A DNA stretch of 64,000 nucleotides. Source: Bacillota bacterium (GTDB lineage: Bacteria; Bacillota; Clostridia; Lachnospirales; CAG-274). The stretch covers positions 1-64,000 of the forward strand of contig JAFYGI010000041.1 in NCBI GenBank assembly GCA_017543265.1, given 5' to 3'. The position numbers and the translations under genes are program-made. The notes under the pieces were generated by a model that worked only from the letters and a program-made list of their open reading frames with translations, was not told the origin of the DNA and did not search any database. Of this stretch, positions 1-64,000 are shown one piece after another (within the stretch, counting starts at the first letter, position 1; the number at the start of each line of letters is the position of its first letter).

Positions 1-1
1 A

Positions 2-526
2 GCGGTAATCTTAGCCGATATTCGTTCAATGGCAAAACTTGTGATAGAAGATGAAAACACGGCAAGAAATTCTTTTCTTTCAAAAAAACAACAGCGCACC
101 TCTCGCCAAACAAAAAATGATACCAAAAGGCTGAACGAAAGTAAACACCGCCTCGAAGAACTCGAAAAACTGATGCAGTCGGTCTATGAAGATAAGGTTA
201 TGGGCAAAATTCCCGAACATATATGTATAAATCTTCTGCAAAAATATGAAACTGAGCAGCAAAACCTTGTAGCATACATATCCGAACTTGAGGGAAAACT
301 CTCGGCAGAAAAGCAGGATAAAGAAGATGTTGATGAGTTTATCCGCAGACTGAAAAAGTATTTTGATGTTCGGGAACTGACAAGAGAGATCTGTCTCGAA
401 CTTATCGAATATGTGACCGTAAATGCCAAAACAGACGATAAGCCGCGAGAGATCAACATCTATTATAAATTTATCGACAAACCATTGTCGAATAAAAGAA
501 CGCTGTATGCCACCACTACAGCCTAA
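2..526 (+). CDS. Large serine recombinase, C-terminal part (5' end outside window)
   Basis: The reading frame is open to the left edge of the window, so this is the C-terminal end of a longer protein; an internal ATG at 29 is not a credible start. About 175 residues are visible. They are rich in Lys/Glu and form a probable coiled coil (roughly residues 30-115), followed by the segment VRELTREICLELIEYVTV and a short beta-rich end (INIYYKFIDKPL). This layout matches the C-terminal zinc-ribbon/coiled-coil region of large serine recombinases of integrative elements, which cut and rejoin att sites. The catalytic serine domain is not in view, so activity cannot be judged. The debris that follows (hairpin blocks, IS3 remnant) suggests the end of a decayed mobile element. 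Family assignment is by motif memory; moderately sure. Confidence 0.7.
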   Translation, partial: AVILADIRSMAKLVIEDENTARNSFLSKKQQRTSRQTKNDTKRLNESKHRLEELEKLMQSVYEDKVMGKIPEHICINLLQKYETEQQNLVAYISELEGKLSAEKQDKEDVDEFIRRLKKYFDVRELTREICLELIEYVTVNAKTDDKPREINIYYKFIDKPLSNKRTLYATTTA

Positions 527-582
527 TTTTAAAACCACCCAAACAGTTGTGCCTATTTGGGTGGTTCACAAAAGCAAACCCG

Positions 583-841
583 ATCCCCCTCGGGGATTGC
601 ACTCGGCTTTAGCCGAGGCAACATAGCGTACAGGCTCTTCATCTGCCGCCGAAATTCCAGTAGGAATTTCGGTATAACTCATAACCAACGGAATTGCAAG
701 CAATTCCAAATTCAGTGGGTGCTTGAACATTGCACCGCAAAGATAGATGCGGACAGGCTTTGCCTGGCTTTTGCGCAGCAAAAGTGCTGACCCACTGAAT
801 TTTAAGTAAGCACCCCCGCTTTAGAAGCGGGGGACTTACTT
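583..841 (+). repeat. Multi-hairpin mosaic element, copy A
   Basis: This non-coding stretch is almost entirely short perfect inverted repeats. ATCCCC-ctc-GGGGAT lies at 583-597, then CTCGGC-ttta-GCCGAG at 602-617, GAAATTCC-agta-GGAATTTC near 651-670, and GGAATTGC-aa-GCAATTCC near 690-707. A 13-bp perfect stem (708-720 with 790-802) encloses three hairpins at 735-752, 754-766 and 768-784. Last is a compound hairpin (804-810 with 835-841, inner CCCCCGCTT/AAGCGGGGG at 813-821 and 825-833). Parts recur at 1192-1247 (other strand) and at 55066-55127 with changed but still complementary stems. The last hairpin resembles subterminal palindromes of IS200/IS605 elements, but no tnpA or tnpB is seen. 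Confidence 0.75.
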
Positions 842-903
842 AGTTTGTTAAAAAAAGCGGCAGCCATCTTTGCACAGAACCAAAAGCAATAAGATTTCGG
901 TTT

Positions 904-1186
904 ATGTATGATAATCGCTCTAAATTTCAGGTAGTGAAGATGGCAAAAGTATTGGGCGTAACTGAAGCGGGATATTATGCGTGGAAAAGGCGCTTAAATC
1001 GTCCCGAGACGGAAGAAGAAACAAAAAGAAAACCCTGCGGCAGGCTATTCGCCGCATTTATATAGAATATTTCGGCATTTACGGGAGCCGAAAAATACAA
1101 CACGAATTAAAGCGAAGTTACGGCATAGAAGTCAATCACAAAGTTGTGGAAAATGTTATGAAGGAACCGGGAGTTATATCGAAGTT
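904..1186 (+). pseudogene. IS3-family transposase OrfB remnant, frameshifted and truncated
   Basis: From ATG 904 the frame reads like the start of IS3 OrfB (FQVVKMAKVLGVTEAGYYAW, then KRRLNRPETEE). In the A-rich stretch at about 1019-1034 the homology moves back one base into the frame containing the HTH_21-type region (IRRIYIEYFGIYGSRKIQHE, about 1040-1105). After VMKEPG (about 1160-1175) similarity stops and the hairpin block at 1192 begins. The DDE catalytic core is absent. OrfA is not seen upstream. The single frameshift lies well inside OrfB, not at the usual OrfA/OrfB slippage point, so it is decay rather than programmed frameshifting. The open frame starting at GTG 981 is only the second half of this remnant read on into repeat sequence. 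Confidence 0.7.
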
Positions 1187-1191
1187 CACAA

Positions 1192-1247
1192 CTTTTGGCT
1201 GCGCCAAAAGCCAATTGCTGTGCAATTGTCCGCATTTATCTTTGCGG
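1192..1247 (-). repeat. Multi-hairpin mosaic element, copy B (inverted relative to copy A)
   Basis: Three perfect hairpins are packed with one-base linkers: CTTTTGGC-tgc-GCCAAAAG (1192-1210), CAATTGC-tgt-GCAATTG (1212-1228) and CCGCA-n8-TGCGG (1230-1247). Read on the minus strand they match copy A (735-784) in order, linker bases (a, then g) and the 8-base loop (aagataaa versus aagataga). The middle stem differs completely yet stays self-complementary (CAGGC/GCCTG in A, CAATTGC/GCAATTG in B). The block abuts the end of the IS3 remnant. Confidence 0.75.
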
Positions 1248-1259
1248 TTGAATGTATGT

Positions 1260-1523
1260 GAAATGGGCGGAGAAAATGTTATTTTTCATATAAGAATATC
1301 GCAAAACAAAAATATCGTCTTTGCGGAACACTTCAACGCCCATTTCCAAAACGGCTGGAATAGAGAAAATATTTCTCCGAAAAATTCTCTGCCGCAAAAA
1401 TAAAAAAAGTCCGATTAGCAGAAAACCGCAGCCACCCCAGCTGCGGTTTTTCTGCGCCCAAAATCGGACAAAATAAAAAACACTTGCAAGAGATGATCGC
1501 TTCATTCTTGCAAGTGTTTTTTT
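1260..1523. repeat. Series of large inverted repeats after the IS3 remnant
   Basis: Three further stems lie in gene-free sequence. GAAATGGGCG (1260-1269) pairs with CGCCCATTTC (1337-1346) around an inner CGCAAA/TTTGCG stem. A nested stem follows: GTCCGATT (1409-1416) with AATCGGAC (1462-1469), enclosing GCAGAAAACCGCAGC (1418-1432) and its partner at 1440-1455. A third, A-tract plus CACTTGCAAG (1475-1490) with CTTGCAAG and a T-tract (1507-1523), would work as a bidirectional terminator. 1524-1653 holds nothing recognisable. Confidence 0.65.
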
Positions 1524-1653
1524 AGTGTAATCTTGAAATGTCGATATTTGGCTGCTTTTACTGGGTTACTATTTGGTTAGTTGAATACACCAGTTGACAA
1601 AGAACCTATTTTTTTAATATGTCACAACGGGCTTGCCCTTTTATGTGATAATT

Positions 1654-3480
1654 TTATCTGACCGGCGGATAGTCGTCAAGAAGCTCCTTCACGCCGTCGA
1701 ATATCGCCTGTGCCATCTTTTGTCTGCATGATGCATCTCCGAGTATCTGTGCATCGGAATAGTTGCTTATAAAGCCCATTTCCAGCAGAGTAGAGGGCTT
1801 TGTGCCCTTAAGCACTATAAAGGGCTCGCTCTTGACACCGCGGTTTACGGTACCAAGCTGATCAATAAGGTTATCAAGTATTTTTTCGGCCAGCATATAG
1901 CTGGTAAGACCGTTGCCCTGGTCGTTGGGGTAAAGACAGTAGGTCTCCGTTCCGTTTGGTGAGGACGAGTCGTTGGAGTTGATATGCACCGAAACAAACA
2001 CATCCGCTATCGCCGAAGCCATTTCCTGTCTTTCCCAAAGTGTGGGGTAGGTATCGCCGAGCCTTGTGCAGTATACCTTTATGCTGCCGTCGTCCTCAAA
2101 CAGCTTTAAGGCACGCTGTACAATGTCAAGATTTATTTCCTTTTCAATAAGGCCGTTGCCAGATGCACCGTTGTCCTGCAAGCCGTGGCCAGCATCCAGC
2201 ACAAGTATCCTGTCATACTTTTCCTGCGGGGGAACGATCCTGAATACGACGTATTCGCCTGCCTTTTCGGGTATTACCGCAATAATTGAGGCGGAATGTA
2301 TCGTAATGGAGGTGCCGTAGGATGATGTGTTTATATCAACGCTGTTGACACGGTCGTTTTTAACGCTGAACGAGTTGCTTGTAAGCACGCTTGTCAGGTT
2401 GGCGGGGATATTTATTATATACTCGCTGCTAAGGTAATTGTCGGTGTACTGTACCTTTTTAAGGTCTATAAGACCGTTTGCATTTTTTATTACTATCTTA
2501 TTGTTTTCGTATGAAAAATTGCCGCTTATATAGCTGTAGTCATCGGCGCTGGTATTAAATTCCGCACCGCCCTCGCTTAAAACTACCATTGTGGTATTGT
2601 CTTTTTTGGATATATTGTATTTCACACCCTCGTTAAGCTCGACGGAAATGCGGACATATTTTTCGGAAAGCTGATAGAAATAACCGTTGTTTATAAAATT
2701 GCCTTTGCCGAAATCCTTTTTATCGGCGCTGAGGGTGCCGTTTTCCACATCAATTGTAAGAAGCTTGCCGTCCGTGGATATAAGCACATTTACATCGGGG
2801 GCATAGCTTTCGCCGCCTATGGACACGATATCCGCGCCGGGGGTGCTCATAAAATCAACTGCGATTATACGCTGCTTTTCCTGCGCCTTTGTGGTGGTCT
2901 CGGTGGTGGTGACTGTGGTAGTTTCGGTGGTGGTCTCCTCGGTAGTGGTCTCGGTAGTTGTTTCGGTGGTGGTCTCCTCCGTGGTGGAAGTCTCTCTCGG
3001 CTTGTCCTTTACGGAGGCTGTTCTTGTGTCGTTGTCCCAGCCGACTGCCTTGTCTATCGCCTGCGAAACAAAGCGCAGCGGTATCATTGTCTTGTCGTTT
3101 ATTATTTTTGCGGGGATGTCCATTTCACGCTCCTCGCCGTCAACAAGGGCGGTAGTGGAGTTTATGCCTATGATAACTGTGGTGTTTTCGTGGTAGACGT
3201 ATACCTTTCTGTCGGCGTTTTCCCATTCCACATCTGCGCCGAGTGCCTCAAACACCTCTCTTGCGGGCACCAGCGTATAGTTGTTTAAAAGCACGGGCGG
3301 CATGGGCAGGTCGTCGGGCTCTCTGCCGTTTATTTCAAGATGTATTTCCTCCGCGCTGTACCAATGATCCTCACCGTCATAGGTGAGTGTCATATTTATA
3401 TAGCGTCCGCGGGCATATGCGGTCGTCACGCTTGCCAGCATTATTACAAGTACAATGACGGGCAGTAAAAGTTTTCTCAT
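1654..3480 (-). CDS. Secreted N-acetylmuramoyl-L-alanine amidase with stalk domain
   Basis: The product (about 608 aa) should cleave the amide bond between MurNAc and the stem peptide of peptidoglycan outside the cell. The start is taken at ATG 3480, giving a signal peptide (MRKLLLPVIVLVIM, cleavage near AYA) behind AAGAGGTAA; the frame also extends 38 codons upstream without a ribosome site. Domains in order: a copper-amine-oxidase-N-like stalk domain (about 40-165, with LVPAREVFEALGADVEWEN and IPLRFVSQAI), a Thr/Glu linker of TTE/TTT repeats (about 170-205), an AMIN-like beta domain, and a C-terminal Amidase_3 domain (about 425-605) with zinc/catalytic motifs DAGHG, EKEINL, SVHIN and LLEMGF. 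It lies downstream of a two-component system on the same strand but has its own -10 element. Confident on fold and activity. Confidence 0.9.
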   Translation of the reverse strand: MRKLLLPVIVLVIMLASVTTAYARGRYINMTLTYDGEDHWYSAEEIHLEINGREPDDLPMPPVLLNNYTLVPAREVFEALGADVEWENADRKVYVYHENTTVIIGINSTTALVDGEEREMDIPAKIINDKTMIPLRFVSQAIDKAVGWDNDTRTASVKDKPRETSTTEETTTETTTETTTEETTTETTTVTTTETTTKAQEKQRIIAVDFMSTPGADIVSIGGESYAPDVNVLISTDGKLLTIDVENGTLSADKKDFGKGNFINNGYFYQLSEKYVRISVELNEGVKYNISKKDNTTMVVLSEGGAEFNTSADDYSYISGNFSYENNKIVIKNANGLIDLKKVQYTDNYLSSEYIINIPANLTSVLTSNSFSVKNDRVNSVDINTSSYGTSITIHSASIIAVIPEKAGEYVVFRIVPPQEKYDRILVLDAGHGLQDNGASGNGLIEKEINLDIVQRALKLFEDDGSIKVYCTRLGDTYPTLWERQEMASAIADVFVSVHINSNDSSSPNGTETYCLYPNDQGNGLTSYMLAEKILDNLIDQLGTVNRGVKSEPFIVLKGTKPSTLLEMGFISNYSDAQILGDASCRQKMAQAIFDGVKELLDDYPPVR

Positions 3481-3517
3481 ATATATTACCTCTTTTTGGA
3501 ATTGTATTAATGATAAA

Positions 3518-3558
3518 AGCGGCAGTATCGTACCATGCCGCATACTACCGCTATTATA
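3518..3558 (-). promoter_or_regulatory. Amidase promoter -10 and 5'-UTR hairpin
   Basis: On the minus strand a perfect TATAAT occupies 3558-3553, with only a weak -35. The expected transcript start falls at the edge of an inverted repeat (AGCGGCAGTAT at 3518-3528 with ATACTACCGCT at 3542-3552, one mismatch), so the mRNA would begin with a stem-loop about 35 nt before the ribosome site. Confidence 0.45.
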
Positions 3559-3639
3559 ACACATTAAATCGGCCAATTCACTAAAATAACACAAATTTTA
3601 ATAAAAATGTAATAATAAGAAACATTTTGCCGCCGACCC

Positions 3640-5190
3640 TTATCTTGCCCTTGGGAAATCGAGCAGGAACTCGGTGCCCTCGCCAAAGGTGCTTGTAACG
3701 CTTATCTTGCCGTTATGATGGTCAACTATCCACTTTGCTATGGAAAGACCGAGACCGAAGCCGCTTATTTCCTTGTTTCTGGATTTGTCGCTGCGGTAGA
3801 AGCGCTCAAAAATATTTTTGATGTCTTCTTCCTTGATGCCTATGCCGTTGTCGCGTATTTTAAGCATTGCGCGGTCGGCCGTCTCCGAGGTCTCAAAATG
3901 TATCTCGCAGTTTTTCTCGCCCGAATACTTAACGGCATTTTCCACAAATATCCATATAAGCTGCTTGATAAGGTGGTAGTCGCCCGATATCCTGGTGCTT
4001 TGCGCACCGTCGATGTATATTTTTGCGGGCAGCTCCATAACGGAGGCTTCCTTTCGTATCTCTTCAAGAAGCTCCTCTATACAAAGCTCCGATATGGTCA
4101 TACTGCTGTTTACATCGTTTCTTGCCCAGAAAAGCAGGCGGTTTATAAGCATTGTCATATGCTCCGTTTCGGAGGTTATGGATTCGATGGACTCGTCAAG
4201 TACCTCGGGGTCGTTTTTGCCCCAGCGCGAAAGCATATCGGTATAGCCCTTTATGACCGAAAGGGGCGTTTTAAGCTCGTGCGAAACATCGGATATAAAC
4301 TGATTTTGCCTTTCAAACGATATTTCAAGCCTTGAAAGCATATCGTTAAAAGCACGCACCAGCATACGGATCTCGTCATCCGCCTCGGGCTCCTCTATGC
4401 GCTGGTTGAAGTTTTCCTCGCTTATCTTTATTGCGGCATCCGCCACCTGATGCACGGGCTTGAGCATTTTGCTGCTTATGGCACGTCCCACCGCAAAGGC
4501 GATAAATACGGCCGCAAGGTTTTCTATAATAAACAGCATACCCATTTTGTTGATGAGCATTATCTCGCGGTTGTATATGCGAAAGGCGCGTATCTCGTAT
4601 GTTTTGCCGTCTATTGTTACCTGCTTGCTTTTGATAAGGTAGGCATCGCCGTCTATCTTGCCCATGCGAAGATCGCGGCCGCGGCCGTCGGGGGAATTGC
4701 TGAATTTGTCGTTCATCGGCCCGCGCATATTACTGCGCTCGGGTATGGGGACATATTCTGTGGCGCTGTCGGTAGCCGTACTGTCGTCGTAAAACGGGTC
4801 GGGCATCGCGTCGGGCTTTGTATCGGGCTTTGTACTAGGCTTTGCGCCCTGCCTGCCGCCGCGGGTGTCGGAAACGGTGGGTATCATGGGCGAGCCGTTT
4901 CGCATCTCCATTATGCGCACCTCGATATAAGGATTTTGCACCTGCTGCTTAATGGATTCTATGGATATTTCCCCGCCGTTTTGTATATATTCCTCTATTT
5001 CGTCAAGTGTCTCGTTTATCTCCTTTTCGGAGCTTGTACGGTAATAGATGATACTGTTTATGATAATAGAACAGGATACAATAAATATAAAAAGTATAAA
5101 TACGGTCGAATAAACAAGGGCTATCTTGTTTTTTATCGACATTTTATTGTAAAAGGCCTTGAATTTGTTTGGCTTATTCGTCCTTTGCAT
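3640..5190 (-). CDS. Sensor histidine kinase (HAMP, HisKA, HATPase_c)
   Basis: Membrane kinase of about 516 aa, partner of the response regulator immediately upstream. A first membrane segment lies near residues 24-46, followed by an extracytoplasmic region of about 170 residues containing a low-complexity stretch (KPSTKPDTKPDAMPD). A second membrane segment follows (IENLAAVFIAFAV), then a HAMP linker (MLKPVHQVADAAIKI), the H-box SHELKTPLSVI with the phospho-accepting His near residue 310, and N, G1 and G2 boxes (FVENAVKYS, DNGIGI, GFGLGLSIA). I chose ATG 5190, which lies inside the regulator's last codons and follows AGGGG; a GTG at 5202 is possible. Start overlap shows translational coupling. 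Stimulus unknown; the amidase next door hints at envelope control, which is inference. Confidence 0.92.
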   Translation of the reverse strand: MQRTNKPNKFKAFYNKMSIKNKIALVYSTVFILFIFIVSCSIIINSIIYYRTSSEKEINETLDEIEEYIQNGGEISIESIKQQVQNPYIEVRIMEMRNGSPMIPTVSDTRGGRQGAKPSTKPDTKPDAMPDPFYDDSTATDSATEYVPIPERSNMRGPMNDKFSNSPDGRGRDLRMGKIDGDAYLIKSKQVTIDGKTYEIRAFRIYNREIMLINKMGMLFIIENLAAVFIAFAVGRAISSKMLKPVHQVADAAIKISEENFNQRIEEPEADDEIRMLVRAFNDMLSRLEISFERQNQFISDVSHELKTPLSVIKGYTDMLSRWGKNDPEVLDESIESITSETEHMTMLINRLLFWARNDVNSSMTISELCIEELLEEIRKEASVMELPAKIYIDGAQSTRISGDYHLIKQLIWIFVENAVKYSGEKNCEIHFETSETADRAMLKIRDNGIGIKEEDIKNIFERFYRSDKSRNKEISGFGLGLSIAKWIVDHHNGKISVTSTFGEGTEFLLDFPRAR

Positions 5191-5869
5191 AATATCCCAC
5201 ACCCCTGATTGTGTATATTATCTTAACGTCAAATTTATCGTCTATTTTTGTGCGAAGATACCTTATGTAAACATCAACAACATTTGTTTCGCCTATGTAG
5301 TCATAGCCCCATACCTTATTTAGTATCTGGTCACGGGTGATAACAATGTTTTTGTTTGTCACAAGGTACAAAAGCAGGTCATATTCACGCTTGGTAAGCT
5401 CGATGGGTGTGTCCTGATATTTTACCGTGCGTGAGGATCTGTCTATTGTAAGCCCCTTTATATTAAGGGTGTTTTCGTCTCTTTCGCGGGTCTCCTGATT
5501 GATAAGGCGCAGCGCGACACGCATCCTCGCAAATACCTCTTCAATGGCAAAGGGCTTTGTGATATAGTCGTTTGCGCCGCTGTCAAGACCCGTAACGGTG
5601 TCCATGACCTCACTTTTGGCGGTTATCATGATGATAGGCACATCCGACTCCTTCCTGATACGCCTGCAAACCTCGATGCCGCTGAGCTGCGGAAGCATAA
5701 GGTCAAGAAGTATGATGTCGGGTTTTTCCGCAAAGAACATATCAAGTCCCGTGCGGCCGTCATTGGCAATAACAACATCGTAGCCCTCGTGCTTTAATTC
5801 CAGCTCCACAAAGCGTGCCAGCTTCATCTCGTCTTCAACTATCAATACCTTATATTTCTTGCTTTCCAT
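5174..5869 (-). CDS. OmpR/PhoB-family response regulator
   Basis: A 231-aa two-domain regulator. Receiver domain (1-120): acidic pocket in VEDE, phospho-acceptor Asp in LLDLMLPQ, conserved Thr/Lys in MITAKS and YITKPF. The C-terminal winged-helix DNA-binding domain (about 130-228) has the typical ELTKREYDLLLYL, VWGYDYIGETNVVDVYIRYL and IRGVGY. It is followed with overlap by its kinase. Upstream at 5962-5983 an 11-bp direct repeat of the kind bound by dimers of this family suggests autoregulation. The 5870-6038 interval is AT-rich and holds no gene. Confidence 0.95.
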   Translation of the reverse strand: MESKKYKVLIVEDEMKLARFVELELKHEGYDVVIANDGRTGLDMFFAEKPDIILLDLMLPQLSGIEVCRRIRKESDVPIIMITAKSEVMDTVTGLDSGANDYITKPFAIEEVFARMRVALRLINQETRERDENTLNIKGLTIDRSSRTVKYQDTPIELTKREYDLLLYLVTNKNIVITRDQILNKVWGYDYIGETNVVDVYIRYLRTKIDDKFDVKIIYTIRGVGYYAKDE

Positions 5870-5961
5870 AATTGCGTTTCCCCTTTTTTAAATAATTGTT
5901 TTTTTGTATGATCCTATGATAAGAATTTTAATATATAATTTTTAGAGAAATATTAGTGCAA

Positions 5962-5983
5962 GATTAGAATTTGATTAGAAATT
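5962..5983. promoter_or_regulatory. 11-bp direct repeat, candidate response-regulator site
   Basis: GATTAGAATTT is followed at once by GATTAGAAATT, an exact 11-bp period matching one helical turn, about 95 bp before the response-regulator start. OmpR/PhoB-family dimers bind head-to-tail to such repeats. A small palindrome AAATCTT-taatt-AAGATTT follows. Function is inferred from spacing and position only. Confidence 0.4.
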
Positions 5984-6038
5984 AAATCTTTAATTAAGAT
6001 TTTAATATTTTTTTGTTGCGTGCGTTACAAAAAAAGTG

Positions 6039-6067
6039 TTGACTTAAACGCCAATAAGTAGTATAAT
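6039..6067 (+). promoter_or_regulatory. Sigma-A promoter of tRNA-Pro
   Basis: TTGACT (6039-6044), a 17-base spacer and a perfect TATAAT (6062-6067) end 12 bases before the tRNA. Position and near-consensus match make this a confident call. Confidence 0.85.
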
Positions 6068-6079
6068 GTTCTTTGTTAT

Positions 6080-6153
6080 CGGGGTGTAGCGTAGTTTGGT
6101 AGCGCGCAGCGTTCGGGACGCTGAGGTCGCAGGTTCAAATCCTGTCGCCCCGA
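6080..6153 (+). tRNA. tRNA-Pro (anticodon CGG)
   Basis: A 74-nt cloverleaf: the acceptor arms CGGGGTG and CGCCCCG pair over seven bases (one T-G), the D arm holds GTTTGGTAGC, the anticodon stem CAGCG/CGCTG encloses loop TTCGGGA with anticodon CGG at its centre, and the T arm GCAGG-TTCAAAT-CCTGT is intact. It reads CCG codons. The terminal CCA is not encoded. Own promoter upstream and terminator downstream. Confidence 0.95.
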
Positions 6154-6162
6154 TTTATTATT

Positions 6163-6201
6163 AAAAAAACCGACTGAGTGGATACTCGGCCGGTTTTTTT
6201 G
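6163..6201. terminator. Bidirectional terminator between tRNA-Pro and mecA
   Basis: AAAAAAACCG pairs with CGGTTTTTTT around ACTGAGT/ACTCGG, giving a stem with A and T tracts on both sides. It can end the tRNA transcript rightward and the mecA transcript leftward. Confidence 0.8.
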
Positions 6202-6867
6202 TTATTTGCATTTTGCAAGGGATCCGACAGCGTCCTGCGCGATTATGGTCTTGCCGTACTCGGTCAGCATACCGACACTTCCGCTGTGCAGCGGGCAAAA
6301 CTCGCCGTACTCGATAAAGCAGTTCCTTACCGCAGGGGACAGCTCGCTGTAGCTGCATCTCAATACCAGATAATACTCGTCATTCATTTTGTAAAGCGCA
6401 CTTTCGCTGTGATAATCGGGCGCGGCGATACTGCACGCCTTTATTGCTCCCGACAGCTCGCCAAAGGAATAGATAAAGTCCGTAACGGTGTTGCGGTCGC
6501 TTTTTTGCTCCTTTTCGGTGTTGTTGTCAATAATATTATCGTCAAACAGCTTATGCTCGACAAGCTCGTTATAAAGCTCGGAAAGGTGCCGCTTGTACTC
6601 CTCGCCCGAGGAATTGTCGGTCTTTTCGGGCGTGCGCGACACAATAAGCGCAATGCCGTCGGGATGGGGACGTGCCTCGACCATAACGGGATTTTCGCTG
6701 ACGTTAAAATTTATTTTCTCCGAGGCGAGCTTCATTATCTCGCGCACAAGGCTTTGAAGCTTGTCGGAACGCTGAAAGAGATCGTTGAATGTTATATTTC
6801 TTTCTTGAAGATCCTGACGGGTAAGAAGAAATTTTATCTGGTAATCATTTAATTTTTCCATTTTCAT
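6202..6867 (-). CDS. mecA: MecA-like adaptor protein for ClpC
   Basis: 221 aa, soluble. MecA proteins deliver substrates to the ClpCP protease in Bacillota. The N-terminal substrate-binding domain is recognisable (MEKLNDYQIKFLLTRQDL, then NDLFQRSDKLQSLVREIM, residues 3-50), followed by VEARPHPDGIALIVSRT, a charged variable linker (about 80-125), and a C-terminal domain (FGELSGAIKACSIA, ALYKMNDEYYLVLRC, SVGMLTEYGKTI) of the type that binds ClpC. ATG 6867 follows AGGCGGTG at good spacing; a second in-frame ATG two codons later is possible. It is a single gene facing the tRNA terminator. Assignment by family pattern; fairly sure. Confidence 0.85.
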   Translation of the reverse strand: MKMEKLNDYQIKFLLTRQDLQERNITFNDLFQRSDKLQSLVREIMKLASEKINFNVSENPVMVEARPHPDGIALIVSRTPEKTDNSSGEEYKRHLSELYNELVEHKLFDDNIIDNNTEKEQKSDRNTVTDFIYSFGELSGAIKACSIAAPDYHSESALYKMNDEYYLVLRCSYSELSPAVRNCFIEYGEFCPLHSGSVGMLTEYGKTIIAQDAVGSLAKCK

Positions 6868-7176
6868 ATAATCACCGCCTAAACTGAATGGTTGGTTGTT
6901 GTATAACGCTCCGTCATGATATCTTATACAATAATTATATACAAAAACTTTTAAAATGTAAAGAGGATAATATTACAATTTTGTGAAAAAATAATTTGTT
7001 GGGGCAATTATGTACATTATTATATGCTATACCTCATTGCATAGTGCATAAAAATATGCCTGCTTTTTATTGCAATATATACAAAATGACATTTTTTGCC
7101 TGTGCTTTGCCCCAAACGGGCGTACCCGTACTGAAAAATACACAAATTTTACGGAAATACCCGCGAAAAGATTAGC
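6868..7176. other. AT-rich intergenic region without a gene
   Basis: Upstream of both mecA (minus) and the MarR gene (plus). Very AT-rich with no ORF of note and no strong repeat; it should carry the mecA promoter, but I could not single out a convincing one. Confidence 0.4.
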
Positions 7177-7224
7177 TTGACATTAAAACAGTTTTACTAT
7201 AAAATAAATTTACTGTAAAACTGT
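7177..7224 (+). promoter_or_regulatory. Promoter with palindromic operator for the MarR-efflux operon
   Basis: TTGACA (7177-7182), 17 bases, TAAAAT (7200-7205) form a near-consensus promoter. A perfect inverted repeat, ACAGTTTTAC (7188-7197) with GTAAAACTGT (7215-7224), covers the spacer, the -10 and the start region, so a bound dimer would block polymerase. Autorepression by the downstream tandem-MarR protein is the likely reading (inference). Confidence 0.7.
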
Positions 7225-7283
7225 AGAATATCACGTCTTTACCCTTTCCTTTTTTCAAAGGAGAACTTTACGGAGGTATAAAA

Positions 7284-8249
7284 GTGAAAAGGGATATCAA
7301 GGAAATAGTGGAAAGCTGGGCAGGTGTAGAGGAGATAATCGGCTACATAATGCGCAGGGAGGAACGGCTGACTGCTGCCAACGAGGACTGCTCGCTGTCG
7401 GGACATCAGTTTGATGCCTTGGCGGTGATAGCGTTTCTGGATATACACAATGTTACAAAAATAGCAAAGGTGATAAGCTGCTCAAAGTCGGCGGCATCAA
7501 TAATGCTGTCAAAAATGATGGCGGGCGGACTGGTCGAAAAAACATACGGTCATAATGCACAGGATAACCGCAGTATATATATAGAAGTTACCGATAAGGG
7601 CAAAAAGCTGTTAAAGCAGTTTATGAGCACAAGGCTGGCGGCTATATCCAACATACTGGACAGGATGAGCGACGAGCTTAAAAAAGAGCTTTACCTCGGT
7701 ATGGGCTGCTTGTGCGGCGTTTACGACTATAGGGACAGCTTTCTTGTGGAAATGACGGAGGAGCTGCTGTGCGGACTGGATTGTGACGACGACAAAAAGG
7801 AATATATAAGGCGTTTTTCAAATTTTGTCGCAAACAGGCTGGCAAGCGAAAAGACATTGACTGAAAGTCCGCAGAAGATAAGCAAGGTGCTTACGCTGCA
7901 GCAGGTCGGCATACTCAAATCCATACATATAAACAAGGACAATACAGTATCAAAGCTGGTAAGACATTTCGGCACAAGCGTCAGCACCGTGTCGGTGAAT
8001 GTATCGCGCCTTGCAAGGGCGGGCTACGTCGTAAAGGAATACGGCAAGACCGACGACAACAGGGAAACGATACTTTCCGTTACCGACAAGGGCGTGAAGG
8101 AGCTTCAGGAAATAAACCGCAGGTGCTTTGATATATTTATGGATGAATATAATTTAATGGGCACGGGACAGAAAAGAATGCTGGAAGAAGGACTGGCTCA
8201 TTTTGATAATGTTGTTAAATTGATTAAACTGGAGGCAAATCTATTATGA
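7284..8249 (+). CDS. Tandem-MarR transcriptional regulator
   Basis: 321 aa, about twice the size of a usual MarR protein, with two MarR-like winged-helix units in one chain. Unit 1 (about 1-145): HQFDALAVIAFLDIHNVTKI, CSKSAASIMLSKMMAGGLVE, a wing with DNRSIYIEVTDKGKK. Unit 2 (about 165-321): LTLQQVGILKSIHINKDNTV, STVSVNVSRLARAGYV, a wing with DDNRETILSVTDKGVKE. Each recognition helix and wing is intact. Start is GTG 7284 behind GGAGGT. The stop overlaps the start of the efflux adaptor, so it is cotranscribed with the pump it probably controls, through the palindrome at 7188-7224. A single chain could act as a pseudo-dimer. Confidence 0.85.
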   Translation: MKRDIKEIVESWAGVEEIIGYIMRREERLTAANEDCSLSGHQFDALAVIAFLDIHNVTKIAKVISCSKSAASIMLSKMMAGGLVEKTYGHNAQDNRSIYIEVTDKGKKLLKQFMSTRLAAISNILDRMSDELKKELYLGMGCLCGVYDYRDSFLVEMTEELLCGLDCDDDKKEYIRRFSNFVANRLASEKTLTESPQKISKVLTLQQVGILKSIHINKDNTVSKLVRHFGTSVSTVSVNVSRLARAGYVVKEYGKTDDNRETILSVTDKGVKELQEINRRCFDIFMDEYNLMGTGQKRMLEEGLAHFDNVVKLIKLEANLL

Positions 8250-9658
8250 AAAAAAAGACAAAGTTGATCCCCGCTTTAATGGCTGTGCTTATGCTGCTTT
8301 CGGGCTGCTCGGGCGGCAAGGAAGAAGTACCCGAGGATGCTGAGCAGATAGCCGCTGCCGTGACACCCGTTGAGGTAATGGAGGCTGTTCCCGCCAAAAT
8401 TGAAAAGACGCTTACCTATGTCGGCAAGGTCGCAGCCAACGACACGGTAAATGTCACATCAAAGCTTTCGGGTCAGGTAAAGGAAGTTTATGTCAATGTG
8501 GGTGATACCGTTAAAAAGGGTCAGGTCCTTCTGCTTATAGACGACAAGGATATCCGCGACCAGATTGCTGCCTCCGAGGCACAGCTCAGGGTAGCTGAAG
8601 CGGGTGTTGCTTCGGCAAGGGCAAGCCTTGCACAGGTAAGTGCGGGCGGTCAGACGGCAACACAGCGCGTTACCATGGAGACTGCCGTAAAAAATGCGCA
8701 GATAAATGTTGATAACACAAAGATCAACATGGAAAATGCACAGAATGCCTTCAACGACACCGAAAAGAAGTATAACGACTACAAGACCATGCTTAATGCG
8801 GGCGTAATAACACAAAAGGATTTTGATGCGGTGGAGCTTGGCTATACACAGTCCAAAAATGCTCTTGACCAGACACAGCTTGCATATAATTCGGCTGTTG
8901 CCACACTTAATCAGGCACAGCAAAGCCTTAAGCTGTTTAACGAAAAGACCCTTGACGATACTGCAACAACGGCCAAAAACGGCGTTGCAAGTGCGGAGGC
9001 AAGCAGAGATTCCATTCAGACATCGCTTAATACCTTAAAAAGCAACCTTAACTATATCAAGGTAACAAGCCCCATAGACGGCGTTATAACCAGCAGGAAT
9101 ATCGAGCCGACCAATATGGTAAGCGCAGGTGTTTCGCCCTTTGTTGTTGCGGATACATCCAAGGTAACGGTAGATGTTGAGGTAAGCGAAAGAATAATCA
9201 ACTCCGTAAATATCGGCCAGACCATCGGCGTAAATATAAATGCGGTATACGATGCACCCGTAAACGGCGTGATAAGGACCATTAACCCCACGGCGGGCAA
9301 TTCGGGCTCCTTTACCGTAAAAATAGAACTTGACAATAAAGACGGCAAGCTTAAGCCGGGTATGATAGCGCACGTTTCCTTTGTTGAAACAAGTGCGGAA
9401 AATGTTGTTGTTGTACCGAGAGACACGGTTATCGAGGACGGCGGTGAAAAGTATGTATATGTTACCGACGGCAAAAAAGCGGAAAAGAGAGATGTAGTGC
9501 TTGGTGTCGATGACGGCGCAAGTGTGGAAATAAGCGGTGTTGAGTTTGGCGAGCAGATAATCGTTTCGGGTCAGAACTATGTAACGGACGGCGGGGCCAT
9601 AACCATAACAGCAGACGAAGAAGAAACAAGCGAGACAGCAGCCGGTAAGGAGGAATAA
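8246..9658 (+). CDS. RND efflux membrane-fusion (adaptor) lipoprotein
   Basis: 470 aa. A lipoprotein signal (residues 1-21, lipobox LSGC with Cys anchoring) places it on the outer face of the membrane. Then come a barrel-sandwich/lipoyl half (VGKVAANDTVNVTSKLSGQV, VGDTVKKGQVLLLIDD), a long alpha-helical hairpin (about 90-255, Ala/Gln/Asn rich), the second lipoyl half (VTSPIDGVITSRNIEPTN), a beta-barrel (VEVSERIINSVNIGQTIGV) and a membrane-proximal domain (VVPRDTVIEDGGEKYVYVTD). This is the HlyD/AcrA adaptor layout. It overlaps the regulator by four bases and precedes the pump by two. An outer-membrane channel gene is not present, as expected in a monoderm. Confidence 0.93.
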   Translation: MKKKTKLIPALMAVLMLLSGCSGGKEEVPEDAEQIAAAVTPVEVMEAVPAKIEKTLTYVGKVAANDTVNVTSKLSGQVKEVYVNVGDTVKKGQVLLLIDDKDIRDQIAASEAQLRVAEAGVASARASLAQVSAGGQTATQRVTMETAVKNAQINVDNTKINMENAQNAFNDTEKKYNDYKTMLNAGVITQKDFDAVELGYTQSKNALDQTQLAYNSAVATLNQAQQSLKLFNEKTLDDTATTAKNGVASAEASRDSIQTSLNTLKSNLNYIKVTSPIDGVITSRNIEPTNMVSAGVSPFVVADTSKVTVDVEVSERIINSVNIGQTIGVNINAVYDAPVNGVIRTINPTAGNSGSFTVKIELDNKDGKLKPGMIAHVSFVETSAENVVVVPRDTVIEDGGEKYVYVTDGKKAEKRDVVLGVDDGASVEISGVEFGEQIIVSGQNYVTDGGAITITADEEETSETAAGKEE

Positions 9659-9660
9659 AA

Positions 9661-12600
9661 ATGAATTTATCAAGCTTATCGGTCAAGCGCCCCGTTACGA
9701 CCATAATGTGCGTGCTTGTCGCTTTATGCTTCGGCCTTATGTCCATGCTTAATTTAAGTATGGATATGATGCCCAATATGAACATCCCCATCGTACTTAT
9801 TATGACCACCTATGAGGGCGCAAGCTCCGAGGAGATCAAAAACCTTGTCACCAAGCCCATGGAAGATGCTGTGGCAACGGTCAGCGGCCTTGATACGCTC
9901 CAGTCGCAGTCATCTGCGGGCAACAGTATGGTTATGGCGCGTTTTGACTACTCGGTGGATGTTGATGTTGCCGCGCAGGATGTGCGTGAAAGGGTCGATA
10001 TGTACAAGTCTATGCTGCCCGAAGGTGCAAAAGACCCCATGATACTTAAAATAGATATCAACTCCATGATGGGTAATATCATGATATCCGCAAGCTCCGA
10101 CTCAAAGAGCATAAACGAGCTTAAAAACACGATCGACGACCTTATCGTGCCCCGTATAGAGCGCCAGAAGGGCGTTGCATCCGTAAGCACCGTCGGCGGT
10201 AATGACAAGATAATCGAGGTATCACTCAATCAGGAAAAGATGCGTGCCTACGGCATCGGCGAAAGCACGGTAACGGGCACACTTGTTTCCGAAAATATAA
10301 ACACCCCTCTGGGCAGCGTTTATAAGGGTGACAAAAACCTTACGCTGCGTATAAAGGGCGAATACAGAGATATAAACGAAATACAGGACGTACTTATCCC
10401 GACCGGCACGGGAGGCACCGTATTTTTAAGCGATATTGCCGATGTAAATGAAAAGTATGACGAAAGCAAGGCCTTTTCCTACACGGACGGCAAGGAAAGT
10501 ATAACCATGTCGGTCTCAAAAACATCAACGGCAAACACCGTGGATGTTTCAAAGGCCGTATTTGCGGAAATGGCAAAAATACAGGAAGAGATGCCCGACA
10601 TAAACTTTGTTACGGTATCAGACCCCGCGGAATACATCCAGCTGGCACTTAAAAGTGTTGCCGACTCTCTCTGGCAGGGCGGTGTGTTTGCTATTATCGT
10701 TCTTTTCATCTTCCTCAGGGAGATACGCTCCACGCTGGTCGTTGCCGTATCTATGCCCGTTTCCATCGTAACTACCTTTGCCGTGATGCGTCTTATGAAC
10801 GTAAACTTCAACATGATGAGTTTGGGCGGTCTGACGCTTGGTATAGGTATGCTTGTGGATAACTCCATAGTTGTTATGGAGAGTATATATAAAAAGCTGG
10901 AGGAAGGCAAGGATCGGATCCGTGCCGCTATAGAGGGCGGCTCCGAGGTCGTAAACTCCGTTTTGGCATCAACGCTTACAACGGTTGCCGTTTTCCTGCC
11001 TATAACAATGGTCGAGGGTCAGGTATCGGAGCTTTTCAACGATATGTGTCTTACCATCGTTTTCTCGCTGCTTTGTTCGCTGGTGGTCGCAGTTACCTTT
11101 GTGCCTATGGCATGCTCGCTGCTTCTTTCACCCGAAAATGTGGAGAAAAAGAAGCGCAAAAATATAGTAAGCAGGTTCCTTGACCTTATAGGAAAGTTTC
11201 TTGAACTGCTTGAAAAGGGTTATGACAAGCTTATTCACAAGGCGCTTGACATGAAAAAGCTTACGGTTGCGGTTGCCGTACTGTTTGTGTTCCTTACGGG
11301 TATAGTTGTCAAGGATATGAACTCCGAGTTTATGTCATCAACCGACGAGGGCGAGATAAGCGTTTCCGTATCCCTGCCCAAGGGCTCATCTATCACAAGG
11401 ACAGAGGAGATAGTGTGGAAGGTCGTAGATGCCATAGAGAACGACCCCGATATCAAGCATATGTCCATGAGTGCGGGTTCGAGCGGAAACGGCATGTCGG
11501 CACTTTCGGGCGGCGGTGGTGAGGACAGCTGTACAATAAGCATAAACCTTAACAAAAAGTCCGAGGGACGTACAAGAACGACAGATGAGATAGCTGCCGA
11601 GATGCGTAAAAAGGTCACAAATATAGCGGGTGCCAAAATTGAGGTAAGCTCTTCGGGCTCGTCAATGGGCAGCTACTCCTCGGGCGGCCTTGAAATAGAT
11701 GTGTTCGGCGATGATGCCGAGGCGGCAAAAAAGGTCAGCGAGGACTTTGTCGATATATTAAAGGGCATGGACGGCCTTGCCGATGTGAAGTCCTCCTTAG
11801 AGGAAAGCTCACCCAATGCCACCATCCGTATAGATAAAAGAAAGGCAAACAGCCTCGGTATCAGCGTTTCAAGCATATCAAACCTTTTAAGGACCGATAT
11901 TACAGGCTCCAAGCCCACAAAGTACAAGATCAACGGTGACGAGTACGATATCAAGGTAGTGCTGGAGGACGGCAAGGTAAATTATATATCCGACGTGGAA
12001 CAGCTGCTTATCCCCACGGCGGGCGGCGGTTCGGTACCGCTTAAGGAGATCTGCGAGATAGTGGACGAGGATGTTCCCGTTGCTATCGCAAGAGAAAATC
12101 AGAAGGATAAAATTGCCGTTACCGCAACACTTGACGGTGCGGCTTTGTCCGAGGCACAGACGTATTTTGAAACAGCTTTCAGTACCTATAATATGCCCGC
12201 TTCCGTATCATGGCAGTACGGCGGCAGCGCAAAGTATATGGCGGAGGCTTTCTCGGGTCTTTTGGTAGCACTTGTTGTGGCTGTGCTTCTGGTATATATG
12301 GTCATGGCTGCGGAGTTTGAGGCATACAGCTTCCCGTTTATCGTCATGTTCTCCATACCTATAGCTATCACGGGCGGTCTGTTCGGTAACTTTATCTGGG
12401 GTCAGGATATATCAGTAACTACCTTCCTGGGTCTGATAATGCTTGCGGGTGTCGTTGTAAACAACGCCATCGTGCTTATCGACTACGCAAATCTGCAGGT
12501 AAGAGAGCGAGGCAAAAATTATAAAGAGGCCATGCTTATTGCAGGCCCCGTGCGTTTGAGACCTATCCTTATGTCAACGCTTACCACGGTGCTTGGTATG

Positions 12601-12825
12601 CTGCCTATGATGCTTTCACAGGCGGACGGCTCCGAGTCCATGCGCGGTCTTGCCGTAACGGTAGTATTTGGTCTGTCGTTCTCGACACTTGTAACGCTTG
12701 TACTTATCCCCGCAATTTATGTTGCGTTTAACGAGCGTATCGACAAGCGCAAAAAGAAGAGACAGGCAAGAAAAGAAAAACGTGCAGCAAAAATGGCGGC
12801 AAAGGAAGCCGCTGCACAGGCGTAA
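9661..12825 (+). CDS. RND-family multidrug/hydrophobe efflux pump (AcrB-like)
   Basis: 1054 aa, typical for the family. One N-terminal membrane helix, a large extracytoplasmic loop (about 35-330), membrane helices 2-6, a second large loop (about 560-860) and helices 8-12 follow the duplicated RND plan. The proton-relay helix shows GLTLGIGMLVDNSIVVMES with its acidic residue; the second repeat has FLGLIMLAGVVVNNAIVLID. The C-terminus is a basic tail (KRKKKRQARKEKR). It expels substrates using the proton gradient; substrate unknown. Cotranscribed with the adaptor and tandem-MarR regulator, which suggests drug- or bile-type induction (inference). Confidence 0.95.
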   Translation: MNLSSLSVKRPVTTIMCVLVALCFGLMSMLNLSMDMMPNMNIPIVLIMTTYEGASSEEIKNLVTKPMEDAVATVSGLDTLQSQSSAGNSMVMARFDYSVDVDVAAQDVRERVDMYKSMLPEGAKDPMILKIDINSMMGNIMISASSDSKSINELKNTIDDLIVPRIERQKGVASVSTVGGNDKIIEVSLNQEKMRAYGIGESTVTGTLVSENINTPLGSVYKGDKNLTLRIKGEYRDINEIQDVLIPTGTGGTVFLSDIADVNEKYDESKAFSYTDGKESITMSVSKTSTANTVDVSKAVFAEMAKIQEEMPDINFVTVSDPAEYIQLALKSVADSLWQGGVFAIIVLFIFLREIRSTLVVAVSMPVSIVTTFAVMRLMNVNFNMMSLGGLTLGIGMLVDNSIVVMESIYKKLEEGKDRIRAAIEGGSEVVNSVLASTLTTVAVFLPITMVEGQVSELFNDMCLTIVFSLLCSLVVAVTFVPMACSLLLSPENVEKKKRKNIVSRFLDLIGKFLELLEKGYDKLIHKALDMKKLTVAVAVLFVFLTGIVVKDMNSEFMSSTDEGEISVSVSLPKGSSITRTEEIVWKVVDAIENDPDIKHMSMSAGSSGNGMSALSGGGGEDSCTISINLNKKSEGRTRTTDEIAAEMRKKVTNIAGAKIEVSSSGSSMGSYSSGGLEIDVFGDDAEAAKKVSEDFVDILKGMDGLADVKSSLEESSPNATIRIDKRKANSLGISVSSISNLLRTDITGSKPTKYKINGDEYDIKVVLEDGKVNYISDVEQLLIPTAGGGSVPLKEICEIVDEDVPVAIARENQKDKIAVTATLDGAALSEAQTYFETAFSTYNMPASVSWQYGGSAKYMAEAFSGLLVALVVAVLLVYMVMAAEFEAYSFPFIVMFSIPIAITGGLFGNFIWGQDISVTTFLGLIMLAGVVVNNAIVLIDYANLQVRERGKNYKEAMLIAGPVRLRPILMSTLTTVLGMLPMMLSQADGSESMRGLAVTVVFGLSFSTLVTLVLIPAIYVAFNERIDKRKKKRQARKEKRAAKMAAKEAAAQA

Positions 12826-12838
12826 TATATTATCTTTC

Positions 12839-12872
12839 AGGGGCTTGACCTTAGGGTCGGGCTCCTTTTTTT
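12839..12872 (+). terminator. Terminator of the efflux operon
   Basis: AGGGGCTTGACC pairs with GGTCGGGCTCC across a short loop, with one mismatch, and is followed by a run of T. It sits 13 bases after the pump stop codon. Confidence 0.8.
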
Positions 12873-12954
12873 GTGTGAAATGGTTATTACGGGTCTGCGC
12901 TGCATCACCGATACAAATAACAATAAATTTTTGTAAAAAAATGCCCGATATGTA

Positions 12955-12984
12955 TTGAAATTGCGGCAATAATTGTGGTATAAT
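12955..12984 (+). promoter_or_regulatory. Promoter of the DUF5711-cvpA-yigZ run
   Basis: TTGAAA (12955-12960), an 18-base spacer and perfect TATAAT (12979-12984) lie 41 bases ahead of the next gene. Confidence 0.65.
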
Positions 12985-13025
12985 CTATAGTAATTATGTA
13001 AACAAGATGATCTCAGAGGTGCGTT

Positions 13026-14483
13026 ATGGCTGGTAAGAAAAACAAAAATAAAAAGAAAAAGAATATTTATATCGCTGCCGCGGCTGTTATTGCGGTTATC
13101 GCTGTGGTGTTTTTTGCGCTTAATATATCAAAGGATACTTCTATAGAGGAAAAGATGGTCATGCCCGACATAAACTACGAGGGCTCGTCAAAGGCTGTCT
13201 TTCATGTAAGCGGTAAAAATATATACTACTGCTCAAAGGACGGTATGCAGATGATAGACCGACAGGGCAGCACCGTCTGGACGGATACATATACCATGCA
13301 GCAGCCCGTAATGATAGGTGCGGACGAGTATGCGGCCGTAGCGGAGGAGCGCGGCAGGATAGTCAAGGTATACGGCAGCAAGGGCCTTGTATACGAGATA
13401 CCCGCAGAGGGTCCCATAACCACCTTTACGGTCAATAAAAACGGATATGCGGCCGTTATTATGGAAATGCAGAATACATACCTTACAAATATATATAATT
13501 CACTTGGCAGCGTTGTTTCCGTAAGCAGCTGTCCTGCGGAGGAAAGTATCCCCGTGGCTATTGCAATATCGGGGGATAACAGCATTTATGCCACATCCTA
13601 CATAGATACAAGTGCCGTTACATTCAAGTCAAATGTCGTTATGCGCTATGTCGGCAAGGAGCTTGCGGCTACGGCGGAAACGATAGACGGTATGTTCACG
13701 GCCTTTTCGGGCGGTGACGGCATTGTCGGCATTATGAGGTTTACACAGGATAACGCACTTGCCGCGATAAGCGACAGGGAAATAATAATGAGCGACATTT
13801 CCTCGGACGGCAGTAAGGAAAAATTAAGGCTTGCACTTGACGGCGTTATGACCGCCGCAGATATTTCCGACAACGGTGCTGTGGCCGTTGCGGAAAAAAA
13901 GGACGAGGGCGGCAATGTAAGGCTGTTTTTGCCCACGGGCAAGGAGGCTGTCAGCTTTGACACAGCAAACACGGTATCCTATATCAAGGTATATGACGAT
14001 ATGCTGCTTGTTCTTGCGGGCAGCAGGCTTACCGCCTATGATACGGGCGGCACAAAGCTGTGGGAAGTGGTAACGGGTCAAAACATAAAGCAGGCGCTTA
14101 TGTATACCCCGGGAAGCGAACTTCTTGTAGCGGGCAGTAATAAAATGAGCGTCCTTAAAGTAAGAAAGGGCGACACCATAAACAATACGTCGGCATCGGA
14201 CGTAAAGCAGGAGGCGATCATAGTGACGGAGGATGCAGCGGAGACCGAGTCCTCAACGGCACAGGCGACCACGCAGGCGCAGGAGGAAACTCAGGCGGAT
14301 GCCGATACAGACGAGGACTATGACGACACCGACGAGGCCGGCGACACATACGACGAGGATGACGATGAGTATTATTCCGACGATGAAGACTATGACGAGG
14401 ACTACGATGAGGACTACGACGAGGATTATGACGAAGACTACGACGAAGACTACGATGAAGACTACGACGAGGACAGCGAATAA
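13026..14483 (+). CDS. Membrane-anchored DUF5711-type propeller protein with acidic repeat tail
   Basis: 485 aa. A basic N-terminus (KKNKNKKKKN) and one membrane helix (about 14-33) anchor it with the bulk outside. Residues 50-385 are a run of short beta repeats with motifs such as NIYYCSKDGMQMIDRQG and NKNGYAAVIMEMQN, as in PQQ-like propellers and the Clostridia family DUF5711. A Thr/Ser/Gln linker (about 400-425) leads to an extreme acidic tail in which the unit Asp-Glu-Asp-Tyr repeats about eight times. No enzymatic motif is seen. Upstream RBS GAGGTG. It precedes cvpA by a few bases. Role unknown; the acidic tail could bind cations or basic surfaces (inference). Confidence 0.75.
   Translation: MAGKKNKNKKKKNIYIAAAAVIAVIAVVFFALNISKDTSIEEKMVMPDINYEGSSKAVFHVSGKNIYYCSKDGMQMIDRQGSTVWTDTYTMQQPVMIGADEYAAVAEERGRIVKVYGSKGLVYEIPAEGPITTFTVNKNGYAAVIMEMQNTYLTNIYNSLGSVVSVSSCPAEESIPVAIAISGDNSIYATSYIDTSAVTFKSNVVMRYVGKELAATAETIDGMFTAFSGGDGIVGIMRFTQDNALAAISDREIIMSDISSDGSKEKLRLALDGVMTAADISDNGAVAVAEKKDEGGNVRLFLPTGKEAVSFDTANTVSYIKVYDDMLLVLAGSRLTAYDTGGTKLWEVVTGQNIKQALMYTPGSELLVAGSNKMSVLKVRKGDTINNTSASDVKQEAIIVTEDAAETESSTAQATTQAQEETQADADTDEDYDDTDEAGDTYDEDDDEYYSDDEDYDEDYDEDYDEDYDEDYDEDYDEDYDEDSE
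14388..14474 (+). repeat. 12-bp tandem repeat encoding the Asp/Glu/Tyr tail
   Basis: Roughly seven to eight head-to-tail copies of GACTACGACGAG with third-position variants (gat/gac, gaa/gag). The silent variation shows the array has been kept for protein sequence rather than being a fresh slippage product. Confidence 0.8.
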
Positions 14484-14495
14484 AGGGTGGCAGGC

Positions 14496-15185
14496 ATGAA
14501 CGGCTCGGATATTTTTGTTATTTGCATTATTTCGGTTTTTGTGCTGTACGGGATATACTGCGGCTTTCTTTCGGGCATAATACATACCGCAACGGTGTTT
14601 TTGTCCGCAGTTGCATCGCTTGTGTGCTATCCCCTTATTTGCGGCATGGCAAGAAACAGCGCCCTTTTCGACTTTTTGAAAAATGCGGTAACGGAGGATC
14701 TTGGCCTGCGTGAGTTTGCCGCGGAAAACACAAGACAGGCGCAGCTTATGCTTATAGACGGGCTGCCTCTGCCCGAAATGTTCAGGGAAAAACTGGCGGT
14801 AAACAACAATTCGGTCATATACGACCTGCTTGGGGTCGATAATGTGGTGGATTATATCGGCGCATTTATCGCAAATATAGTTTTGAATATAATTGTCAGC
14901 ATAGTGCTTTTTATTATATGCTTTACGGCATCAAGGGCTGTGCTGGCGGCGTTCAGCGTGCTGAAAAAAACGCCCGTTATACGCACTGTGGGCCGTATGG
15001 GCGGCGCTCTGTTGGGGTTTGCCGTGGCGGTGGTGTTTATCTGGGCATTGTTTGCCGTAATGGATGCTTTTGTGACACAGCCGTTTTTTTCGGTGCTGTA
15101 TGACGACATTGCACAGTCAAAGGTGGCTATACTTTTGTATAACACGGATATAATAAGGCTATTTATGCTAAAGAGGATGTTTTGA
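14496..15185 (+). CDS. CvpA-family membrane protein
   Basis: About 229 aa with four predicted membrane helices (near 6-25, 28-48, 100-135, 160-185). The CvpA pattern is visible: an N-terminal FVICIISVFVLYGIYCGFLS and later GRMGGALLGFAVAVVFIWAL. CvpA proteins are inner-membrane proteins whose biochemical role is not settled. I prefer ATG 14496 (behind AGGGTGG) over an in-frame GTG at 14487. The stop shares bases with the next start (TGATG at 15183), so translation is coupled to the YigZ gene. Confidence 0.8.
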   Translation: MNGSDIFVICIISVFVLYGIYCGFLSGIIHTATVFLSAVASLVCYPLICGMARNSALFDFLKNAVTEDLGLREFAAENTRQAQLMLIDGLPLPEMFREKLAVNNNSVIYDLLGVDNVVDYIGAFIANIVLNIIVSIVLFIICFTASRAVLAAFSVLKKTPVIRTVGRMGGALLGFAVAVVFIWALFAVMDAFVTQPFFSVLYDDIAQSKVAILLYNTDIIRLFMLKRMF

Positions 15186-15805
15186 TGGTCGAAAGCTATT
15201 ATACCGTCCGGGGCGGGGGCGAAGCGGAGATAGTGGAGAAGAAATCCCGCTTTATTGCCCATGTTATTCCCGTAACGCAGGAAAAAGAGGCTCTGGAGCA
15301 TATAGAAAAAATAAAGAAAAAATATTGGGATGCACGGCATAACTGCTATGCCTTTGTGCTTGGCCTTGACGGCAGAACGCAAAGATATTCCGACGACGGA
15401 GAACCCGGTGGAACGGCGGGTATGCCAATGCTTGAAGTGCTTTTGGGCGAGGGTGTCAAAAATGTGCTTGTGGTCGTCACAAGATACTTCGGCGGCACGC
15501 TCCTCGGCACGGGAGGCCTTGTAAGGGCCTACAGCAAAAGCACCAAGGAAGGCCTTTTGGCTGCGGGCATTGTCGAAAGGGTGCTGTACAGGCAGATAAA
15601 TGTTACGGTCGGGTATGACCAAAGCGGCAAGGTGCAGTATGAGGCTGCACAGGGCGGACATATTACCGAGGATGCCGTATATGCGGAAAATGTGTGTTTT
15701 AAGCTGCTTGTAAGGGTATCTGCGGCAGATAAATTTATAAAGGACATAACAAACGTCACAAACGGCAAGGCCGAAATAGAGGTATCGGACGACGTATACA
15801 GGTAA
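15185..15805 (+). CDS. YigZ/IMPACT family protein
   Basis: 206 aa, soluble. The N-terminal UPF0029/IMPACT domain is clear: EKKSRFIAHVIPV, YWDARHNCYAFVLG, YSDDGEPGGTAGMPML, VVVTRYFGGTLLGTGGLVRA. A smaller C-terminal ferredoxin-like domain follows (DQSGKVQYEAAQ). The family relates to regulators of translation-stress kinases, but its bacterial role is poorly defined. ATG 15185 lies in TGATG after cvpA and follows AGAGGA; a TTG one codon earlier is less likely. Confidence 0.9.
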   Translation: MVESYYTVRGGGEAEIVEKKSRFIAHVIPVTQEKEALEHIEKIKKKYWDARHNCYAFVLGLDGRTQRYSDDGEPGGTAGMPMLEVLLGEGVKNVLVVVTRYFGGTLLGTGGLVRAYSKSTKEGLLAAGIVERVLYRQINVTVGYDQSGKVQYEAAQGGHITEDAVYAENVCFKLLVRVSAADKFIKDITNVTNGKAEIEVSDDVYR

Positions 15806-15837
15806 GTCGGTGGCGTTTTTATAAAGGAGTGTTACAA

Positions 15838-16839
15838 GTGATAGAAGTAAAGGATCTGACAAAGATCTACGGCGCTCATACCGCTGTGGATCACATAAAT
15901 TTTACCGTAAACGACGGTGAGATAGTGGGCTTTCTCGGGCCTAACGGCGCGGGCAAGACTACGACCATGAACATGATGACGGGTTTTATCTCGTCAACGG
16001 AGGGCAGCGTAAAAATAAACGGCTTTGATATACTGGACGAGCCCGAAAAGGCTAAAAAACAGCTTGGCTATCTGCCCGATGTACCGCCGCTTTACGGCGA
16101 TATGCGCGTTACCGAATACTTAAACTTTGTCTGTGACATAAAGGGCGTGCCGGCGCAGAAACGCCCCGAAATGCTTAAATATATCATGGACACGGTAAAA
16201 ATAACCGACCATGCAAACCGTATCGTCAAGAACCTTTCAAAGGGTTATCGCCAGCGTGTGGGTCTGGCGCAGGCAATGGTGGGCTTTCCGAAGGTGCTTA
16301 TACTGGACGAGCCTACGGTCGGCCTTGACCCCGGACAGGTAATAGAGATGCGCGATGTTATCCGTATGCTCGGCAAAAGGCATACCGTTATTCTAAGCTC
16401 GCATATATTGGGCGAGGTCAGCGCCGTATGTGACAGGATAATAATCATAAATAAGGGCAGGATCGTTGCGGATGCTTCCGCGGCGGAGCTTACCGAGGGT
16501 TCGGGCAATTCCGCGCAGATAATGCGCACCGCCTGCACGGCCGAAAAGGCAGAGAGCATAATAAAAGGCATAAACGGTGTAAATGAATATAATATAGCCG
16601 AGGAAAACGGCGAGCTTGAAATTACCGTCCGCGGAAACGGCGATATACGCGCGGATGTTTCGGCGGCGTTTGCCGATGCGGGCGTGCCGCTGCTTATGCT
16701 CAAGCCCGCAACACTTACGCTGGAGGAGATATTCCTTAAAATAATAAGCGGCGACGAGCCCGATGCGATGCAGCATAAACCGCCCGAAAAAACGGCTGAA
16801 AACGAAATACCCGCACAGGAGGAGGAGACAGAAGAATGA
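15838..16839 (+). CDS. ABC transporter ATPase (GldA-type, export operon)
   Basis: 333 aa. Nucleotide-binding domain with Walker A GPNGAGKTT, Q-loop, signature LSKGYRQR, Walker B VLILDEPT, D-loop GLDP and H-switch SSHIL. Beyond residue 220 a C-terminal extension ends in an acidic Pro/Glu tail. GTG 15838 is chosen because AAAGGAG ends eight bases before it; an upstream in-frame GTG at 15829 lies within the ribosome site. The stop overlaps the permease start (ATGA). With the next three genes it forms the module seen with gliding-type GldA/F/G proteins, found in many non-gliding Clostridia, substrate unknown. Confidence 0.93.
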   Translation: MIEVKDLTKIYGAHTAVDHINFTVNDGEIVGFLGPNGAGKTTTMNMMTGFISSTEGSVKINGFDILDEPEKAKKQLGYLPDVPPLYGDMRVTEYLNFVCDIKGVPAQKRPEMLKYIMDTVKITDHANRIVKNLSKGYRQRVGLAQAMVGFPKVLILDEPTVGLDPGQVIEMRDVIRMLGKRHTVILSSHILGEVSAVCDRIIIINKGRIVADASAAELTEGSGNSAQIMRTACTAEKAESIIKGINGVNEYNIAEENGELEITVRGNGDIRADVSAAFADAGVPLLMLKPATLTLEEIFLKIISGDEPDAMQHKPPEKTAENEIPAQEEETEE

Positions 16840-17699
16840 TTTCCATATATAAAAAAGAATTAAGGTCATATTTCACGACCTTTACGGGCTATGCCTTTCT
16901 CGGTTTTTTTGTGCTTATAACGGGCTATTTCTTCGCTGCGCAAAATCTTGCGGCATACAGCGCAAACTACAATGATGTGCTTGTATCCACAATGATAATG
17001 TTCCTTATACTTGTGCCCGTGCTTACCATGCGTTCCTTTGCGGAGGAAAGCCGACAAAAAACAGACCAGCTGCTTATGACATCGCCGATAACCATTAACG
17101 CGGTGGTGCTCGGCAAGTTTCTGGCGGCTGTAACGCTTTATCTTATGGGCATACTTATTACGGCGGTATTTCCCTTTATACTTTCAAAGTATGGCACTGT
17201 GGACGTAAGTGCCACGGTATGCTGCTTTATAGGCTATTTTCTGATGGGAAGCTGTCTTATAAGCGTGGGCATTTTTATATCCGTGCTTACCGATAATCAG
17301 ATAGTTGCGGCGGCGGGTACGTTCTGCGTGCTTTTTCTGCTTTTGATGATAGACAATATTGCATCGGGTGCGCCGATAACACGCGCTTCATCGCTTATTT
17401 TTGCGGGAGTTATCGCTGCGGCTGTTGCGGCAGCGGTGTATACGGGCACAAAAAGCCTTGCCGCATCGTGCATATTTGCGCTGGTTGGGGCGGCTGTAAT
17501 AGGCATCTGCTATCTTGTAAGTCCCACGGTTTTTGACGGACTTATAACAAGGTCGCTTGGCTGGCTGTCGGAGCTTTCGCGCTTTGAAAACTTTTATCTC
17601 GGCGTGTTCGGTATATCCGATGTGGTATATTACATCACATTCAGCGGCGTATTTTTGTTCCTTACCGTAAACAGTATTGAAAAAAGACGCTGGAGCTGA
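16836..17699 (+). CDS. ABC-2 type permease (GldF-like)
   Basis: 287 aa with six or more membrane helices. The N-terminus (YKKELRSYFTTFTGYAFLG) is the cytoplasmic entry helix typical of ABC-2 permeases, and the motif FAEESRQKTDQLLMTSPI after helix 2 is characteristic of the GldF type. It partners the ATPase whose stop codon it overlaps. Loops are short, so recognition of cargo may rest on the GldG-like and DUF4340 proteins that follow. Confidence 0.9.
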   Translation: MISIYKKELRSYFTTFTGYAFLGFFVLITGYFFAAQNLAAYSANYNDVLVSTMIMFLILVPVLTMRSFAEESRQKTDQLLMTSPITINAVVLGKFLAAVTLYLMGILITAVFPFILSKYGTVDVSATVCCFIGYFLMGSCLISVGIFISVLTDNQIVAAAGTFCVLFLLLMIDNIASGAPITRASSLIFAGVIAAAVAAAVYTGTKSLAASCIFALVGAAVIGICYLVSPTVFDGLITRSLGWLSELSRFENFYLGVFGISDVVYYITFSGVFLFLTVNSIEKRRWS

Positions 17700-17716
17700 T
17701 ACGGAGGTAACCCAAA

Positions 17717-19117
17717 ATGAAGAAACTTTTAACCGATAAAAAAATAAGGTACGGCACGTTTTCCACCGTTATCGCGCTGGTGTTTATTGCCGTGCTTATA
17801 GTGATAAACCTGATAATAGGCGAGCTTGACCATAAGTTTGACATGACCTCGGCCGACACCTATTCCATAAGCGACAAGACAAAGACCGTGCTTGACGGCC
17901 TTGACAAGGATATTACCATTTACACCATGTTTAAAACGGGCAATTCGGACAGCGTTGTCACCCGCGTTCAGCGCGTGCTTGACCAGTATGCCGCAAACCC
18001 GCATATCAAGGTGGAAAATAAGGATCTGTACCTTTATCCCGATTTTGTCAAGAACTATTCGGACGAGGAAAAAACTGTTGCGCTCAACAGCCTTATCGTT
18101 ACAAACGGCGAGCGTTACAAGGTAATAAATTACGATGAATACTTTGATAACTCGGGCACATTTAATGTAGAAAGCTGTGTGACGGGTGCAATAAACTATG
18201 TGGGTCTTGAGCATGACAGCGTGGTTTATGCGATAACAGGCCACGGCGAGGCAGATGTCAGTATGTTTTCGGGCTTTATCAAGCAGGCGGAGGCCGCAAA
18301 TTATCAGATAAAGACCGTAGACCTGTTGGAAAACGACATACCCGATGACTGTGCGGCGCTGATGATGACGACCTGCTACCGCGATTATTCCGGGGACGAA
18401 GTACAAAAGATAAAGGACTATCTTACAAATGACGGCCGCCTTTTGTTTATAGCAAGTGCAATATCAAAAGACGATCATCCCAATATGCTCAGCATAATAA
18501 ACGCCTACGGTGTCGATCTCGGTACAGCCTATATAATGGAAAGCGACCCGCAGAACTATCTGCAAAATCCTATCGGCGTAATGGCACAGCAGGAGGAGCA
18601 CAGCATAAACCGCAGCCTTAAAGAAAATAATTACAAGGTGCTTGCATACTGTACGGACTCCGTGAACGTGCTGGAGCTTAAAAAGCAGGGGCTTGAAATA
18701 GAAAGCGTGCTTAAAAGCTCCGATTCTTCATATATAAAGGGCGAGGGAAATATGTCGCCCAATTTTGAAACGGGTGACGAAAAAGGACCGTTCACCATTG
18801 CTGCGGCCGTGACCGACTCCACATACACGGACAAGTCGCACAGCACAAAGCTTATTGTGACGGGCTGCTTTTATATGCTTTATCCCGATGCGGATGCCGT
18901 TGTAAACGGTGCGGACTCCACCTTCCTCGTAAACAGCCTCAACTGGCTCAACGATACGGAAGACAGCGTTTATATCGCGCCAAAGAGCCTTGCGGGCGAA
19001 AAAATAGTTATAGACGCGGGCACGACCGACAAGATAAAGATAGCTGCATGGGGCGTTATCCCCGGCGTTATCTTCCTTATAGGATTTATTGTTTGTTTAA
19101 GAAGACGCAACGGCTAA
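17717..19117 (+). CDS. GldG-family ABC-associated membrane protein
   Basis: 466 aa. One membrane helix near the N-terminus (about 17-38), a large extracytoplasmic region (about 40-435) and one C-terminal helix (about 443-461) ending in RRRNG. The start of the outer domain, DMTSADTYSISDKTKTVLDG, is the GldG signature; further on come DYLTNDGRLLFIASA and LIVTGCFYML. The fold resembles a Rossmann-like substrate domain. It follows the permease by 17 bases with GGAGG. Likely forms the outer part of the export complex (inference). Confidence 0.88.
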   Translation: MKKLLTDKKIRYGTFSTVIALVFIAVLIVINLIIGELDHKFDMTSADTYSISDKTKTVLDGLDKDITIYTMFKTGNSDSVVTRVQRVLDQYAANPHIKVENKDLYLYPDFVKNYSDEEKTVALNSLIVTNGERYKVINYDEYFDNSGTFNVESCVTGAINYVGLEHDSVVYAITGHGEADVSMFSGFIKQAEAANYQIKTVDLLENDIPDDCAALMMTTCYRDYSGDEVQKIKDYLTNDGRLLFIASAISKDDHPNMLSIINAYGVDLGTAYIMESDPQNYLQNPIGVMAQQEEHSINRSLKENNYKVLAYCTDSVNVLELKKQGLEIESVLKSSDSSYIKGEGNMSPNFETGDEKGPFTIAAAVTDSTYTDKSHSTKLIVTGCFYMLYPDADAVVNGADSTFLVNSLNWLNDTEDSVYIAPKSLAGEKIVIDAGTTDKIKIAAWGVIPGVIFLIGFIVCLRRRNG

Positions 19118-19130
19118 GGAGTATTTTGAT

Positions 19131-20579
19131 ATGAAAAAGAAAATGATAATGCTTGCGGTGCTTTTGCTTGCGGGGGCGGCCTTGCTGGGAATATACGGCT
19201 ATGCAAAAAAACAGCCCAAGCCCGAGTTCGAGCCCGTACAGCCCGCAGTATCGGAGCAGTCAAAATATAAGCTTATTGATATAAAGCCCGAGGACGTAAA
19301 AAGTATTGCCGTAGAGGGCGGCGGCAAAAGCGTGGTCTTTACCGTCAGCGACAGCGGCATAAGCGTAGAAAACGCAGATATGGCGCTGCTTGACAAGGAG
19401 CTTGTGGTCATGATGTTCAATGCGCTTGTATCGGTTTCATCCGACAACAAAATTTCGGAGCCCGAGGCTCTTTCCGTTTACGGTCTGGACGTTCCGCAGG
19501 CCTGTGCCGAATATGAAACGGCAAACGGCAGCAAGACGCTTTTTATCGGTGACATCACACCCGACGGCAGCTATTACTACGCAATGACGGGCGGTGACAC
19601 CGCAGTTTATACCATAGGCAAAATGACGGGCGAGCGCATCATGCAGGATGTGACCGCAATGGCAGACCTTGATATAGCCGTACTCAACGCAAACGGACTT
19701 TCAAGGCTTGAGGTAAAGCAAAAGGACAGGGACGAGCTTTCAATTTCCTTTGACAAGGAAAACAGCGCCGCAAACGCCAATCTTGACAAAAGCGGCCTAC
19801 AGACCCTTGTAATGCACAAGCCCATAGAAAATCTGCTTGTTTATCCGTATAATCTGGAACCGTCGATACTTAAAAACTATGACAAATTCAAGCTGACAAA
19901 AATGGTGGAGCTCGGCACGGACAATTATGCGCTTTACGGCCTCGACGACCCGCAGATGACGATACTTATGGCGGATACCGAAAGCGGTGTTGCGCTGAGT
20001 GTCGGCAGGCTTGACGAGGAAAGCGGCGAATATTATGTTACCGCGGACGGCAAAAAGGCCGTTTACACCATGCCCAAGGAGGCACTTGAACCGTTTTTTG
20101 ACTACAATATAGTCGATTTTATACAAAAGTTCATCTCCCTGCATTACCGCGATACGCTTGAAAGCATAGACATAAAGTCCGTATATGGCAATTATACGGT
20201 GGAATTCAGGGAAGAGGGCGACAATAAGATAACCGTTGACGAAAACGGCGTAACAAGGGACAAACGCAAGGAGTATATAGACGGCAAGCCTGCCGACAGC
20301 AAGGCCTTTGCCGATTATTACCAGCTTTTGACGGGTCTTACCTTTGATGCACTTGATAAGACCGCACCCGTCGGTGAGGCGGAGGTCGTTATAACCTACA
20401 AAATGCTTGACGGCACCACCGACACAACAAGCTACTACAGCTATGACGACACCTTCTTTACAGCTGTAAAGAAGGGCAGTGAGGACGGATATAATATGCT
20501 TATAACAAAACAGCAGGTAAAGCAGGCTGTGGAAAGGGCAAAGGAGATCACAGAACTTAGCGGAGGTGTTGAGGGATGA
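19131..20579 (+). CDS. DUF4340-containing membrane-anchored protein
   Basis: 482 aa, with an N-terminal membrane anchor (about 4-24) and an all-outside remainder. Repeats of a DUF4340-like unit show in KPEDVKSIAVEGGGKSVVF, YGLDVPQACAEYETANGS and, later, YGLDDPQMTILMADTESG; each pairs a beta-rich strand set with a Tyr-Gly-Leu-Asp turn. DUF4340 proteins commonly follow GldG-type genes. Spaced 13 bases after the GldG-like gene and overlapping the next start by four bases, so the five-gene order is fixed. Confidence 0.85.
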   Translation: MKKKMIMLAVLLLAGAALLGIYGYAKKQPKPEFEPVQPAVSEQSKYKLIDIKPEDVKSIAVEGGGKSVVFTVSDSGISVENADMALLDKELVVMMFNALVSVSSDNKISEPEALSVYGLDVPQACAEYETANGSKTLFIGDITPDGSYYYAMTGGDTAVYTIGKMTGERIMQDVTAMADLDIAVLNANGLSRLEVKQKDRDELSISFDKENSAANANLDKSGLQTLVMHKPIENLLVYPYNLEPSILKNYDKFKLTKMVELGTDNYALYGLDDPQMTILMADTESGVALSVGRLDEESGEYYVTADGKKAVYTMPKEALEPFFDYNIVDFIQKFISLHYRDTLESIDIKSVYGNYTVEFREEGDNKITVDENGVTRDKRKEYIDGKPADSKAFADYYQLLTGLTFDALDKTAPVGEAEVVITYKMLDGTTDTTSYYSYDDTFFTAVKKGSEDGYNMLITKQQVKQAVERAKEITELSGGVEG

Positions 20580-21130
20580 GAAATTTAAAGCTTTTTATTA
20601 TCGCAATGACCGTGGCATTTATCGGCTGCACGGTACACGGCATGAAGGACCCGAAATACCTGCTTTATGCAGGCATCTGCCTTATTGCCATAATTATAGC
20701 GGATATCATATTTACAATAAAGCACCTTAAAAACGAATATTCCTTCATGAAGCGTGAGATACGGGTCTACGGCAGGGATATAAGCGGCACAAAGATAACA
20801 TTTACGCTTAAGATATTTGCCATAATACTGTTTGCTGTCGGCGCTTCGGCATTTTTTTACTGCTGTATGAAGCTTGGCATACATATAAGCGAGCAGGAGA
20901 TAACCGAAAACTTTGCGGGCGTTATTAAAGCGGGGCCTGCGGCAAAGTGGCTCTACGGGGCTTATGCGGGTCTTTCGGCGCTTATCTTTTCGGGTGCATC
21001 GCTTGTTGCCGCGTTCTTTTACAGCATATACAGAAGACACTGCAACAAAAAGGCGGGCTTTGCCGAACGCAATGTAAACAAGGAGGATCTCAGCAATCTG
21101 CTGGAGGTAGAGTACAGCGACGATAAATAA
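20576..21130 (+). CDS. Small four-helix membrane protein, last gene of the export operon
   Basis: 184 aa, not recognised as a named family. Two helices close together at the N-terminus (about 4-20 and 28-46), a basic cytoplasmic stretch with KREIRVYGRDISGT, a third helix (about 80-100) and a fourth (about 128-152). The C-terminus is hydrophilic (FAERNVNKEDLSNLLEVEY). Overlaps the DUF4340 gene by four bases (ATGA), so it belongs to the same unit; a membrane accessory subunit is the simplest guess. Confidence 0.6.
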   Translation: MRNLKLFIIAMTVAFIGCTVHGMKDPKYLLYAGICLIAIIIADIIFTIKHLKNEYSFMKREIRVYGRDISGTKITFTLKIFAIILFAVGASAFFYCCMKLGIHISEQEITENFAGVIKAGPAAKWLYGAYAGLSALIFSGASLVAAFFYSIYRRHCNKKAGFAERNVNKEDLSNLLEVEYSDDK

Positions 21131-21236
21131 TGGCCGCAAATGAGGGCAAACCGACGGATAAAATGTCCCAAGACCCCGTCAAACCGCCGCCTTGCACGGC
21201 GATGCGGCAGTTTGTGCAAAAATCGTAAAATAACTC

Positions 21237-21265
21237 TTGACAACCAAATGATTTTTTGCTAAAAT
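21237..21265 (+). promoter_or_regulatory. Promoter of the ilv-leu operon
   Basis: TTGACA (21237-21242), exactly 17 bases, TAAAAT (21260-21265), followed within about 25 bases by the T-box leader. Near consensus. Confidence 0.85.
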
Positions 21266-21288
21266 AACAATGTTCAGTTTTATATACT

Positions 21289-21556
21289 CAGGACGTTGAA
21301 CGAGACAACAGCATTTTGAACACCCCTTTCAGAGAGCCTGCGGCCGGTGTGAGCAGGCAGAGGACAAAACCGCTTATCCCTCGGGAGTCTGTTTTCCGAA
21401 AACGGCAAATACCGCCTGTAGGGAAATATGGGAGGTCCCAATACAGACCGAAGGTTTGACAGAACCTTGTAAGGTGCATACAGTGATGTATGTATAAATT
21501 TGGGGTGGTACCGCGATATTTCGTCCCCTGCATTCGATGCAGGGGGCTTTTTTTAT
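21289..21556 (+). promoter_or_regulatory. T-box riboswitch, probably isoleucine-specific
   Basis: The leader has a stem I beginning AGGACGTTGAAC, an AGAGAG bulge (21331-21336), a GGTG loop, and the diagnostic T-box TGGGGTGGTACCGCG (21501-21515). It ends in a strong terminator: CCCCTGCAT (21525-21533) with ATGCAGGGG (21537-21545) and a T run. A candidate specifier triplet ATC (Ile) is at 21376-21378. Uncharged tRNA would pair with it and stabilise the antiterminator, raising ilv-leu transcription. The specifier call comes from context in the sequence and is less sure than the T-box itself. Confidence 0.92.
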
Positions 21557-21684
21557 GTAAAAATTCATATAACAAAATTTTTCATTAGTATTACAAAAAA
21601 ATTTCATAATTTTGTTGAATTTTTACATTATATATAGTATAATAAAAGATAGTTTAATTCTGACAGAAAGAAGGAAGGAATGCC

Positions 21685-22188
21685 ATGAACAGACATGTTT
21701 TATCGATCCTGGTAGATAACAATGCCGGCGTTTTGAGCCGTATAGCGGGTCTTTTTACAAGGCGCGGCTACAATATCTCAAGCCTTAGCGTAGGCGAAAC
21801 ACAGGACGAAAAGGTATCACGCATTACAATAGTTGTGTTCTGTGACGATTTGGTCATTGAACAGATCGTAAAACAGGTGGACAAGCTTGTGGATGTTATC
21901 CGTGTTATCGAACTTAACAATGAAAGAGGTATTTTCAGAGAGCTTGCACTTATCAAGGTATCTGCACCGCCCGAAAAGAGAGCGGATATAATAAACATCG
22001 TTGATATATTCCGCGCAAATATCGTGGATGTGGCAACGGAGACACTCACTATAGAAATAACGGGCGAGCAAAACAAGATCGAGGCCTTTAAAAGTCTTAT
22101 AGCGGACTTTGGCATTAAGGAGATCGTAAGAACCGGTATGACCGGTCTTTGCAGGGGCAACAACCCCATAAAAAATACAAGAAACTAA
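21685..22188 (+). CDS. ilvN: Acetolactate synthase small (regulatory) subunit
   Basis: 167 aa, normal for IlvN/IlvH. N-terminal ACT domain (HVLSILVDNNAGVLSRIAGL, FTRRGYNISSLSVG) that binds valine for feedback control, then a C-terminal ACT-like half (ELALIKVSAPPEKRADIINI, GIKEIVRTGMTGLCRG). It activates and regulates the IlvB catalytic subunit. Unusually it is the first gene of the operon while ilvB is the last, about 8 kb away. RBS AAGGAAGGAA. Confidence 0.95.
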   Translation: MNRHVLSILVDNNAGVLSRIAGLFTRRGYNISSLSVGETQDEKVSRITIVVFCDDLVIEQIVKQVDKLVDVIRVIELNNERGIFRELALIKVSAPPEKRADIINIVDIFRANIVDVATETLTIEITGEQNKIEAFKSLIADFGIKEIVRTGMTGLCRGNNPIKNTRN

Positions 22189-22197
22189 TTTTTTTAA

Positions 22198-23226
<1,029 letters not shown>

Positions 23227-23229
<3 letters not shown>

Positions 23230-23397
23230 TTTATAAGAATTTGTTTCAAAGGCAAAATTTTAATTATGGCTTTCGCAGAAAGTGAAATTTTAGCGTTGAG
23301 GAGAATTTTTTGAATTTATTCAAAAAAACTCCGTAGCGTTAGGAAATTTCAAATAATTAAAATTTTGGCATCATTAGCTGATTCTTATAAATAATTA
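23227..23397. repeat. 171-bp nested inverted repeat between ilvC and cimA
   Basis: The arms pair in register around a centre near 23313. TTATAAGAAT (about 23231-23240) pairs with ATTCTTATAA (23381-23390), CAAAATTTTAATTAT with ATAATTAAAATTTTG, GAAATTT with AAATTTC, AGCGT/GCGT blocks line up, and TTTTTGAA meets TTCAAAAA at the tip. Small internal loops interrupt it. It begins at the ilvC stop codon. The form fits a folded-back MITE-like element or an intercistronic mRNA stem; it contains no ORF. Confidence 0.8.
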
Positions 23398-23481
23398 ATT
23401 TTTAAACATATTATTTCTGCCGCCTGCGGCGCAAACCAACGGCGGCATTTTTATCCTGTAAAGAACGGGGAGTATTTACCA

Positions 23482-25074
23482 ATGTCAAAAAAGATAACTG
23501 TTTTTGACTCAACACTAAGGGACGGCGCACAGGCCGAGGGTGTTTCCTTTAGTGTTGAGGACAAAATAAAGGTCGTTGCCGCGCTTGACGATTTGGGCGT
23601 AGGCTTTATAGAGGCGGGCAATCCCGGCTCCAATCCCAAGGATCTGGAGTTTTTTGAGCGCATCAAAAGCGTAAAACTCAATAATGCAAAGATAGCGGCT
23701 TTCGGCAGTACACGCCGCAGAGATATTTCACCCTCCGAGGACAGCAACCTGCAGGCGCTTTTGGGCGCGGGCACGGAGGCTGTGGCTATTTTCGGCAAGT
23801 CGTGGGATTTTCATGTAACGGACATTATAAATGCCACGCTTACGGAAAATCTTGAAATGATATATGACACGATAGCCTACCTCAAGGATAAGGGCAAATA
23901 TGTTATTTTTGATGCGGAGCATTTTTTTGACGGCTATAAGGAAAACGCCGAGTACGCTATGAAAACGCTTGATGCGGCCTGTCAGGCAGGTGCGGACTGC
24001 ATTTGCCTTTGCGATACCAACGGCGGCACCTTTCCTATGGAGGTTTTTGATATAACAAAGGCGGTAAAGGACCGCTTTGAAATAACGGTAGGTGTGCATT
24101 GCCATAACGACTGCGGTATGGCGGTGGCTAACTCCGTTATGGCTGTGCAGGCGGGCGCGGAGCACGTTCAGGGCGTTATGACAGGCTTTGGCGAGCGCTG
24201 CGGCAATACCAATCTTTCCACTGTGATACCCAATTTGCAGTGCAAGCTCGGTTATGAGTGCATACCCGCACAAAATATATCAAAGCTTACCCATACTGCA
24301 AGAAAGGTAAGCGAAATAGCCAATCTTCAGCTGTCCATACGCGAGCCTTATGTCGGCAAATGTGCCTTTGCGCACAAGGGCGGTATGCACATAGACGGCG
24401 TATGCAAAAACAGCAGAAGCTTCGAGCACATCGATCCCTCGGTAGTGGGCAACGAACGCCGCTTCCTTACAAGTGAGGTGGCAGGAAGGACGACTATCCT
24501 TTCAACAGTTCAAAAGATAATACCGGGTGTCGAGAAAAATTCACCCGAAACAGGCAAAATACTGGAAAAGCTTAAAGAGCTTGAATTTGAGGGCTATCAG
24601 TTCGAGGGTGCGGACGGCGCATTTGAGCTGCTTATCCGTAAGACACTTGGCAAGTATAAGCCGTTTTTCGAGCTTGAAAACTTTAAGATAATAGGCGAGC
24701 ATCCGCCCTATGGCGACGGAAGGACGGCATCTGCGGTTATCAAAATAAAGGTTGACGGCAAGTCCGAGATAACCGCCGCAGAGGGCGACGGCCCCGTAAA
24801 CGCACTTGACAAGGCGTTAAGAAAGGCGCTGGAGGTATTTTATCCCAACCTTTCGCAGGTACATCTTGTCGATTACAAGGTGCGTGTGCTGGACGGCAAC
24901 TCCGCAACGGCATCAAAGGTAAGGGTGCTTATAGAGTCCTCGGACGGTTCGGAAAACTGGACTACGGTCGGCGTTTCCGTCGATATAATCGAGGCCAGCT
25001 GGATAGCACTTGTTGACTCGCTTGAATATAAGCTTATAAAAGACATAGAGCAAAAATTCAGAACATTTCTATAA
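23482..25074 (+). CDS. cimA: (R)-citramalate synthase
   Basis: 530 aa, in the citramalate synthase length class. Condenses pyruvate and acetyl-CoA to citramalate, giving 2-oxobutyrate for isoleucine without threonine. HMGL-like TIM barrel with [16 protein letters not shown], the metal-binding [15 protein letters not shown] and [10 protein letters not shown]; the C-terminal regulatory dimer domain (about 400-525) has [17 protein letters not shown] and VDIIEASW. It sits where leuA would be expected. RBS is weak (GGGGAG). Distinguishing CimA from LeuA rests on [11 protein letters not shown] and overall length. Confidence 0.9.
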
Positions 25075-25099
25075 TTTGAAAAACAAGGAGGAAAAAAAT

Positions 25100-26359
25100 A
25101 TGGGTATGACAATGACTCAGAAAATTTTAGCGGCTCATGCAGGTCTTGAGTCCGTTAAGGCAGGTCAGCTTATCGAAGCAAAGCTTGACCTTGTACTTGG
25201 TAACGATGTTACAACACCCGTTGCTATCAAGGAATTTAAGAAAATAGGCGTAGACAAGGTATTTGACAAGGATAAGGTGGCTATCGTTCCCGACCACTTT
25301 ACACCCAACAAGGATATCAAGTCCGCAGAACACTGCAAAATGGTTCGTGAGTTTGCTCACGGCAAGGATATAACAAACTACTTTGAGGTAGGCCAGATGG
25401 GTATCGAGCATTGCCTTCTTCCCGAAAGCGGCCTTGTTGTTTCGGGTGATGTTGTTATAGGTGCCGACTCTCATACCTGTACATACGGCGCACTCGGCGC
25501 ATTCTCAACAGGTGTGGGCTCAACGGATATGGCTGTTGGTATGGCACGCGGAGTTGCTTGGTTCAAGGTTCCCGCTGCTTTAAAATTTGTTTTAAAGAAT
25601 AAGCCCGCACAGTGGGTAAGCGGTAAGGACATCATCCTTCATATTATCGGTATGATAGGCGTTGACGGCGCACTTTACAAGTCTATGGAATTTGTGGGTG
25701 ACGGTCTTCAGTACCTTTCAATGGATGACCGCTTTACCATTGCAAATATGGCTATCGAGGCAGGCGGCAAGAACGGTATCTTTCCCGTTGACGAAAAGAC
25801 ACTTGAATATGTTAAGGAGCATTCACAGAAGACTCCCGTTGTTTATGAGGCTGACGAGGATGCAGAGTATGACGCAGTTTACGAGATCGACCTTTCTACA
25901 CTTCGTCCTACCGTAGCATATCCGCATCTTCCCGAAAACACAAAGACTATCGACGAGGCAAAGGGCCTTGAAATAGATCAGGTAGTTATCGGTTCTTGTA
26001 CAAACGGCCGTATCTCCGATATGCGTATCGCCGCTTCTATCTTAAAGGGAAAGAAGATCGACAAGAATATCCGCTGCATCATTTTGCCGGGTACACAGAA
26101 GATATGGTTACAGTGTGTTGAGGAAGGCCTTGCAACTATCTTTGTAGAGGCAGGCTGTGCATTCTCCACACCTACCTGCGGTCCCTGCCTTGGCGGTCAC
26201 ATGGGTATACTTGCAAAGGGCGAAAGAGCGCTTTCAACAACTAACAGAAACTTTATCGGCCGTATGGGTCATCCCGAGAGCGAAGTTTATCTTGCAAGCC
26301 CCGCTGTTGCAGCTGCATCGGCTATTTACGGCAAGATAACAGATCCCGCAGAGGTTTGA
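25100..26359 (+). CDS. leuC: 3-isopropylmalate dehydratase large subunit (HacA/archaeal type)
   Basis: 419 aa, the shorter archaeal/Clostridia type. Forms with LeuD a [4Fe-4S] isomerase of isopropylmalate; this type often also handles citramalate. Cluster and active-site motifs: [33 protein letters not shown] and [10 protein letters not shown] give the three ligating Cys. ATG 25100 is chosen behind AAGGAGG; the frame extends eight codons upstream. Follows cimA by 25 bases. Confidence 0.95.
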
Positions 26360-26378
26360 TGAAAGGAGAATGTAAATT

Positions 26379-26885
26379 ATGAAAGCATGTGGAACAGTTT
26401 TTAAATATGGTGACAATATAGATACAGACGTTATTATCCCCGCAAGATACCTTAACTCCTCCGACCCCAAGGAGCTTGCATCACATTGTATGGAGGATGC
26501 TATCCACTCTACAGTGCCTTTTGCGGCAAATGTTAAGGACGGCGACATCATTGTTGCGGAGAGAAACTTTGGCTGCGGTTCTTCAAGAGAGCATGCACCT
26601 ATCGCTATAAAGGCAAGCGGTATTTCCTGCGTTATAGCTAAAAGCTTTGCAAGAATATTCTACCGCAACTGCATCAATATCGGTCTTCCTATCCTTGAAT
26701 GTGAGGAAGCCGCAAACGATATTGATATGAGCGATAAGGTAGAGGTAAACTTTGATACGGGTGTTATCACAAACCTTACAAAGAACAAGACCTATCAGGC
26801 ACAGCCTTTCCCCGAATTTATGAAGGAAATGATGGCAGCAGGCGGTCTTATCGAGCAGACAAAGGTCAAGCTGGGCTTAAAATAA
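26379..26885 (+). CDS. leuD: 3-isopropylmalate dehydratase small subunit
   Basis: 168 aa, matched in type to the large subunit. The swivelling domain shows [34 protein letters not shown] and [26 protein letters not shown]; 19 bases after leuC. Confidence 0.96.
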
Positions 26886-26889
26886 AAAT

Positions 26890-27351
26890 ATGAAAATTCT
26901 GAAATTTCTTGGTGTTACATTGGCAGTAATGATCGTATTGATAGCGTCAGTTTTCATTTCGTCCGATGTAAAGTATAAAAAGGCAAAAAATAACGCTGTA
27001 TCGGCAATATCAAACAGTGACAAAGTCATACTTATTATAACAGATGACGATAACGCTGTTAAAACGGTCGAAGTCAGCGATAAAGCCGATGCGGACAAGC
27101 TGAAACAGCTATGCAGTAAAATTACGGGATATGATTTTTTTAATGACAGCGACCTTTCGTGCGGATATTATGGAGGATATGCCGTAAAGTTTGTTAATAC
27201 GGCGGATAATTCCGAGATCATTGTTTGTCCTGCGGTTGACGGATGCGAGTCGATGCAGATAGGCGAAATGGCGTTTTATGTAAGTAGAACCACAAGAAAA
27301 GAATTTGATGAAACGGTAAAAAAATACGGTATGAAATTTCCGTGGATATGA
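26890..27351 (+). CDS. Orphan membrane-anchored protein inserted between leuD and leuB
   Basis: 153 aa, no family recognised. An N-terminal hydrophobic helix (about 6-25) is followed by an outside domain with a Lys/Asp-rich start, then YDFFNDSDLSCGYYGGYAVK and a C-terminal KKYGMKFPWI. Three Cys could form a disulfide. The start follows leuD by four bases with no clear Shine-Dalgarno, so translation may depend on coupling. Codon use (aat, gat, ata, ttt) is more AT-rich than its amino-acid-biosynthesis neighbours, suggesting later arrival. A similar AT-shifted single-anchor protein of unrelated sequence lies at 53173. Confidence 0.6.
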   Translation: MKILKFLGVTLAVMIVLIASVFISSDVKYKKAKNNAVSAISNSDKVILIITDDDNAVKTVEVSDKADADKLKQLCSKITGYDFFNDSDLSCGYYGGYAVKFVNTADNSEIIVCPAVDGCESMQIGEMAFYVSRTTRKEFDETVKKYGMKFPWI

Positions 27352-27429
27352 ATTAAAAAATATTTTTTTAGATAGTATTGATTAAAAAGATGAAATCAAT
27401 TTAAATACTAAGAAAAGAGGTAATTTTAA

Positions 27430-28503
27430 ATGAGTAACTTTAACATTGCTGTTGTAGCGGGTGACGGTATAGGCCCCGAAGTAATGGAGCAAAATATAAG
27501 AGTATTGGACAAGGTTGGTCAGAAATTCGGCCACAGCTTCAAGTACGAGTATGTAAAGGGCGGCGGCTGCGCTATCGACGAGTTTGGCGAGCCCTTACCC
27601 CAGCACACTATTGACGTGTGCAAGGCAAGTGATTCCGTACTTCTCGGCGCAGTAGGCGGCTGGAAGTGGGATACTCTTCCCGGCGACAAGCGTCCCGAGA
27701 GAGCGCTCCTCGGCTTAAGAGGCGCACTTGGCTTATATGCAAATCTTCGTCCAGCAACACTTCACGAGGCATTAAAGGACGCTTGCCCCTTAAAGCCCGA
27801 GTTTGTACAGGACGGCGTTGATATTATGGTAGTACGCGAGCTTACCGGCGGTATGTATTTCGGCGAAAAGGGCAGAAAGCAGACCGATATGGGCGAGGCT
27901 GCTTATGATGTTGAGCAGTATTCCGTAAAGGAAGTTGAGCGTATCACAAGAACTGCTTTTGAAATTGCAAGAAAGAGAAAGAAACACCTTACAAACGTGG
28001 ACAAGCAGAACGTGCTTGAGTCCTCAAGACTTTGGAGAAGCACCGTTTTGGAGGTTGCTAAGGATTACCCCGATGTAGAGCTTGACCATCTTTATGTTGA
28101 CAATGCTTCTATGCAGCTTATTATGCGTCCTTCAACATTCGACGTTATCGTTACGGGTAATATCTTCGGCGATATCCTTTCCGACGAGGCTTCACAGCTT
28201 ACGGGTTCTATCGGTATGCTTCCTTCCGCATCTCTCGGCGAGGGCAGCCTTGGTATGTACGAGCCTGTTCACGGCTCTGCACCCGATATTGCTGGCAAGA
28301 ACATTGCAAACCCCATAGCAACCATCCTTTCCGGTGCTATGATGCTTAAATACAGCTTTGGCTTACAGGACGAGTCAAAGGTTATCGAGGATGCTGTGGC
28401 AAAGGTGCTTAACGCAGGCTACAGAACAGGCGATATCATGAGCGAAGGTATGAAGAAGCTTGGCTGTGTGGAAATGGCAGACGCTATTTTGGCAGAGATC
28501 TGA
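27430..28503 (+). CDS. leuB: 3-isopropylmalate dehydrogenase
   Basis: 357 aa. Oxidatively decarboxylates 3-isopropylmalate with NAD+. Motifs GDGIGPEVMEQ, VRELTGGMYFG, KQNVLESSRLW, the metal-binding YVDNASMQLIMRP and TGNIFGDILSDEASQLTGS, and GSAPDIAGK for the cofactor. RBS AAAAGAGG. The 78 bases between it and the orphan ORF are AT-rich. Confidence 0.97.
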   Translation: MSNFNIAVVAGDGIGPEVMEQNIRVLDKVGQKFGHSFKYEYVKGGGCAIDEFGEPLPQHTIDVCKASDSVLLGAVGGWKWDTLPGDKRPERALLGLRGALGLYANLRPATLHEALKDACPLKPEFVQDGVDIMVVRELTGGMYFGEKGRKQTDMGEAAYDVEQYSVKEVERITRTAFEIARKRKKHLTNVDKQNVLESSRLWRSTVLEVAKDYPDVELDHLYVDNASMQLIMRPSTFDVIVTGNIFGDILSDEASQLTGSIGMLPSASLGEGSLGMYEPVHGSAPDIAGKNIANPIATILSGAMMLKYSFGLQDESKVIEDAVAKVLNAGYRTGDIMSEGMKKLGCVEMADAILAEI

Positions 28504-28514
28504 AAATAATTTAT

Positions 28515-28536
28515 GGGGGTGGAAAATTCCACTCCC
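28515..28536 (+). promoter_or_regulatory. Intercistronic hairpin between leuB and ilvD
   Basis: GGGGGTGGAA pairs with TTCCACTCCC over ten base pairs (one G-T) with a two-base loop. It lacks a T run, so it is more likely an mRNA stability or processing stem than a terminator. Confidence 0.5.
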
Positions 28537-28561
28537 GAATTTTATAAGGAGGTCAGTATAA

Positions 28562-30220
28562 ATGATAAGTGACAGAGTTAAAAAAGGCCCCGAAAAGACA
28601 CCTCACCGTTCGCTTTTCAAGGCTATGGGCTATACGGACGAGGAGCTTTCAAGACCGCTGGTAGCCGTTGTAAACGCACAGAACGAAATTATCCCCGGTC
28701 ATATACATCTTGATAATATTGCAAAGGCCGTTAAGGCAGGTATCCTTGCCGCAGGCGGTACACCTATCGAAGTACCCGCTATCGGCGTATGCGACGGTAT
28801 TGCAATGGGTCATATAGGTATGCATTATTCGCTCCCCACAAGAGAGCTTATTGCGGATTCTGTGGAATGTCAGTTAAAGGCTCACGCTTTTGACGGCGTT
28901 GTGCTTATCCCCAACTGTGACAAGATAGTTCCCGGTATGCTTATGGCAGCGGCAAGAGTAAATATCCCCGCTATCGTATGCAGCGGCGGTCCTATGCTTG
29001 CAGGCCATAAGTGCGGCGAAAAGCTTTCGCTTTCAAAAACCTTCGAGGCGGTAGGCGCTTACGAGGCAGGCATTATAAACGATGCCGAGTTAAAGGAATA
29101 CGAAAATAAATCATGTCCCAGCTGCGGCTCCTGTTCGGGTATGTATACCGCAAACAGTATGAACTGCTTAAGCGAGGTTATCGGTATGGCTCTTCCGGGC
29201 AACGGTACCATCCCTGCAGTATACGGCGACAGAATTTCACTTGCAAAGCACGCAGGTATGCAGATAATGAAGCTTATCGAAAAGGACGTAAAGCCCCGCG
29301 ATATTATGAACGAAAAGGCATTCAGAAATGCCCTTACAATGGATATGGCACTTGGCTGCTCCACAAACAGTATGCTTCATCTTCCCGCTATTGCTCACGA
29401 GGCAGGCGTGGACTTAAATCTTGACCTTGCAAACGAGATAAGCGCAAAGACACCTAACCTTTGCCACCTTGCACCCGCAGGCTCAAATTATATCGAGGAG
29501 CTTAACGAGGTAGGCGGCATCCCCGCTGTTATGAAGGAAATAAGCAAGCTTGGCTTACTTGCGCTTGACAATCCCACGGTAACATTAAAGACCGTTGGCG
29601 AGAATATCGCTGCAAGCAAGGGTGCGGACGGCACACTTGTAAGAACTGTCGAAAACCCGTATTCAACAACGGGCGGTATAGCTGTATTAAGGGGTAACAT
29701 TGCTCCCGACGGCTGTGTTGTAAAAAGAAGTGCGGTAGCACCCGAAATGCTTAAGCACAGCGGCCCCGCAAGAGTATTTGACAGCGAAGAGGACGCTATT
29801 GCGGCTATATTCGGCGGCAAGATAGTAAGCGGCGACATCGTTGTTATCCGTTACGAGGGTCCCAAGGGCGGCCCCGGTATGCGTGAAATGCTTTCACCTA
29901 CCTCCGCACTTGCAGGCATGAAGCTTGACAAGGAAGTTGCGCTTATCACAGACGGCCGTTTCAGCGGTGCATCAAGGGGCGCAAGTATCGGTCACGTTTC
30001 TCCCGAGGCTGCATCGGGCGGCAATATCGGCCTTGTACAGGAGGGCGATATAATTGATATCGACATCAATGCGGGTACGATAAATATGCAGGTATCCGAT
30101 GAGGAGCTTGCACAAAGACGTGCAAACCACGTTATTCCCGAGCCTAAGATCAAGACAGGCTATCTTTCAAGATATGCAAAGCTTGTAAGCTCTGCGGATA
30201 AGGGCGCGGTATTGAGCTGA
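28562..30220 (+). CDS. ilvD: Dihydroxy-acid dehydratase
   Basis: 552 aa. Dehydrates dihydroxy acids to 2-oxo acids using an Fe-S cluster and Mg2+. Cluster and metal motifs: [49 protein letters not shown]; later [16 protein letters not shown] and [30 protein letters not shown] at normal spacing. Common step for Val, Ile and Leu. Confidence 0.97.
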
Positions 30221-30246
30221 TAAAATATAACGAAAGGAGCATAAGA

Positions 30247-31947
30247 ATGGTTTTAAACGGTTCCGAAATTCTGGTTGAATGTTTAAAGGAGCAGGGTGTA
30301 GACACGATATTCGGCTATCCCGGCGGCGCCGTACTTAATATTTACGACGCACTTTATAAGCATCAGCACGAAATAAAACATTACCTTACCTCGCACGAGC
30401 AGGGTGCGGCTCATGCTGCCGACGGCTATGCACGCGCAACGGGCAAGGTAGGCGTTTGCCTTGCAACAAGCGGCCCCGGTGCGTGTAACCTGGTAACGGG
30501 TATCGCAACGGCATATATGGACAGTATACCTATGGTTGCCATTACCGGTAACGTAGGCGTAAGTATGCTTGGCAAGGACAGTTTTCAGGAAATTGATATA
30601 ACGGGCGTTACAATGCCCATAACAAAGCACAATTTTATTGTAAAGGATATAAAGGATCTTGCGGAGACCATCCGCCGTGCATTCTGGATAGCAAGAAAGG
30701 GTCGTCCGGGCCCTGTGCTTGTGGATATAACAAAAAATGTTACCGCAGATACCTACGAGTATGAGAAAAAAGAGCCTTATCCTATCGAAAAGCGTGTGGA
30801 AACGATACTTGACGAGGATATCGAAAATGCGGTAAAGCTTATAAAGGAGGCAAAGCGTCCCTTCCTTTACTGCGGCGGCGGCTGTATAAATGCAGGCGCA
30901 AGCAAAAGCATAACAGAGTTTGTCAAGAAGTTTGATATACCTGTATCGGTGTCCGCTATGGGTCTTGGCACGGTTCCCTCCGGTATGTCGCATTATACGG
31001 GCATGATAGGTATGCACGGTACAAAGACATCAAACCTTCTGGCTAACGAGTGTGACCTGTTTATTGCTATGGGTGCGCGTTTCAGCGACCGTGTTGCGAC
31101 AAACTTTGAAAAATTCGCACCGCGTGCCAAGGTACTTCATATTGATATCGACCCTGCGGAGATAAACAAAAATATCCTTGCGGTACAGTCGGTAATAGGC
31201 GATGTTGACGAGATAGTAAAGCTTCTTACCTCCAAAATAGAGCCTATGGAGCATAAGGACTGGATGCACACGGTAGAGCGCTATAAGCAAAGCTTCCCGC
31301 TTAAATATGACGATGACGGCACATTAAAGCCCCAGTATATTATGGAGCGGATAAACGCTATCTGTCACGGTGAGGAGATAATCGTTACCGAGGTAGGCCA
31401 GCACCAGATGTGGGCCTGCCAGTTTATAGAGCAGAAGTACCCCAGACATTTCCTTACATCGGGTGGTCTGGGCACAATGGGCTACGGCCTTGGCGCTGCC
31501 ATAGGCGCAAAGGTAGGTCAGCCCGAAAAGACAGTATTTAATATCGCAGGCGACGGCTGCTTCTATATGAACCATATAGAGCTTGCAACGGCTGTCGCAA
31601 ACGATGTGCCCATTATTGAGGTGGTTATAAACAACCACGTTTTGGGTATGGTAAGACAGTGGCAGGATCTTTTCTATGATGCACGCTATTCACAGACAAA
31701 CCTTGATAAGGCGACAGACTTTGTCAAGCTTGGCGAGGCGTACAAGTGCGCGGTATTCAATGTTACCAAAAAAGAAGATGTAGATGCGGCTATCAAGGGT
31801 GCCATGTCGGCGGGTAAGCCCGCACTCATCATCTGTGAGATAGGCAGGGACGAAAAGGTATTCCCGATGATCCCCGCAGGCGCAGCTTGTGATGATATGC
31901 TTACACTTGACGATTATAACGCACTGCAAAACAGACCTGAATTATAA
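30247..31947 (+). CDS. ilvB: Acetolactate synthase large (catalytic) subunit
   Basis: 566 aa. ThDP-dependent: GYPGGAVLNIYDALYKHQ, the catalytic Glu region HEQGAAHAADGYARATGK, the FAD-binding middle domain (GARFSDRVA, LHIDIDPAEINKNI), and the ThDP/Mg motif GDGCFYMNHIELATAVANDV with N downstream (VVINNHVLGMV). Last gene of the operon; its regulatory subunit ilvN is the first. RBS GAAAGGAG. A strong terminator follows within 20 bases. Confidence 0.97.
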   Translation: MVLNGSEILVECLKEQGVDTIFGYPGGAVLNIYDALYKHQHEIKHYLTSHEQGAAHAADGYARATGKVGVCLATSGPGACNLVTGIATAYMDSIPMVAITGNVGVSMLGKDSFQEIDITGVTMPITKHNFIVKDIKDLAETIRRAFWIARKGRPGPVLVDITKNVTADTYEYEKKEPYPIEKRVETILDEDIENAVKLIKEAKRPFLYCGGGCINAGASKSITEFVKKFDIPVSVSAMGLGTVPSGMSHYTGMIGMHGTKTSNLLANECDLFIAMGARFSDRVATNFEKFAPRAKVLHIDIDPAEINKNILAVQSVIGDVDEIVKLLTSKIEPMEHKDWMHTVERYKQSFPLKYDDDGTLKPQYIMERINAICHGEEIIVTEVGQHQMWACQFIEQKYPRHFLTSGGLGTMGYGLGAAIGAKVGQPEKTVFNIAGDGCFYMNHIELATAVANDVPIIEVVINNHVLGMVRQWQDLFYDARYSQTNLDKATDFVKLGEAYKCAVFNVTKKEDVDAAIKGAMSAGKPALIICEIGRDEKVFPMIPAGAACDDMLTLDDYNALQNRPEL

Positions 31948-31965
31948 TAAAAAACAAAACGCAGC

Positions 31966-32000
31966 ACGCAGGCCAATGCCCGCAATGCTGCGTTTTTTTT
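31966..32000. terminator. Terminator of the ilv-leu operon (convergent)
   Basis: AAAACGCAGCA (31966-31976) pairs with TGCTGCGTTTT (31986-31996), followed by eight T. An A-rich stretch on the left could also serve the convergent XRE gene. Confidence 0.88.
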
Positions 32001-32397
32001 ACTCGTCTTTTTTTTCTTCGTCGTCGGATACCTCGCCGGTGTATTTTATCAGATTATCTATAAAATTCAATACCAGCTCGGCCTGCGCCTCATTAAGCTC
32101 ACTGCATTTTAACAGAAGCTTCATATTCTTTTTTGAATTGGGTGCATGAAACCCAATATCTTCACGATACATATCGCGGCCGATAAGATGATCTATCGTA
32201 GTATCAAAAACATCCGCCATTTTGGAGTAGTTTTCAATATTGGTGCCGCGTGCGCCGCGCTCCATGCTGCTTATCGTCTGCTCGGACAGGCCAAGCAGCT
32301 GAGCAAGTTCGCGAACGGAAAAATTATTTTTTGTTCTTTCAAGCCTGATATTACTGCCGATAAGCTGCAAAAGGTTAATTCTGTCGCTGTAAGTCAT
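31999..32397 (-). CDS. XRE-family helix-turn-helix regulator
   Basis: 132 aa. HTH_3 domain in the first 70 residues (IGSNIRLERTKNNFSVRELA, QLLGLSEQTISSMERGARG, MADVFDTTIDHLIGR). The C-terminal part is helical (SKKNMKLLLKCSELNEAQAE) and ends in an acidic tail, giving a possible dimer or effector region. It is the last gene of a minus-strand run, 15 bases after purE, so it may be read from the same transcript; its targets cannot be told. Initiator ATG 32397 has GGCGGG-like RBS. Confidence 0.88.
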   Translation of the reverse strand: MTYSDRINLLQLIGSNIRLERTKNNFSVRELAQLLGLSEQTISSMERGARGTNIENYSKMADVFDTTIDHLIGRDMYREDIGFHAPNSKKNMKLLLKCSELNEAQAELVLNFIDNLIKYTGEVSDDEEKKDE

Positions 32398-32412
32398 AGA
32401 ATATACCCGCCT

Positions 32413-32931
32413 TTAATTTTCTTTTTCCGCCAAGTATTCGGCGTAACCGATACTGCTTAATTTTTCGGCCTTTTCTTCGACTTCTTCCCTCATGGATGCG
32501 CGAAAATCCGCAACCTTTTTTGCAAGCGCATCGTCAAAGGCCGCCAGCATTTGTACAGCAAGCAGACCCGCATTTTTGCCCGCATTTATCGCAACGGTCG
32601 CAACGGGAATGCCGCCCGGCATCTGTACGATGGAGTAAAGCGAGTCAACACCGCTTAATGCCCTTGTCTTGACAGGCACACCTATAACGGGAAGAGTGGT
32701 TATTGCTGCCGTCATGCCCGGCAGATGCGCTGCGCCGCCCGCACCTGCAATTATAACCTTTAGGCCTCTTTGTGCCGCTGTTTCGGCGTATTCATACATA
32801 GCCTTCGGTGTACGGTGGGCGGATACAACGCTTATCTCATATTCCACACCGAACTGCTCCATTACCTTTGCCGCATCCTGCATAACGGGCAGGTCGGAAT
32901 CGCTGCCCATTATTATTCCTACTTTAACCAT
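32413..32931 (-). CDS. purE: N5-carboxyaminoimidazole ribonucleotide mutase
   Basis: About 172 aa. Moves the carboxyl group of N5-CAIR to give CAIR in purine synthesis. Class I motifs: [41 protein letters not shown] and a C-terminal [15 protein letters not shown] 32931 is preferred: AGAGAGG lies nine bases upstream, while the alternative ATG 32940 touches it. It overlaps the purK stop, matching the PurK-PurE handover of unstable N5-CAIR. Confidence 0.96.
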
Positions 32932-34111
32932 TATTATCATCCTCTCTGATAGTTATTTTACTGTATGCCAACTCCGCACGGGACAGGGCATCCGCGGCAT
33001 TTTCCGCAGTTACGGTTATATGTCCCATTTTGCGTTTGGATTTTACCTGTGATTTGCCGTATATATGTACAAATGCCCCCTCAACGGCCAAGGCATCGTA
33101 AAGACCGTAAACACGAGCCTTGCCGTCGGAGCCTTCCTCGCCCAGAAGATTGACCATTACGGTCGGACGTATAAGTGCGGTATTGCCAAGCGGCAGACCG
33201 ACTATGGCGCGTATATGGTTTTCAAACTGACTTGTCACACAGCCCTCGATGGTGTAATGACCCGAGTTGTGCGGGCGGGGTGCTATCTCGTTGATAAGCA
33301 CATCATTGTCCTTTGTGATAAACAGTTCCACACAGAACATACCGATACCCTGAAATACCTCCATTACATCCCTTGCGCATTTTGTGGCCTTTTCGACCGC
33401 GCTTGACGGTATATCGGCGGGGACTATCGTCTCGTGAAGTATGCTGTCTTTGTGTATATTGTTGCCTACGGGGTAGATGACTACCTGACCGTTAAGTCCG
33501 CGGCAGGCAAGTATGGAAGTCTCCATTTTAAAATCTATCATCTTTTCGGCCATAAGCGGCAGAGAACCGCCGCCCAGCTCGTTATATGCGTTATCCGTGT
33601 CCGCAGCGCTGTGAACAACGGCATTTCCCTTGCCGTCATATCCGCCCGTGCAGGTCTTAAGCATATAGGGATAGCCGTATTTTTCGCCCGCCTTAAGCAT
33701 ATCCTCCCTGCCGTCTACACCCATAAATTCGGGCACGGGCAATGAGTTTGCGGCAAGCGTTTGTTTTTGCGTAAGCTTGTTTTGGATTATTTTAAGGCTT
33801 TTTGCCGTGGGATATATCTTATATCCGCTGTTTTCAAGCTGTAAAAGTATCTCGGTATTTATATGCTCAAATTCATAGGTCATAAGGTCGCATTTTTCGG
33901 CAAGGCGCTTTATGGCTTCCTTGTCCTCAAAACCCGCAACTATATGCTCGTCAACTATTGAATGTGCGGGACAGTCGGGCGTGGGGTCAAGTATGATAAG
34001 GTAAAAACCCATTTTTTTGGCCTCCAGCGCCATCATCTGGCCAAGCTGTCCGCCGCCTATGATGCCTATGCGCTTTTTTAAAAAATCAGTATCCTTGTTG
34101 TTGTATGTCAA
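32924..34111 (-). CDS. purK: N5-carboxyaminoimidazole ribonucleotide synthase
   Basis: 395 aa. ATP-grasp enzyme joining AIR and bicarbonate. [20 protein letters not shown] at the N-terminus, [11 protein letters not shown], the ATP-binding [14 protein letters not shown] and the metal site [19 protein letters not shown]. Starts within the last codons of the upstream fusion gene (4-base overlap) and overlaps purE. The rest of the pur genes are not in the window. Confidence 0.96.
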
Positions 34112-35862
34112 TGGTTTTCCTCCTGCCTGAGAGTATTTATAATGTCAATAATAAGCTCATACCTGTTAAACGGTGCGATAAAATACAGTCCGTCAACAAA
34201 GGGACGTATCCTGCGTGCTGTTTCAAGTGCGATATCCCTGCCGACAGCCTGTGCATCTTCACGCGGCATATCGGGTGAAAAACGTGATATAAGCCTGTCG
34301 GGAATATCTATACCCGCCATTTCGTTGTTGATAAACTGCGCGTTTTTGTAGTTTACAAGCGGCATTATGCCGCCAAAAATTTTAAAATCGCGCTGCTTTG
34401 GCAGGCTTGATATAAACTCTATGGTATCATCGGTAAAAACAGGCTGTGTAAGAAAAAATCGGGCACCCTGTTCGTGCTTTTTCAAAAGACGCTGATATTC
34501 CGCCTGCTTGTTTTTTGCGTTAAAATTTACCGCGCCGCCGTAATATACTGGATCCTGCGAAAAAAGCTCGCTGTTCATGCCGCCTATCATGCCCATAAGA
34601 CTGTAGGACTGCATATTGAACACACCCTTTACACGGCCTCTGTCCTCGCCGGGTACGGGGTCGCCCGTGACCACAAGGAAATTCCTTACATCCTCTACAT
34701 AAGCACCGAGTATAGCCGAACGCAGGGATATGGCATTCCTGTCGCGGCAGCACAGGTGGGGCAGTACCTCCATGCCGGTCTCGCGCTTTATTTTTGCGGA
34801 GATGATAGTGCTGTCAACACGGGGCTTTCCCATAGGGGAATCCGCAATGGTGACTATATCCACGCCCGCCTTTTTCAGCGCAGCCGCACCCGTCAGAAGC
34901 TTCTCGACATTTGTCTTGAACGGAGGGTCAAGCTCCACGGCATATAAAAAATCCCTGCCGTCTATTTTTTTGTGAAAATCGTTTTTTACGGCGCAGGTGC
35001 ATTCCGTATTTTTCCTTATATCTAATTGTACCGCAGAAACGGGCTTCCCGTCAATATTTTCTTTTAAAAGTTTTATGTGCTCGGGGGTAGTGCCGCAGCA
35101 GCCGCCTATCATGCTTATACCGCAGTCGGGATAGCCCGATACTATATCCGCAAAATAAACGGGGTTCATAACATATTCTATCCTGCCGTTTATCATTTCG
35201 GGATAACCCGCATTCGGAAGCACGAAAACAGGCTTGCATGACGGAAATTCAAGCCTTGAGATTATGTTTTCCATGTGCTTCGGGCCGATGCCGCAGTTAA
35301 AGCCGTAGGCATCTATAAAGCTGCTTTGACAGCAGCGTCGGACAAGCCTTTGCGCACTTATAAAGGCCGATGTCATGCCCGACACATTAAGTGCAAAGCC
35401 TGTAAAGACCTGCGCGGACGGGGAGTTTTTCTTTATATGCTCTATGGCGGGCATAATATTGTCAAGCGTGTCAAAGGTCTCAAACATAAAAGTTTCTGCC
35501 CCAAGCGAAAGAAAGGTGTCCGCGATTTTTATATATTCATCGGGATCCTCGGCGTTCGGGCCTATGCTGCACGCAGCAAGCACATCGGTATTTTCCGTGA
35601 CCCTCTTTGCGGTCTCATAGGCTGCGGTCAGTATCTTTTTAACGGTTTCAAAATCGCATTCAAGCGTATTTGTGTTGGCGTTAAAGGTGTTGGTGCGTAT
35701 AAGCTTTGCACCGCTATTTATATATTCCCTGTGTATATTTTCTATAATACTGCCGTCGCGGAGCATCTCCTCCTCGCAGTAGGTCAGCGGGGCGGGGCAC
35801 ACCTTGTGGTAATATGTGCCCATTGCACCGTCGGTAAGCAGTATGGGTGTATTATCGTTCAT
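34108..35862 (-). CDS. Bifunctional homocysteine S-methyltransferase / methylenetetrahydrofolate reductase
   Basis: 584 aa fusion of the Bacillus YitJ type. N-terminal Hcy-binding TIM barrel (1-285): LLTDGAMGTYYH and the zinc-binding Cys in GFNCGIGP and GGCCGTTPEH. C-terminal MTHFR barrel (about 305-584): YAVELDPPFKTNVEKLL, DIVTIADSPMGK, VLPHLCCRDRN, LVVTGDP, FLTQPVF. It makes 5-methyl-THF and a methyl transfer to homocysteine in the methionine/one-carbon cycle. Between purK (overlap) and the YfhO-like gene (33-base gap). The B12-binding part of MetH is absent here. Confidence 0.93.
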   Translation of the reverse strand: MNDNTPILLTDGAMGTYYHKVCPAPLTYCEEEMLRDGSIIENIHREYINSGAKLIRTNTFNANTNTLECDFETVKKILTAAYETAKRVTENTDVLAACSIGPNAEDPDEYIKIADTFLSLGAETFMFETFDTLDNIMPAIEHIKKNSPSAQVFTGFALNVSGMTSAFISAQRLVRRCCQSSFIDAYGFNCGIGPKHMENIISRLEFPSCKPVFVLPNAGYPEMINGRIEYVMNPVYFADIVSGYPDCGISMIGGCCGTTPEHIKLLKENIDGKPVSAVQLDIRKNTECTCAVKNDFHKKIDGRDFLYAVELDPPFKTNVEKLLTGAAALKKAGVDIVTIADSPMGKPRVDSTIISAKIKRETGMEVLPHLCCRDRNAISLRSAILGAYVEDVRNFLVVTGDPVPGEDRGRVKGVFNMQSYSLMGMIGGMNSELFSQDPVYYGGAVNFNAKNKQAEYQRLLKKHEQGARFFLTQPVFTDDTIEFISSLPKQRDFKIFGGIMPLVNYKNAQFINNEMAGIDIPDRLISRFSPDMPREDAQAVGRDIALETARRIRPFVDGLYFIAPFNRYELIIDIINTLRQEENH

Positions 35863-35895
35863 TCATATTATCTCCATGCAGTAAGCCAAAGGGCT

Positions 35896-38559
35896 TTATT
35901 TGATATTTTTATTTTTTCTTCTTTCCGTCAAAAGAAAGACTGCCGATACGAGTATAAAACTAAACGAAACGGCGATACCCTCATAAAAACCGGGGCTGAC
36001 ATATTTTACGGTTATGTCGTGTCTGCCCGCGGGCACGCGAAAGCCCAGAAACGCATCGGCTATTTTGACCTTTTCGGTCTCCTTGCCGTCTATATAAACG
36101 TGAAAGCCATTGTCGTATGAGATAGAGCCGAATATAAGCCTTTCGCTGTCAAAATCCGAAACAGCGCTTATATCCATATTCTTTTCAAGCTTTATATCGT
36201 TAAGCGCATTCGCTCTTGCCCTTTGCTTTATGTCGTCAAATTCGTCCGCATTAAGCCGCAGAAGAAGGGGCTTGTTCAGCGAAAGCACATTATCGGTCTG
36301 TATGACTGCGGTTATTTTATCGCCCTTTTTGTACGGGCCTATATCGGTGTTAAGCATTTGATTGTGCGTGCTGAAAGCACAGTCCAGCGGAAATTGGTTT
36401 ACGGCAAACAAAAACGAATTTGCGGGGGAATAATCTATCCTTGCATCTATGCAGTATTCGCCGTCCTCATCCGCAGTATAGCTGTAGCCGAGATAACCGT
36501 GCTCGGCTGCGGGGGTAAGCGTAAAGCTGTCCCATTCGCCTCCGCCGCTTTTTACGGCATACAAGGGCTCGTCCTGCGTCATGCTCAGCTCGCTGTAAAG
36601 CTCATAGTCGGTGCCGAACATATCATTTAAAAATATCGCCTGATTTCTGTATGCACCCGAGATAGTATCGGCTTTGTCATAAAAACGTTTATCCGCTGTT
36701 ACAGCCGCTTCATCTACCGCGAACATAAGGGGAAAAACGGAGGTGTTTTCGTATATGCGTCCGTTTTCGCCCTCGTGTATCAGCCTGTAATTTTTTGATG
36801 CAAGCCTTTGTGAGTCGGTAAATGCACCGTTTCTGGCATAAAACTGCCTGCCGTACTCGTCGGTGACGATATTGTTTCTGTCGGATATCATGATATATTT
36901 TATATTGAAAAGACTGTCCGAAACTATGCTGTTGAAGTAGTGGTTTACAATGCGGTAGTCGTGCGGACACCACACACCAAGCTGTGACAGCTTTGACAGA
37001 CTTTTCTGATTTGTCTGCGACGAAAAGGTCTCAAGCGCATTGTATCCTGCGGAAAGCGGCAGACAAACATCCTCGCTGCTTACGTTTGTCATGCGGTAAA
37101 AGCCGCTGTCATCCACGGCGTTTACAAGGGCTTTTGTTTTTTTCAGCTCATCGGGGAAGGAATTTCTCGGTCCCCAGGCATCGCCCTTTTTAAACTGTGC
37201 AATACCGAATACGGCAATAAACAAGGCCTCGGCAAACACAATGCCGCTTATAAGTTTTTTATTGTCAAACGCCCTTTTGCATATCATAAAATACGCCAGG
37301 GCAAATATAACATCGGCAGAGGCGTTTAACAGCATACTTGCTGAAATATGGCTTTTAAGCGCCGCCGAAAGCAAAAACAAAATTATGGGAAACGGTATTA
37401 TAAGTGCTGCCTTCTGCGGCTTTTTTGCAAGTGAAACAAACCTTGCGCAAAGTATTATAAACAAAAATACCGCCGCATACATAAAACGGCAGAAAAAACC
37501 CACAGGCTCACGAAACATATGCCACATAAGATAAAGCGGCTTTATTGCGATACTCAGCACCATTATTGCGGTAAATACACCGGCGGCGATACGCTCCTTT
37601 TTGTTTACAAAGCTGCTTGAAATAAGCATAAGCGTAAAAAGCAGCGGCATAATGCCGAAAAAGCCGTAAGGGCCGCTGTTTGTAACGCTGCCGTCGGGCA
37701 TAAGGGTAAAAGCCGACGAAAAATCGGACAGTGACCATCTGAATATCTCCGAAAACATATCCTTTTCAAACAGCCCCGCATAGACCGAGACCGTGTTTGA
37801 ATAAAACGGCAGCAGCACAATGCCGCTTATGCCCAAGGACAGTATCGTGCATAAAAAACACAAAAAAACGGTCTTTGCAAGATGTTTTGTATCTATGCCG
37901 TTTTTTGTGTGAAATACGGTATAATAAAAAATAAAATACAAAAGCGCAAACAGCCCCGTCATATAAGCAATATACATCGAATAAACAACGCATACCGAAA
38001 ACGAGATCAGCAACAGCCCGGGCTTTTGCTTGTCTGCGGTGCGCTCAACACCCAGAAGCACAATGGGCATCAGCGCGATAATGGGCAGCCATGAGGGGAC
38101 GGTTATTATCCTTATCATATAATTGCATACGGAATAAAGCACGGAAAGCGCAATATTCATCCTGCCCGAAAGCGCGGTATAGCGGCTGTTTTTTAAATAC
38201 ACCGATGTACAAAGGGCTATCAGCCCCAGCCTGAATATAGTTATTACAAGAGTGACCTCCTGAAACAGGATTGTATCAAATAAAAAATACAACAAATTAT
38301 CGGGATACAGCAGCATAAAAAATACCGACGGGAAAAAATTCATCCCGAGTGCGCCGCTGTACGAAACAAATATACCCTCTGCGTTTCTAAGCCGCTCGTA
38401 TAGGCAGGCCGTCTGATTGATAAACTGGATGCGCATATCCGAACAGCAGGAGGTGTATCCGCCGAAGGGATACACTCCCGCCGTGATAAATGCTGCCGTG
38501 ACCACAAGAACAGATATTAAAAATGATAGTGTATATTCGTTTTTAACTGCCTTTGACAT
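35896..38559 (-). CDS. YfhO-family polytopic membrane protein
   Basis: 887 aa. About a dozen membrane helices fill the first 480 residues, beginning NEYTLSFLISVLVVTAAFI and with the family-like PFGGYTSCCSDMRIQFINQ in the first outside loop. A large outside domain (about 490-860) contains YRMTNVSSEDVCLPLSAGYN, then a beta-sandwich part (VYIDGKETEKVKIADAFLGF, PAGRHDITVKYVSPGFYEG), and a final helix ends the chain. YfhO proteins of Bacillota are linked to glycosylation of lipoteichoic acid or other polymers and have a GT-C-like topology. Activity here is inference. Operon position between proC and the methyltransferase fusion. Confidence 0.8.
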   Translation of the reverse strand: MSKAVKNEYTLSFLISVLVVTAAFITAGVYPFGGYTSCCSDMRIQFINQTACLYERLRNAEGIFVSYSGALGMNFFPSVFFMLLYPDNLLYFLFDTILFQEVTLVITIFRLGLIALCTSVYLKNSRYTALSGRMNIALSVLYSVCNYMIRIITVPSWLPIIALMPIVLLGVERTADKQKPGLLLISFSVCVVYSMYIAYMTGLFALLYFIFYYTVFHTKNGIDTKHLAKTVFLCFLCTILSLGISGIVLLPFYSNTVSVYAGLFEKDMFSEIFRWSLSDFSSAFTLMPDGSVTNSGPYGFFGIMPLLFTLMLISSSFVNKKERIAAGVFTAIMVLSIAIKPLYLMWHMFREPVGFFCRFMYAAVFLFIILCARFVSLAKKPQKAALIIPFPIILFLLSAALKSHISASMLLNASADVIFALAYFMICKRAFDNKKLISGIVFAEALFIAVFGIAQFKKGDAWGPRNSFPDELKKTKALVNAVDDSGFYRMTNVSSEDVCLPLSAGYNALETFSSQTNQKSLSKLSQLGVWCPHDYRIVNHYFNSIVSDSLFNIKYIMISDRNNIVTDEYGRQFYARNGAFTDSQRLASKNYRLIHEGENGRIYENTSVFPLMFAVDEAAVTADKRFYDKADTISGAYRNQAIFLNDMFGTDYELYSELSMTQDEPLYAVKSGGGEWDSFTLTPAAEHGYLGYSYTADEDGEYCIDARIDYSPANSFLFAVNQFPLDCAFSTHNQMLNTDIGPYKKGDKITAVIQTDNVLSLNKPLLLRLNADEFDDIKQRARANALNDIKLEKNMDISAVSDFDSERLIFGSISYDNGFHVYIDGKETEKVKIADAFLGFRVPAGRHDITVKYVSPGFYEGIAVSFSFILVSAVFLLTERRKNKNIK

Positions 38560-38570
38560 GGTGCTTCCTC

Positions 38571-39377
38571 TTATTTTTTGCTGAGCATTGCATCCTTGAT
38601 AACGCTGTTTTCAACTGCCTTTACAATGCCTGCCGTAAATTTGTATTCATCAAGCGTACATACGCCCTCGATAGTTGTACCGCCGGGGGAGCATACCTTG
38701 TCCGTAAGCTCTGCGGGGTGCATACCGCTTTTTGCGTACATGGATGCGCTGCCTATGACAGCCTGCGCGGATATCTCCAGCGCCTGCTTTTTGTTCATGC
38801 CAAGCTTTTGCGCACCCCTTGCAAGTGCATCTATAAACATATACACATATGCGGGTGAACAGCCTGCGATCGCGGTAAATATCGCAAACTGCGCCTCGGG
38901 TATCTCAACTGCAAGACCTATTGCCGACAACAGTTTCTTTACCGTGTCAAGCTGCTCGGAGGAGGCATTTGAATTGCCGCAGTATGCCGTAGCGGACATA
39001 AGTATCTCCGCATTGATGTTTGGCATTATCCTTATAAGTGAGGGCTTGAAGCCCAGCATATCCTGTATGGATGACATGGACATACCCGCCGCCATGCTGA
39101 CAACAAGGGGCTTGTGCATTTCAAGCTTGTCCTTTATCGTATCGAGCAGGGTGGGGAAAGCGGCAGGCTTAACACCCAGAAAAACAATATCGCTGTTTTC
39201 AATAAGCTCGTCATAGGTATCACAGCTTATCATGCCCAGTTCCTCCGCCTGCTTTTCCTGAAGCTTGCGGTCGTTTCTTATTATCATTATATCCTGCGGC
39301 TTTACCGTGTCGGAAACGATAAGCCCTTTAAATATCGCGCCTGCCATATTGCCTGCGCCAATAAAACCCAATTTCAT
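38571..39377 (-). CDS. proC: Pyrroline-5-carboxylate reductase
   Basis: 268 aa. Last step of proline synthesis. N-terminal Rossmann GFIGAGNMAGAIFKGL; IRIMPNINAEI; the C-terminal dimer domain with GCSPAYVYMFIDALARGAQK and the PSPGGTTIEGV-type loop (CSPGGTTIEGVCTL). Fourteen bases after nadA and eleven before the YfhO-like gene on the same strand. RBS AAAGGAAG. Confidence 0.95.
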   Translation of the reverse strand: MKLGFIGAGNMAGAIFKGLIVSDTVKPQDIMIIRNDRKLQEKQAEELGMISCDTYDELIENSDIVFLGVKPAAFPTLLDTIKDKLEMHKPLVVSMAAGMSMSSIQDMLGFKPSLIRIMPNINAEILMSATAYCGNSNASSEQLDTVKKLLSAIGLAVEIPEAQFAIFTAIAGCSPAYVYMFIDALARGAQKLGMNKKQALEISAQAVIGSASMYAKSGMHPAELTDKVCSPGGTTIEGVCTLDEYKFTAGIVKAVENSVIKDAMLSKK

Positions 39378-39391
39378 TTGTATTCTTCCTT

Positions 39392-40426
39392 TCAGCTTAA
39401 CGAAAGCATTGTATTAAGTGATTTTACGGAATCCTCCGCTGTTTGTTTGTCAACTGTTATCTGCTTTGAAAAATCGCCCTTAAGTATACCCTCAAGCGTA
39501 TCGAGAAGATTTTCCGTACTTGTTTTGTTCATATTGGTACATATACTGTGCGGGTCGAGCAGATAAACGCTTTTGTCGGGATTGTCTTTTTTGATGCGCT
39601 CGACAAGGTTGCTCTCTGTGCCTATTATCCATTTTGTGCCGCTTTGCGCCGCCTTTACCTCTTTTATCAAAAATTCGGTAGAACCCTTGCCGTCCGACAT
39701 TTTAACTCTCTCGTGGCGGCACTCGGGGTGAACGATGACCTTTGCATCGGGCACGGCCTTTCTTGCCTTTTCAACCAGCTCTGCGGTAATGGAGTGGTGC
39801 AGACAGCAGTATCCGTCCCAGAGTATCATTTTTACGTCTTCCTTGGAACATGAGTAGGTGAGCTTTTGCGTCTTCGGGTCGTACATGGCCATATGCTCAA
39901 CGGGTATGCCCAGATCGACCGCTGTATTCATGCCCAAATTCTGGTCAGGCAGGAAAAGCACCTTGTCCTTGAAGCCAAGACCCCATTCAAGCACCTTTTT
40001 TGCGTTGCCCGATGTTACCGTTGTACCGTCGTGTACACCGACAAAGGCCTTGACCTCAGCCTTTGAATTGATATAGGTAATGGGCACGATACTCTCGCCG
40101 AACTCCTTTGTCACTATATCCCAGCATATCTCGGCCTGCTGTCTGTCGGCCATGTCTGCCATAGGACAGCCCGCGTCAAGTGCGGGAAGAAGCACTATCT
40201 GGCCATCATCCGTAAGTATATCCGCAGTTTCCGCCATAAAATGCACGCCACAGAATACAATATATTTTGCACGCTTGTTTTTCTCCGCTATTTGTGCAAG
40301 CTTAAGGGAGTCGCCGACAGCATCGGCAAACTGTACTATCTCGTCACGCTGATAATGGTGTGCAAGGATAAGAAGATCCTCGCCAAGCTGTTTTTTTATC
40401 TCAAATATTCTTTCGCTGCTTGTCAT
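39392..40426 (-). CDS. nadA: Quinolinate synthase
   Basis: 344 aa. Condenses iminoaspartate with DHAP to quinolinate using a [4Fe-4S] cluster. HHYQRDEIVQFADAVGDSL; ligand Cys in FCGVHFMAETADIL, in the YCCLHHSI stretch region and in HPECRH, with DPHSICTNMNK at the end. Overlaps nadC by four bases. nadB, which would supply iminoaspartate, is not in the cluster. Confidence 0.95.
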   Translation of the reverse strand: MTSSERIFEIKKQLGEDLLILAHHYQRDEIVQFADAVGDSLKLAQIAEKNKRAKYIVFCGVHFMAETADILTDDGQIVLLPALDAGCPMADMADRQQAEICWDIVTKEFGESIVPITYINSKAEVKAFVGVHDGTTVTSGNAKKVLEWGLGFKDKVLFLPDQNLGMNTAVDLGIPVEHMAMYDPKTQKLTYSCSKEDVKMILWDGYCCLHHSITAELVEKARKAVPDAKVIVHPECRHERVKMSDGKGSTEFLIKEVKAAQSGTKWIIGTESNLVERIKKDNPDKSVYLLDPHSICTNMNKTSTENLLDTLEGILKGDFSKQITVDKQTAEDSVKSLNTMLSLS

Positions 40427-41268
40427 GGCTTTATTCCCTCCGTACTGTTAAAACTTATGTCCAGCGGCTTTGCGCCGTTTGTTATGCTGCCCGATGAAAT
40501 GTAATCCACGCCGCAGCCCTTGAATGTGTTGATGCTTTGCAGGGTTATGCCGCCCGAGGCCTCGGTTATGATATGCTCGGGGACAAGGGTGACAAGGTGC
40601 TTTATCTCATCGGGGGTGCGGTTGTCAAACATTATCACGTCCGCGCCCGCCTTTACAGCCTGCTTTACCTGCTCCTCGGTCTCCGTTTCTACCTCGATCT
40701 TTACCATATGTCCAAGCTTGCCCCTTACAAGGGCAACGGCCTTTTCTATGCCGCCCGCAAAGGCAATGTGGTTGTCCTTGAGCATAACGCCGTCATACAG
40801 CGCAAAGCGGTGGTTAAATGCACCGCCGCAGGTAACGGCATATTTTTCAAACATACGAAGCCCCGGATGGGTCTTCCTTGTATCGACGATGCGTATGGAC
40901 GGGTCGTCAAGGGCATCTACCATGCGTCTTGCCGCGGTTGCGATACCGCTCATGAGCTGCATAAGGTTAAGTATTATCCTTTCGCAGGTCAAAAGTACAT
41001 AAACGGGGCCCTCGACTTTGGCGATATCCTCGCCCTTTTGCACCCTGTCGCCGTCGTGCTTGTACAGCGTTACCTTTACATCGTTTGTATAAAGGGAGTA
41101 GGTAAGGGCAATAAGCTCCGTGCCCGATATTATGCCGTCATCCTTTGCAAGAAAAACGCCCGTGCCCCGCAGCTCCCTGCCGAATACAAGGTCGGTGGAA
41201 AGGTCGCCCGTGCCGACATCCTCCTTTAAATATGAAAGTATCATTTCTTTGGCAAGTAGTGTGTTCAT
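40423..41268 (-). CDS. nadC: Nicotinate-nucleotide pyrophosphorylase (quinolinate phosphoribosyltransferase)
   Basis: 281 aa. Converts quinolinate and PRPP to nicotinate mononucleotide. N-terminal KEDVGTGDLSTDLVF, LNLMQLMSGIAT, DTRKTHPGLRMFEKYAV, LKDNHIAF and EVETETEEQVKQA are the conserved blocks; the C-terminal barrel ends with EASGGITLQ and VDYISSGSITNGAKPLDISF. First gene of the long minus-strand run; promoter and palindrome lie just upstream. Confidence 0.96.
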   Translation of the reverse strand: MNTLLAKEMILSYLKEDVGTGDLSTDLVFGRELRGTGVFLAKDDGIISGTELIALTYSLYTNDVKVTLYKHDGDRVQKGEDIAKVEGPVYVLLTCERIILNLMQLMSGIATAARRMVDALDDPSIRIVDTRKTHPGLRMFEKYAVTCGGAFNHRFALYDGVMLKDNHIAFAGGIEKAVALVRGKLGHMVKIEVETETEEQVKQAVKAGADVIMFDNRTPDEIKHLVTLVPEHIITEASGGITLQSINTFKGCGVDYISSGSITNGAKPLDISFNSTEGIKP

Positions 41269-41301
41269 AATAGCTTCTCCTTATAAAAAACACTTTTTTT
41301 T

Positions 41302-41330
41302 ATTTTATCACAAAATAACATATTTTGCAA
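41302..41330 (-). promoter_or_regulatory. nadC operon promoter with internal palindrome
   Basis: On the minus strand TTGCAA (41330-41325), a 17-base spacer and TAAAAT (41307-41302). The spacer holds the palindrome CAAAATA-aca-TATTTTG (41311-41327), well placed for a repressor of NAD synthesis. The identity of the repressor is not visible. Confidence 0.6.
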
Positions 41331-41405
41331 ACGTTTTATCTCATTTTTTCGCGATAAAAAGGGAAAATTATTGATTATATATTGTAAATATGTTATATTA
41401 TTTTT

Positions 41406-41492
41406 AAAGTCGGATTTAAAGGTGAGCCTGTTGAATTGTTTGATTCCATAGCAAGGATGCCTTCGGGCATTGAAACGGAGGATAAAAACTAA
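41406..41492 (+). pseudogene. C-terminal scrap of an unknown protein
   Basis: A frame without a start codon encodes FKVGFKGEPVELFDSIARMP and a few more residues to TAA at 41490. It ends 19 bases before the McrB-like start, the way adjacent genes of one operon would sit. Too short to name; I read it as the tail of an upstream gene of a deleted restriction operon. Confidence 0.35.
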
Positions 41493-41511
41493 AACGAAAG
41501 GGGTTTTTACA

Positions 41512-41622
41512 ATGACAGAATTCAAATGGACAAGTTTTTATACTGAGTTTGCAATTGAGCTTTTACAATATAAAAATGACAGAAAAACCTTGATAGATAA
41601 AATAATGATAGGAAAGATATAG
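41512..41622 (+). pseudogene. Truncated N-terminus of a McrB-like AAA restriction protein
   Basis: ATG 41512 follows GAAAGGGG and encodes 36 residues, MTEFKWTSFYTEFAIELLQY then KNDRKTLIDKI, ending at TAG. The pattern of a Trp-x-x-Phe-Tyr-x-Glu-Phe helix followed by LL-x-Y/F-K-x-x-R-x-x-LI is what I recall as the opening of McrB-type AAA ATPases in Clostridia. The rest is gone: AT-rich sequence and a MITE-like element follow. Identification rests on memory of the family start and is tentative. Confidence 0.45.
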
Positions 41623-41666
41623 ACTTAAAGTTATTTTTATGCTATCATAGATTTTAAGAAGAATCT

Positions 41667-41815
41667 ATTTATAGCAAACGACATTTTTAATGTCGTTTGC
41701 TATAAACCTACGGGGGATGCGCACGGCTGCGTATAAGGAAAATAGCCGCAAAGCGGCACGCAGCTGGCGCAAGTAAACGACAAAGATCCAAGTATTTTTG
41801 TCGTTTACTATAAAT
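41667..41815. mobile_element. 149-bp MITE-like element with 17-bp terminal inverted repeats
   Basis: ATTTATAGCAAACGACA (41667-41683) and the inverse of its partner at 41799-41815 match at 16 of 17 positions. Each end is also the arm of its own hairpin (16-bp perfect stem 41670-41685/41689-41704; 13-bp stem 41772-41784/41797-41809). A GCCGC-aaa-GCGGC hairpin and an ACGCAG pairing lie between. No transposase is inside, so it would be mobilised in trans, if at all. Confidence 0.7.
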
Positions 41816-41880
41816 ATTTGTTTTTTTGATGTTTGTACTTTTACTACAAATGCAAAGAAGATAATCTATAAACATTATTA

Positions 41881-41947
41881 TCGTGAATGTCAAAAATGAG
41901 CCTTTGAAAAACTTTCAAATGCACTCAAAATATTCAGACATTCACGA
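41881..41947 (+). promoter_or_regulatory. Inverted repeat leader upstream of the EVE-nuclease gene
   Basis: TCGTGAATGTC (41881-41891) and GACATTCACGA (41937-41947) are perfect 11-bp arms. They enclose a second hairpin TTTGAAA-aac-TTTCAAA (41903-41919). The structure ends 34 bases before the TTG start and could be an operator pair, an attenuating leader, or the edge of a small element. Confidence 0.5.
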
Positions 41948-41981
41948 TTGAGTTATACATTTAAATTTGGGGTGAAATAAA

Positions 41982-43502
41982 TTGGTTAATCAATATGTTT
42001 GGGAATTATACCTTAAATCAAACGGAAACGATATTGTCAAAACTTTTGAAATGAATTTATCAGATCCGGCAACTTTTTCGTTAAAGTATGCTGATCTTAT
42101 AAAAAAACTCCATAGTGTTTATTCCCCCATGAAATCAGAACTTGATGATGAATATAAACAGCTGAATAACCTATACAGTTATATTGCTAACCATAATGGC
42201 GCTGCTAAGTATAAAAAAATTTCAAATGGACATAGAGGATCAGTACGTGTGCCTAACAGAAATAAGAAAGAAACAAATAAGTACTGTTTGTTTGATGATG
42301 TGATTAGGGATTTGAAGCAAGTCAACGAAAACGAAAATGGTGTTTTTGAGTCATTTATATATGATATAGCATCATTAACAACCTATCTTGCAATTAGTGC
42401 GCCGGATTTATATATCCCGTATTATTTTAAATACAATTTTAATGTATTAAAAATAATTGCCGATACATTTAATATTGAATTGCCGGTTCTTCCACAAAAG
42501 TCAGATTACAACGCAAGATTAAAGTATTATGTTCAATTATGTGATGCGTTGCATTATTTTAGAACAGCGAACAATTTATCACCATTTGAACTATATGCGT
42601 TTTTATATGATTTTGCGCCCAACTATATTGGCGGTCTTTCAAGCTATATAATCACGGAACTTCCAAAGCCTAAAGGGGCGTATTTTATTGGCGGTGCAAA
42701 AGATGATATATTCTTATCAGATAATACAGACAAAATTACTATATGGCAATGCAATCTCGAAACTAAAGTCGGAGATATGATCGTAATGTATCTGCGTTCT
42801 CCAATAAGTGCCATTGATTCTGTATGGAGAAGTTGTTCAGTAGGTTTTATAGATCCTTTCTTTTACTATTACAGATGTACCTATATTTGTTCTCCTCAAA
42901 AATTGAAACAAGTCAAACTCGAGCAAATGCGTTTGGATAAAATTATAGGTACAATGCCTATCGTACGAAAAAATATGCAAGGTTTAAATGGTATCGAATT
43001 AAAACCTTCTGAATATAATCATTTGCTTGAATTAGGAAACAGCAATGCAATACGTTTGGAATATTCAGCAGTAAATTCCGAAAAAGAATACAGCACCGAA
43101 AAAGAAGTCGAAGACAATGTTGTTAAACCATTACTTGAGAAAATAGGATACGACAAAAGTGATTATAGCCAACAATTATATCTTGAAATTGGAAATCACA
43201 ATTATGCGCTGATACCGGATTTTGTTCTTTTTCCAAAAATCATAGGAAACCACAAAACTGCATTTGCAGTAGTAGAGGCTAAACGATCAATTACAACATT
43301 AAAATCTTTGAATGCCGCTAAATCACAAGTCCGTAGCTATGCAAAATTGCTTGGAACTAAATATGCCGCAGTTATTTCGCAGGAAAAGATATGGATCTAT
43401 TCATCAAACGACGATTATTACAAAGAAATATTCTCTTGTTGCATTTCGGAATTATCTAATGATTTACTTTATGAATTAAGGAAGATAATTGGAAAACCTT
43501 GA
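41982..43502 (+). CDS. Putative modification-dependent restriction protein: EVE-like domain plus PD-(D/E)XK nuclease
   Basis: 506 aa. Residues 1-220 are helical and unassigned. Residues about 225-355 look like an EVE/PUA-like reader of modified bases: TIWQCNLETKVGDMIVMYLR, then VGFIDPFFYYYRCTYI, ending in MQGLNGIELKPSEYNHLLEL. Residues about 370-500 match the HsdR-N type PD-(D/E)XK nuclease: EKEVEDNVVKPLLEKIGY, catalytic PDFVLFP and VVEAKRS, then SQVRSYAKLLGTKYAAVISQ. TTG 41982 is set by GGGGTGA six bases upstream. The gene is much richer in A/T than its neighbours and lies between restriction-gene scraps, so horizontal acquisition is likely. The nuclease part is fairly sure, the EVE call less so; no methylase is adjacent, which fits a type IV-like system. 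Confidence 0.6.
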   Translation: MVNQYVWELYLKSNGNDIVKTFEMNLSDPATFSLKYADLIKKLHSVYSPMKSELDDEYKQLNNLYSYIANHNGAAKYKKISNGHRGSVRVPNRNKKETNKYCLFDDVIRDLKQVNENENGVFESFIYDIASLTTYLAISAPDLYIPYYFKYNFNVLKIIADTFNIELPVLPQKSDYNARLKYYVQLCDALHYFRTANNLSPFELYAFLYDFAPNYIGGLSSYIITELPKPKGAYFIGGAKDDIFLSDNTDKITIWQCNLETKVGDMIVMYLRSPISAIDSVWRSCSVGFIDPFFYYYRCTYICSPQKLKQVKLEQMRLDKIIGTMPIVRKNMQGLNGIELKPSEYNHLLELGNSNAIRLEYSAVNSEKEYSTEKEVEDNVVKPLLEKIGYDKSDYSQQLYLEIGNHNYALIPDFVLFPKIIGNHKTAFAVVEAKRSITTLKSLNAAKSQVRSYAKLLGTKYAAVISQEKIWIYSSNDDYYKEIFSCCISELSNDLLYELRKIIGKP

Positions 43503-43531
43503 TTATCGAATATTTTAGGAGGACAGCCGGC

Positions 43532-43651
43532 ATTATTGTAAAAACACTTGACCTTGACAAAGATTTCAGCGAGATCAAAAACCAGCTTGACGCAATTGTC
43601 GATTTTCTTGTAAAGCAAGGTCATACGGAGGACGGTTTATGTATGATACAA
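43532..43651 (+). pseudogene. Small ORF remnant with a ribosome site but no start codon
   Basis: AGGAGG at 43517-43522 is followed at good spacing by ATT-ATT-GTA and an open frame: IIVKTLDLDKDFSEIKNQLD, then AIVDFLVKQGHTEDGLCMIQ and a stop. The ATT may replace a lost ATG. The frame is in fact open back to the end of the nuclease gene. Helical, no family recognised. The remaining 43652-43766 shows no gene. Confidence 0.35.
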
Positions 43652-43766
43652 TAACGGAAATGATATGACCTAAAACTTTTTGTGCAATATTTTGATATGC
43701 GGTGTAAAATAATGCCTTGTTTTGTTAAAAACACTTAAAAGAAATTCATAAATTTAACATTTGCTA

Positions 43767-43795
43767 TTGCAAGCTGTGTTAAAAAGTGATATACT
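43767..43795 (+). promoter_or_regulatory. Promoter of pfp
   Basis: TTGCAA (43767-43772), 17 bases, TATACT (43790-43795), 35 bases before the start codon. Confidence 0.65.
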
Positions 43796-43830
43796 TATAG
43801 CAAATATAACCACGAAAGGGGTAGATAAAA

Positions 43831-45060
43831 ATGAAATTAGGCAACGTGATAGTAGGTCAGTCGGGCGGCCCGACATCGGTAATAAATTCCAGCCTTGCAG
43901 GCGTTTTCAAGACGGCTAAGCAGCTTGGCGCACCTGTGGTTTACGGTATGCGCAACGGTATCGAGGGTCTTTTGGAAGAAAGATATATCGATATGAGCGA
44001 ATATATCAAGGGCGATCTGGAGGTCGAGCTTTTAAAGAGGACTCCCTCGGCTTACCTCGGCTCCTGCCGCTTTAAGCTGCCGACCTACGAAAAAAGCCCC
44101 GAGACCTACGACAAGATAATCGAGGTTTTAAGAAAGCTTGATGTAAAGCATTTCTTCTATATCGGCGGAAATGACTCCATGGACACCATCAAGCAGTTAA
44201 GCGAATACGCAAAGGTTAAAAATATAACCGATATCACATTTATGGGTGTTCCCAAGACGATAGACAACGACCTTGCAGTCACAGACCATACACCTGGCTA
44301 CGGCTCTGCCGCAAAGTATATCGGTGCTACAGTTAAGGAGATAATTCAGGACGCTTATGTTCAGCCTATAAATATTGTTACCGTTATAGAGATAATGGGA
44401 CGCAACGCAGGTTGGCTTGCAGCTGCATCCGCACTTGCAAAGGGTGATGACTGCCCGGGTGCAGACCTTATTTACCTTCCCGAAAGCGTATTTGACATAG
44501 GCAAGTTTGTACAGAAAGTTAAGGATATCCAAAAAGATAAAAAGCAGGTAGTTGTCTGTGTATCAGAGGGTATAAAGACGGCAGACGGCAAGTATGTATG
44601 CGAAAGCGCAGCAACAAGCACAATGGTTGACAGCTTCGGGCATAAGATGCTCGGCGGTACTGCAAGCACACTTTCGACACTTCTTGCAGGCGAGCTTGGC
44701 TGCAAGACAAGACCTATCGAGTTCAGCACCATACAGCGATGCGCAAGCCATATTGGCTCTCTTACGGACGTTACCGAGGCATTCCTTATCGGTGCGGTTG
44801 CAGTCAAGGCTGCGGCTGAGGGCGAGACAGGCAAGGTTGGCGTATTTGAAAGAGTATCAAACAAGCCTTATCTTGTAGGTACAAGTATTTACGATGTAAA
44901 TGCTATCGCTAATGTTGAAAAGACAGTTCCAAAGGAATGGATCATCAACGACGGCACTGGTCTTTCACAGGAAGCTATCGACTATATGAGCCCGCTTATC
45001 CAGGGTGAGGTTTATCCTTATATGGTCAACGGTCTTCCCAAGCATATCAGATTGGATTAA
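43831..45060 (+). CDS. pfp: 6-phosphofructokinase, probably PPi-dependent
   Basis: 409 aa. Glycolytic phosphorylation of fructose 6-phosphate. N-terminal VGQSGGPTSVINSSLAG; phosphate-donor loop FYIGGNDSMDTI, where the ATP type would have GGDGS; and GVPKTIDNDLAVTDHTPGYG, whose Lys is typical of PPi users. EIMGRNAGWLAAASALA and PESVFDI complete the core. The N in GGNDS is a clade variation, since the usual PPi form reads GGDDS, so donor choice is inferred. Single gene with its own promoter, RBS GAAAGGGG and terminator. Codons look highly expressed. Confidence 0.9.
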   Translation: MKLGNVIVGQSGGPTSVINSSLAGVFKTAKQLGAPVVYGMRNGIEGLLEERYIDMSEYIKGDLEVELLKRTPSAYLGSCRFKLPTYEKSPETYDKIIEVLRKLDVKHFFYIGGNDSMDTIKQLSEYAKVKNITDITFMGVPKTIDNDLAVTDHTPGYGSAAKYIGATVKEIIQDAYVQPINIVTVIEIMGRNAGWLAAASALAKGDDCPGADLIYLPESVFDIGKFVQKVKDIQKDKKQVVVCVSEGIKTADGKYVCESAATSTMVDSFGHKMLGGTASTLSTLLAGELGCKTRPIEFSTIQRCASHIGSLTDVTEAFLIGAVAVKAAAEGETGKVGVFERVSNKPYLVGTSIYDVNAIANVEKTVPKEWIINDGTGLSQEAIDYMSPLIQGEVYPYMVNGLPKHIRLD

Positions 45061-45071
45061 AATGTTATTTT

Positions 45072-45100
45072 GCGGGGGTCTTTGGGCTCCCGCTTTTTTT
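45072..45100 (+). terminator. Terminator of pfp
   Basis: GCGGGGG pairs with CTCCCGC across a short loop and is followed by seven T, 12 bases after the stop codon. Confidence 0.82.
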
Positions 45101-45120
45101 GCGTTTTTATATTTTGACTC

Positions 45121-45174
45121 TTGACATATATAGATATTCGATATATAATCATATATAGATAACCGATATATAAT
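45121..45174 (+). promoter_or_regulatory. PadR operon promoter with two 24-bp operator repeats
   Basis: TTGACA (45121-45126), 17 bases, perfect TATAAT (45144-45149). A near-palindromic unit of 24 bases (ATATATAGATA, two variable bases, then CGATATATAAT) occurs twice, at 45126-45149 and 45151-45174, period 25. The first covers the promoter spacer and -10, the second the start region. Autorepression by the PadR protein is the obvious reading. Confidence 0.75.
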
Positions 45175-45203
45175 TTACTGTAATATATAAAGGAACGATA
45201 TTT

Positions 45204-45521
45204 ATGACCAACAAAAACTTAATGGCGGGAAGTGCATCAATGATGGTGCTCGGGCTTATCTACCGCGAAGATATGTATGGCTACCAGATAACCGAACAGC
45301 TTAAAAACAAGTCGGATGATGCGTTTAATATAAAAGCGGGCACACTATATCCCATTTTACATTCGCTTGAAAAGGACGGTTTTGTTACATCTTACGAAAA
45401 GGTCTTTAACGGCAAGCTGCGCAAATATTATTCCATTACCGAAGAGGGTGTAAAGGAATATGACAAGAAGAAAAGCGAGTGGACGGATTTTTTTAATGCC
45501 GTTAAAAAGGTGCTTGACTGA
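45204..45521 (+). CDS. PadR-family transcriptional repressor
   Basis: 105 aa winged-helix protein: MMVLGLIYREDMYGYQITEQ, FNIKAGTLYPILHSLEKDGF, then the wing LRKYYSITEEGVKEYD, the typical short PadR form. Cotranscribed with a membrane protein that begins with a signalling-type helical prefix. PadR/membrane-protein pairs of this kind are common in Clostridia. ATG 45204 with AAAGGA upstream. Confidence 0.93.
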   Translation: MTNKNLMAGSASMMVLGLIYREDMYGYQITEQLKNKSDDAFNIKAGTLYPILHSLEKDGFVTSYEKVFNGKLRKYYSITEEGVKEYDKKKSEWTDFFNAVKKVLD

Positions 45522-45535
45522 AAGAGGGTATAGTT

Positions 45536-46516
45536 ATGAAAGGCTATGACACGATAAACCGTTACTGCGGCAGGCTTGAAAGCAGGCTTGACGATATTTC
45601 GGACAAAGAAGAGATAGTGGAGGAGATAAAACAGCATTTACAGGACAGGACGGAAAGCCTGATAAACGAAGGGTGCCTGCCCGAGGCGGCGGAGCTTTTG
45701 GCGATAGAGGAAATGGGCAGCGATATCGTGCTTGCATCACAGCTGAAAAAATATGCCGAGAAACTGCCGCGGGAGCAAGAGGGCTTTTTGGAGACCGTAA
45801 AGGATTTCAGGCTGAAAACGATAATTGAATACACGGGATACAGCAGGATATTCAGAAATGTTGATGCGATAAGATGGGGAATACTGCTTTATCCAATACT
45901 TATCGTGCTATATATCGCTGTTATATGGAATTTGTTAAGCTACCGCGCTGTTGATCTGCAAAGCGGGAAAGAAGCTGTGCTGAAAGCGGCGGGCGTTGTA
46001 AGCATTATGTCCGTAACGGTGTTTTCGCTGCTTTTAAGCAGCCTTGACAGATATAAGCCGTATTTTTGCAAAAAGAATATCCTTTGGCTTGCGGGTGCGC
46101 TTGCGGCGGCTTTGATCGCCTATCCGCTTGTAAAAGTTGTGTTTTTGTACGGCGGATATTATATTATAAGCATTTATTCATATTTTGCGGAGGTAAGGGC
46201 GGCAAAAATATTTTATTTCATACAAAAATTTTTGCTTGCGATAATTGCCTGCTGTGTGCTGCATTTCGGCCTGAAAGAAAAGAAAAAATATACCGTGCTG
46301 ACGGCATTAACGGCAATAGTGCCCTTGGCTGTGTTTTTTATGCCACTTGCTGTGCTTGATGTTTACTGGGTGGCTTTGCTTTTGGCCTGCGCGGCTTTGA
46401 GCGTGTATATAACCGTTTATTGCAGAAAAAAGTATACGGTAAGGATACTGATGCAGTTTTTCTGCCTTATGGGTCTTGCGGAAACTGCGGCGGTATATCT
46501 GATAAATATAAAATAA
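45536..46516 (+). CDS. PadR-associated membrane protein with N-terminal helical (permease-prefix/HAAS-like) domain
   Basis: 326 aa. Residues 1-75 are helical and resemble the permease-prefix/HAAS domain that accompanies PadR regulators (INRYCGRLESRLDDISDKEE, EIKQHLQDRTESLINEG, IEEMGSDIVLASQL). Eight or so membrane helices follow (from about 112 to 322) with short charged loops. No transport or catalytic motif is recognised. It begins 14 bases after padR and is followed by the S41-like lipoprotein gene. Confidence 0.7.
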   Translation: MKGYDTINRYCGRLESRLDDISDKEEIVEEIKQHLQDRTESLINEGCLPEAAELLAIEEMGSDIVLASQLKKYAEKLPREQEGFLETVKDFRLKTIIEYTGYSRIFRNVDAIRWGILLYPILIVLYIAVIWNLLSYRAVDLQSGKEAVLKAAGVVSIMSVTVFSLLLSSLDRYKPYFCKKNILWLAGALAAALIAYPLVKVVFLYGGYYIISIYSYFAEVRAAKIFYFIQKFLLAIIACCVLHFGLKEKKKYTVLTALTAIVPLAVFFMPLAVLDVYWVALLLACAALSVYITVYCRKKYTVRILMQFFCLMGLAETAAVYLINIK

Positions 46517-46530
46517 AAAGGAATACTGAT

Positions 46531-47889
46531 ATGAAAAAAATATTTTTATTGATGGCTGTTATTTTTGCACTGTCGGGCTGCGGCAGTACGGAAGAGACGG
46601 CAAGAGAACAAGAAAATACGGAAACTGTCGAAAATATTTATGCCGAGGATGCACAGCAGCTTGTTTATGCCGTGCGTGCGGCTCACCCCGTATTTGTACT
46701 GGACAAGGTAACGGAAAAATACGAAACGGCCGAAAAAGAGTTTCTTGAAAATGCGGAAAATGCTGCGGATAAAAATGACTTTGAGCTTATGGCGCAAAAA
46801 TATATGGCATCGCTTGACGACGAGCATACAATGCCTTGCCCAGACTTTGATAATGATAAGGACTCCGCGCTTGCAAATATAAGAAGATACAGACTTGATC
46901 TTTACTGCAATTATGCGGACGGAAAGCTTTATATAAGAAATGATGACGGCACGTCGAGCGACAGCTGTATCACGGCTGTACAGGGTGTCGATATCGAAAA
47001 GATATTCAGGACAGTCAGGGCATATTATCCGTTTGAAAACCGTATGTCGGAGGAATATTATTTCAGAAATATGTCCTTATACCGAAAAATTTTGCAGCTA
47101 AGCGGCTGTGACCTTACGGACGAAAGCACGGAGGCCGAGGTGGTTTGCAGCGACAGGACTTTTACCGCAAAATTTATTGATATATATGACGGATATTACA
47201 GCGATGATTATGTAAAGCCCGAAAATCTACAGGTTAAGCTTGTAAACGATATTTTGTATATAGACTCAAATTCGTTTATGAAAAAGGACGAGAAATATGC
47301 GGCGGCCGTAAAGGAAATACAAAACTATTCGCAAAACGGCGTTAATAAAATAATACTTGACCTGCGCGGCAACGGCGGGGGTTATATGGATTTTGCTAAA
47401 GATGTTTTGAGGGCTTTCGGCACAAATCTGCCATACGGCGAAAGTATAATCAGACATTCGTCCGAGGAATGGGTGACCTGCATCAAGGACCTTAAAACGG
47501 CCGCCGAGGATAAAACATATACCACAAATGCGGGTTCTTTAAATTCGGCAATGGTAAACCCCGATATAGACCTTGTTGTGCTTTGCGATATAAATTCATT
47601 CAGCGCGTCCGTTATTACCTGTGCGGGGATACAGGACGGGAAAATAGGCACGGTAATAGGGCGCAGTTCGCATAATTCCCCGTCCTTATATGCGAGTGTG
47701 CTTTGGTATACTCTGCCAAATACGGGGATAAAGGTGCAGATTTCGTCCGGTTATTTAAAACGTGCGGATGAAAACGCACCGCAGGATATTCTTATCCCCG
47801 ATGAGGAGGTCGGCATTTATGAGAATGCGCTGAAATATGCGGTCGAAAATCATTATAAGGAGACCTTTAATGAGTCGGATTGGAAATAA
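46531..47889 (+). CDS. Lipoprotein with S41-type protease fold
   Basis: 452 aa. Start at ATG 46531 gives a lipoprotein signal (MKKIFLLMAVIFALSGCGS); the frame runs further upstream inside the preceding gene, and AAAAGGA lies before this ATG. The C-terminal half has C-terminal-processing-protease (S41/tail-specific) motifs: INKIILDLRGNGGGYMDFAK and LVVLCDINSFSASVITCAGI (candidate nucleophile Ser), with GTVIGRSSHNSPSLYASVLW after. A PDZ domain is not evident, so it resembles stand-alone S41 hydrolase-like proteins; activity is unproven. Third gene of the PadR cassette. Confidence 0.78.
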   Translation: MKKIFLLMAVIFALSGCGSTEETAREQENTETVENIYAEDAQQLVYAVRAAHPVFVLDKVTEKYETAEKEFLENAENAADKNDFELMAQKYMASLDDEHTMPCPDFDNDKDSALANIRRYRLDLYCNYADGKLYIRNDDGTSSDSCITAVQGVDIEKIFRTVRAYYPFENRMSEEYYFRNMSLYRKILQLSGCDLTDESTEAEVVCSDRTFTAKFIDIYDGYYSDDYVKPENLQVKLVNDILYIDSNSFMKKDEKYAAAVKEIQNYSQNGVNKIILDLRGNGGGYMDFAKDVLRAFGTNLPYGESIIRHSSEEWVTCIKDLKTAAEDKTYTTNAGSLNSAMVNPDIDLVVLCDINSFSASVITCAGIQDGKIGTVIGRSSHNSPSLYASVLWYTLPNTGIKVQISSGYLKRADENAPQDILIPDEEVGIYENALKYAVENHYKETFNESDWK

Positions 47890-47900
47890 TTTTGCATAAT

Positions 47901-47933
47901 ATAAAGCCTCCGGTATATGCACGGAGGCTTTAT
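47901..47933. terminator. Bidirectional terminator between S41-like and anti-sigma genes
   Basis: ATAAAGCCTCCG (47901-47912) and CGGAGGCTTTAT (47922-47933) form a perfect 12-bp stem between convergent genes. T tracts are short, so efficiency is uncertain. Confidence 0.7.
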
Positions 47934-47941
47934 CAATGTCA

Positions 47942-48748
47942 TTATTTTACTTCCAGCTTGTTTTCAAGAATATTTCCGCTTTCGTCAATTGCGATATATC
48001 CGATAAGTGCGTCGTTTTTATGCTGTGTTATATAATAAATATAGTTGTCGCTTTCAAGTGCCTTTGGCGAAAGATCCTTTATAATGTTTTCGCGTACATA
48101 TTCGGGACTTAAAATATTTTTACTGTTTTCGGTCATGTAAAAATATTCGGATGTATCGGCGTTAAGTCTTGCGGCCTCGGTTTTAAGAACATTCAGCACG
48201 CTTTCGGGAGTATCCGCAAAAAAGGTGTATCTTCCGCCGCCCGAAAAGCTGCTGTCGATAAGGGCCTGCCCGTCATCCGACGCATCGGCTGTTTCCATGC
48301 TTTCCTCTGCCTCATATACGGCCTCGGGCATAGCGTTTTTGGCATAATCACCCGCTGCCGCCTCTCTTTTTCCGGCTGCGTTTGATACCGCTCCCTGTAG
48401 GGCATAGCTGTCAGCGGTGCTGTTGTTAAAGTTTGACTCTCCATTTTCCTCGACAGCCTCGTCGCATTCCCCGGCAGCCTCGGCGGGTGCAGAGCCTGCC
48501 AAAGCTGCGGTATCGTCATAATTTTCGATACTGCTTGTACCAAGCGGCACATCGGAGTACCATTTTGCTCTTTCGTATACCTTGAGTGTGTAATTGCCCA
48601 CTATAACAACGGCTGCAATGCCTGCCGCAATGCCTGCAAGCTTACCGAAATTAAACTTTATCACGGTGGCTTTTTTCTCGGGGTCGGCCTCTTCGATATA
48701 TTTATCGTCTATCTCGCCCATAATTTCAAGTAATTTTTCGGGTGTCAT
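47942..48748 (-). CDS. Probable membrane-bound anti-sigma factor
   Basis: 268 aa. Short cytoplasmic N-terminus (KLLEIMGEIDDKYIEEADPE), one membrane helix (about 35-52), then an outside low-complexity Ala/Glu/Ser stretch (about 70-165) and a compact C-terminal domain (YTFFADTPESVLNVLKTEAA, DALIGYIAIDESGNILE). The gene overlaps the ECF sigma gene by four bases, and the layout (cytosolic tail, one helix, sensor domain) fits an anti-sigma factor. No ZAS zinc motif is visible. The name rests mainly on context. Confidence 0.65.
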   Translation of the reverse strand: MTPEKLLEIMGEIDDKYIEEADPEKKATVIKFNFGKLAGIAAGIAAVVIVGNYTLKVYERAKWYSDVPLGTSSIENYDDTAALAGSAPAEAAGECDEAVEENGESNFNNSTADSYALQGAVSNAAGKREAAAGDYAKNAMPEAVYEAEESMETADASDDGQALIDSSFSGGGRYTFFADTPESVLNVLKTEAARLNADTSEYFYMTENSKNILSPEYVRENIIKDLSPKALESDNYIYYITQHKNDALIGYIAIDESGNILENKLEVK

Positions 48749-49296
48749 ATATAGATCCCCTCCTTTACAAGCGCCTCTTTCAGCTTGTCGCGTGTGCGTT
48801 TTAAGGTCATTTTTACCTTGCTTTCGCTGAATTTAAAATCCCTTGCGATATCGCTTACCGCACTCATGTACCAATAGCGGCGCACAAATATTTTGCGCTG
48901 GTCTGCGGGCAGACTGCCCAAAAACTTGTTTATGCAGTTTTTTATATCCTCGCTGTCGCCGTCCTTTTCGGGGCTTGCGATAATATCCTTTAATTCGTCA
49001 AGGGCGGTCTCGGTCTGCGTGCCGCCGCGCTTTTGGGCGGTGTATCGGGCATAGATGTTAAGCGCCAGATTGCGGGTTATCCTGCCCAGAAAAGCCTTTA
49101 ATATATTGGGACGCTGCGGTGGTATGGTGTTCCATGCCTTCATATAGGTATCACCTATACATTCCTCGCTGTCCTCATTGTTGTAAAGTATATTGTATGC
49201 AATAGTGTGCAGATATGCGCCGTATTTTGCCGCGGTCTCGGCAATGGCACGCTCGCTGCGCTTAAAGTATAATTCTATTATGCCTGTATCGTCCAT
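48745..49296 (-). CDS. ECF-type RNA polymerase sigma factor
   Basis: About 183 aa. Region 2 (IAETAAKYGAYLHTIAYNIL, SEECIGDTYMKAWNTIPPQR) and region 4 HTH (QRKIFVRRYWYMSAVSDIAR, FSESKVKMTLKRTRDKLKEA) are clear. ATG 49296 is selected, with GGAG seven bases upstream and five bases beyond the serpin stop; the frame extends a further five codons into the serpin gene. It directs polymerase to promoters of an envelope- or protease-stress regulon, probably including its own operon (see 50560-50585). Confidence 0.92.
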   Translation of the reverse strand: MDDTGIIELYFKRSERAIAETAAKYGAYLHTIAYNILYNNEDSEECIGDTYMKAWNTIPPQRPNILKAFLGRITRNLALNIYARYTAQKRGGTQTETALDELKDIIASPEKDGDSEDIKNCINKFLGSLPADQRKIFVRRYWYMSAVSDIARDFKFSESKVKMTLKRTRDKLKEALVKEGIYI

Positions 49297-49300
49297 AATT

Positions 49301-50506
49301 TTACTCCGCAAAGGCGTATTCGCCCATAAATAATATCTCGTGCGTTTCCCTGTCTGCTATGCAGTAGCCAAAGGGCTTGTCTGCGATAAATTCCTCCGGT
49401 TTGGGCTTTTCATCCACCGATGTTGTAAGGTTTTGCATCATTACGGCTGTTACTGCGGCTGCCTCGGTGCCTTCCTCGTCAACGTCGATATAGGTCTTGT
49501 GCAGTACCTTATCAATATAGAATGAGGTGTCGTCGGAATAGTCCTCAAACATTTTCCTGAAATCGGCAAGGGAGCCGTTAAACACTCTGCCCATGCCAAG
49601 CGTCTGCAAGTCATTGCTCAGTTCTCTTGAATATTCGGTTTTAAACTTCGGAATGGAAACTTTTACCTCGGTTTCGGAAAGCTTGTCAAAGTAATCGGTT
49701 ATATCCACGCGCTTGTCGTCGGTAAGATATGCGTACATCGCAAGCTTGCCGTCGGAGTAGGGAAGCTCCAGCATTTTTATATCTTTGTCCTTGTAGAAAT
49801 TGTATTTATGGGTATTGTTCATAAAATCAATTTCGCTGTTTTTGCCGTTTCTGTCGGTAAAGGGGCTTTTTTGCGTGGCATCCTTGTTAAACTGATATTC
49901 CCACTTGCCGTTGAAGTATACGGCATTTACAAGTGCCGCCATAAATTCGGGGTCATCTATTATTTTGTCTATCTTGCCTTTTGTTTTTTCGCTGCACCAG
50001 CTGTTAAGGGTTTCTACGGCATTCTGGTTTGTAACATTGCGCGGCTCGGCACCGAAAAGCTCCAGAACTTTGGCCGCGTAGTTTTTGTTAAAGCTTGTGC
50101 CGTCTGCAACATCGGTGTTCAGCCAAATGCTGTCCGCAATGCTTATTTCCGTGTTTTCAAGGTTTTCGTATCGTTTGGTCAGCGCCTGTAATTCGCCGTT
50201 AAGGCTGCCTATATCACTGCATTGCAGTACATTTTCAATTTCCTTGAGAGTTTCGCCGTCTGCGCCGTTTGCTGCAAGTGCAAGAGCCGCCTTAATGCTG
50301 AACGGCGAGAACATATAGTTTTTATCCCTTGGCATAAGCATATCCATATTGTGCGCAAAACTGCCGCTTGGCTGTACGGCCTCGGCGGTCTGCTGTGTGC
50401 TTTCGGCGGCGGGGCCCTTTTCGTTAAAGCTTTTAATGGTCATGCTTCCTGCGGCAACGCCGGCTATGGTTGCGGCTGCTGTGATGATTACAGCTAATAA
50501 TTTCAT
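49301..50506 (-). CDS. Secreted serpin (serine protease inhibitor)
   Basis: 401 aa. A signal peptide (AVIITAAATIAGVAAGS) sends it out of the cell. The serpin fold is unmistakable: FSPFSIKAALALAANGADGE, IADSIWLN, ALVNAVYFNGKWEYQF, MLELPYSDGKLAMYAYL, LSNDLQTLGMGRVF, VLHKTYIDVDEEGTEAAAVT and the final DKPFGYCIADRETHEILFMG. The hinge EEGTEAAAVTA has the small residues needed for loop insertion, so inhibition is likely; counting 17 residues from the hinge Glu puts P1 at the Leu of QNLTTS, suggesting chymotrypsin- or elastase-like targets. First gene of an operon with the sigma and anti-sigma genes. Confidence 0.95.
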   Translation of the reverse strand: MKLLAVIITAAATIAGVAAGSMTIKSFNEKGPAAESTQQTAEAVQPSGSFAHNMDMLMPRDKNYMFSPFSIKAALALAANGADGETLKEIENVLQCSDIGSLNGELQALTKRYENLENTEISIADSIWLNTDVADGTSFNKNYAAKVLELFGAEPRNVTNQNAVETLNSWCSEKTKGKIDKIIDDPEFMAALVNAVYFNGKWEYQFNKDATQKSPFTDRNGKNSEIDFMNNTHKYNFYKDKDIKMLELPYSDGKLAMYAYLTDDKRVDITDYFDKLSETEVKVSIPKFKTEYSRELSNDLQTLGMGRVFNGSLADFRKMFEDYSDDTSFYIDKVLHKTYIDVDEEGTEAAAVTAVMMQNLTTSVDEKPKPEEFIADKPFGYCIADRETHEILFMGEYAFAE

Positions 50507-50559
50507 AAGAAATTCTCCTTTCGTATCCGTTCGGGTCTTTGTTTCCCTCTACACATAAT

Positions 50560-50585
50560 GACAGCGAAAATAATATCAGGTCACA
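50560..50585 (-). promoter_or_regulatory. ECF-sigma type promoter of the serpin operon
   Basis: On the minus strand TGTGACC (50585-50579), 16 bases, GTC (50562-50560). This matches the general ECF pattern of Bacillota (TGAAAC-like -35, CGTC-like -10) and lies 54 bases before the serpin start, just after the upstream gene ends. It suggests autoregulation by the sigma factor in the same operon. Confidence 0.5.
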
Positions 50586-50590
50586 TTTTT

Positions 50591-51874
50591 TTAAATATTT
50601 ATAAGATTTTTTTTGTACATCTCGTTTATGGCAATGATAATACCCGCCTTGGCGTGCTGCCATGTAAGACCGCCCTGCAAATAAACGGTGTAGGGGGGCT
50701 TCATGGGGGCATCCGCGCTAAGCTCTATGGACGAGCCCTGCACAAACGCACCTGCTGCCATTATAACGGGGCAGTCATAGCCAGGCATATCCCACGGCTC
50801 GGGCGAAACATAGCTGTCCACGGCAGCGCCTTTTTGTATGCCCTGACAAAAGGCTATCACGTTTTCGGGTGTTTTCATTTGTATCGACTGCACAATGTCG
50901 GTGCGCTTGTCGCCCGCCTTTGGCATTACCTCACAGCCCAGCTTTTCAAGTATGGCGGAGGCAAAGACCGCACCCTTTATGCTTGCGCAAACAACACTCG
51001 GCGCAAGGAAAAGGCCCTGTATCATCGAGGCTGTAACACCGAGACTGGGGCCGACCTCCTTGCCCATGCCGGGGGCGGTAAGACGGTAGGCCGCGTTTTC
51101 GACATATTCCTTTTTGCCTGCAATATAGCCGCCTACGGGAGCAAGTCCGCCGCCGGGGTTTTTGATAAGGGAACCGACGATAAGGTCGGCACCCACCTCT
51201 ATAGGCTCGCGCACATCCACAAACTCGCCGTAGCAGTTGTCTACCATACAGATTATATCCTCTCTTACGGATTTAACTGTCTGTATTATCTTTTCTATCG
51301 TTTCTATGGTAAGGCTTGGACGGTAGCAGTAGCCCTTGGAGCGCTGAATGGTCACAAGCTTTGTTTTATCGGTTATTTTGGATGCGATATTTTCAAAATC
51401 GACCGTGCCGTCGGGCAAAAGGGGCAGCTCGGCATAGCCCACGCCGTGCTCCTTTAAAGAGCCCTTTACCTCACGTTTATGACCTATAACACCCTCCAAT
51501 GTGTCGTAGGGACTGCCGACGGGGGAATAAAGCTCGTCCCCGTGGCGCAGATTGCCGAACAGCGCTACCGTAAGCGCATGGGTGCCGCTTATTATCTGCG
51601 GGCGCACAAGTGCATCCTCCGCGCCGAAAACATCGGCATATATGCTTTCCAGCGCATCACGTCCAAGGTCATTGTAGCCGTAGCCCGTTGTGGCGTTAAA
51701 ATGCGTATCGCTCAGCTTGTTTTTCTGCATGGCCTTTAATACTTTAAGCTGATTAAGCTCCGATATTTCCTCGGCACGCTTAAAATAGGGCAGTATCTCC
51801 CGCTCGGTGTTCAAGCAAAGGTCTATCACCTTTTCGCTGATGTCAAAATTGTTTTTTAAGTATTCTCGTATCAT
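50591..51874 (-). CDS. PLP-dependent methionine gamma-lyase-like protein (YnbB / aluminium-resistance family)
   Basis: 427 aa, soluble. Fold type I PLP enzyme: FNATTGYGYNDLGRDALESI near the N-terminus, SGTHALTVALFGNLRHGDEL, the cofactor Asp in CMVDNCYGEF and the Schiff-base Lys in GSLIKNPGGGLAPVGGY. The family is annotated as methionine gamma-lyase or aluminium resistance protein; physiological substrate is not certain. Own promoter upstream; no operon partner on this side. Confidence 0.85.
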   Translation of the reverse strand: MIREYLKNNFDISEKVIDLCLNTEREILPYFKRAEEISELNQLKVLKAMQKNKLSDTHFNATTGYGYNDLGRDALESIYADVFGAEDALVRPQIISGTHALTVALFGNLRHGDELYSPVGSPYDTLEGVIGHKREVKGSLKEHGVGYAELPLLPDGTVDFENIASKITDKTKLVTIQRSKGYCYRPSLTIETIEKIIQTVKSVREDIICMVDNCYGEFVDVREPIEVGADLIVGSLIKNPGGGLAPVGGYIAGKKEYVENAAYRLTAPGMGKEVGPSLGVTASMIQGLFLAPSVVCASIKGAVFASAILEKLGCEVMPKAGDKRTDIVQSIQMKTPENVIAFCQGIQKGAAVDSYVSPEPWDMPGYDCPVIMAAGAFVQGSSIELSADAPMKPPYTVYLQGGLTWQHAKAGIIIAINEMYKKNLINI

Positions 51875-51906
51875 TTTTTACCTCTTTAGTGTATATTTCA
51901 TATTTT

Positions 51907-51935
51907 ATGATATTACGAAAACCTGTCCCTGTCAA
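51907..51935 (-). promoter_or_regulatory. Promoter of the PLP lyase gene
   Basis: On the minus strand TTGACA (51935-51930), exactly 17 bases, TATCAT (51912-51907), about 30 bases before the start codon. Confidence 0.75.
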
Positions 51936-51970
51936 GTCGGCGGCGAATATTAAGTATTTCTTAAATTTGG

Positions 51971-51991
51971 CACAATGATATTTACATTGTG
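51971..51991. promoter_or_regulatory. Perfect palindrome ahead of the patatin gene
   Basis: CACAATG-atattta-CATTGTG, seven-base arms, centred about 50 bases before the patatin start and upstream of the divergent lyase promoter. A candidate operator; the regulator is unknown. Confidence 0.4.
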
Positions 51992-52031
51992 ACGGGCAGA
52001 TGTTAAGATAATAAAAAAAGGGGTGATAAAA

Positions 52032-53147
52032 GTGGAAAACAGCAAAAAATGGGCGCTGGTCTTTGCGGGAGGCGGCGGCAACGGTGCCTTTGAGATAGGC
52101 GCATGGCGTGCCATAGACGAGGCGGGCATATTTGACATAGGCGCGGTATCGGGCAGCTCGGTCGGGGCGCTTAATGCGGCGCTGTATGCCATAGGCGATC
52201 TTAAAACTGCACATGATATATGGGCAGACCTTACCCCCGGTGACATTATACCCGTAAAGCCGCATAAGATAATAAACAAATTTAAGGATATACACAAAAA
52301 AATAAGCGTATGCTCGACAGACGGACTGCGTAGGCTTATAGCAGGAAAGGGGCTTATTGAAAGGCTTCAAAAAAGCAATATCCCCTGCATAGCCTCATGC
52401 ACCTATGCGCCGCAGAATATGGCCGAATGTGCGGACATCATAATAAACGGCGAAAGGATGAGCTATTTTGACCTGCGCAGGCAAAGCAGGGAAAAAATAA
52501 CGGATATTTTGCTTGCAACCTCTGCCATACCCGGTGTATTCCCGCAGCAGAAAATAGACGGGAAATATTTTATGGACGGTGATTTCGGCGGACGCGGAGA
52601 CTGTATGCCCGTGATACCGCTGTATGATATGGGGTTCAGAAAATTTATCGTTATACATCTTGACCGATATAAGCCGATAAGGATGACGGACGATATAAAA
52701 AACGACGGGACGACTGAGTTTTTGCATATATATCCGCCGCGTGAACTTGACAGTACAAGCTCCATACTCAATTTTAACAATGCCTATATAAAAAGACGTA
52801 TCGAAATGGGCTACAGATGTACAAAAAAGATCCTTCGTGCCGGCAAAAGCGGGGTGCATACATTCAGGGAACCGCTTAAACAGCTGCTTGAAAACAAACG
52901 TGCCTTTAACGGTCTGAAACTTTTGCTGGATAAAGCCAATGTCCCGCTTAAAGTGACCGATGCCGAAAAATTCTGGCGCGTACTTGCCGAAAATAAAAGG
53001 TTCAAGCTTGAACAGCACCTTTTTACCCGCCATGCAAGACTGCTGGAAAAACGCGGAGACGGTAATTACAGGGTGGCATGGGGCAGCGAAAATGCGATCG
53101 AAAAGGCCTTTGATGTGATACTGCGTCTTGACCCGATAATGCTGTGA
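52032..53147 (+). CDS. Patatin-like phospholipase
   Basis: About 371 aa. Cytoplasmic lipid acyl hydrolase family: oxyanion loop VFAGGGGNGAFEIGAWRAID, nucleophile elbow AVSGSSVGALNAALY, catalytic Asp in FMDGDFGGRGDCMPV (DG motif). GTG 52032 follows AGGGGTGA; another in-frame GTG at 52023 lies within that site. The C-terminal third (about 270-371) is helical and Lys/Arg rich. No signal peptide. Substrate lipids unknown. A separate hypothetical gene follows by 25 bases. Confidence 0.9.
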   Translation: MENSKKWALVFAGGGGNGAFEIGAWRAIDEAGIFDIGAVSGSSVGALNAALYAIGDLKTAHDIWADLTPGDIIPVKPHKIINKFKDIHKKISVCSTDGLRRLIAGKGLIERLQKSNIPCIASCTYAPQNMAECADIIINGERMSYFDLRRQSREKITDILLATSAIPGVFPQQKIDGKYFMDGDFGGRGDCMPVIPLYDMGFRKFIVIHLDRYKPIRMTDDIKNDGTTEFLHIYPPRELDSTSSILNFNNAYIKRRIEMGYRCTKKILRAGKSGVHTFREPLKQLLENKRAFNGLKLLLDKANVPLKVTDAEKFWRVLAENKRFKLEQHLFTRHARLLEKRGDGNYRVAWGSENAIEKAFDVILRLDPIML

Positions 53148-53172
53148 TGTAACAACGGAGGTTTTATCCATA

Positions 53173-53868
53173 ATGGAAAAGAAATACGGGAAACCGATTG
53201 CACTATGCTGCCTAGGTCTATTGATCGGCTTGATAGTCATAGTTTTTTTTGTACGGCCCATTAATTTATCGGGTGATGAGTCAAGTTGGGATATAGAGTA
53301 TAAAGGTGTTAAATACAGAGGCGAGGCATTCTATTGCGCTGATGACGACAGGAAATTTATCGGGCATATCAAAAACGGTGCAGCTGTTTATACTGTCGGC
53401 AATGCCAAAGACCCTCGGTATATTTTGATACAGGGTGATGACAACAGCGGTTGTTTTATTGCCGACGGCACGAATGTTCCCACATCGGGAAAAGTTACGA
53501 AGGTGCTGATAGATCCCGGTATCCGTGAAGATAATTCAAGATATCTTTCGACTGATGAGGAACTGGATGTTATTTCCGAAATCGGCGGAATAAAGGGAAA
53601 AATCGAAAAATTTGAGATAGAAAATTACTATACAGACGGGAATTCATTTTATTATGTTTATGATGACAGCAATGTTTCAAGCTGCGATAATTACGGAGGA
53701 TATGTGGCTTATACAAATGGTAAATGGATATATTCCGCACCGTCGGAAAGAGATAAAATTGAATGGGTCGGTAATAACAGAGCGGTTATAAGCGGTGTGG
53801 TCATTGATGATGAAAAGCTGATAAGCAGGATGTGTGAAACGGCTTTGACAAAATATATTGAATATTAG
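53173..53868 (+). CDS. Membrane-anchored protein of unknown function
   Basis: 231 aa. One N-terminal helix (LCCLGLLIGLIVIVFFV) and a beta-rich outside domain with ESSWDIEYKGVKYRGEAFYC, NAKDPRYILIQGDDNSGCFI and YTNGKWIYSAPSERDKIEW. No family recognised; two Cys are far apart. Start ATG 53173 behind GGAGG. Base composition is more A/T-rich than the patatin gene before it, as for the orphan ORF at 26890. Confidence 0.6.
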   Translation: MEKKYGKPIALCCLGLLIGLIVIVFFVRPINLSGDESSWDIEYKGVKYRGEAFYCADDDRKFIGHIKNGAAVYTVGNAKDPRYILIQGDDNSGCFIADGTNVPTSGKVTKVLIDPGIREDNSRYLSTDEELDVISEIGGIKGKIEKFEIENYYTDGNSFYYVYDDSNVSSCDNYGGYVAYTNGKWIYSAPSERDKIEWVGNNRAVISGVVIDDEKLISRMCETALTKYIEY

Positions 53869-53893
53869 TATATTTGATTTTCTTTTGAGCGCA

Positions 53894-53917
53894 TAAAAAA
53901 ACGCCGCAAAGCGGCGA
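53894..53917 (-). terminator. Terminator of miaA
   Basis: On the minus strand CGCCGC-ttt-GCGGCG followed by a run of seven T, just beyond the miaA stop codon. The AAAATTTT on the other side may aid the convergent gene. Confidence 0.85.
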
Positions 53918-53922
53918 AAATT

Positions 53923-54846
53923 TTAAATACTGCCGCATATAAACTCTGCGGCCCGATTGGCATCAAATTTATCCATATCGACCCAGATAACATCGGGGCA
54001 TTGGTGTCTGAACCAGGTAAGCTGGCGTTTAGCGAAGTGGCGGGTATTTGCCTTTAGTGTATAAACAGCCTCGTCAAGGGTGCATTCGCCGTTGAAGTAG
54101 GGCACAAATTCCTTATAGCCTATCCCCTGCATTGAAACAAGTGCGGGGGAATATTTTTTTAGCAGATTTTCGACCTCCTGCAAAAGACCCTGTTCAAGCA
54201 TAATATCAATGCGTTTTTCTATACGGTCATAAAGGCGTTTTCTGTCCATATCAAGCACAAAAATTTTGGCGTTATATGCGGCCGTTCTTTGCTTTTCCTC
54301 GGCGTTATGCTCGGATATGGGGCGGCCGTTGAGTCTATAAAACTCGATAGCGCGTATCACCTTTTTTATATTGTTTTGGTGTATTTTATCGGCGGAGGCG
54401 GGATCGACAGTTCTTAACATATCATGAAGAGCCTCTGCGCCGTTTTTATCTGCAAAGGTCTGTAATTCGGCGCGGATATCGTTCTCGGCATCCTTTTGTT
54501 TGGCAAAGTCATTATCGTACAGCACGGCGTTTATGTAAAAGCCCGTGCCGCCTGCGATTATCGGCAGTTTGCCGCGGCTTTTTATATCGGTTATATAATT
54601 TTTTGCGTATTGCTGAAATACCGCAACATTAAATTCCTCGTCGGGGTACAGCTCGTCTATAAGATGATGGGGTACGCCTTGGGTCTCCTCGGGTGTGACC
54701 TTGGCTGTGCCTATGTCCATACCCTTGTATACCTGCATACTGTCGGCGGAAATTATCTCGCCGTTCAAAAGTTTTGCGGCCTCTACCGAAACGGCGGTCT
54801 TACCGCAGGCGGTAGGGCCTGTTATTATCAGCAATTCCGTATTCAT
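53923..54846 (-). CDS. miaA: tRNA dimethylallyltransferase
   Basis: 307 aa. Transfers a dimethylallyl group to A37 of tRNAs reading UNN codons. P-loop GPTACGKTAVSVEAAKLL, DSMQVYKGMDIGTAKVTP, GVPHHLIDE, GGTGFYINAVLYD and TRHFAKRQLTWFRHQ are conserved MiaA blocks. Start ATG 54846 with GGAGAG upstream. Lies downstream of nrdD, separated by the hairpin element. Confidence 0.96.
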   Translation of the reverse strand: MNTELLIITGPTACGKTAVSVEAAKLLNGEIISADSMQVYKGMDIGTAKVTPEETQGVPHHLIDELYPDEEFNVAVFQQYAKNYITDIKSRGKLPIIAGGTGFYINAVLYDNDFAKQKDAENDIRAELQTFADKNGAEALHDMLRTVDPASADKIHQNNIKKVIRAIEFYRLNGRPISEHNAEEKQRTAAYNAKIFVLDMDRKRLYDRIEKRIDIMLEQGLLQEVENLLKKYSPALVSMQGIGYKEFVPYFNGECTLDEAVYTLKANTRHFAKRQLTWFRHQCPDVIWVDMDKFDANRAAEFICGSI

Positions 54847-54921
54847 CGTTTTCTCTCCTTTTTTTACTTGGGGACTATGCGCCCCTACGCGGGGATGAGG
54901 CAGACACCCGAAAATATGCTT

Positions 54922-54946
54922 AAAAAAACCGCCCCGAAGAGCGGTT
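54922..54946 (-). terminator. Probable original nrdD terminator
   Basis: Minus-strand ACCGC-n8-GCGGT with a run of seven T. A 14-bp core of it (accgccccgaagag, 54928-54941) reappears at 55255-55268 next to the nrdD stop, on the far side of the hairpin element. Confidence 0.6.
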
Positions 54947-55268
54947 TCAGACTTTCATAAAAGTTTTTTTATACTGCGTTTCATAAATTATTTAAAGTAG
55001 TTGAATTTATTATATTAAGTAATTTTAGCGTCGCAGACTTAGTTTGAGTAGCTGAAGCTACTCAAATCCCGTAGGGATTGCGCGAGCTTTAGCTCGCAGC
55101 AACAAGCAGGACGAGCTTTGCCCGTCCGAGGAGCAAAACTTGATTTTGCTACAGATATTCGGGCAAGTGTATCTATGATGCGCGCAGCCCAAATGTAATT
55201 TGACGGAAAATGTCAATTTTCCGTCAAGGCTGTCGATTTCATCGACAGCCACAAACCGCCCCGAAGAG
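54942..55268. mobile_element. Hairpin-mosaic element (copy C) between 14-bp direct repeats
   Basis: The two copies of accgccccgaagag (54928-54941, 55255-55268) bracket about 313 bases of gene-free DNA. Perfect hairpins fill 55046-55250: GAGTAGCT-ga-AGCTACTC (55046), ATCCC-gta-GGGAT (55066), GCGAGC-ttta-GCTCGC (55082), GGACGAGC-ttt-GCCCGTCC (55109, one mismatch), AGCAAAA-n5-TTTTGCT (55132), TTGACGGAAAA-n6-TTTTCCGTCAA (55200) and GGCTGTCGAT-ttc-ATCGACAGCC (55228). Linker and loop words are shared with copy A. The direct repeat looks like target duplication or a duplicated terminator arm. No protein is encoded. 54942-55045 shows no structure. Confidence 0.65.
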
Positions 55269-55279
55269 AGGTTTTTATC

Positions 55280-57637
55280 CTATAAACTGTGCTTTACTCT
55301 GTCGCGGACCTCGGCAAGCTTTGCATCATTGAATTTATCAAGTGTACCAACAAGGTAGCCCGTAATTCTTCTGATACGCTCAACGCCGCCTTCCTCGGCA
55401 ACATTTCTGCCGCACTTGGGGCAAACATCATTAATGATGCCCGTATACCCGCATACGGGGTCACGATCGACGGGATGGTTTACCGAGCCGTAGCCGATGC
55501 CCTTTTCCTTCATATAGCGGATAACACGCTCAAATGCCGCAACATTTTTCACCGTATCGCCGTCAAGCTCCACATAGGAGATATGTCCTGCGTTTGTAAG
55601 TGCGTGATAGGGTGCTTCAAGGTCTATCTTTTCGGCAGCGCTTATTCGGTAGTAAACGGGTACATGGAAGCTGTTTGTGTAGTATTCCCTGTCCGTAACG
55701 CCCTCTATAATGCCAAAGCGCTTTTTATCCATCTTTACAAAACGTCCCGAAAGACCCTCTGCGGGTGTGGCAAGCAGCGAGAAATTAAGCTTTCTTGTTG
55801 CAGCCTCCTCGTCCATGCGGTCGCGCATATGACGGATTATCTCATAGCCCAAAGCGGCGGAGCGCTTGCTTTCGCCGTGATGCTTGCCCGTAAGTGCCTT
55901 TAAGCATTCGGCAAGACCGATAAAGCCGACACTTAATGTACCGTGGCGAAGTACCTTTTCAAGCGTATCCTCCTCGCCGAGCTTGTCGCTGTCTATCCAT
56001 ACGCCCTGTCCCATAAGGAAGGGGAAGTTTTTCACCTTTTTGCTGCACTGTATCTGATAACGCTCCAGAAGCTGGTCAACACAAAGGTCTATTTTGTCGT
56101 CAAGCAGACGGAAGAAGGTATCTATATCACCCTTTGCAAGTATGCCAAGGCGCGGAAGATTGATGGATGTAAAGCTTAAATTGCCGCGTCCGTAGGTTAT
56201 TTCGTGCGTGGGGTCGTAGGTGTTGCCGATAACTCTTGTACGGCAGCCCATATAGCTTATTTCGGTCTCGGGATGACCCTCTTTGTAATACTGTAAGTTG
56301 TAGGGCGCATCCTGGAACGAGAAGTTCGGGAAAAGCCTTTTTGCGCTTACCTTGCAGGCAAGCTTGAACAGATCGTAGTTGGGCTCGTCCGTGTTGAAGT
56401 TTATGCCTTCCTTTACCCTGAAAATGTGTATCGGGAAAATTGGTGTCTCACCGTTGCCGAGACCTGCGTTAAGTGCAAGCAGCACGTTTTTGATGACCAT
56501 TCTGCCCTCTGCGCTGGTGTCTGTGCCGTAGTTGATGGATGAAAACGGTGTCTGCGCACCTGCGCGTGAATTCATGGTGTTAAGGTTGTGTATAAGGGAC
56601 TCCATAGCCTGATATGTGGCCTTGTCCGTTTCCTTGAGTGCGTTTTTGTATGAATTTTTCTGTGCCTTTTCGATATAGTTGCCGTTTATGCCCGCTTCAA
56701 GCAAAAGCTGCTTTTCGGCTGCCATATAGTCCTCATAATCGGCTATTCTCAATACCTTGCCCTGTGATTCGAGCTTTTCGTAAATACCGTCGATAAGCTC
56801 GTCGGAATTTTCGATATCGCAAAGTATCTCAAGGTCACGCGCCATAAGGTTTTTATAGCGCTTGATAAAGGATTTTCTTACGCCAAGGCCGAGGGCATAG
56901 TCGAAGTTGGGTATGCTCTGGCCGCCGTGCTGGTCGTTCTGATTGGACTGTATAGCTATGCAGGCAAGCGCAGAGTAGCTTGAAATATCGTTGGGCTCCC
57001 TTAAAATGCCGTGGCCTGTGTTAAAGCCGTGGTCAAACAGCTTTATAAGGTCTATCTGCGTACAGGTGGTCGTCATGGTAAGAAAGTCCAGGTCGTGGAT
57101 GTGGATGTCGCCGTTTTTGTGTGCCTCGCTGTGCTCGGGCTTTAAAACATACATCTGGTAGAACTGCTTTGCACCCTCGCTGCCGTATTTAAGCATGGTG
57201 CCCATGGCGGTATCGCCGTTTACGTTTGCATTTTCACGCTTTAAATTGCTGTCCTTTGCCTCGCTGAAGGTTATATCCTTGTATATCTGCATAAGGCGCG
57301 TGTTTTTTTCGCGTATGCGGTTTCTTTCCGCACGGTAGATGATAAAATTCTTTGCGACCTTGTAATGATGGCGGTTTATAAGTTCCTCCTCAACAAGATC
57401 CTGTATCTGCTCAACGGTGGGGCTGGTGTGTATTTTTTCTATAGCGGCCTGCATTACGGAATCAGCAATATCAAGGCAGTAGCTTTCCGACTTGTACTCG
57501 CCGCTTGCGTCAAATGCCTTTCTTACCGCGTCCGAAATTTTAACTTTATTGAAAATAGCATGACGGCCGTCACGCTTTATTATCTCTTTTATCTGTATCT
57601 GGTGTATTGGCTGTGTTTCCTGTAATGCCGTGTTCAT
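55280..57637 (-). CDS. nrdD: Anaerobic ribonucleoside-triphosphate reductase (class III)
   Basis: 785 aa. Glycyl-radical enzyme making dNTPs without oxygen. N-terminal ATP-cone (KRDGRHAIFNKVKISDAVRK, to about residue 95), ten-stranded barrel with MTTTCTQIDLIKLFDHGFNT and GGQSIPNFDYALGLG, Cys-rich zinc site VCGYTGIINDVCPKCGRN, and the glycyl radical loop RRITGYLVGTLDKFNDAKLA near the end. The activase gene nrdG usually follows but here the hairpin element and miaA do. Two NrdR-like boxes lie upstream. Confidence 0.97.
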   Translation of the reverse strand: MNTALQETQPIHQIQIKEIIKRDGRHAIFNKVKISDAVRKAFDASGEYKSESYCLDIADSVMQAAIEKIHTSPTVEQIQDLVEEELINRHHYKVAKNFIIYRAERNRIREKNTRLMQIYKDITFSEAKDSNLKRENANVNGDTAMGTMLKYGSEGAKQFYQMYVLKPEHSEAHKNGDIHIHDLDFLTMTTTCTQIDLIKLFDHGFNTGHGILREPNDISSYSALACIAIQSNQNDQHGGQSIPNFDYALGLGVRKSFIKRYKNLMARDLEILCDIENSDELIDGIYEKLESQGKVLRIADYEDYMAAEKQLLLEAGINGNYIEKAQKNSYKNALKETDKATYQAMESLIHNLNTMNSRAGAQTPFSSINYGTDTSAEGRMVIKNVLLALNAGLGNGETPIFPIHIFRVKEGINFNTDEPNYDLFKLACKVSAKRLFPNFSFQDAPYNLQYYKEGHPETEISYMGCRTRVIGNTYDPTHEITYGRGNLSFTSINLPRLGILAKGDIDTFFRLLDDKIDLCVDQLLERYQIQCSKKVKNFPFLMGQGVWIDSDKLGEEDTLEKVLRHGTLSVGFIGLAECLKALTGKHHGESKRSAALGYEIIRHMRDRMDEEAATRKLNFSLLATPAEGLSGRFVKMDKKRFGIIEGVTDREYYTNSFHVPVYYRISAAEKIDLEAPYHALTNAGHISYVELDGDTVKNVAAFERVIRYMKEKGIGYGSVNHPVDRDPVCGYTGIINDVCPKCGRNVAEEGGVERIRRITGYLVGTLDKFNDAKLAEVRDRVKHSL

Positions 57638-57684
57638 GATGCCCTCCGTAAAATTTTAAAAGTGTGTAAATTAGTGGTATATAT

Positions 57685-57726
57685 ACTAAATATAGTACAT
57701 TTTTTAATGATTATACTATATTTAGT
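57685..57726 (-). promoter_or_regulatory. Pair of NrdR-type boxes upstream of nrdD
   Basis: ACTAAATATAGT (57685-57696) and ACTATATTTAGT (57715-57726) are reverse complements of one another and close to the NrdR-box core ACTATATATAGT. Their centres are exactly 30 bases apart (three helical turns), as NrdR box pairs are. NrdR would repress nrdD when dATP/ATP status is high. The nrdR gene itself is not in the window. Confidence 0.75.
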
Positions 57727-57825
57727 TGTGTTTGTAAAGAGTAAACTATAAATTTTTTTTATATTTTATGTGAATTTTTTGCAAATAACAAAAAGAGGAC
57801 CGCGCAATGTCGGTCCTCACGGCTG

Positions 57826-58119
57826 TCAAACGGCGTTATGCGTAAAGCTGACTATCTTGCAAAGGGGTATCTCGGTAACGGAACCGAGAATATTGCCGCA
57901 GCTTTTTCTGCTGCCGCCAAAGTAACCGCCGCTGCAATTGCTGCCCAACGGACAGGTAGGTGCCTGACCGAAGCAGGTTATAAGCTTTATGCTGTCCTCA
58001 CTTACCGCCGCAAGCACGCCCGTAAATCCGTTGCCCGACAAACCGCCGCTGGCAGTAAATACGGTAACGGTCTCGCCGATATGACGGCAAAGGCTGTCAA
58101 CTATATTACCTGTATACAT
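57826..58119 (-). CDS. Small conserved-type protein with Sm/SH3-like barrel
   Basis: 97 aa from ATG 58119, which has AAAGGAG eight bases upstream; the frame extends 38 codons further without support. The first half, IVDSLCRHIGETVTVFTASG then GFTGVLAAVSEDSIKLIT, has the strand-turn-strand rhythm of small Sm-like or SH3-like barrels. The second half is Cys/Gly-rich (APTCPLGSNCSGGYFGGSRK) and then closes with strands (GSVTEIPLCKIVSFTHNAV). No named family recalled with confidence; spore-coat or envelope roles are possible for such proteins in Clostridia (inference). Confidence 0.6.
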   Translation of the reverse strand: MYTGNIVDSLCRHIGETVTVFTASGGLSGNGFTGVLAAVSEDSIKLITCFGQAPTCPLGSNCSGGYFGGSRKSCGNILGSVTEIPLCKIVSFTHNAV

Positions 58120-58295
58120 GGGATCAGCTCCTTTCTGAAAAGTGTGGGTTTTATCTCCCGTTAACATACTATGGCATCGCATAAAAAAGTGTGACGGCCA
58201 AAATATGCGCCGCCGATGCTTCACTTTTGACAAAAATGCCCAAATTACAGGCGTTTATCGGCAAAATTTTTTCTATCAAAAAAAAGAATGACCTA

Positions 58296-58324
58296 TTGAA
58301 AATGGCCGAAAAAACGTGTATTAT
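58296..58324 (+). promoter_or_regulatory. Candidate promoter of the mre operon
   Basis: TTGAAA (58296-58301), 17 bases, TATTAT (58319-58324). It leaves a 5' leader of about 165 bases before mreB (58332-58496) in which I see no clear riboswitch; a short CCGCGC-type pairing (about 58337-58362) is present. The rest of 58120-58295 is empty. Confidence 0.5.
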
Positions 58325-58496
58325 ATAACGTGAACCGATTTCGCCCGCGCAAAGAAGGCGCGGTTTATAATAATTTTAAAAAAATCAGGACAAAATAAAG
58401 ATTATTCGTTACATGGGATCTTTGAAGACTGTCGTTTTGCCGATATTGTCGTTATTTCAGGGCTTCCCGTAAATTATAATTCCGGAGGAAATATAA

Positions 58497-59531
58497 ATGT
58501 TCACAAAAGATATGGGTATAGATCTCGGCACGGCCAATACTCTTGTTTATGTAAAGGGAAAGGGCATAGAGGTAAACGAGCCGTCCGTGGTTGCAATAAA
58601 CAACATAACCAGAGAGGTGCTTGCCGTCGGGGACGAGGCAAAGGAAATGATAGGCCGCACACCCGGCAACATAGTTGCCATAAGGCCTATGAAGGACGGC
58701 GTTATCGCGGATTTTGAGGTAACGCAGGCTATGCTTAAATACTTTATCTCAAAAACCTACAGCCGCACCTTTTTCAGCCCCAGACCGCGCATCATAATCT
58801 GCGTGCCCTCCGGCGTTACGGAGGTCGAAAAGCGTGCCGTTATAGAGTCTGCGATAGCTGCGGGCGCAAAGGAAAAAAATGTTTATCTTATCGAGGAGCC
58901 CATGGCGGCCGCAATAGGTGCAAAGCTCCCCGTGGAGGAGCCTACGGGCAGTATGGTGGTCGATATAGGCGGAGGCACCAGCGAGGTGGCCGTTATCTCG
59001 CTCGGCGGCATAGTGACGAGCCAATCGGTGCGCATTGCGGGCGATGCCTTTGACATGGCCATAGTAAACCATATCAAAAAGGAATTCAACCTTTCCATCG
59101 GCGAGAGGAGCGCGGAGGATATCAAGCTTAAAATAGGCTGTGCTTATCTCGGCAAAAACGACAAGGAAAAGGATATGGAAATAAGGGGACGTGACCTTAT
59201 AACGGGTCTGCCAAAGACCGTGATAATTAACTCGCGTCTGGTGCTCGAGGCACTTACCGAGCCTGTCAATGCCATTGTGGATGCCATAAAGTCGTCCCTT
59301 GAAAAGACTCCGCCGGAGCTTGCATCCGATATAATGGAGGCGGGTATTTTCCTTACGGGCGGCGGTGCGCTGCTGCGCGGATTGGATGTACTGGTGGCCA
59401 AGGAGACGGGTATGCCCGTGCATATAGCACCCGAGCCGCTCAATTGCGTTGCGGAGGGCACGGGCGCGGCGCTGGAGCAGATAGACAGCCTGCGCAATGT
59501 GCTGTATTCGTCGCAAAGGCTGCGTATATGA
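58497..59531 (+). CDS. mreB: Rod shape-determining actin homologue
   Basis: 344 aa. ATP-binding cytoskeletal filament that guides the elongasome. Phosphate-1 motif [37 protein letters not shown], connect/phosphate-2 [17 protein letters not shown], adenosine motif [14 protein letters not shown]-terminal membrane-binding stretch is short. RBS CGGAGGA. First of mreB-mreC-mreD-mrdA. Confidence 0.97.
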
Positions 59532-59556
59532 CAAGTTTTATAAGAGGTAGAATAAA

Positions 59557-60408
59557 TTGAAGCGTTTTAACGAAAATAAAAAGACGCTGGGCGTGCTGGT
59601 CATTATTTTTTGTGTTGCCGCCGCCCTGCTTACGGTGGACCGCGCAAAGCCGACGTTTATAGAAAACACCTTCGGCTTTATTATCGTGCCGCTGCAAAAA
59701 TTCAATACAAGCGCTGCCGACTGGTTTGAGGACAAGGCAAATTATTTTAAGGATATAGACAGACTTAAACAGGAAAACAGCGAGCTTAAGGAACAGATAT
59801 TGCTCCAGAACGCCAAATTAAGCCAGATGGAGTATATAAAAAACGAAAACGACAAGCTTACATCGCTTTTGCAGATGGACAATAAATATACCGATTTTTC
59901 GACCGTGGGTGCAAAGATAATCGCCAAGGACCCCGGCAACTGGTATAATAACTTTATAATCGACAAGGGCAGTGAGGACGGGCTTAAAAAGGATATGGCC
60001 GTGCTTTCGGGCGAGGGTCTTGTCGGCAGGATAAAGGAGTGCGGCAGCCATTATTCAAAGGTCGTTGCCATAATAGACGACTCGAATGCGATAAGCGGCC
60101 AGAGCGTCCGCACCGAGGACATAGGCTATGTTACGGGCGACCTTTCCGATATGGGCAGCTGCAGGATGGAATATATCAACTATGATGCGGAGATAATCGA
60201 GGGCGACGAGATAGTTACCTCAAATCTCAGCACCATTTTCCCGCCGGGGCTTAAGATCGGCTATGTCAGGAGCGTGCAGACCAACAACGACGGCCTTACC
60301 AAATATGCCAAGATAGAACCCGCCGCCGATTTTCAGCACATGGAGAACGTGCTGGTCGTAAACGAGGATCTCGGGCTCGATCCCGAAACGGAGGCTGCGC
60401 GTCAATAG
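59557..60408 (+). CDS. mreC: Rod shape-determining protein MreC
   Basis: 283 aa. N-terminal membrane helix (TLGVLVIIFCVAAALLTVD), coiled coil (about 65-110; KDIDRLKQENSELKEQILLQ) and the two-barrel extracytoplasmic domain (AKDPGNWYNNFIIDKGSEDG, EIVTSNLSTIFPPGLKIGYV). Links MreB to the peptidoglycan synthases. Start is TTG 59557 behind AGAGGTAG. Confidence 0.94.
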   Translation: MKRFNENKKTLGVLVIIFCVAAALLTVDRAKPTFIENTFGFIIVPLQKFNTSAADWFEDKANYFKDIDRLKQENSELKEQILLQNAKLSQMEYIKNENDKLTSLLQMDNKYTDFSTVGAKIIAKDPGNWYNNFIIDKGSEDGLKKDMAVLSGEGLVGRIKECGSHYSKVVAIIDDSNAISGQSVRTEDIGYVTGDLSDMGSCRMEYINYDAEIIEGDEIVTSNLSTIFPPGLKIGYVRSVQTNNDGLTKYAKIEPAADFQHMENVLVVNEDLGLDPETEAARQ

Positions 60409-60451
60409 GTACAGGTCTTTGCTTTGATACAGTAATCCGGAGATAAAAATT

Positions 60452-60964
60452 ATGAGATATATTCTTTACTTTTTTTCGCTTATCATAAATCTTGTGCTGC
60501 AGTCCACCGTGTTTGAGCATATCACCCTTGCGGGCATAAAGCCAAACCTTATATTGGTCGCGGTGGTTTCCGTGGCCTGTCTGCGCGATGAGCGCGAGGG
60601 CTCGATATACGGCTTTTTTGCGGGACTTTTTCAGGACTGCGCATTTTCGACTTACATAGGCAGCTATGTCTTTTTATATACCTTTATGGGCTATTTCTGC
60701 GGTCTTCTTTTAAAAAGCTTTTACCGCGAGAATTTTATCCTGCCCATGGGTATCGCCGCTGCCGCGACGTTTTTGTTTAACTTTGCTTACTATATTATAA
60801 ACGTGCTTTTAAGCGGCTATACAAATGCCATGTACTTTATCGGCAGGATCATCCTGCCCGAGACCGTGTACAATGCGCTTTTGATGATAGTGATATACAA
60901 TTTGTATATGCACATAAACAAATACCTTGAAGAAAGCGAAAAATACAAACGCAAGGTATTTTGA
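60452..60964 (+). CDS. mreD: Rod shape-determining protein MreD
   Basis: 170 aa, five to six membrane helices, short loops. KPNLILVAVVSVACLRDERE and GSIYGFFAGLFQDCAF are the family blocks. Partner of MreC in the elongasome. 43 bases after mreC. Confidence 0.92.
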   Translation: MRYILYFFSLIINLVLQSTVFEHITLAGIKPNLILVAVVSVACLRDEREGSIYGFFAGLFQDCAFSTYIGSYVFLYTFMGYFCGLLLKSFYRENFILPMGIAAAATFLFNFAYYIINVLLSGYTNAMYFIGRIILPETVYNALLMIVIYNLYMHINKYLEESEKYKRKVF

Positions 60965-60998
60965 TTGACGCGGTAAATCTATCTGAACGGGGATCTAT

Positions 60999-63515
60999 AT
61001 GAAGGATTATTTTTACAGGCTTGCCGGTTGGGTAAATATGCGCATACTTATAATGTATCTTATTATACTCGGTATGTTTTCCGTGCTGGTGGTACACCTT
61101 TACGACCTGCAGATAACCAACGGAAGCTATTATAACAACGAAGTCAAGGGTACCATAATACGCGACATCGTACTTACGGCACCCCGCGGCAACATATACG
61201 ACCGATACGGCCGTCCGCTTGCCGTCAATACATCTACATATACACTCGATCTGGACCCGAGCGTAAATGTTGACAATGTCAACGAGGTGCTTTTGGGTCT
61301 TATTGATATGCTTCACGAAAACAATGTGGAAATAGAGCAGGAGCTTCCCATATCTCCAAATCTTCCGCACGTTTTTCTTTTTGACGGCTCGCCCTCGCTT
61401 GAAAAGCGCTGGAAAAGGGATATGGGCTTTGACGAAAAGATAACCGCAAACGATGCGTTTTACAAGCTTCGCGTTATGTTTGACATTGACTACGATATGA
61501 ACGACGAGGACTGTGTGGAGCTTATGGCGCTCAGGTGTGCCCTGTACGAAAAGCGCTTTTCAAAGTATGTTCCCGTGACCGTGGCATCTAATGTGCCCGA
61601 AAAGGTCATCACGCTTGTTGAGGAACACAGCGACAAGTACCCCGGCGTTTATGTCGATGTTGACACAAAGCGCAGCTATCCCGCAGGGGAACTGGTATCG
61701 CATCTTCTGGGCTACACGGGCAAGATAACCGAAACGGAGCTTGCAACATACCAGCAGTACGGCTATACGCAAAATGACATCGTCGGCAAGGACGGCATAG
61801 AAAAAAGCTTCGAGCTTGAGCTTAACGGCACCGACGGCATAGAATATGTCGAGGTAGACAGTCTGGGCAGGCGTATAAGCAGGATAGACGAAAGAACGGT
61901 CGCGCCCATACCCGGCAACAATATTTATCTTACAATTGACCTTGAAATGCAGCAAAAGGCCATGGATGCGCTTGAAAATGCCCTTAAAAACGCACAGCTC
62001 AACAGAATGGGCGGCAGCGGCAAGGACACATACAGCACCTCGCAGGTGTATTCCTCCATGATAAAGGCGGACACCCTGCACATGGACGAGGTAATGACGG
62101 GCGAAAACACCGGCAAGCAGGCGGTGCTTCGCAGCTATATCCTTTCCGTTGACAAAAGCGCAAGAACGGATCTTCCGCTGGCAAGGCAGATATTGATAGA
62201 CGGACTGGAGCGCGGGAACGTGCGCTACAAGGACGTATTTTTATGTATGGTACAGCAGGGTGTGATAGCTGCCGACGAAAACTTTGTCCGCCGTGTCGAA
62301 AACGGCGATATAGGCTCTATGCAGGCGATCACGCTGAAAATGCAGGAGGGTGTCGTTACCCCGCAGATGACGGCTCTCGACCCGTGTACGGGCTCGGTGG
62401 TCATTACGGATGTACACACGGGCGATATAATAGCGGCGGCTACATATCCCTCGTATGACAATAACAGGCTTGTAAACAAAATGGATAACAAGTATTACCT
62501 TCGTCTGCAAAACGACCCGACGACACCGCTTGTTTACAGACCTTTTACCGAGCCGCGTGCGCCGGGCTCGACATTTAAGATGATAACGGCTACGGCAGCC
62601 CTGCAGGAGGGCATAATAACGCCCAATTCGTATATAACCGACCTCGGTGTTTTCACCAGCGCAAACAAGCCCTATGCACGCTGCTGGATAGACTCGAGCG
62701 GTACGACCCACGGTGCCATAAATGTTTCCACGGCGCTTGAGGTATCGTGCAACTACTTCTTCTACGAGGCATCCTACCGCATGGGAAACGCAAAAACGGG
62801 CGAAACGCAAAAGGGTATAGACACACTTAATAAATATATGCGTGCCTACGGCCTTGACAGCCCCACGGGCGTTGAGATATACGAGCTTTACGACGCACTT
62901 AAAAATTACCCCAGTAATATTTCGGGGCCCGAGTACAAAAAGTATATATACACGGCCAGAAACCCCGATATCGACCCGTTCGAGCTGCGCTGGACAGACG
63001 GTGATACCATAAGAACGGCGATAGGTCAGGCCTTTAACAACTATACCTCCGCCATACTGTCAAAGTACGTTGCAACGCTTGCAAACGGCGGCACAAGATA
63101 TTCGCTGCATTTTATGGACTCCATAAGGGCGGCGGACGGCACGGTCAAGCAGACCTATACCCCCGTCGAGGAGGAGCATATAGATATAGCGCCCAAAAAC
63201 CTTAAGGCCATACATTACGGTATGCTGCAGGTAACACAGGGCAGCAAGGGTACATTAAGAAAATATTTTGAGAATTTCCCGATAAATGTTGCGGCCAAGT
63301 CGGGTACGGCGCAGGAGTCGTCATTAAGGGCGGAGCATACTACCTTTGTGGCGTTTGCGCCCTACGAAAAGCCCGAGATCTCCGTTGCCGTGATAATTCC
63401 CTTCGGTACAAACGAGACGGGCCCCGCATATCAGGTGGGCAAGGATGTGATCTATTCTTATCTTACAAAGACAAGCACTCCCGAAAGCACGTCGCAAAAC
63501 ATTGTCACGCACTGA
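60999..63515 (+). CDS. mrdA: Penicillin-binding protein 2 (elongation transpeptidase)
   Basis: 838 aa, longer than the usual 630-700. One N-terminal membrane helix (ILIMYLIILGMFSVLVVHLY), the pedestal/dimer domain with APRGNIYDRYGRPLAVN, then the transpeptidase with SxxK in APGSTFKMITAT, SxN as SCN in LEVSCNYFFYE and KSGTAQ. Extra length sits mainly in a helical insert between the two halves (about 325-465: DTYSTSQVYSSMIKADTLHM through LMCMVQQG-type helices) and near 620-665. Cross-links glycan during elongation. RBS weak (ACGGGG). Followed directly by minD. Confidence 0.93.
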   Translation: MKDYFYRLAGWVNMRILIMYLIILGMFSVLVVHLYDLQITNGSYYNNEVKGTIIRDIVLTAPRGNIYDRYGRPLAVNTSTYTLDLDPSVNVDNVNEVLLGLIDMLHENNVEIEQELPISPNLPHVFLFDGSPSLEKRWKRDMGFDEKITANDAFYKLRVMFDIDYDMNDEDCVELMALRCALYEKRFSKYVPVTVASNVPEKVITLVEEHSDKYPGVYVDVDTKRSYPAGELVSHLLGYTGKITETELATYQQYGYTQNDIVGKDGIEKSFELELNGTDGIEYVEVDSLGRRISRIDERTVAPIPGNNIYLTIDLEMQQKAMDALENALKNAQLNRMGGSGKDTYSTSQVYSSMIKADTLHMDEVMTGENTGKQAVLRSYILSVDKSARTDLPLARQILIDGLERGNVRYKDVFLCMVQQGVIAADENFVRRVENGDIGSMQAITLKMQEGVVTPQMTALDPCTGSVVITDVHTGDIIAAATYPSYDNNRLVNKMDNKYYLRLQNDPTTPLVYRPFTEPRAPGSTFKMITATAALQEGIITPNSYITDLGVFTSANKPYARCWIDSSGTTHGAINVSTALEVSCNYFFYEASYRMGNAKTGETQKGIDTLNKYMRAYGLDSPTGVEIYELYDALKNYPSNISGPEYKKYIYTARNPDIDPFELRWTDGDTIRTAIGQAFNNYTSAILSKYVATLANGGTRYSLHFMDSIRAADGTVKQTYTPVEEEHIDIAPKNLKAIHYGMLQVTQGSKGTLRKYFENFPINVAAKSGTAQESSLRAEHTTFVAFAPYEKPEISVAVIIPFGTNETGPAYQVGKDVIYSYLTKTSTPESTSQNIVTH

Positions 63516-63616
63516 GACGAATTTTTTGTAAATATTTGCTTACTAAAGATAATGCAATTTTTTTCATAATCTGTTATTATAAATGTGAAAGCTGAATATA
63601 TCCGGAGGAAATACGA

Positions 63617-64000
63617 ATGACAGAAATAATAGTAGTAACATCGGGAAAAGGCGGGGTCGGAAAGACCACGACCTCGGCAAATATCGGCACGGGGCTTGCG
63701 CGTGCGGGCAAAAGGGTGGCTATGATAGATGCCGATATAGGGCTGAGAAATCTGGATGTGATAGTCGGGCTTGAAAACAGGATAGTCTATGACCTTATCG
63801 ACGTTGTGGAGGGTCATTGCAGGCTGAAGCAGGCGCTTATAAAGGACAAGCGCTGTGAGACGCTGTTTTTGCTGCCCGCCGCACAGACAAAGGACAAGGA
63901 TGCCATCAATCCCGAGCAGATGTTAAAGCTTTGCGATGCGCTGCGCGAGGAGGAGTTCGATTATGTGATAATCGACTGTCCCGCGGGCATAGAGCAGGGC
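63617..64000 (+). CDS. minD: Septum site-determining ATPase MinD (3' end beyond window)
   Basis: 128 residues visible, running off the right edge. Deviant Walker A VVTSGKGGVGKTTTSANIG, then AMIDADIGLRNLDVIVGLEN, and the Walker B/switch EFDYVIIDCPAGIEQG. MinD binds the membrane and controls MinC to place the division site. ATG 63617 follows GGAGGA. minC, which normally lies between mrdA and minD in Clostridia, is not present in the 101-base gap. Confidence 0.95.
   Translation, partial: MTEIIVVTSGKGGVGKTTTSANIGTGLARAGKRVAMIDADIGLRNLDVIVGLENRIVYDLIDVVEGHCRLKQALIKDKRCETLFLLPAAQTKDKDAINPEQMLKLCDALREEEFDYVIIDCPAGIEQG

Follow-up and report, generated by a model that had tools for sequence, protein, structure and literature searches.

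A three-hairpin repeat of Bacillota genomes is probably a very small non-autonomous mobile DNA element

Results

The window, which is the whole 64,000-nt stretch of DNA analyzed here (C22:1-64000 of G000, a genome of 2.49 Mb in 63 contigs), opens with the C-terminal part of a large serine recombinase (DUF4368; 29..526, + strand), an upstream neighbor that lies outside the element described below. It is followed by a larger, palindrome-rich, IS200/IS605-like non-autonomous element whose 5′ end is missing (571..851, +; right end AAGTAAGCACCCCCGCTTTAGAAGCGGGGGACTT..GTTTGTTAA) and by a fragment of an IS3-type orfB (HTH_21, PF13276, 1.8e-15; 981..1189, +). Within and beside these features lie two copies of a three-hairpin unit. 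Copy 1, in a short-stem form, occupies 727..792 on the + strand and scores 72.2 bits with covariance model R2; copy 2, in a long-stem form, occupies 1184..1255 on the − strand, where the orfB fragment ends, and scores 82.8 bits.

A unit is ~61–69 nt long and consists of a 3-bp outer stem around three hairpins joined by single-base linkers, following the scheme nnA-CCG..AAGA..CGG-a-[stem 2]-g-[nTTT..AAAn]-Tnn-TGA. In copy 1, the outer stem GCA/TGC (732-734/785-787) encloses hairpin 1 (735-752; CCGCA at 735-739, loop AAGATAGA at 740-747, TGCGG at 748-752), hairpin 2 (754-766; CAGGC/TTT/GCCTG), and hairpin 3 (768-784; CTTTTGC/GCA/GCAAAAG), with linkers a at 753 and g at 767 and the 3′ TGA at 788-790, all on the + strand. 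Copy 2, read on the − strand, has the outer stem CAA/TTG (1250-1248/1191-1189) around hairpin 1 (1247-1230; CCGCA at 1247-1243, loop AAGATAAA, TGCGG ending at 1230), hairpin 2 (1228-1212; CAATTGC/ACA/GCAATTG), and hairpin 3 (1210-1192; CTTTTGGC/GCA/GCCAAAAG), with linkers a at 1229 and g at 1211. An earlier, sequence-only reading of this DNA had described one architecture common to both blocks, and its stems, loops, and linkers are confirmed base by base. The outer stem, absent from that reading, gives each unit a cloverleaf-like fold. Both forms are found in G000, with consensus TCAACCGCAAAGATARATGCGGACAATTGCGCAGCAATTGGCTTTTGGCTATGCCAAAAGTTGTGA for the long-stem form and TGCACCGCAAAGATAGATGCGGACAGGCTTTGCCTGGCTTTTGCGCAGCAAAAGTGCTGA for the short-stem form. 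Single units fold better than their dinucleotide shuffles (z = −1.7 to −4.8; −3.1 to −4.8 when folded as DNA). A hammerhead-like reading was rejected, since CTGA is present but there is no hammerhead core.

The interval 55046-55250, which the sequence-only reading had put forward as a third member of the family, does not belong to it: its score is 15–17 bits, whereas the two real copies reach 72 and 83. A separate stretch rich in hairpins, it shares ATCCC..GGGATTGC and CGAGC-TTTA-GCTCG modules with the larger element.

The two window copies sit in different settings. A 13-bp inverted repeat (708-720/790-802) forms a hairpin of the larger element, and copy 1 occupies its loop. Around copy 2, positions 1140-1251 match an IS3-orfB context in the relative G004 at 97%, positions 1222-1451 match G003 at 93% but in a different context, and these two matches overlap solely within the unit. 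A longer orfB in G004 (contig C41) carries a unit at the same point as the fragment in the window; a search of the IS3 flanks gave no gap-free junction. From these alignments, copy 2 is likely the joint between two loci, produced by recombination between dispersed copies. Because its two contexts overlap inside the unit, dispersed copies probably also serve as recombination sites.

G000 holds ~17 full or partial units, both window copies included, and the 18-base first hairpin occurs exactly 10 times in this genome; such numbers do not arise by chance. A first covariance model, trained on 14 copies from G000, detected units in all 6 genomes of the genus and in 38 of the 48 family genomes (9 of 11 genera), where a single genome carries up to 65 copies. 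A second model, applied to 392 genomes sampled from the order, found units in at least 76 of them, in at least 30 of 174 genera, and in six families; these counts are minima because the order-wide search scored the best 12 candidates per genome. The concern that no further copies might exist is thus set aside. Units are often tandem or nested within other palindromic repeats. In G000, tandem arrays of three lie on contigs C30 (69-nt period) and C47 (68-nt period), and arrays with periods of ~58–69 nt recur in distant genera; at L118, one unit is nested in another. Rfam gave no match at gathering or permissive thresholds, and a search of annotated phages and plasmids gave none for one family member. 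We found no description of the element in the literature on small repeats and hairpin elements of these bacteria, in a survey whose coverage left out most subscription journals.

Covariation was judged from pair counts with two controls, one shuffled and one slid. In a set of 83 distinct copies, standard pairs fill 99.2% of pair cells, double-sided changes occur in 18 of the 21 pairs, and the cells with such changes number 317, versus 78 expected by shuffling. The covariation score of these 83 sequences is 0.490, versus 0.116 when shuffled and at most 0.043 in the slid controls. A narrower set of 87 sequences agrees: pairing is kept in 98.8–99.2% of cells over both sets, in alignments that were fitted to the structure and so favor it, and the first, 14-copy MAFFT alignment gave a like picture. 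The random stem mutations that the sequence-only reading had named as a possible outcome are therefore not what these copies carry, and its observation of covarying stems alongside conserved loops and linkers extends to 83–87 distinct copies.

Sequence is invariant in ACCG..AAGA..CGG of hairpin 1, in the single-base linkers, in TTT/AAA of hairpin 3, and in the 3′ TGA, which ends 79 of 87 units and occurs most commonly as TGAC. Stem 2, stem 3, and the outer stem are free to vary provided that pairing stays, the last appearing as GCA/TGC, GTA/TAC, GAA/TTC, TCA/TGA, and CAA/TTG. The view that structure rather than primary sequence is preserved thus suits the covarying stems but not hairpin 1, where the sequence (CCG..AAGA..CGG) is conserved as well.

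The pairs themselves are almost strictly Watson–Crick. G-T (G-U) pairs make up 13 of 1,648 (0.8%) in the units, versus 15 of 213 (7.0%) in the stems of ten predicted tRNAs from the same loci (Fisher p = 4.6e-8, with related copies not independent). RNA families normally drift through G-U. The near absence of such pairs suggests pairing in DNA rather than in RNA, and the strict Watson–Crick change of both arms suggests either that the arms pair in DNA or that they are copied from each other.

Filled and empty versions of the same site provide evidence of insertion. In G004, a unit sits just past the third codon of a rayT-like Y1 gene, and the rayT orthologue in G001 (94–98% identical DNA) reads straight through with no unit (ATGGCAAGGTCAGCAAG). 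A G004 relaxase gene (PF03432) is filled, and its near-identical relative in G045 is empty. To these orthologous pairs can be added two paralogous ones: the larger host element, which is 153 bp long when empty (G004, G001) and 214 bp long with a unit in its apical loop, and another host hairpin, empty at L090 (AAGCATACGCTGACG) and filled at L217. The viral contig IMGVR_UViG_3300035512_000671 (L282:128-292) carries two 62-nt units, in opposite orientation, in one C5 DNA methylase gene; removal of both restores the reading frame, from which the empty state is deduced. A second G004 relaxase has a unit at the matching codon, and in both relaxases (L086, L218) the unit lies just before the metal-binding HxH motif.

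At resolved sites the net gain is 61–69 bp, with an ambiguous overlap of 0–2 bp and no clear target duplication. The right boundary of an insertion lies at TGA or TGAC, and the left one shifts by 2–4 nt from insertion to insertion; no constant tetranucleotide stands beside the unit, the flanks differing at all resolved sites. In 26 of 114 copies, a count inflated by shared host repeats, the flanks form an inverted repeat of ≥8 bp that closes around the unit, versus 66 of 1,675 control positions; loops of other hairpins therefore appear to be favored targets. Local GC skew revealed no replication-strand bias (19:19), in a comparison of low power because flanks were short, and orientation relative to genes is mixed (22:16). 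Our predecessor reading had offered two causes, selection for structure or structure-aware copying. Covariation is in keeping with that pair of options, whereas the low G-T content and the empty and filled sites favor mobile DNA over an RNA selected at its locus.

The larger element of the window (571-851) is a 5′-truncated copy of a repeat that has modular lengths of 153, 214, 290, and 357 bp in relatives, with up to ~60 left ends in G004 and further loci at L125-L135, L183-L195, and L201. A constant GTCA precedes the hairpin at its left end at 33 of 35 sites, hairpins lie near each of its ends, and its right end, GTTTGTTAA, terminates in TTAA. In these respects it looks like an IS200/IS605-type miniature element. 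No parent transposon of it was found, and no Y1 gene carries its left end; at the Y1 locus L182, a copy of its right end lies within the flank examined. Read on the other strand, the three-hairpin unit begins with GTCA or TCA next to a hairpin, and the GTCA tag common to both is a hint, but only a hint, of a common enzyme type. A second hairpin-rich host repeat, CCCCGCAAATAAT..ACATTTGCG, occurs at L017, L031, L032, L090, and L217-L226, with and without a unit, and its inner stem shows a double-sided change of its own (TTCGGC/GCCGAA versus TCTTCC/GGAAGA).

No enzyme was linked to the unit by any association in the genomes examined. A search for the Y1_Tnp domain (PF01797) found it in 2 of 6 genus genomes but neither in G000 nor in three of its five congeners. 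A rayT-like protein is encoded in 8 of 48 family genomes, with no relation to unit copy number, and Y1 genes are missing from several genomes rich in copies. A search around Y1 genes with the ends of the host element turned up no full element bearing them, and the GTAG/CGTC tag is absent from the unit. Adjacency does not point to RAYT as the mobilizer, since the only unit adjacent to a rayT gene is the insertion that interrupts it, and that site is empty in the orthologue.

Discussion

We consider it probable that the unit is a very small, non-coding, non-autonomous mobile DNA element whose folded single strand is the substrate for movement. A trans-acting enzyme, most likely an HUH-type single-strand nuclease (such as a Y1/REP-type transposase or a relaxase) or another single-strand recombinase, would recognize hairpin 1 together with the TGA(C) end, which on the other strand is GTCA 5′ of a hairpin. 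The enzyme would cut out or copy the folded strand, which would then enter DNA exposed in single-stranded form, with loops of other hairpins as frequent targets. Insertion at the end of an existing copy would generate tandem arrays. The concerted change of the two arms could reflect selection for a perfect hairpin in transposition, copying of one arm from the other at replication, or both.

Several other explanations account for part of these observations. The units could be a structured RNA, either a small RNA or a cis element of untranslated regions such as an mRNA stabilizer or attenuator, that spread by duplication and is kept for its fold. The strong covariation fits this idea, as does the placement of some copies, which, judged by eye, are flanked by a −10-like box and a start codon (contigs C47 and C28 of G000) or by a stop codon and a terminator (C29, C44). 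However, the stems contain hardly any G-U pairs, several genes (rayT, relaxase, IS3, methylase) are interrupted by copies, the units show no uniform orientation to genes, and Rfam holds no match. Moreover, old copies at a LytTR gene site (L234, L236, L237) have lost their pairing, and a structured RNA is unlikely. Passive spread is another option: hairpin-rich junk would be dispersed through recombination, slippage of tandem copies, and hitch-hiking in larger mobile repeats, and template switching during replication would keep its arms perfect. This would account for copy 2 as a joint of two loci, for the arrays of near-identical units, and for the many copies carried in larger repeats. Yet single units sit cleanly at unrelated sites whose orthologues are empty, and one viral gene has received two units separately; both findings call for an insertion step, which makes purely passive spread quite unlikely. 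An integron attC-type site, the folded single-strand site of a tyrosine recombinase, would share with the unit a folded, bottom-strand-like structure, stems with no need for sequence identity, and tandem arrays. The hallmark of attC is a conserved AAC/GTT core in the outer arms, whereas in the unit that core is not constant and the outer stem covaries freely; the arrays, too, lack cassettes, and this identity is highly improbable.

The remaining alternative is closer to the mobile element that we favor: the unit could be a strict member of the REP/RAYT system or a minimal, PATE-like miniature of the IS200/IS605 type, and a Y1 transposase would move it. The points in favor are the lack of a target duplication on insertion, hairpins near both ends, a short tag (TGA/GTCA) adjoining a hairpin, tandem and inverted pairs, and a larger host element with a constant GTCA and a TTAA end. 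Against it, the unit has no GTAG or CGTC tag and no constant target tetranucleotide, no Y1 gene is flanked by units, and several copy-rich genomes lack Y1 genes. Strict membership fails because these tested features (tag, Y1/RAYT partner, target tetranucleotide) are missing, and we regard it as possible but doubtful. Most likely, the unit behaves like a REP or IS200/IS605-type miniature element, with neither a GTAG tag nor a transposase partner.

It is useful to set the unit beside known systems. REP/RAYT systems comprise GTAG- and CGTC-tagged palindromic repeats (PMC3733652, PMC2817692), and REPs of the CGTC class also occur without a dedicated transposase (PMC3733652). Like REPs, the units are short, palindromic, many-copy repeats that are mostly extragenic and sometimes intragenic, occur as single, dimer, or grouped copies, and carry a short tag adjoining a hairpin (PMC3733652). 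Unlike them, they have three hairpins and an outer stem in 61–69 nt, where a REP is one 20–40 bp hairpin; hairpin 1 is fixed in sequence and stem 2 is free, the tag is TGA(C)/GTCA rather than GTAG/CGTC, and the host phylum, Bacillota, is not named among the carriers in PMC3733652. Rickettsia palindromic elements, of ~150 bp, enter protein genes and tend to stay in frame (PMC10969869). The unit resembles them in being small, palindromic, gene-entering, and, at the LytTR gene site, readable through on the complement, but several of its insertions shift or stop the frame.

Against DDE-type MITEs, the unit is likewise small, non-coding, present in many copies, biased toward intergenic DNA, and presumably mobile in trans; its terminal pairing, however, spans only 3 bp, versus inverted repeats of >10 bp, and it lacks a clear target duplication. 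Elements of the IS200/IS605 type include non-autonomous miniatures with a hairpin near each end, no target duplication, and a fixed target tetranucleotide; the PATE of Haloquadratum walsbyi is reportedly one of them. The unit is also non-autonomous, with hairpins near its ends and no target duplication, but it is much smaller, no parent transposon was found, and there is no constant target tetranucleotide. The double-hairpin and repetitive hairpin-forming elements of mitochondria are said to be tiny and spread through organelle genomes. These are likewise tiny and dispersed, whereas the unit is bacterial and has three hairpins, an outer stem, and a fixed hairpin 1.

A more far-reaching proposal, which we advance only tentatively, is that the unit may represent an undescribed minimal class of mobile DNA. 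Its substrate would be a ~65-nt, cloverleaf-like, single-stranded fold, read by its fixed hairpin and TGA(C), with arms renewed in concert, and moved across a Bacillota order and its viruses by an enzyme other than RAYT. If the unit is indeed a mobile element, it is among the smallest known, and its hundreds of natural variants separate the bases of a folded DNA that are read as sequence from those that need only pair. The spread of a palindromic repeat without a dedicated transposase would then become testable in common, little-studied gut bacteria. The covariance models also eliminate one source of false RNA and gene calls in these genomes, given that two reading frames are open on the complement. 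At one site, common to two genera, a decayed unit opens a LytTR response-regulator gene (L102, L234, L236, L237); it is read through in frame on the complement, and may supply the start of the gene.

Follow-up and report, generated by a model that had tools for sequence, protein, structure and literature searches.

Organization of the locus

The window, i.e. the whole stretch of 64,000 nucleotides analysed here, contains an AT-rich foreign insert (41331..43677) between nadC on the minus strand and a phosphofructokinase gene on the plus strand, and within this insert lies a gene for a protein of 506 aa (41982..43502, plus strand), referred to below as the EVE-nuclease gene after its predicted domains. 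Its G+C content is 32%, lower than in nadC (0.52) or in nadA and the phosphofructokinase gene (0.47 each), in agreement with the first-pass annotation, which had called its base composition strongly different. In two genomes of the same genus (L049 and L050) the gap between nadC and the phosphofructokinase gene measures about 460 bp and holds none of the genes of the insert, and blastn identity of 88-92% to these genomes ends at about 41330 and restarts at about 43678. The notion of a restriction island stands, but the extent originally given to it, 41406-43502, was too narrow. The edges of the insert carry no long direct repeat, the longest being 10 bp. The corresponding gap is filled by differing, unalignable DNA with GC-rich inverted repeats in L049 (1659-2122) and L050 (about 1569-2008), and since this filler differs between the two, the site itself is variable.

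On its upstream side the EVE-nuclease gene is preceded by a 5' remnant of mcrB (41512..41622, plus strand), which comprises about the first 31 codons followed by a stop. The resulting scrap of 36 aa, running from an ATG at 41512 to a TAG at 41620-41622, is 61% identical over 28 aa to residues 15-42 of an 840-aa McrB (L068; E 9e-9) and also matches L069 and L071, which bears out the earlier description of a McrB-like N-terminus of 36 residues. The other gene tail noted in the first-pass annotation is indeed present and can now be identified as a 3' remnant of mcrC (43535..43654, plus strand), i.e. about the last 27 codons and a divergent tail. Over 27 aa it is 52% identical to the C-terminal end of McrC (344 aa) from the same L068 operon (E 2e-4), and it also matches L069, L070 and L071. 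The L068 operon is from the same bacterial family, and its McrB-McrC pair was found in three more genomes. Since the flanking scraps are thus the start of McrB and the end of McrC of one operon, the EVE-nuclease gene sits inside an McrBC operon whose middle part is gone. McrBC is a modification-dependent system.

The stretch that separates the mcrB scrap from the EVE-nuclease gene furthermore contains a 151-bp palindromic MITE-like element (41666..41816) with 18-bp terminal inverted repeats (TATTTATAGCAAACGACA / TGTCGTTTACTATAAATA; inverted repeats I2, I3 and I5) and an internal GC-rich hairpin, of which no second copy was found in the window.

The EVE-nuclease gene is an intact family member

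The TTG start of the 506-aa reading frame, which was already called in the first-pass annotation, is upheld by the relatives, since their ATG aligns at the same residue (MFNxYxW). A genome scan returned eight full-length relatives, 42-65% identical, from MAGs of Clostridia/Bacillota and Desulfovibrio, and more full-length members were found in viral contigs, Deinococcus plasmids and other genomes, such that the family extends over Bacillota, Desulfovibrio, Deinococcus and prophages with members of 480-515 aa and alike boundaries. It corresponds to PHROG 37753, which the window protein matches with an E of 8.6e-71 and which 20 of 20 tested members match as well, and which is annotated as 'unknown function'. 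The dN/dS ratio between the window gene and its nearest relative is 0.08, and six other family pairs gave values of 0.03-0.19, while dS was saturated in two further pairs. The window gene is an intact family member under purifying selection.

Its neighbours mcrB and mcrC truly are remnants, and some family copies are broken by internal stops or frame breaks (L005, one of the eight relatives from the scan, which has an internal stop, and L056), so that one might propose the window gene, too, to be a leftover of a larger enzyme like HsdR, decayed and without function, as the restriction island around it is eroded. This is however highly improbable, since the protein is full length, begins and ends as its relatives do, has kept its catalytic residues and displays the low dN/dS mentioned above. 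A degraded HsdR fragment, named in the first-pass annotation as one outcome that would speak against it, was likewise rejected in view of the full-length homologues with identical boundaries.

In a phylogenetic tree the window protein pairs with that of a Ruminococcus MAG with full support. Transfer of the family between phyla is suggested by this tree, since the Desulfovibrio members nest within a mostly Bacillota clade. The family is furthermore sparse, being found in 2 of 295 genomes of the order and 2 of 291 genomes of the class, with the genome of the window counted in both, and the gain of the gene by horizontal transfer is the best explanation. One Ruminococcus MAG carries two divergent family copies at separate sites (L052, 4579-6066, and L053, 5308-6780, both on the minus strand), both with a G+C content far below that of their surroundings.

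Predicted structure and domain assignment

The AlphaFold2 model was calculated from an alignment of 31 sequences, from which two plasmid-record rows were left out, and has a pLDDT of 88, a linker around residues 74-97 being of low confidence. An earlier AlphaFold model from 9 sequences gave a pLDDT of about 28-50 in the EVE part, which the 31 rows resolved. The model was compared with solved structures by VIA-align and Foldseek, and three parts can be distinguished.

The N-terminal module (residues 1-222; 41982..42647, plus strand) is all helical, with pLDDT mostly above 90 except at 74-97, and contains the invariant residues P146, F163, I165 and R179. It has no meaningful sequence match in the PDB, and no PDB fold match listed spans it, although this region was barely probed since the search was made with the whole protein. 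A search of viral contigs with residues 1-222 alone likewise returned just contigs already known as carriers of the family. The earlier expectation that the N-terminal half would be the part most likely to be new thereby receives support, there being no sequence match outside the family.

The central part (residues 231-361; 42672..43064, plus strand) adopts the EVE fold. It aligns with 1zce, 2gbs and 2eve at VIA-align Z scores of 13.5, 13.2 and 11.7, with THYN1 bound to 5mC DNA (5j3e) at 11.1, and with the EVE-HNH enzyme VcaM4I (6yex) at 10.6 (rmsd 3.0 over 121 residues). An absent EVE/PUA fold had been set beforehand as an outcome that would contradict the first-pass annotation, and what was found is a range of Z scores of 13.5-9 to EVE proteins, 2eve and VcaM4I among them. 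Several residues of the putative reader are invariant or nearly so, namely W255-Q256, G264-D265, Y270, D291-P292 and Q333-G334. Pfam does not detect EVE in the 506-aa protein, and the scores of relatives, 13.6-15.6 bits, stay below the cut-off of 23. Weak Pfam EVE matches over the aligned segment (E 0.016-0.066) are however given by the family member L015 and by two short proteins whose segment is matched by the family profile (E 0.066 for L054 and 0.016 for L055). The EVE assignment is hence one of predicted structure, resting on the fold match with weak sequence evidence agreeing. A profile comparison between the EVE part and EVE-like McrB gave a weak match (E 0.0043, probability 8%) and is left out of the argument.

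The C-terminal part (residues 367-506; 43080..43499, plus strand) is a PD-(D/E)XK nuclease of HsdR-N type, with Z scores of 11.3 to an HsdR N-terminal fragment (3h1t) and 10.1 to the type IIG enzyme BpuSI (3s1s). The sole Pfam match of the protein, HSDR_N/HSDR_N_2 at about 22 bits, falls here and is below the curated cut-off of 25. The motifs PDFVLFP (412-418) and VVEAK (430-434), from which such a nuclease had been proposed in the first place, are present, and P412-D413, E432-x-K434 and Q449xxxY453 are invariant or nearly so among 31-33 relatives. Neither phmmer/hmmsearch against PDB sequences nor a comparison with viral predicted structures gave anything further, the former yielding nothing meaningful and the latter no match with E <0.001.

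The fold matches also bear on what the reader may recognize. YTH structures match the EVE part with Z about 8, and YTH domains share the EVE fold and bind modified RNA, so that the protein could be a defence nuclease triggered by something other than modified DNA. Its EVE domain would then sense modified RNA or some other ligand, and its nuclease would go on to degrade DNA or RNA and so kill or stall the cell under infection (abortive infection). The helical N-terminal module would leave room for such regulation, and the host C5 methylase discussed below suggests that plain 5mC is not the trigger. We nevertheless consider this explanation unlikely, since the best matches are to DNA-type EVE proteins, including THYN1 in complex with 5mC DNA and VcaM4I, and since the nuclease belongs with those of HsdR and type IIG enzymes, which cut double-stranded DNA. 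A dependence on modified DNA is the reading favoured in the following.

Prophage and defence contexts

In 15 of 19 prophage-type viral contigs the gene follows a repressor-like gene on the same strand, either overlapping it or at a distance of no more than 39 nt, although the 19 include near-identical contigs and amount to about 13 distinct cases. Among the remaining prophage loci, one has the gene at 204 nt after the repressor and one has a repressor-like gene downstream. The upstream repressors are HTH proteins, most of them with an S24 peptidase domain (Pfam was run on five loci), and they vary widely between loci. Downstream, small secreted or lipoprotein genes are usually found, and several loci have a convergent tyrosine integrase. 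Judged by integrase type, the hosts of these viral contigs are probably Bacteroidota. No homologue was found in a collection of 50,697 phage records, and viral scans seeded with the Deinococcus and G992 members gave nothing. The literature search found no paper naming PHROG 37753, nor any on an EVE-PD-(D/E)XK prophage defence gene.

The slot behind the repressor is the usual seat of lysogenic-conversion genes. The tight coupling to the repressor gene might alternatively mean that the gene acts in lysogeny maintenance or phage competition without restriction, for instance as a repressor helper or in phage DNA processing on induction, and was later captured by chromosomes. Such a function is however in poor agreement with the persistence of the gene while the repressors differ widely, with the homologues that occur without repressors, alone on chromosomes from several phyla and within a BREX locus, and with the invariant nuclease motifs, and we regard it as quite unlikely.

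A restriction function is in better keeping with the surroundings of a homologue in Deinococcus sp. QL22 (L015, L084; plasmid NZ_CP097151), which lies inside a BREX locus with the order brxC, N-6 methylase, DarT-like gene, hypothetical gene, two GTPase genes, EVE-nuclease, pglZ and brxL. One of the two extra GTPases has weak LeoA/LeoBC similarity. The homologue of D. proteolyticus has the start of a type IIG restriction-methylase (1064 bits in PADLOC) 2.4 kb downstream. Many chromosomal members are however solitary with no further defence gene alongside, which, like the negative result in the collection of phage records, speaks against a role in restriction. The family is absent from PADLOC 2.0.0, in which the best match of the window protein is Cas4 with an E of 0.015 and other family members have single matches at best (mad2 at 1.6e-4, IIG at 6e-4). 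A link to mobile elements or to defence loci is seen in the repressor-adjacent slot, the BREX locus, the mcrBC scar and the foreign G+C in several host genomes, and the first two of these strengthen the anti-phage reading of the first-pass annotation.

As stated there, no methylase lies next to the gene, and indeed no methylase reading frame was found near 41982-43502 in the window or beside most of the solitary relatives. Reader and nuclease domains, both assigned by predicted fold, hence occur together without a cognate methylase, as in type IV enzymes. The genome of the window does hold methylases at other places. On contig C4 of this genome (G000; L085, 1282-3317) an intact C5-cytosine methylase with an N-terminal HTH is directly followed by an Eco47II-type endonuclease, and the pair is possibly a self-regulated type II restriction-modification system. 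To judge from these genes, host DNA probably carries 5mC at an Eco47II-type site. A general 5mC target is thus disfavoured for the EVE-nuclease, since an enzyme cutting 5mC in its own host would be self-harming.

Proposed function and mechanism

We conclude that the gene probably encodes a one-gene, modification-dependent (type IV-like) restriction endonuclease directed against phages and other incoming DNA. This builds on the predicted folds, the kept catalytic motifs, the purifying selection, the foreign composition, the insertion site and the repressor and BREX contexts, while modification dependence as such is inferred from the predicted EVE domain. Binding of a modified base by the EVE domain, probably in a flipped-out state, would license the C-terminal HsdR-N-type nuclease to cut. 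The helical module may serve in dimerisation, DNA contact or autoinhibition. As the host C5 methylase probably marks the Eco47II-type site, the enzyme would have to ignore host 5mC, either through its sequence context or because a different modification is read, e.g. hmC. The gene now fills the gutted interior of an McrBC operon, and since McrBC is itself modification-dependent, one type IV-like system may here have replaced another.

A more far-reaching proposal, which we put forward only tentatively, is that PHROG 37753 constitutes an immunity family expressed by lysogens, in which a new helical module controls an EVE-licensed nuclease, that prophages thereby exclude phages with modified DNA, and that the reader takes a base other than plain 5mC, as the host itself probably methylates C5. 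If this is true, an unannotated phage protein family would become a testable one-gene immunity system of Bacillota, Desulfovibrio, Deinococcus and prophages, and its seat behind the lysogeny repressor would explain the timing of its expression. The helical module, not met in other proteins here, may then reveal a new control of a reader-licensed nuclease, and the mcrBC scar would be a concrete example of one modification-dependent system in the seat of another.

Relation to known systems

EVE-PD-(D/E)XK proteins are already known as a class of predicted type IV restriction enzymes (Bell 2020, PMC7641849), which likewise combine reader and nuclease in one polypeptide and are predicted to be modification-dependent. 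This class is heterogeneous, and the PHROG 37753 family is set beside it by the general description given there, while the helical N-terminus of about 220 aa, the repressor-adjacent slot and the BREX embedding were not met in the parts of that paper dealing with the class. A type IV enzyme linked to BREX is also known, namely BrxU of the GmrSD family (PMC8565348), which as presented there is a single-gene enzyme encoded with BREX, and the QL22 homologue is similarly placed. BrxU however has another nuclease fold and reader, and Pfam finds no GmrSD domains in the EVE-nuclease family. What is new here is therefore the identity of the family, its helical N-terminal module, the repressor-adjacent slot, the BREX-embedded homologue and the replacement of mcrBC.

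McrBC with an EVE-type McrB shares modification-dependent restriction, which is predicted for the window protein, whose gene lies within the scar of such an operon, but it relies on a GTPase motor and a second subunit. The window protein has neither and combines its reader and its HsdR-N-like nuclease in a single chain. In VcaM4I the EVE domain flips 5mC/5hmC (PMC7897488), and the two proteins are alike in the EVE fold, in being encoded by a single gene and in the presumed reader-plus-cutter logic, a likeness at the level of fold and not residue by residue at the VcaM4I pocket (W82, Y130, Q128). VcaM4I differs in having an HNH nuclease, an N-terminal EVE domain and no large N-terminal helical module, whereas the window protein has a PD-(D/E)XK nuclease and a central EVE domain.

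Other domain orders may occur as well. The two short proteins mentioned above (L054, 1634-2422, minus strand; L055, 5498-6253, plus strand) are of 251-262 aa and have the EVE-like segment as their C-terminal half behind a different N-terminal half, which in L055 carries an FPDC motif, and they are possibly compact EVE-nuclease proteins in which the order of the domains is reversed.
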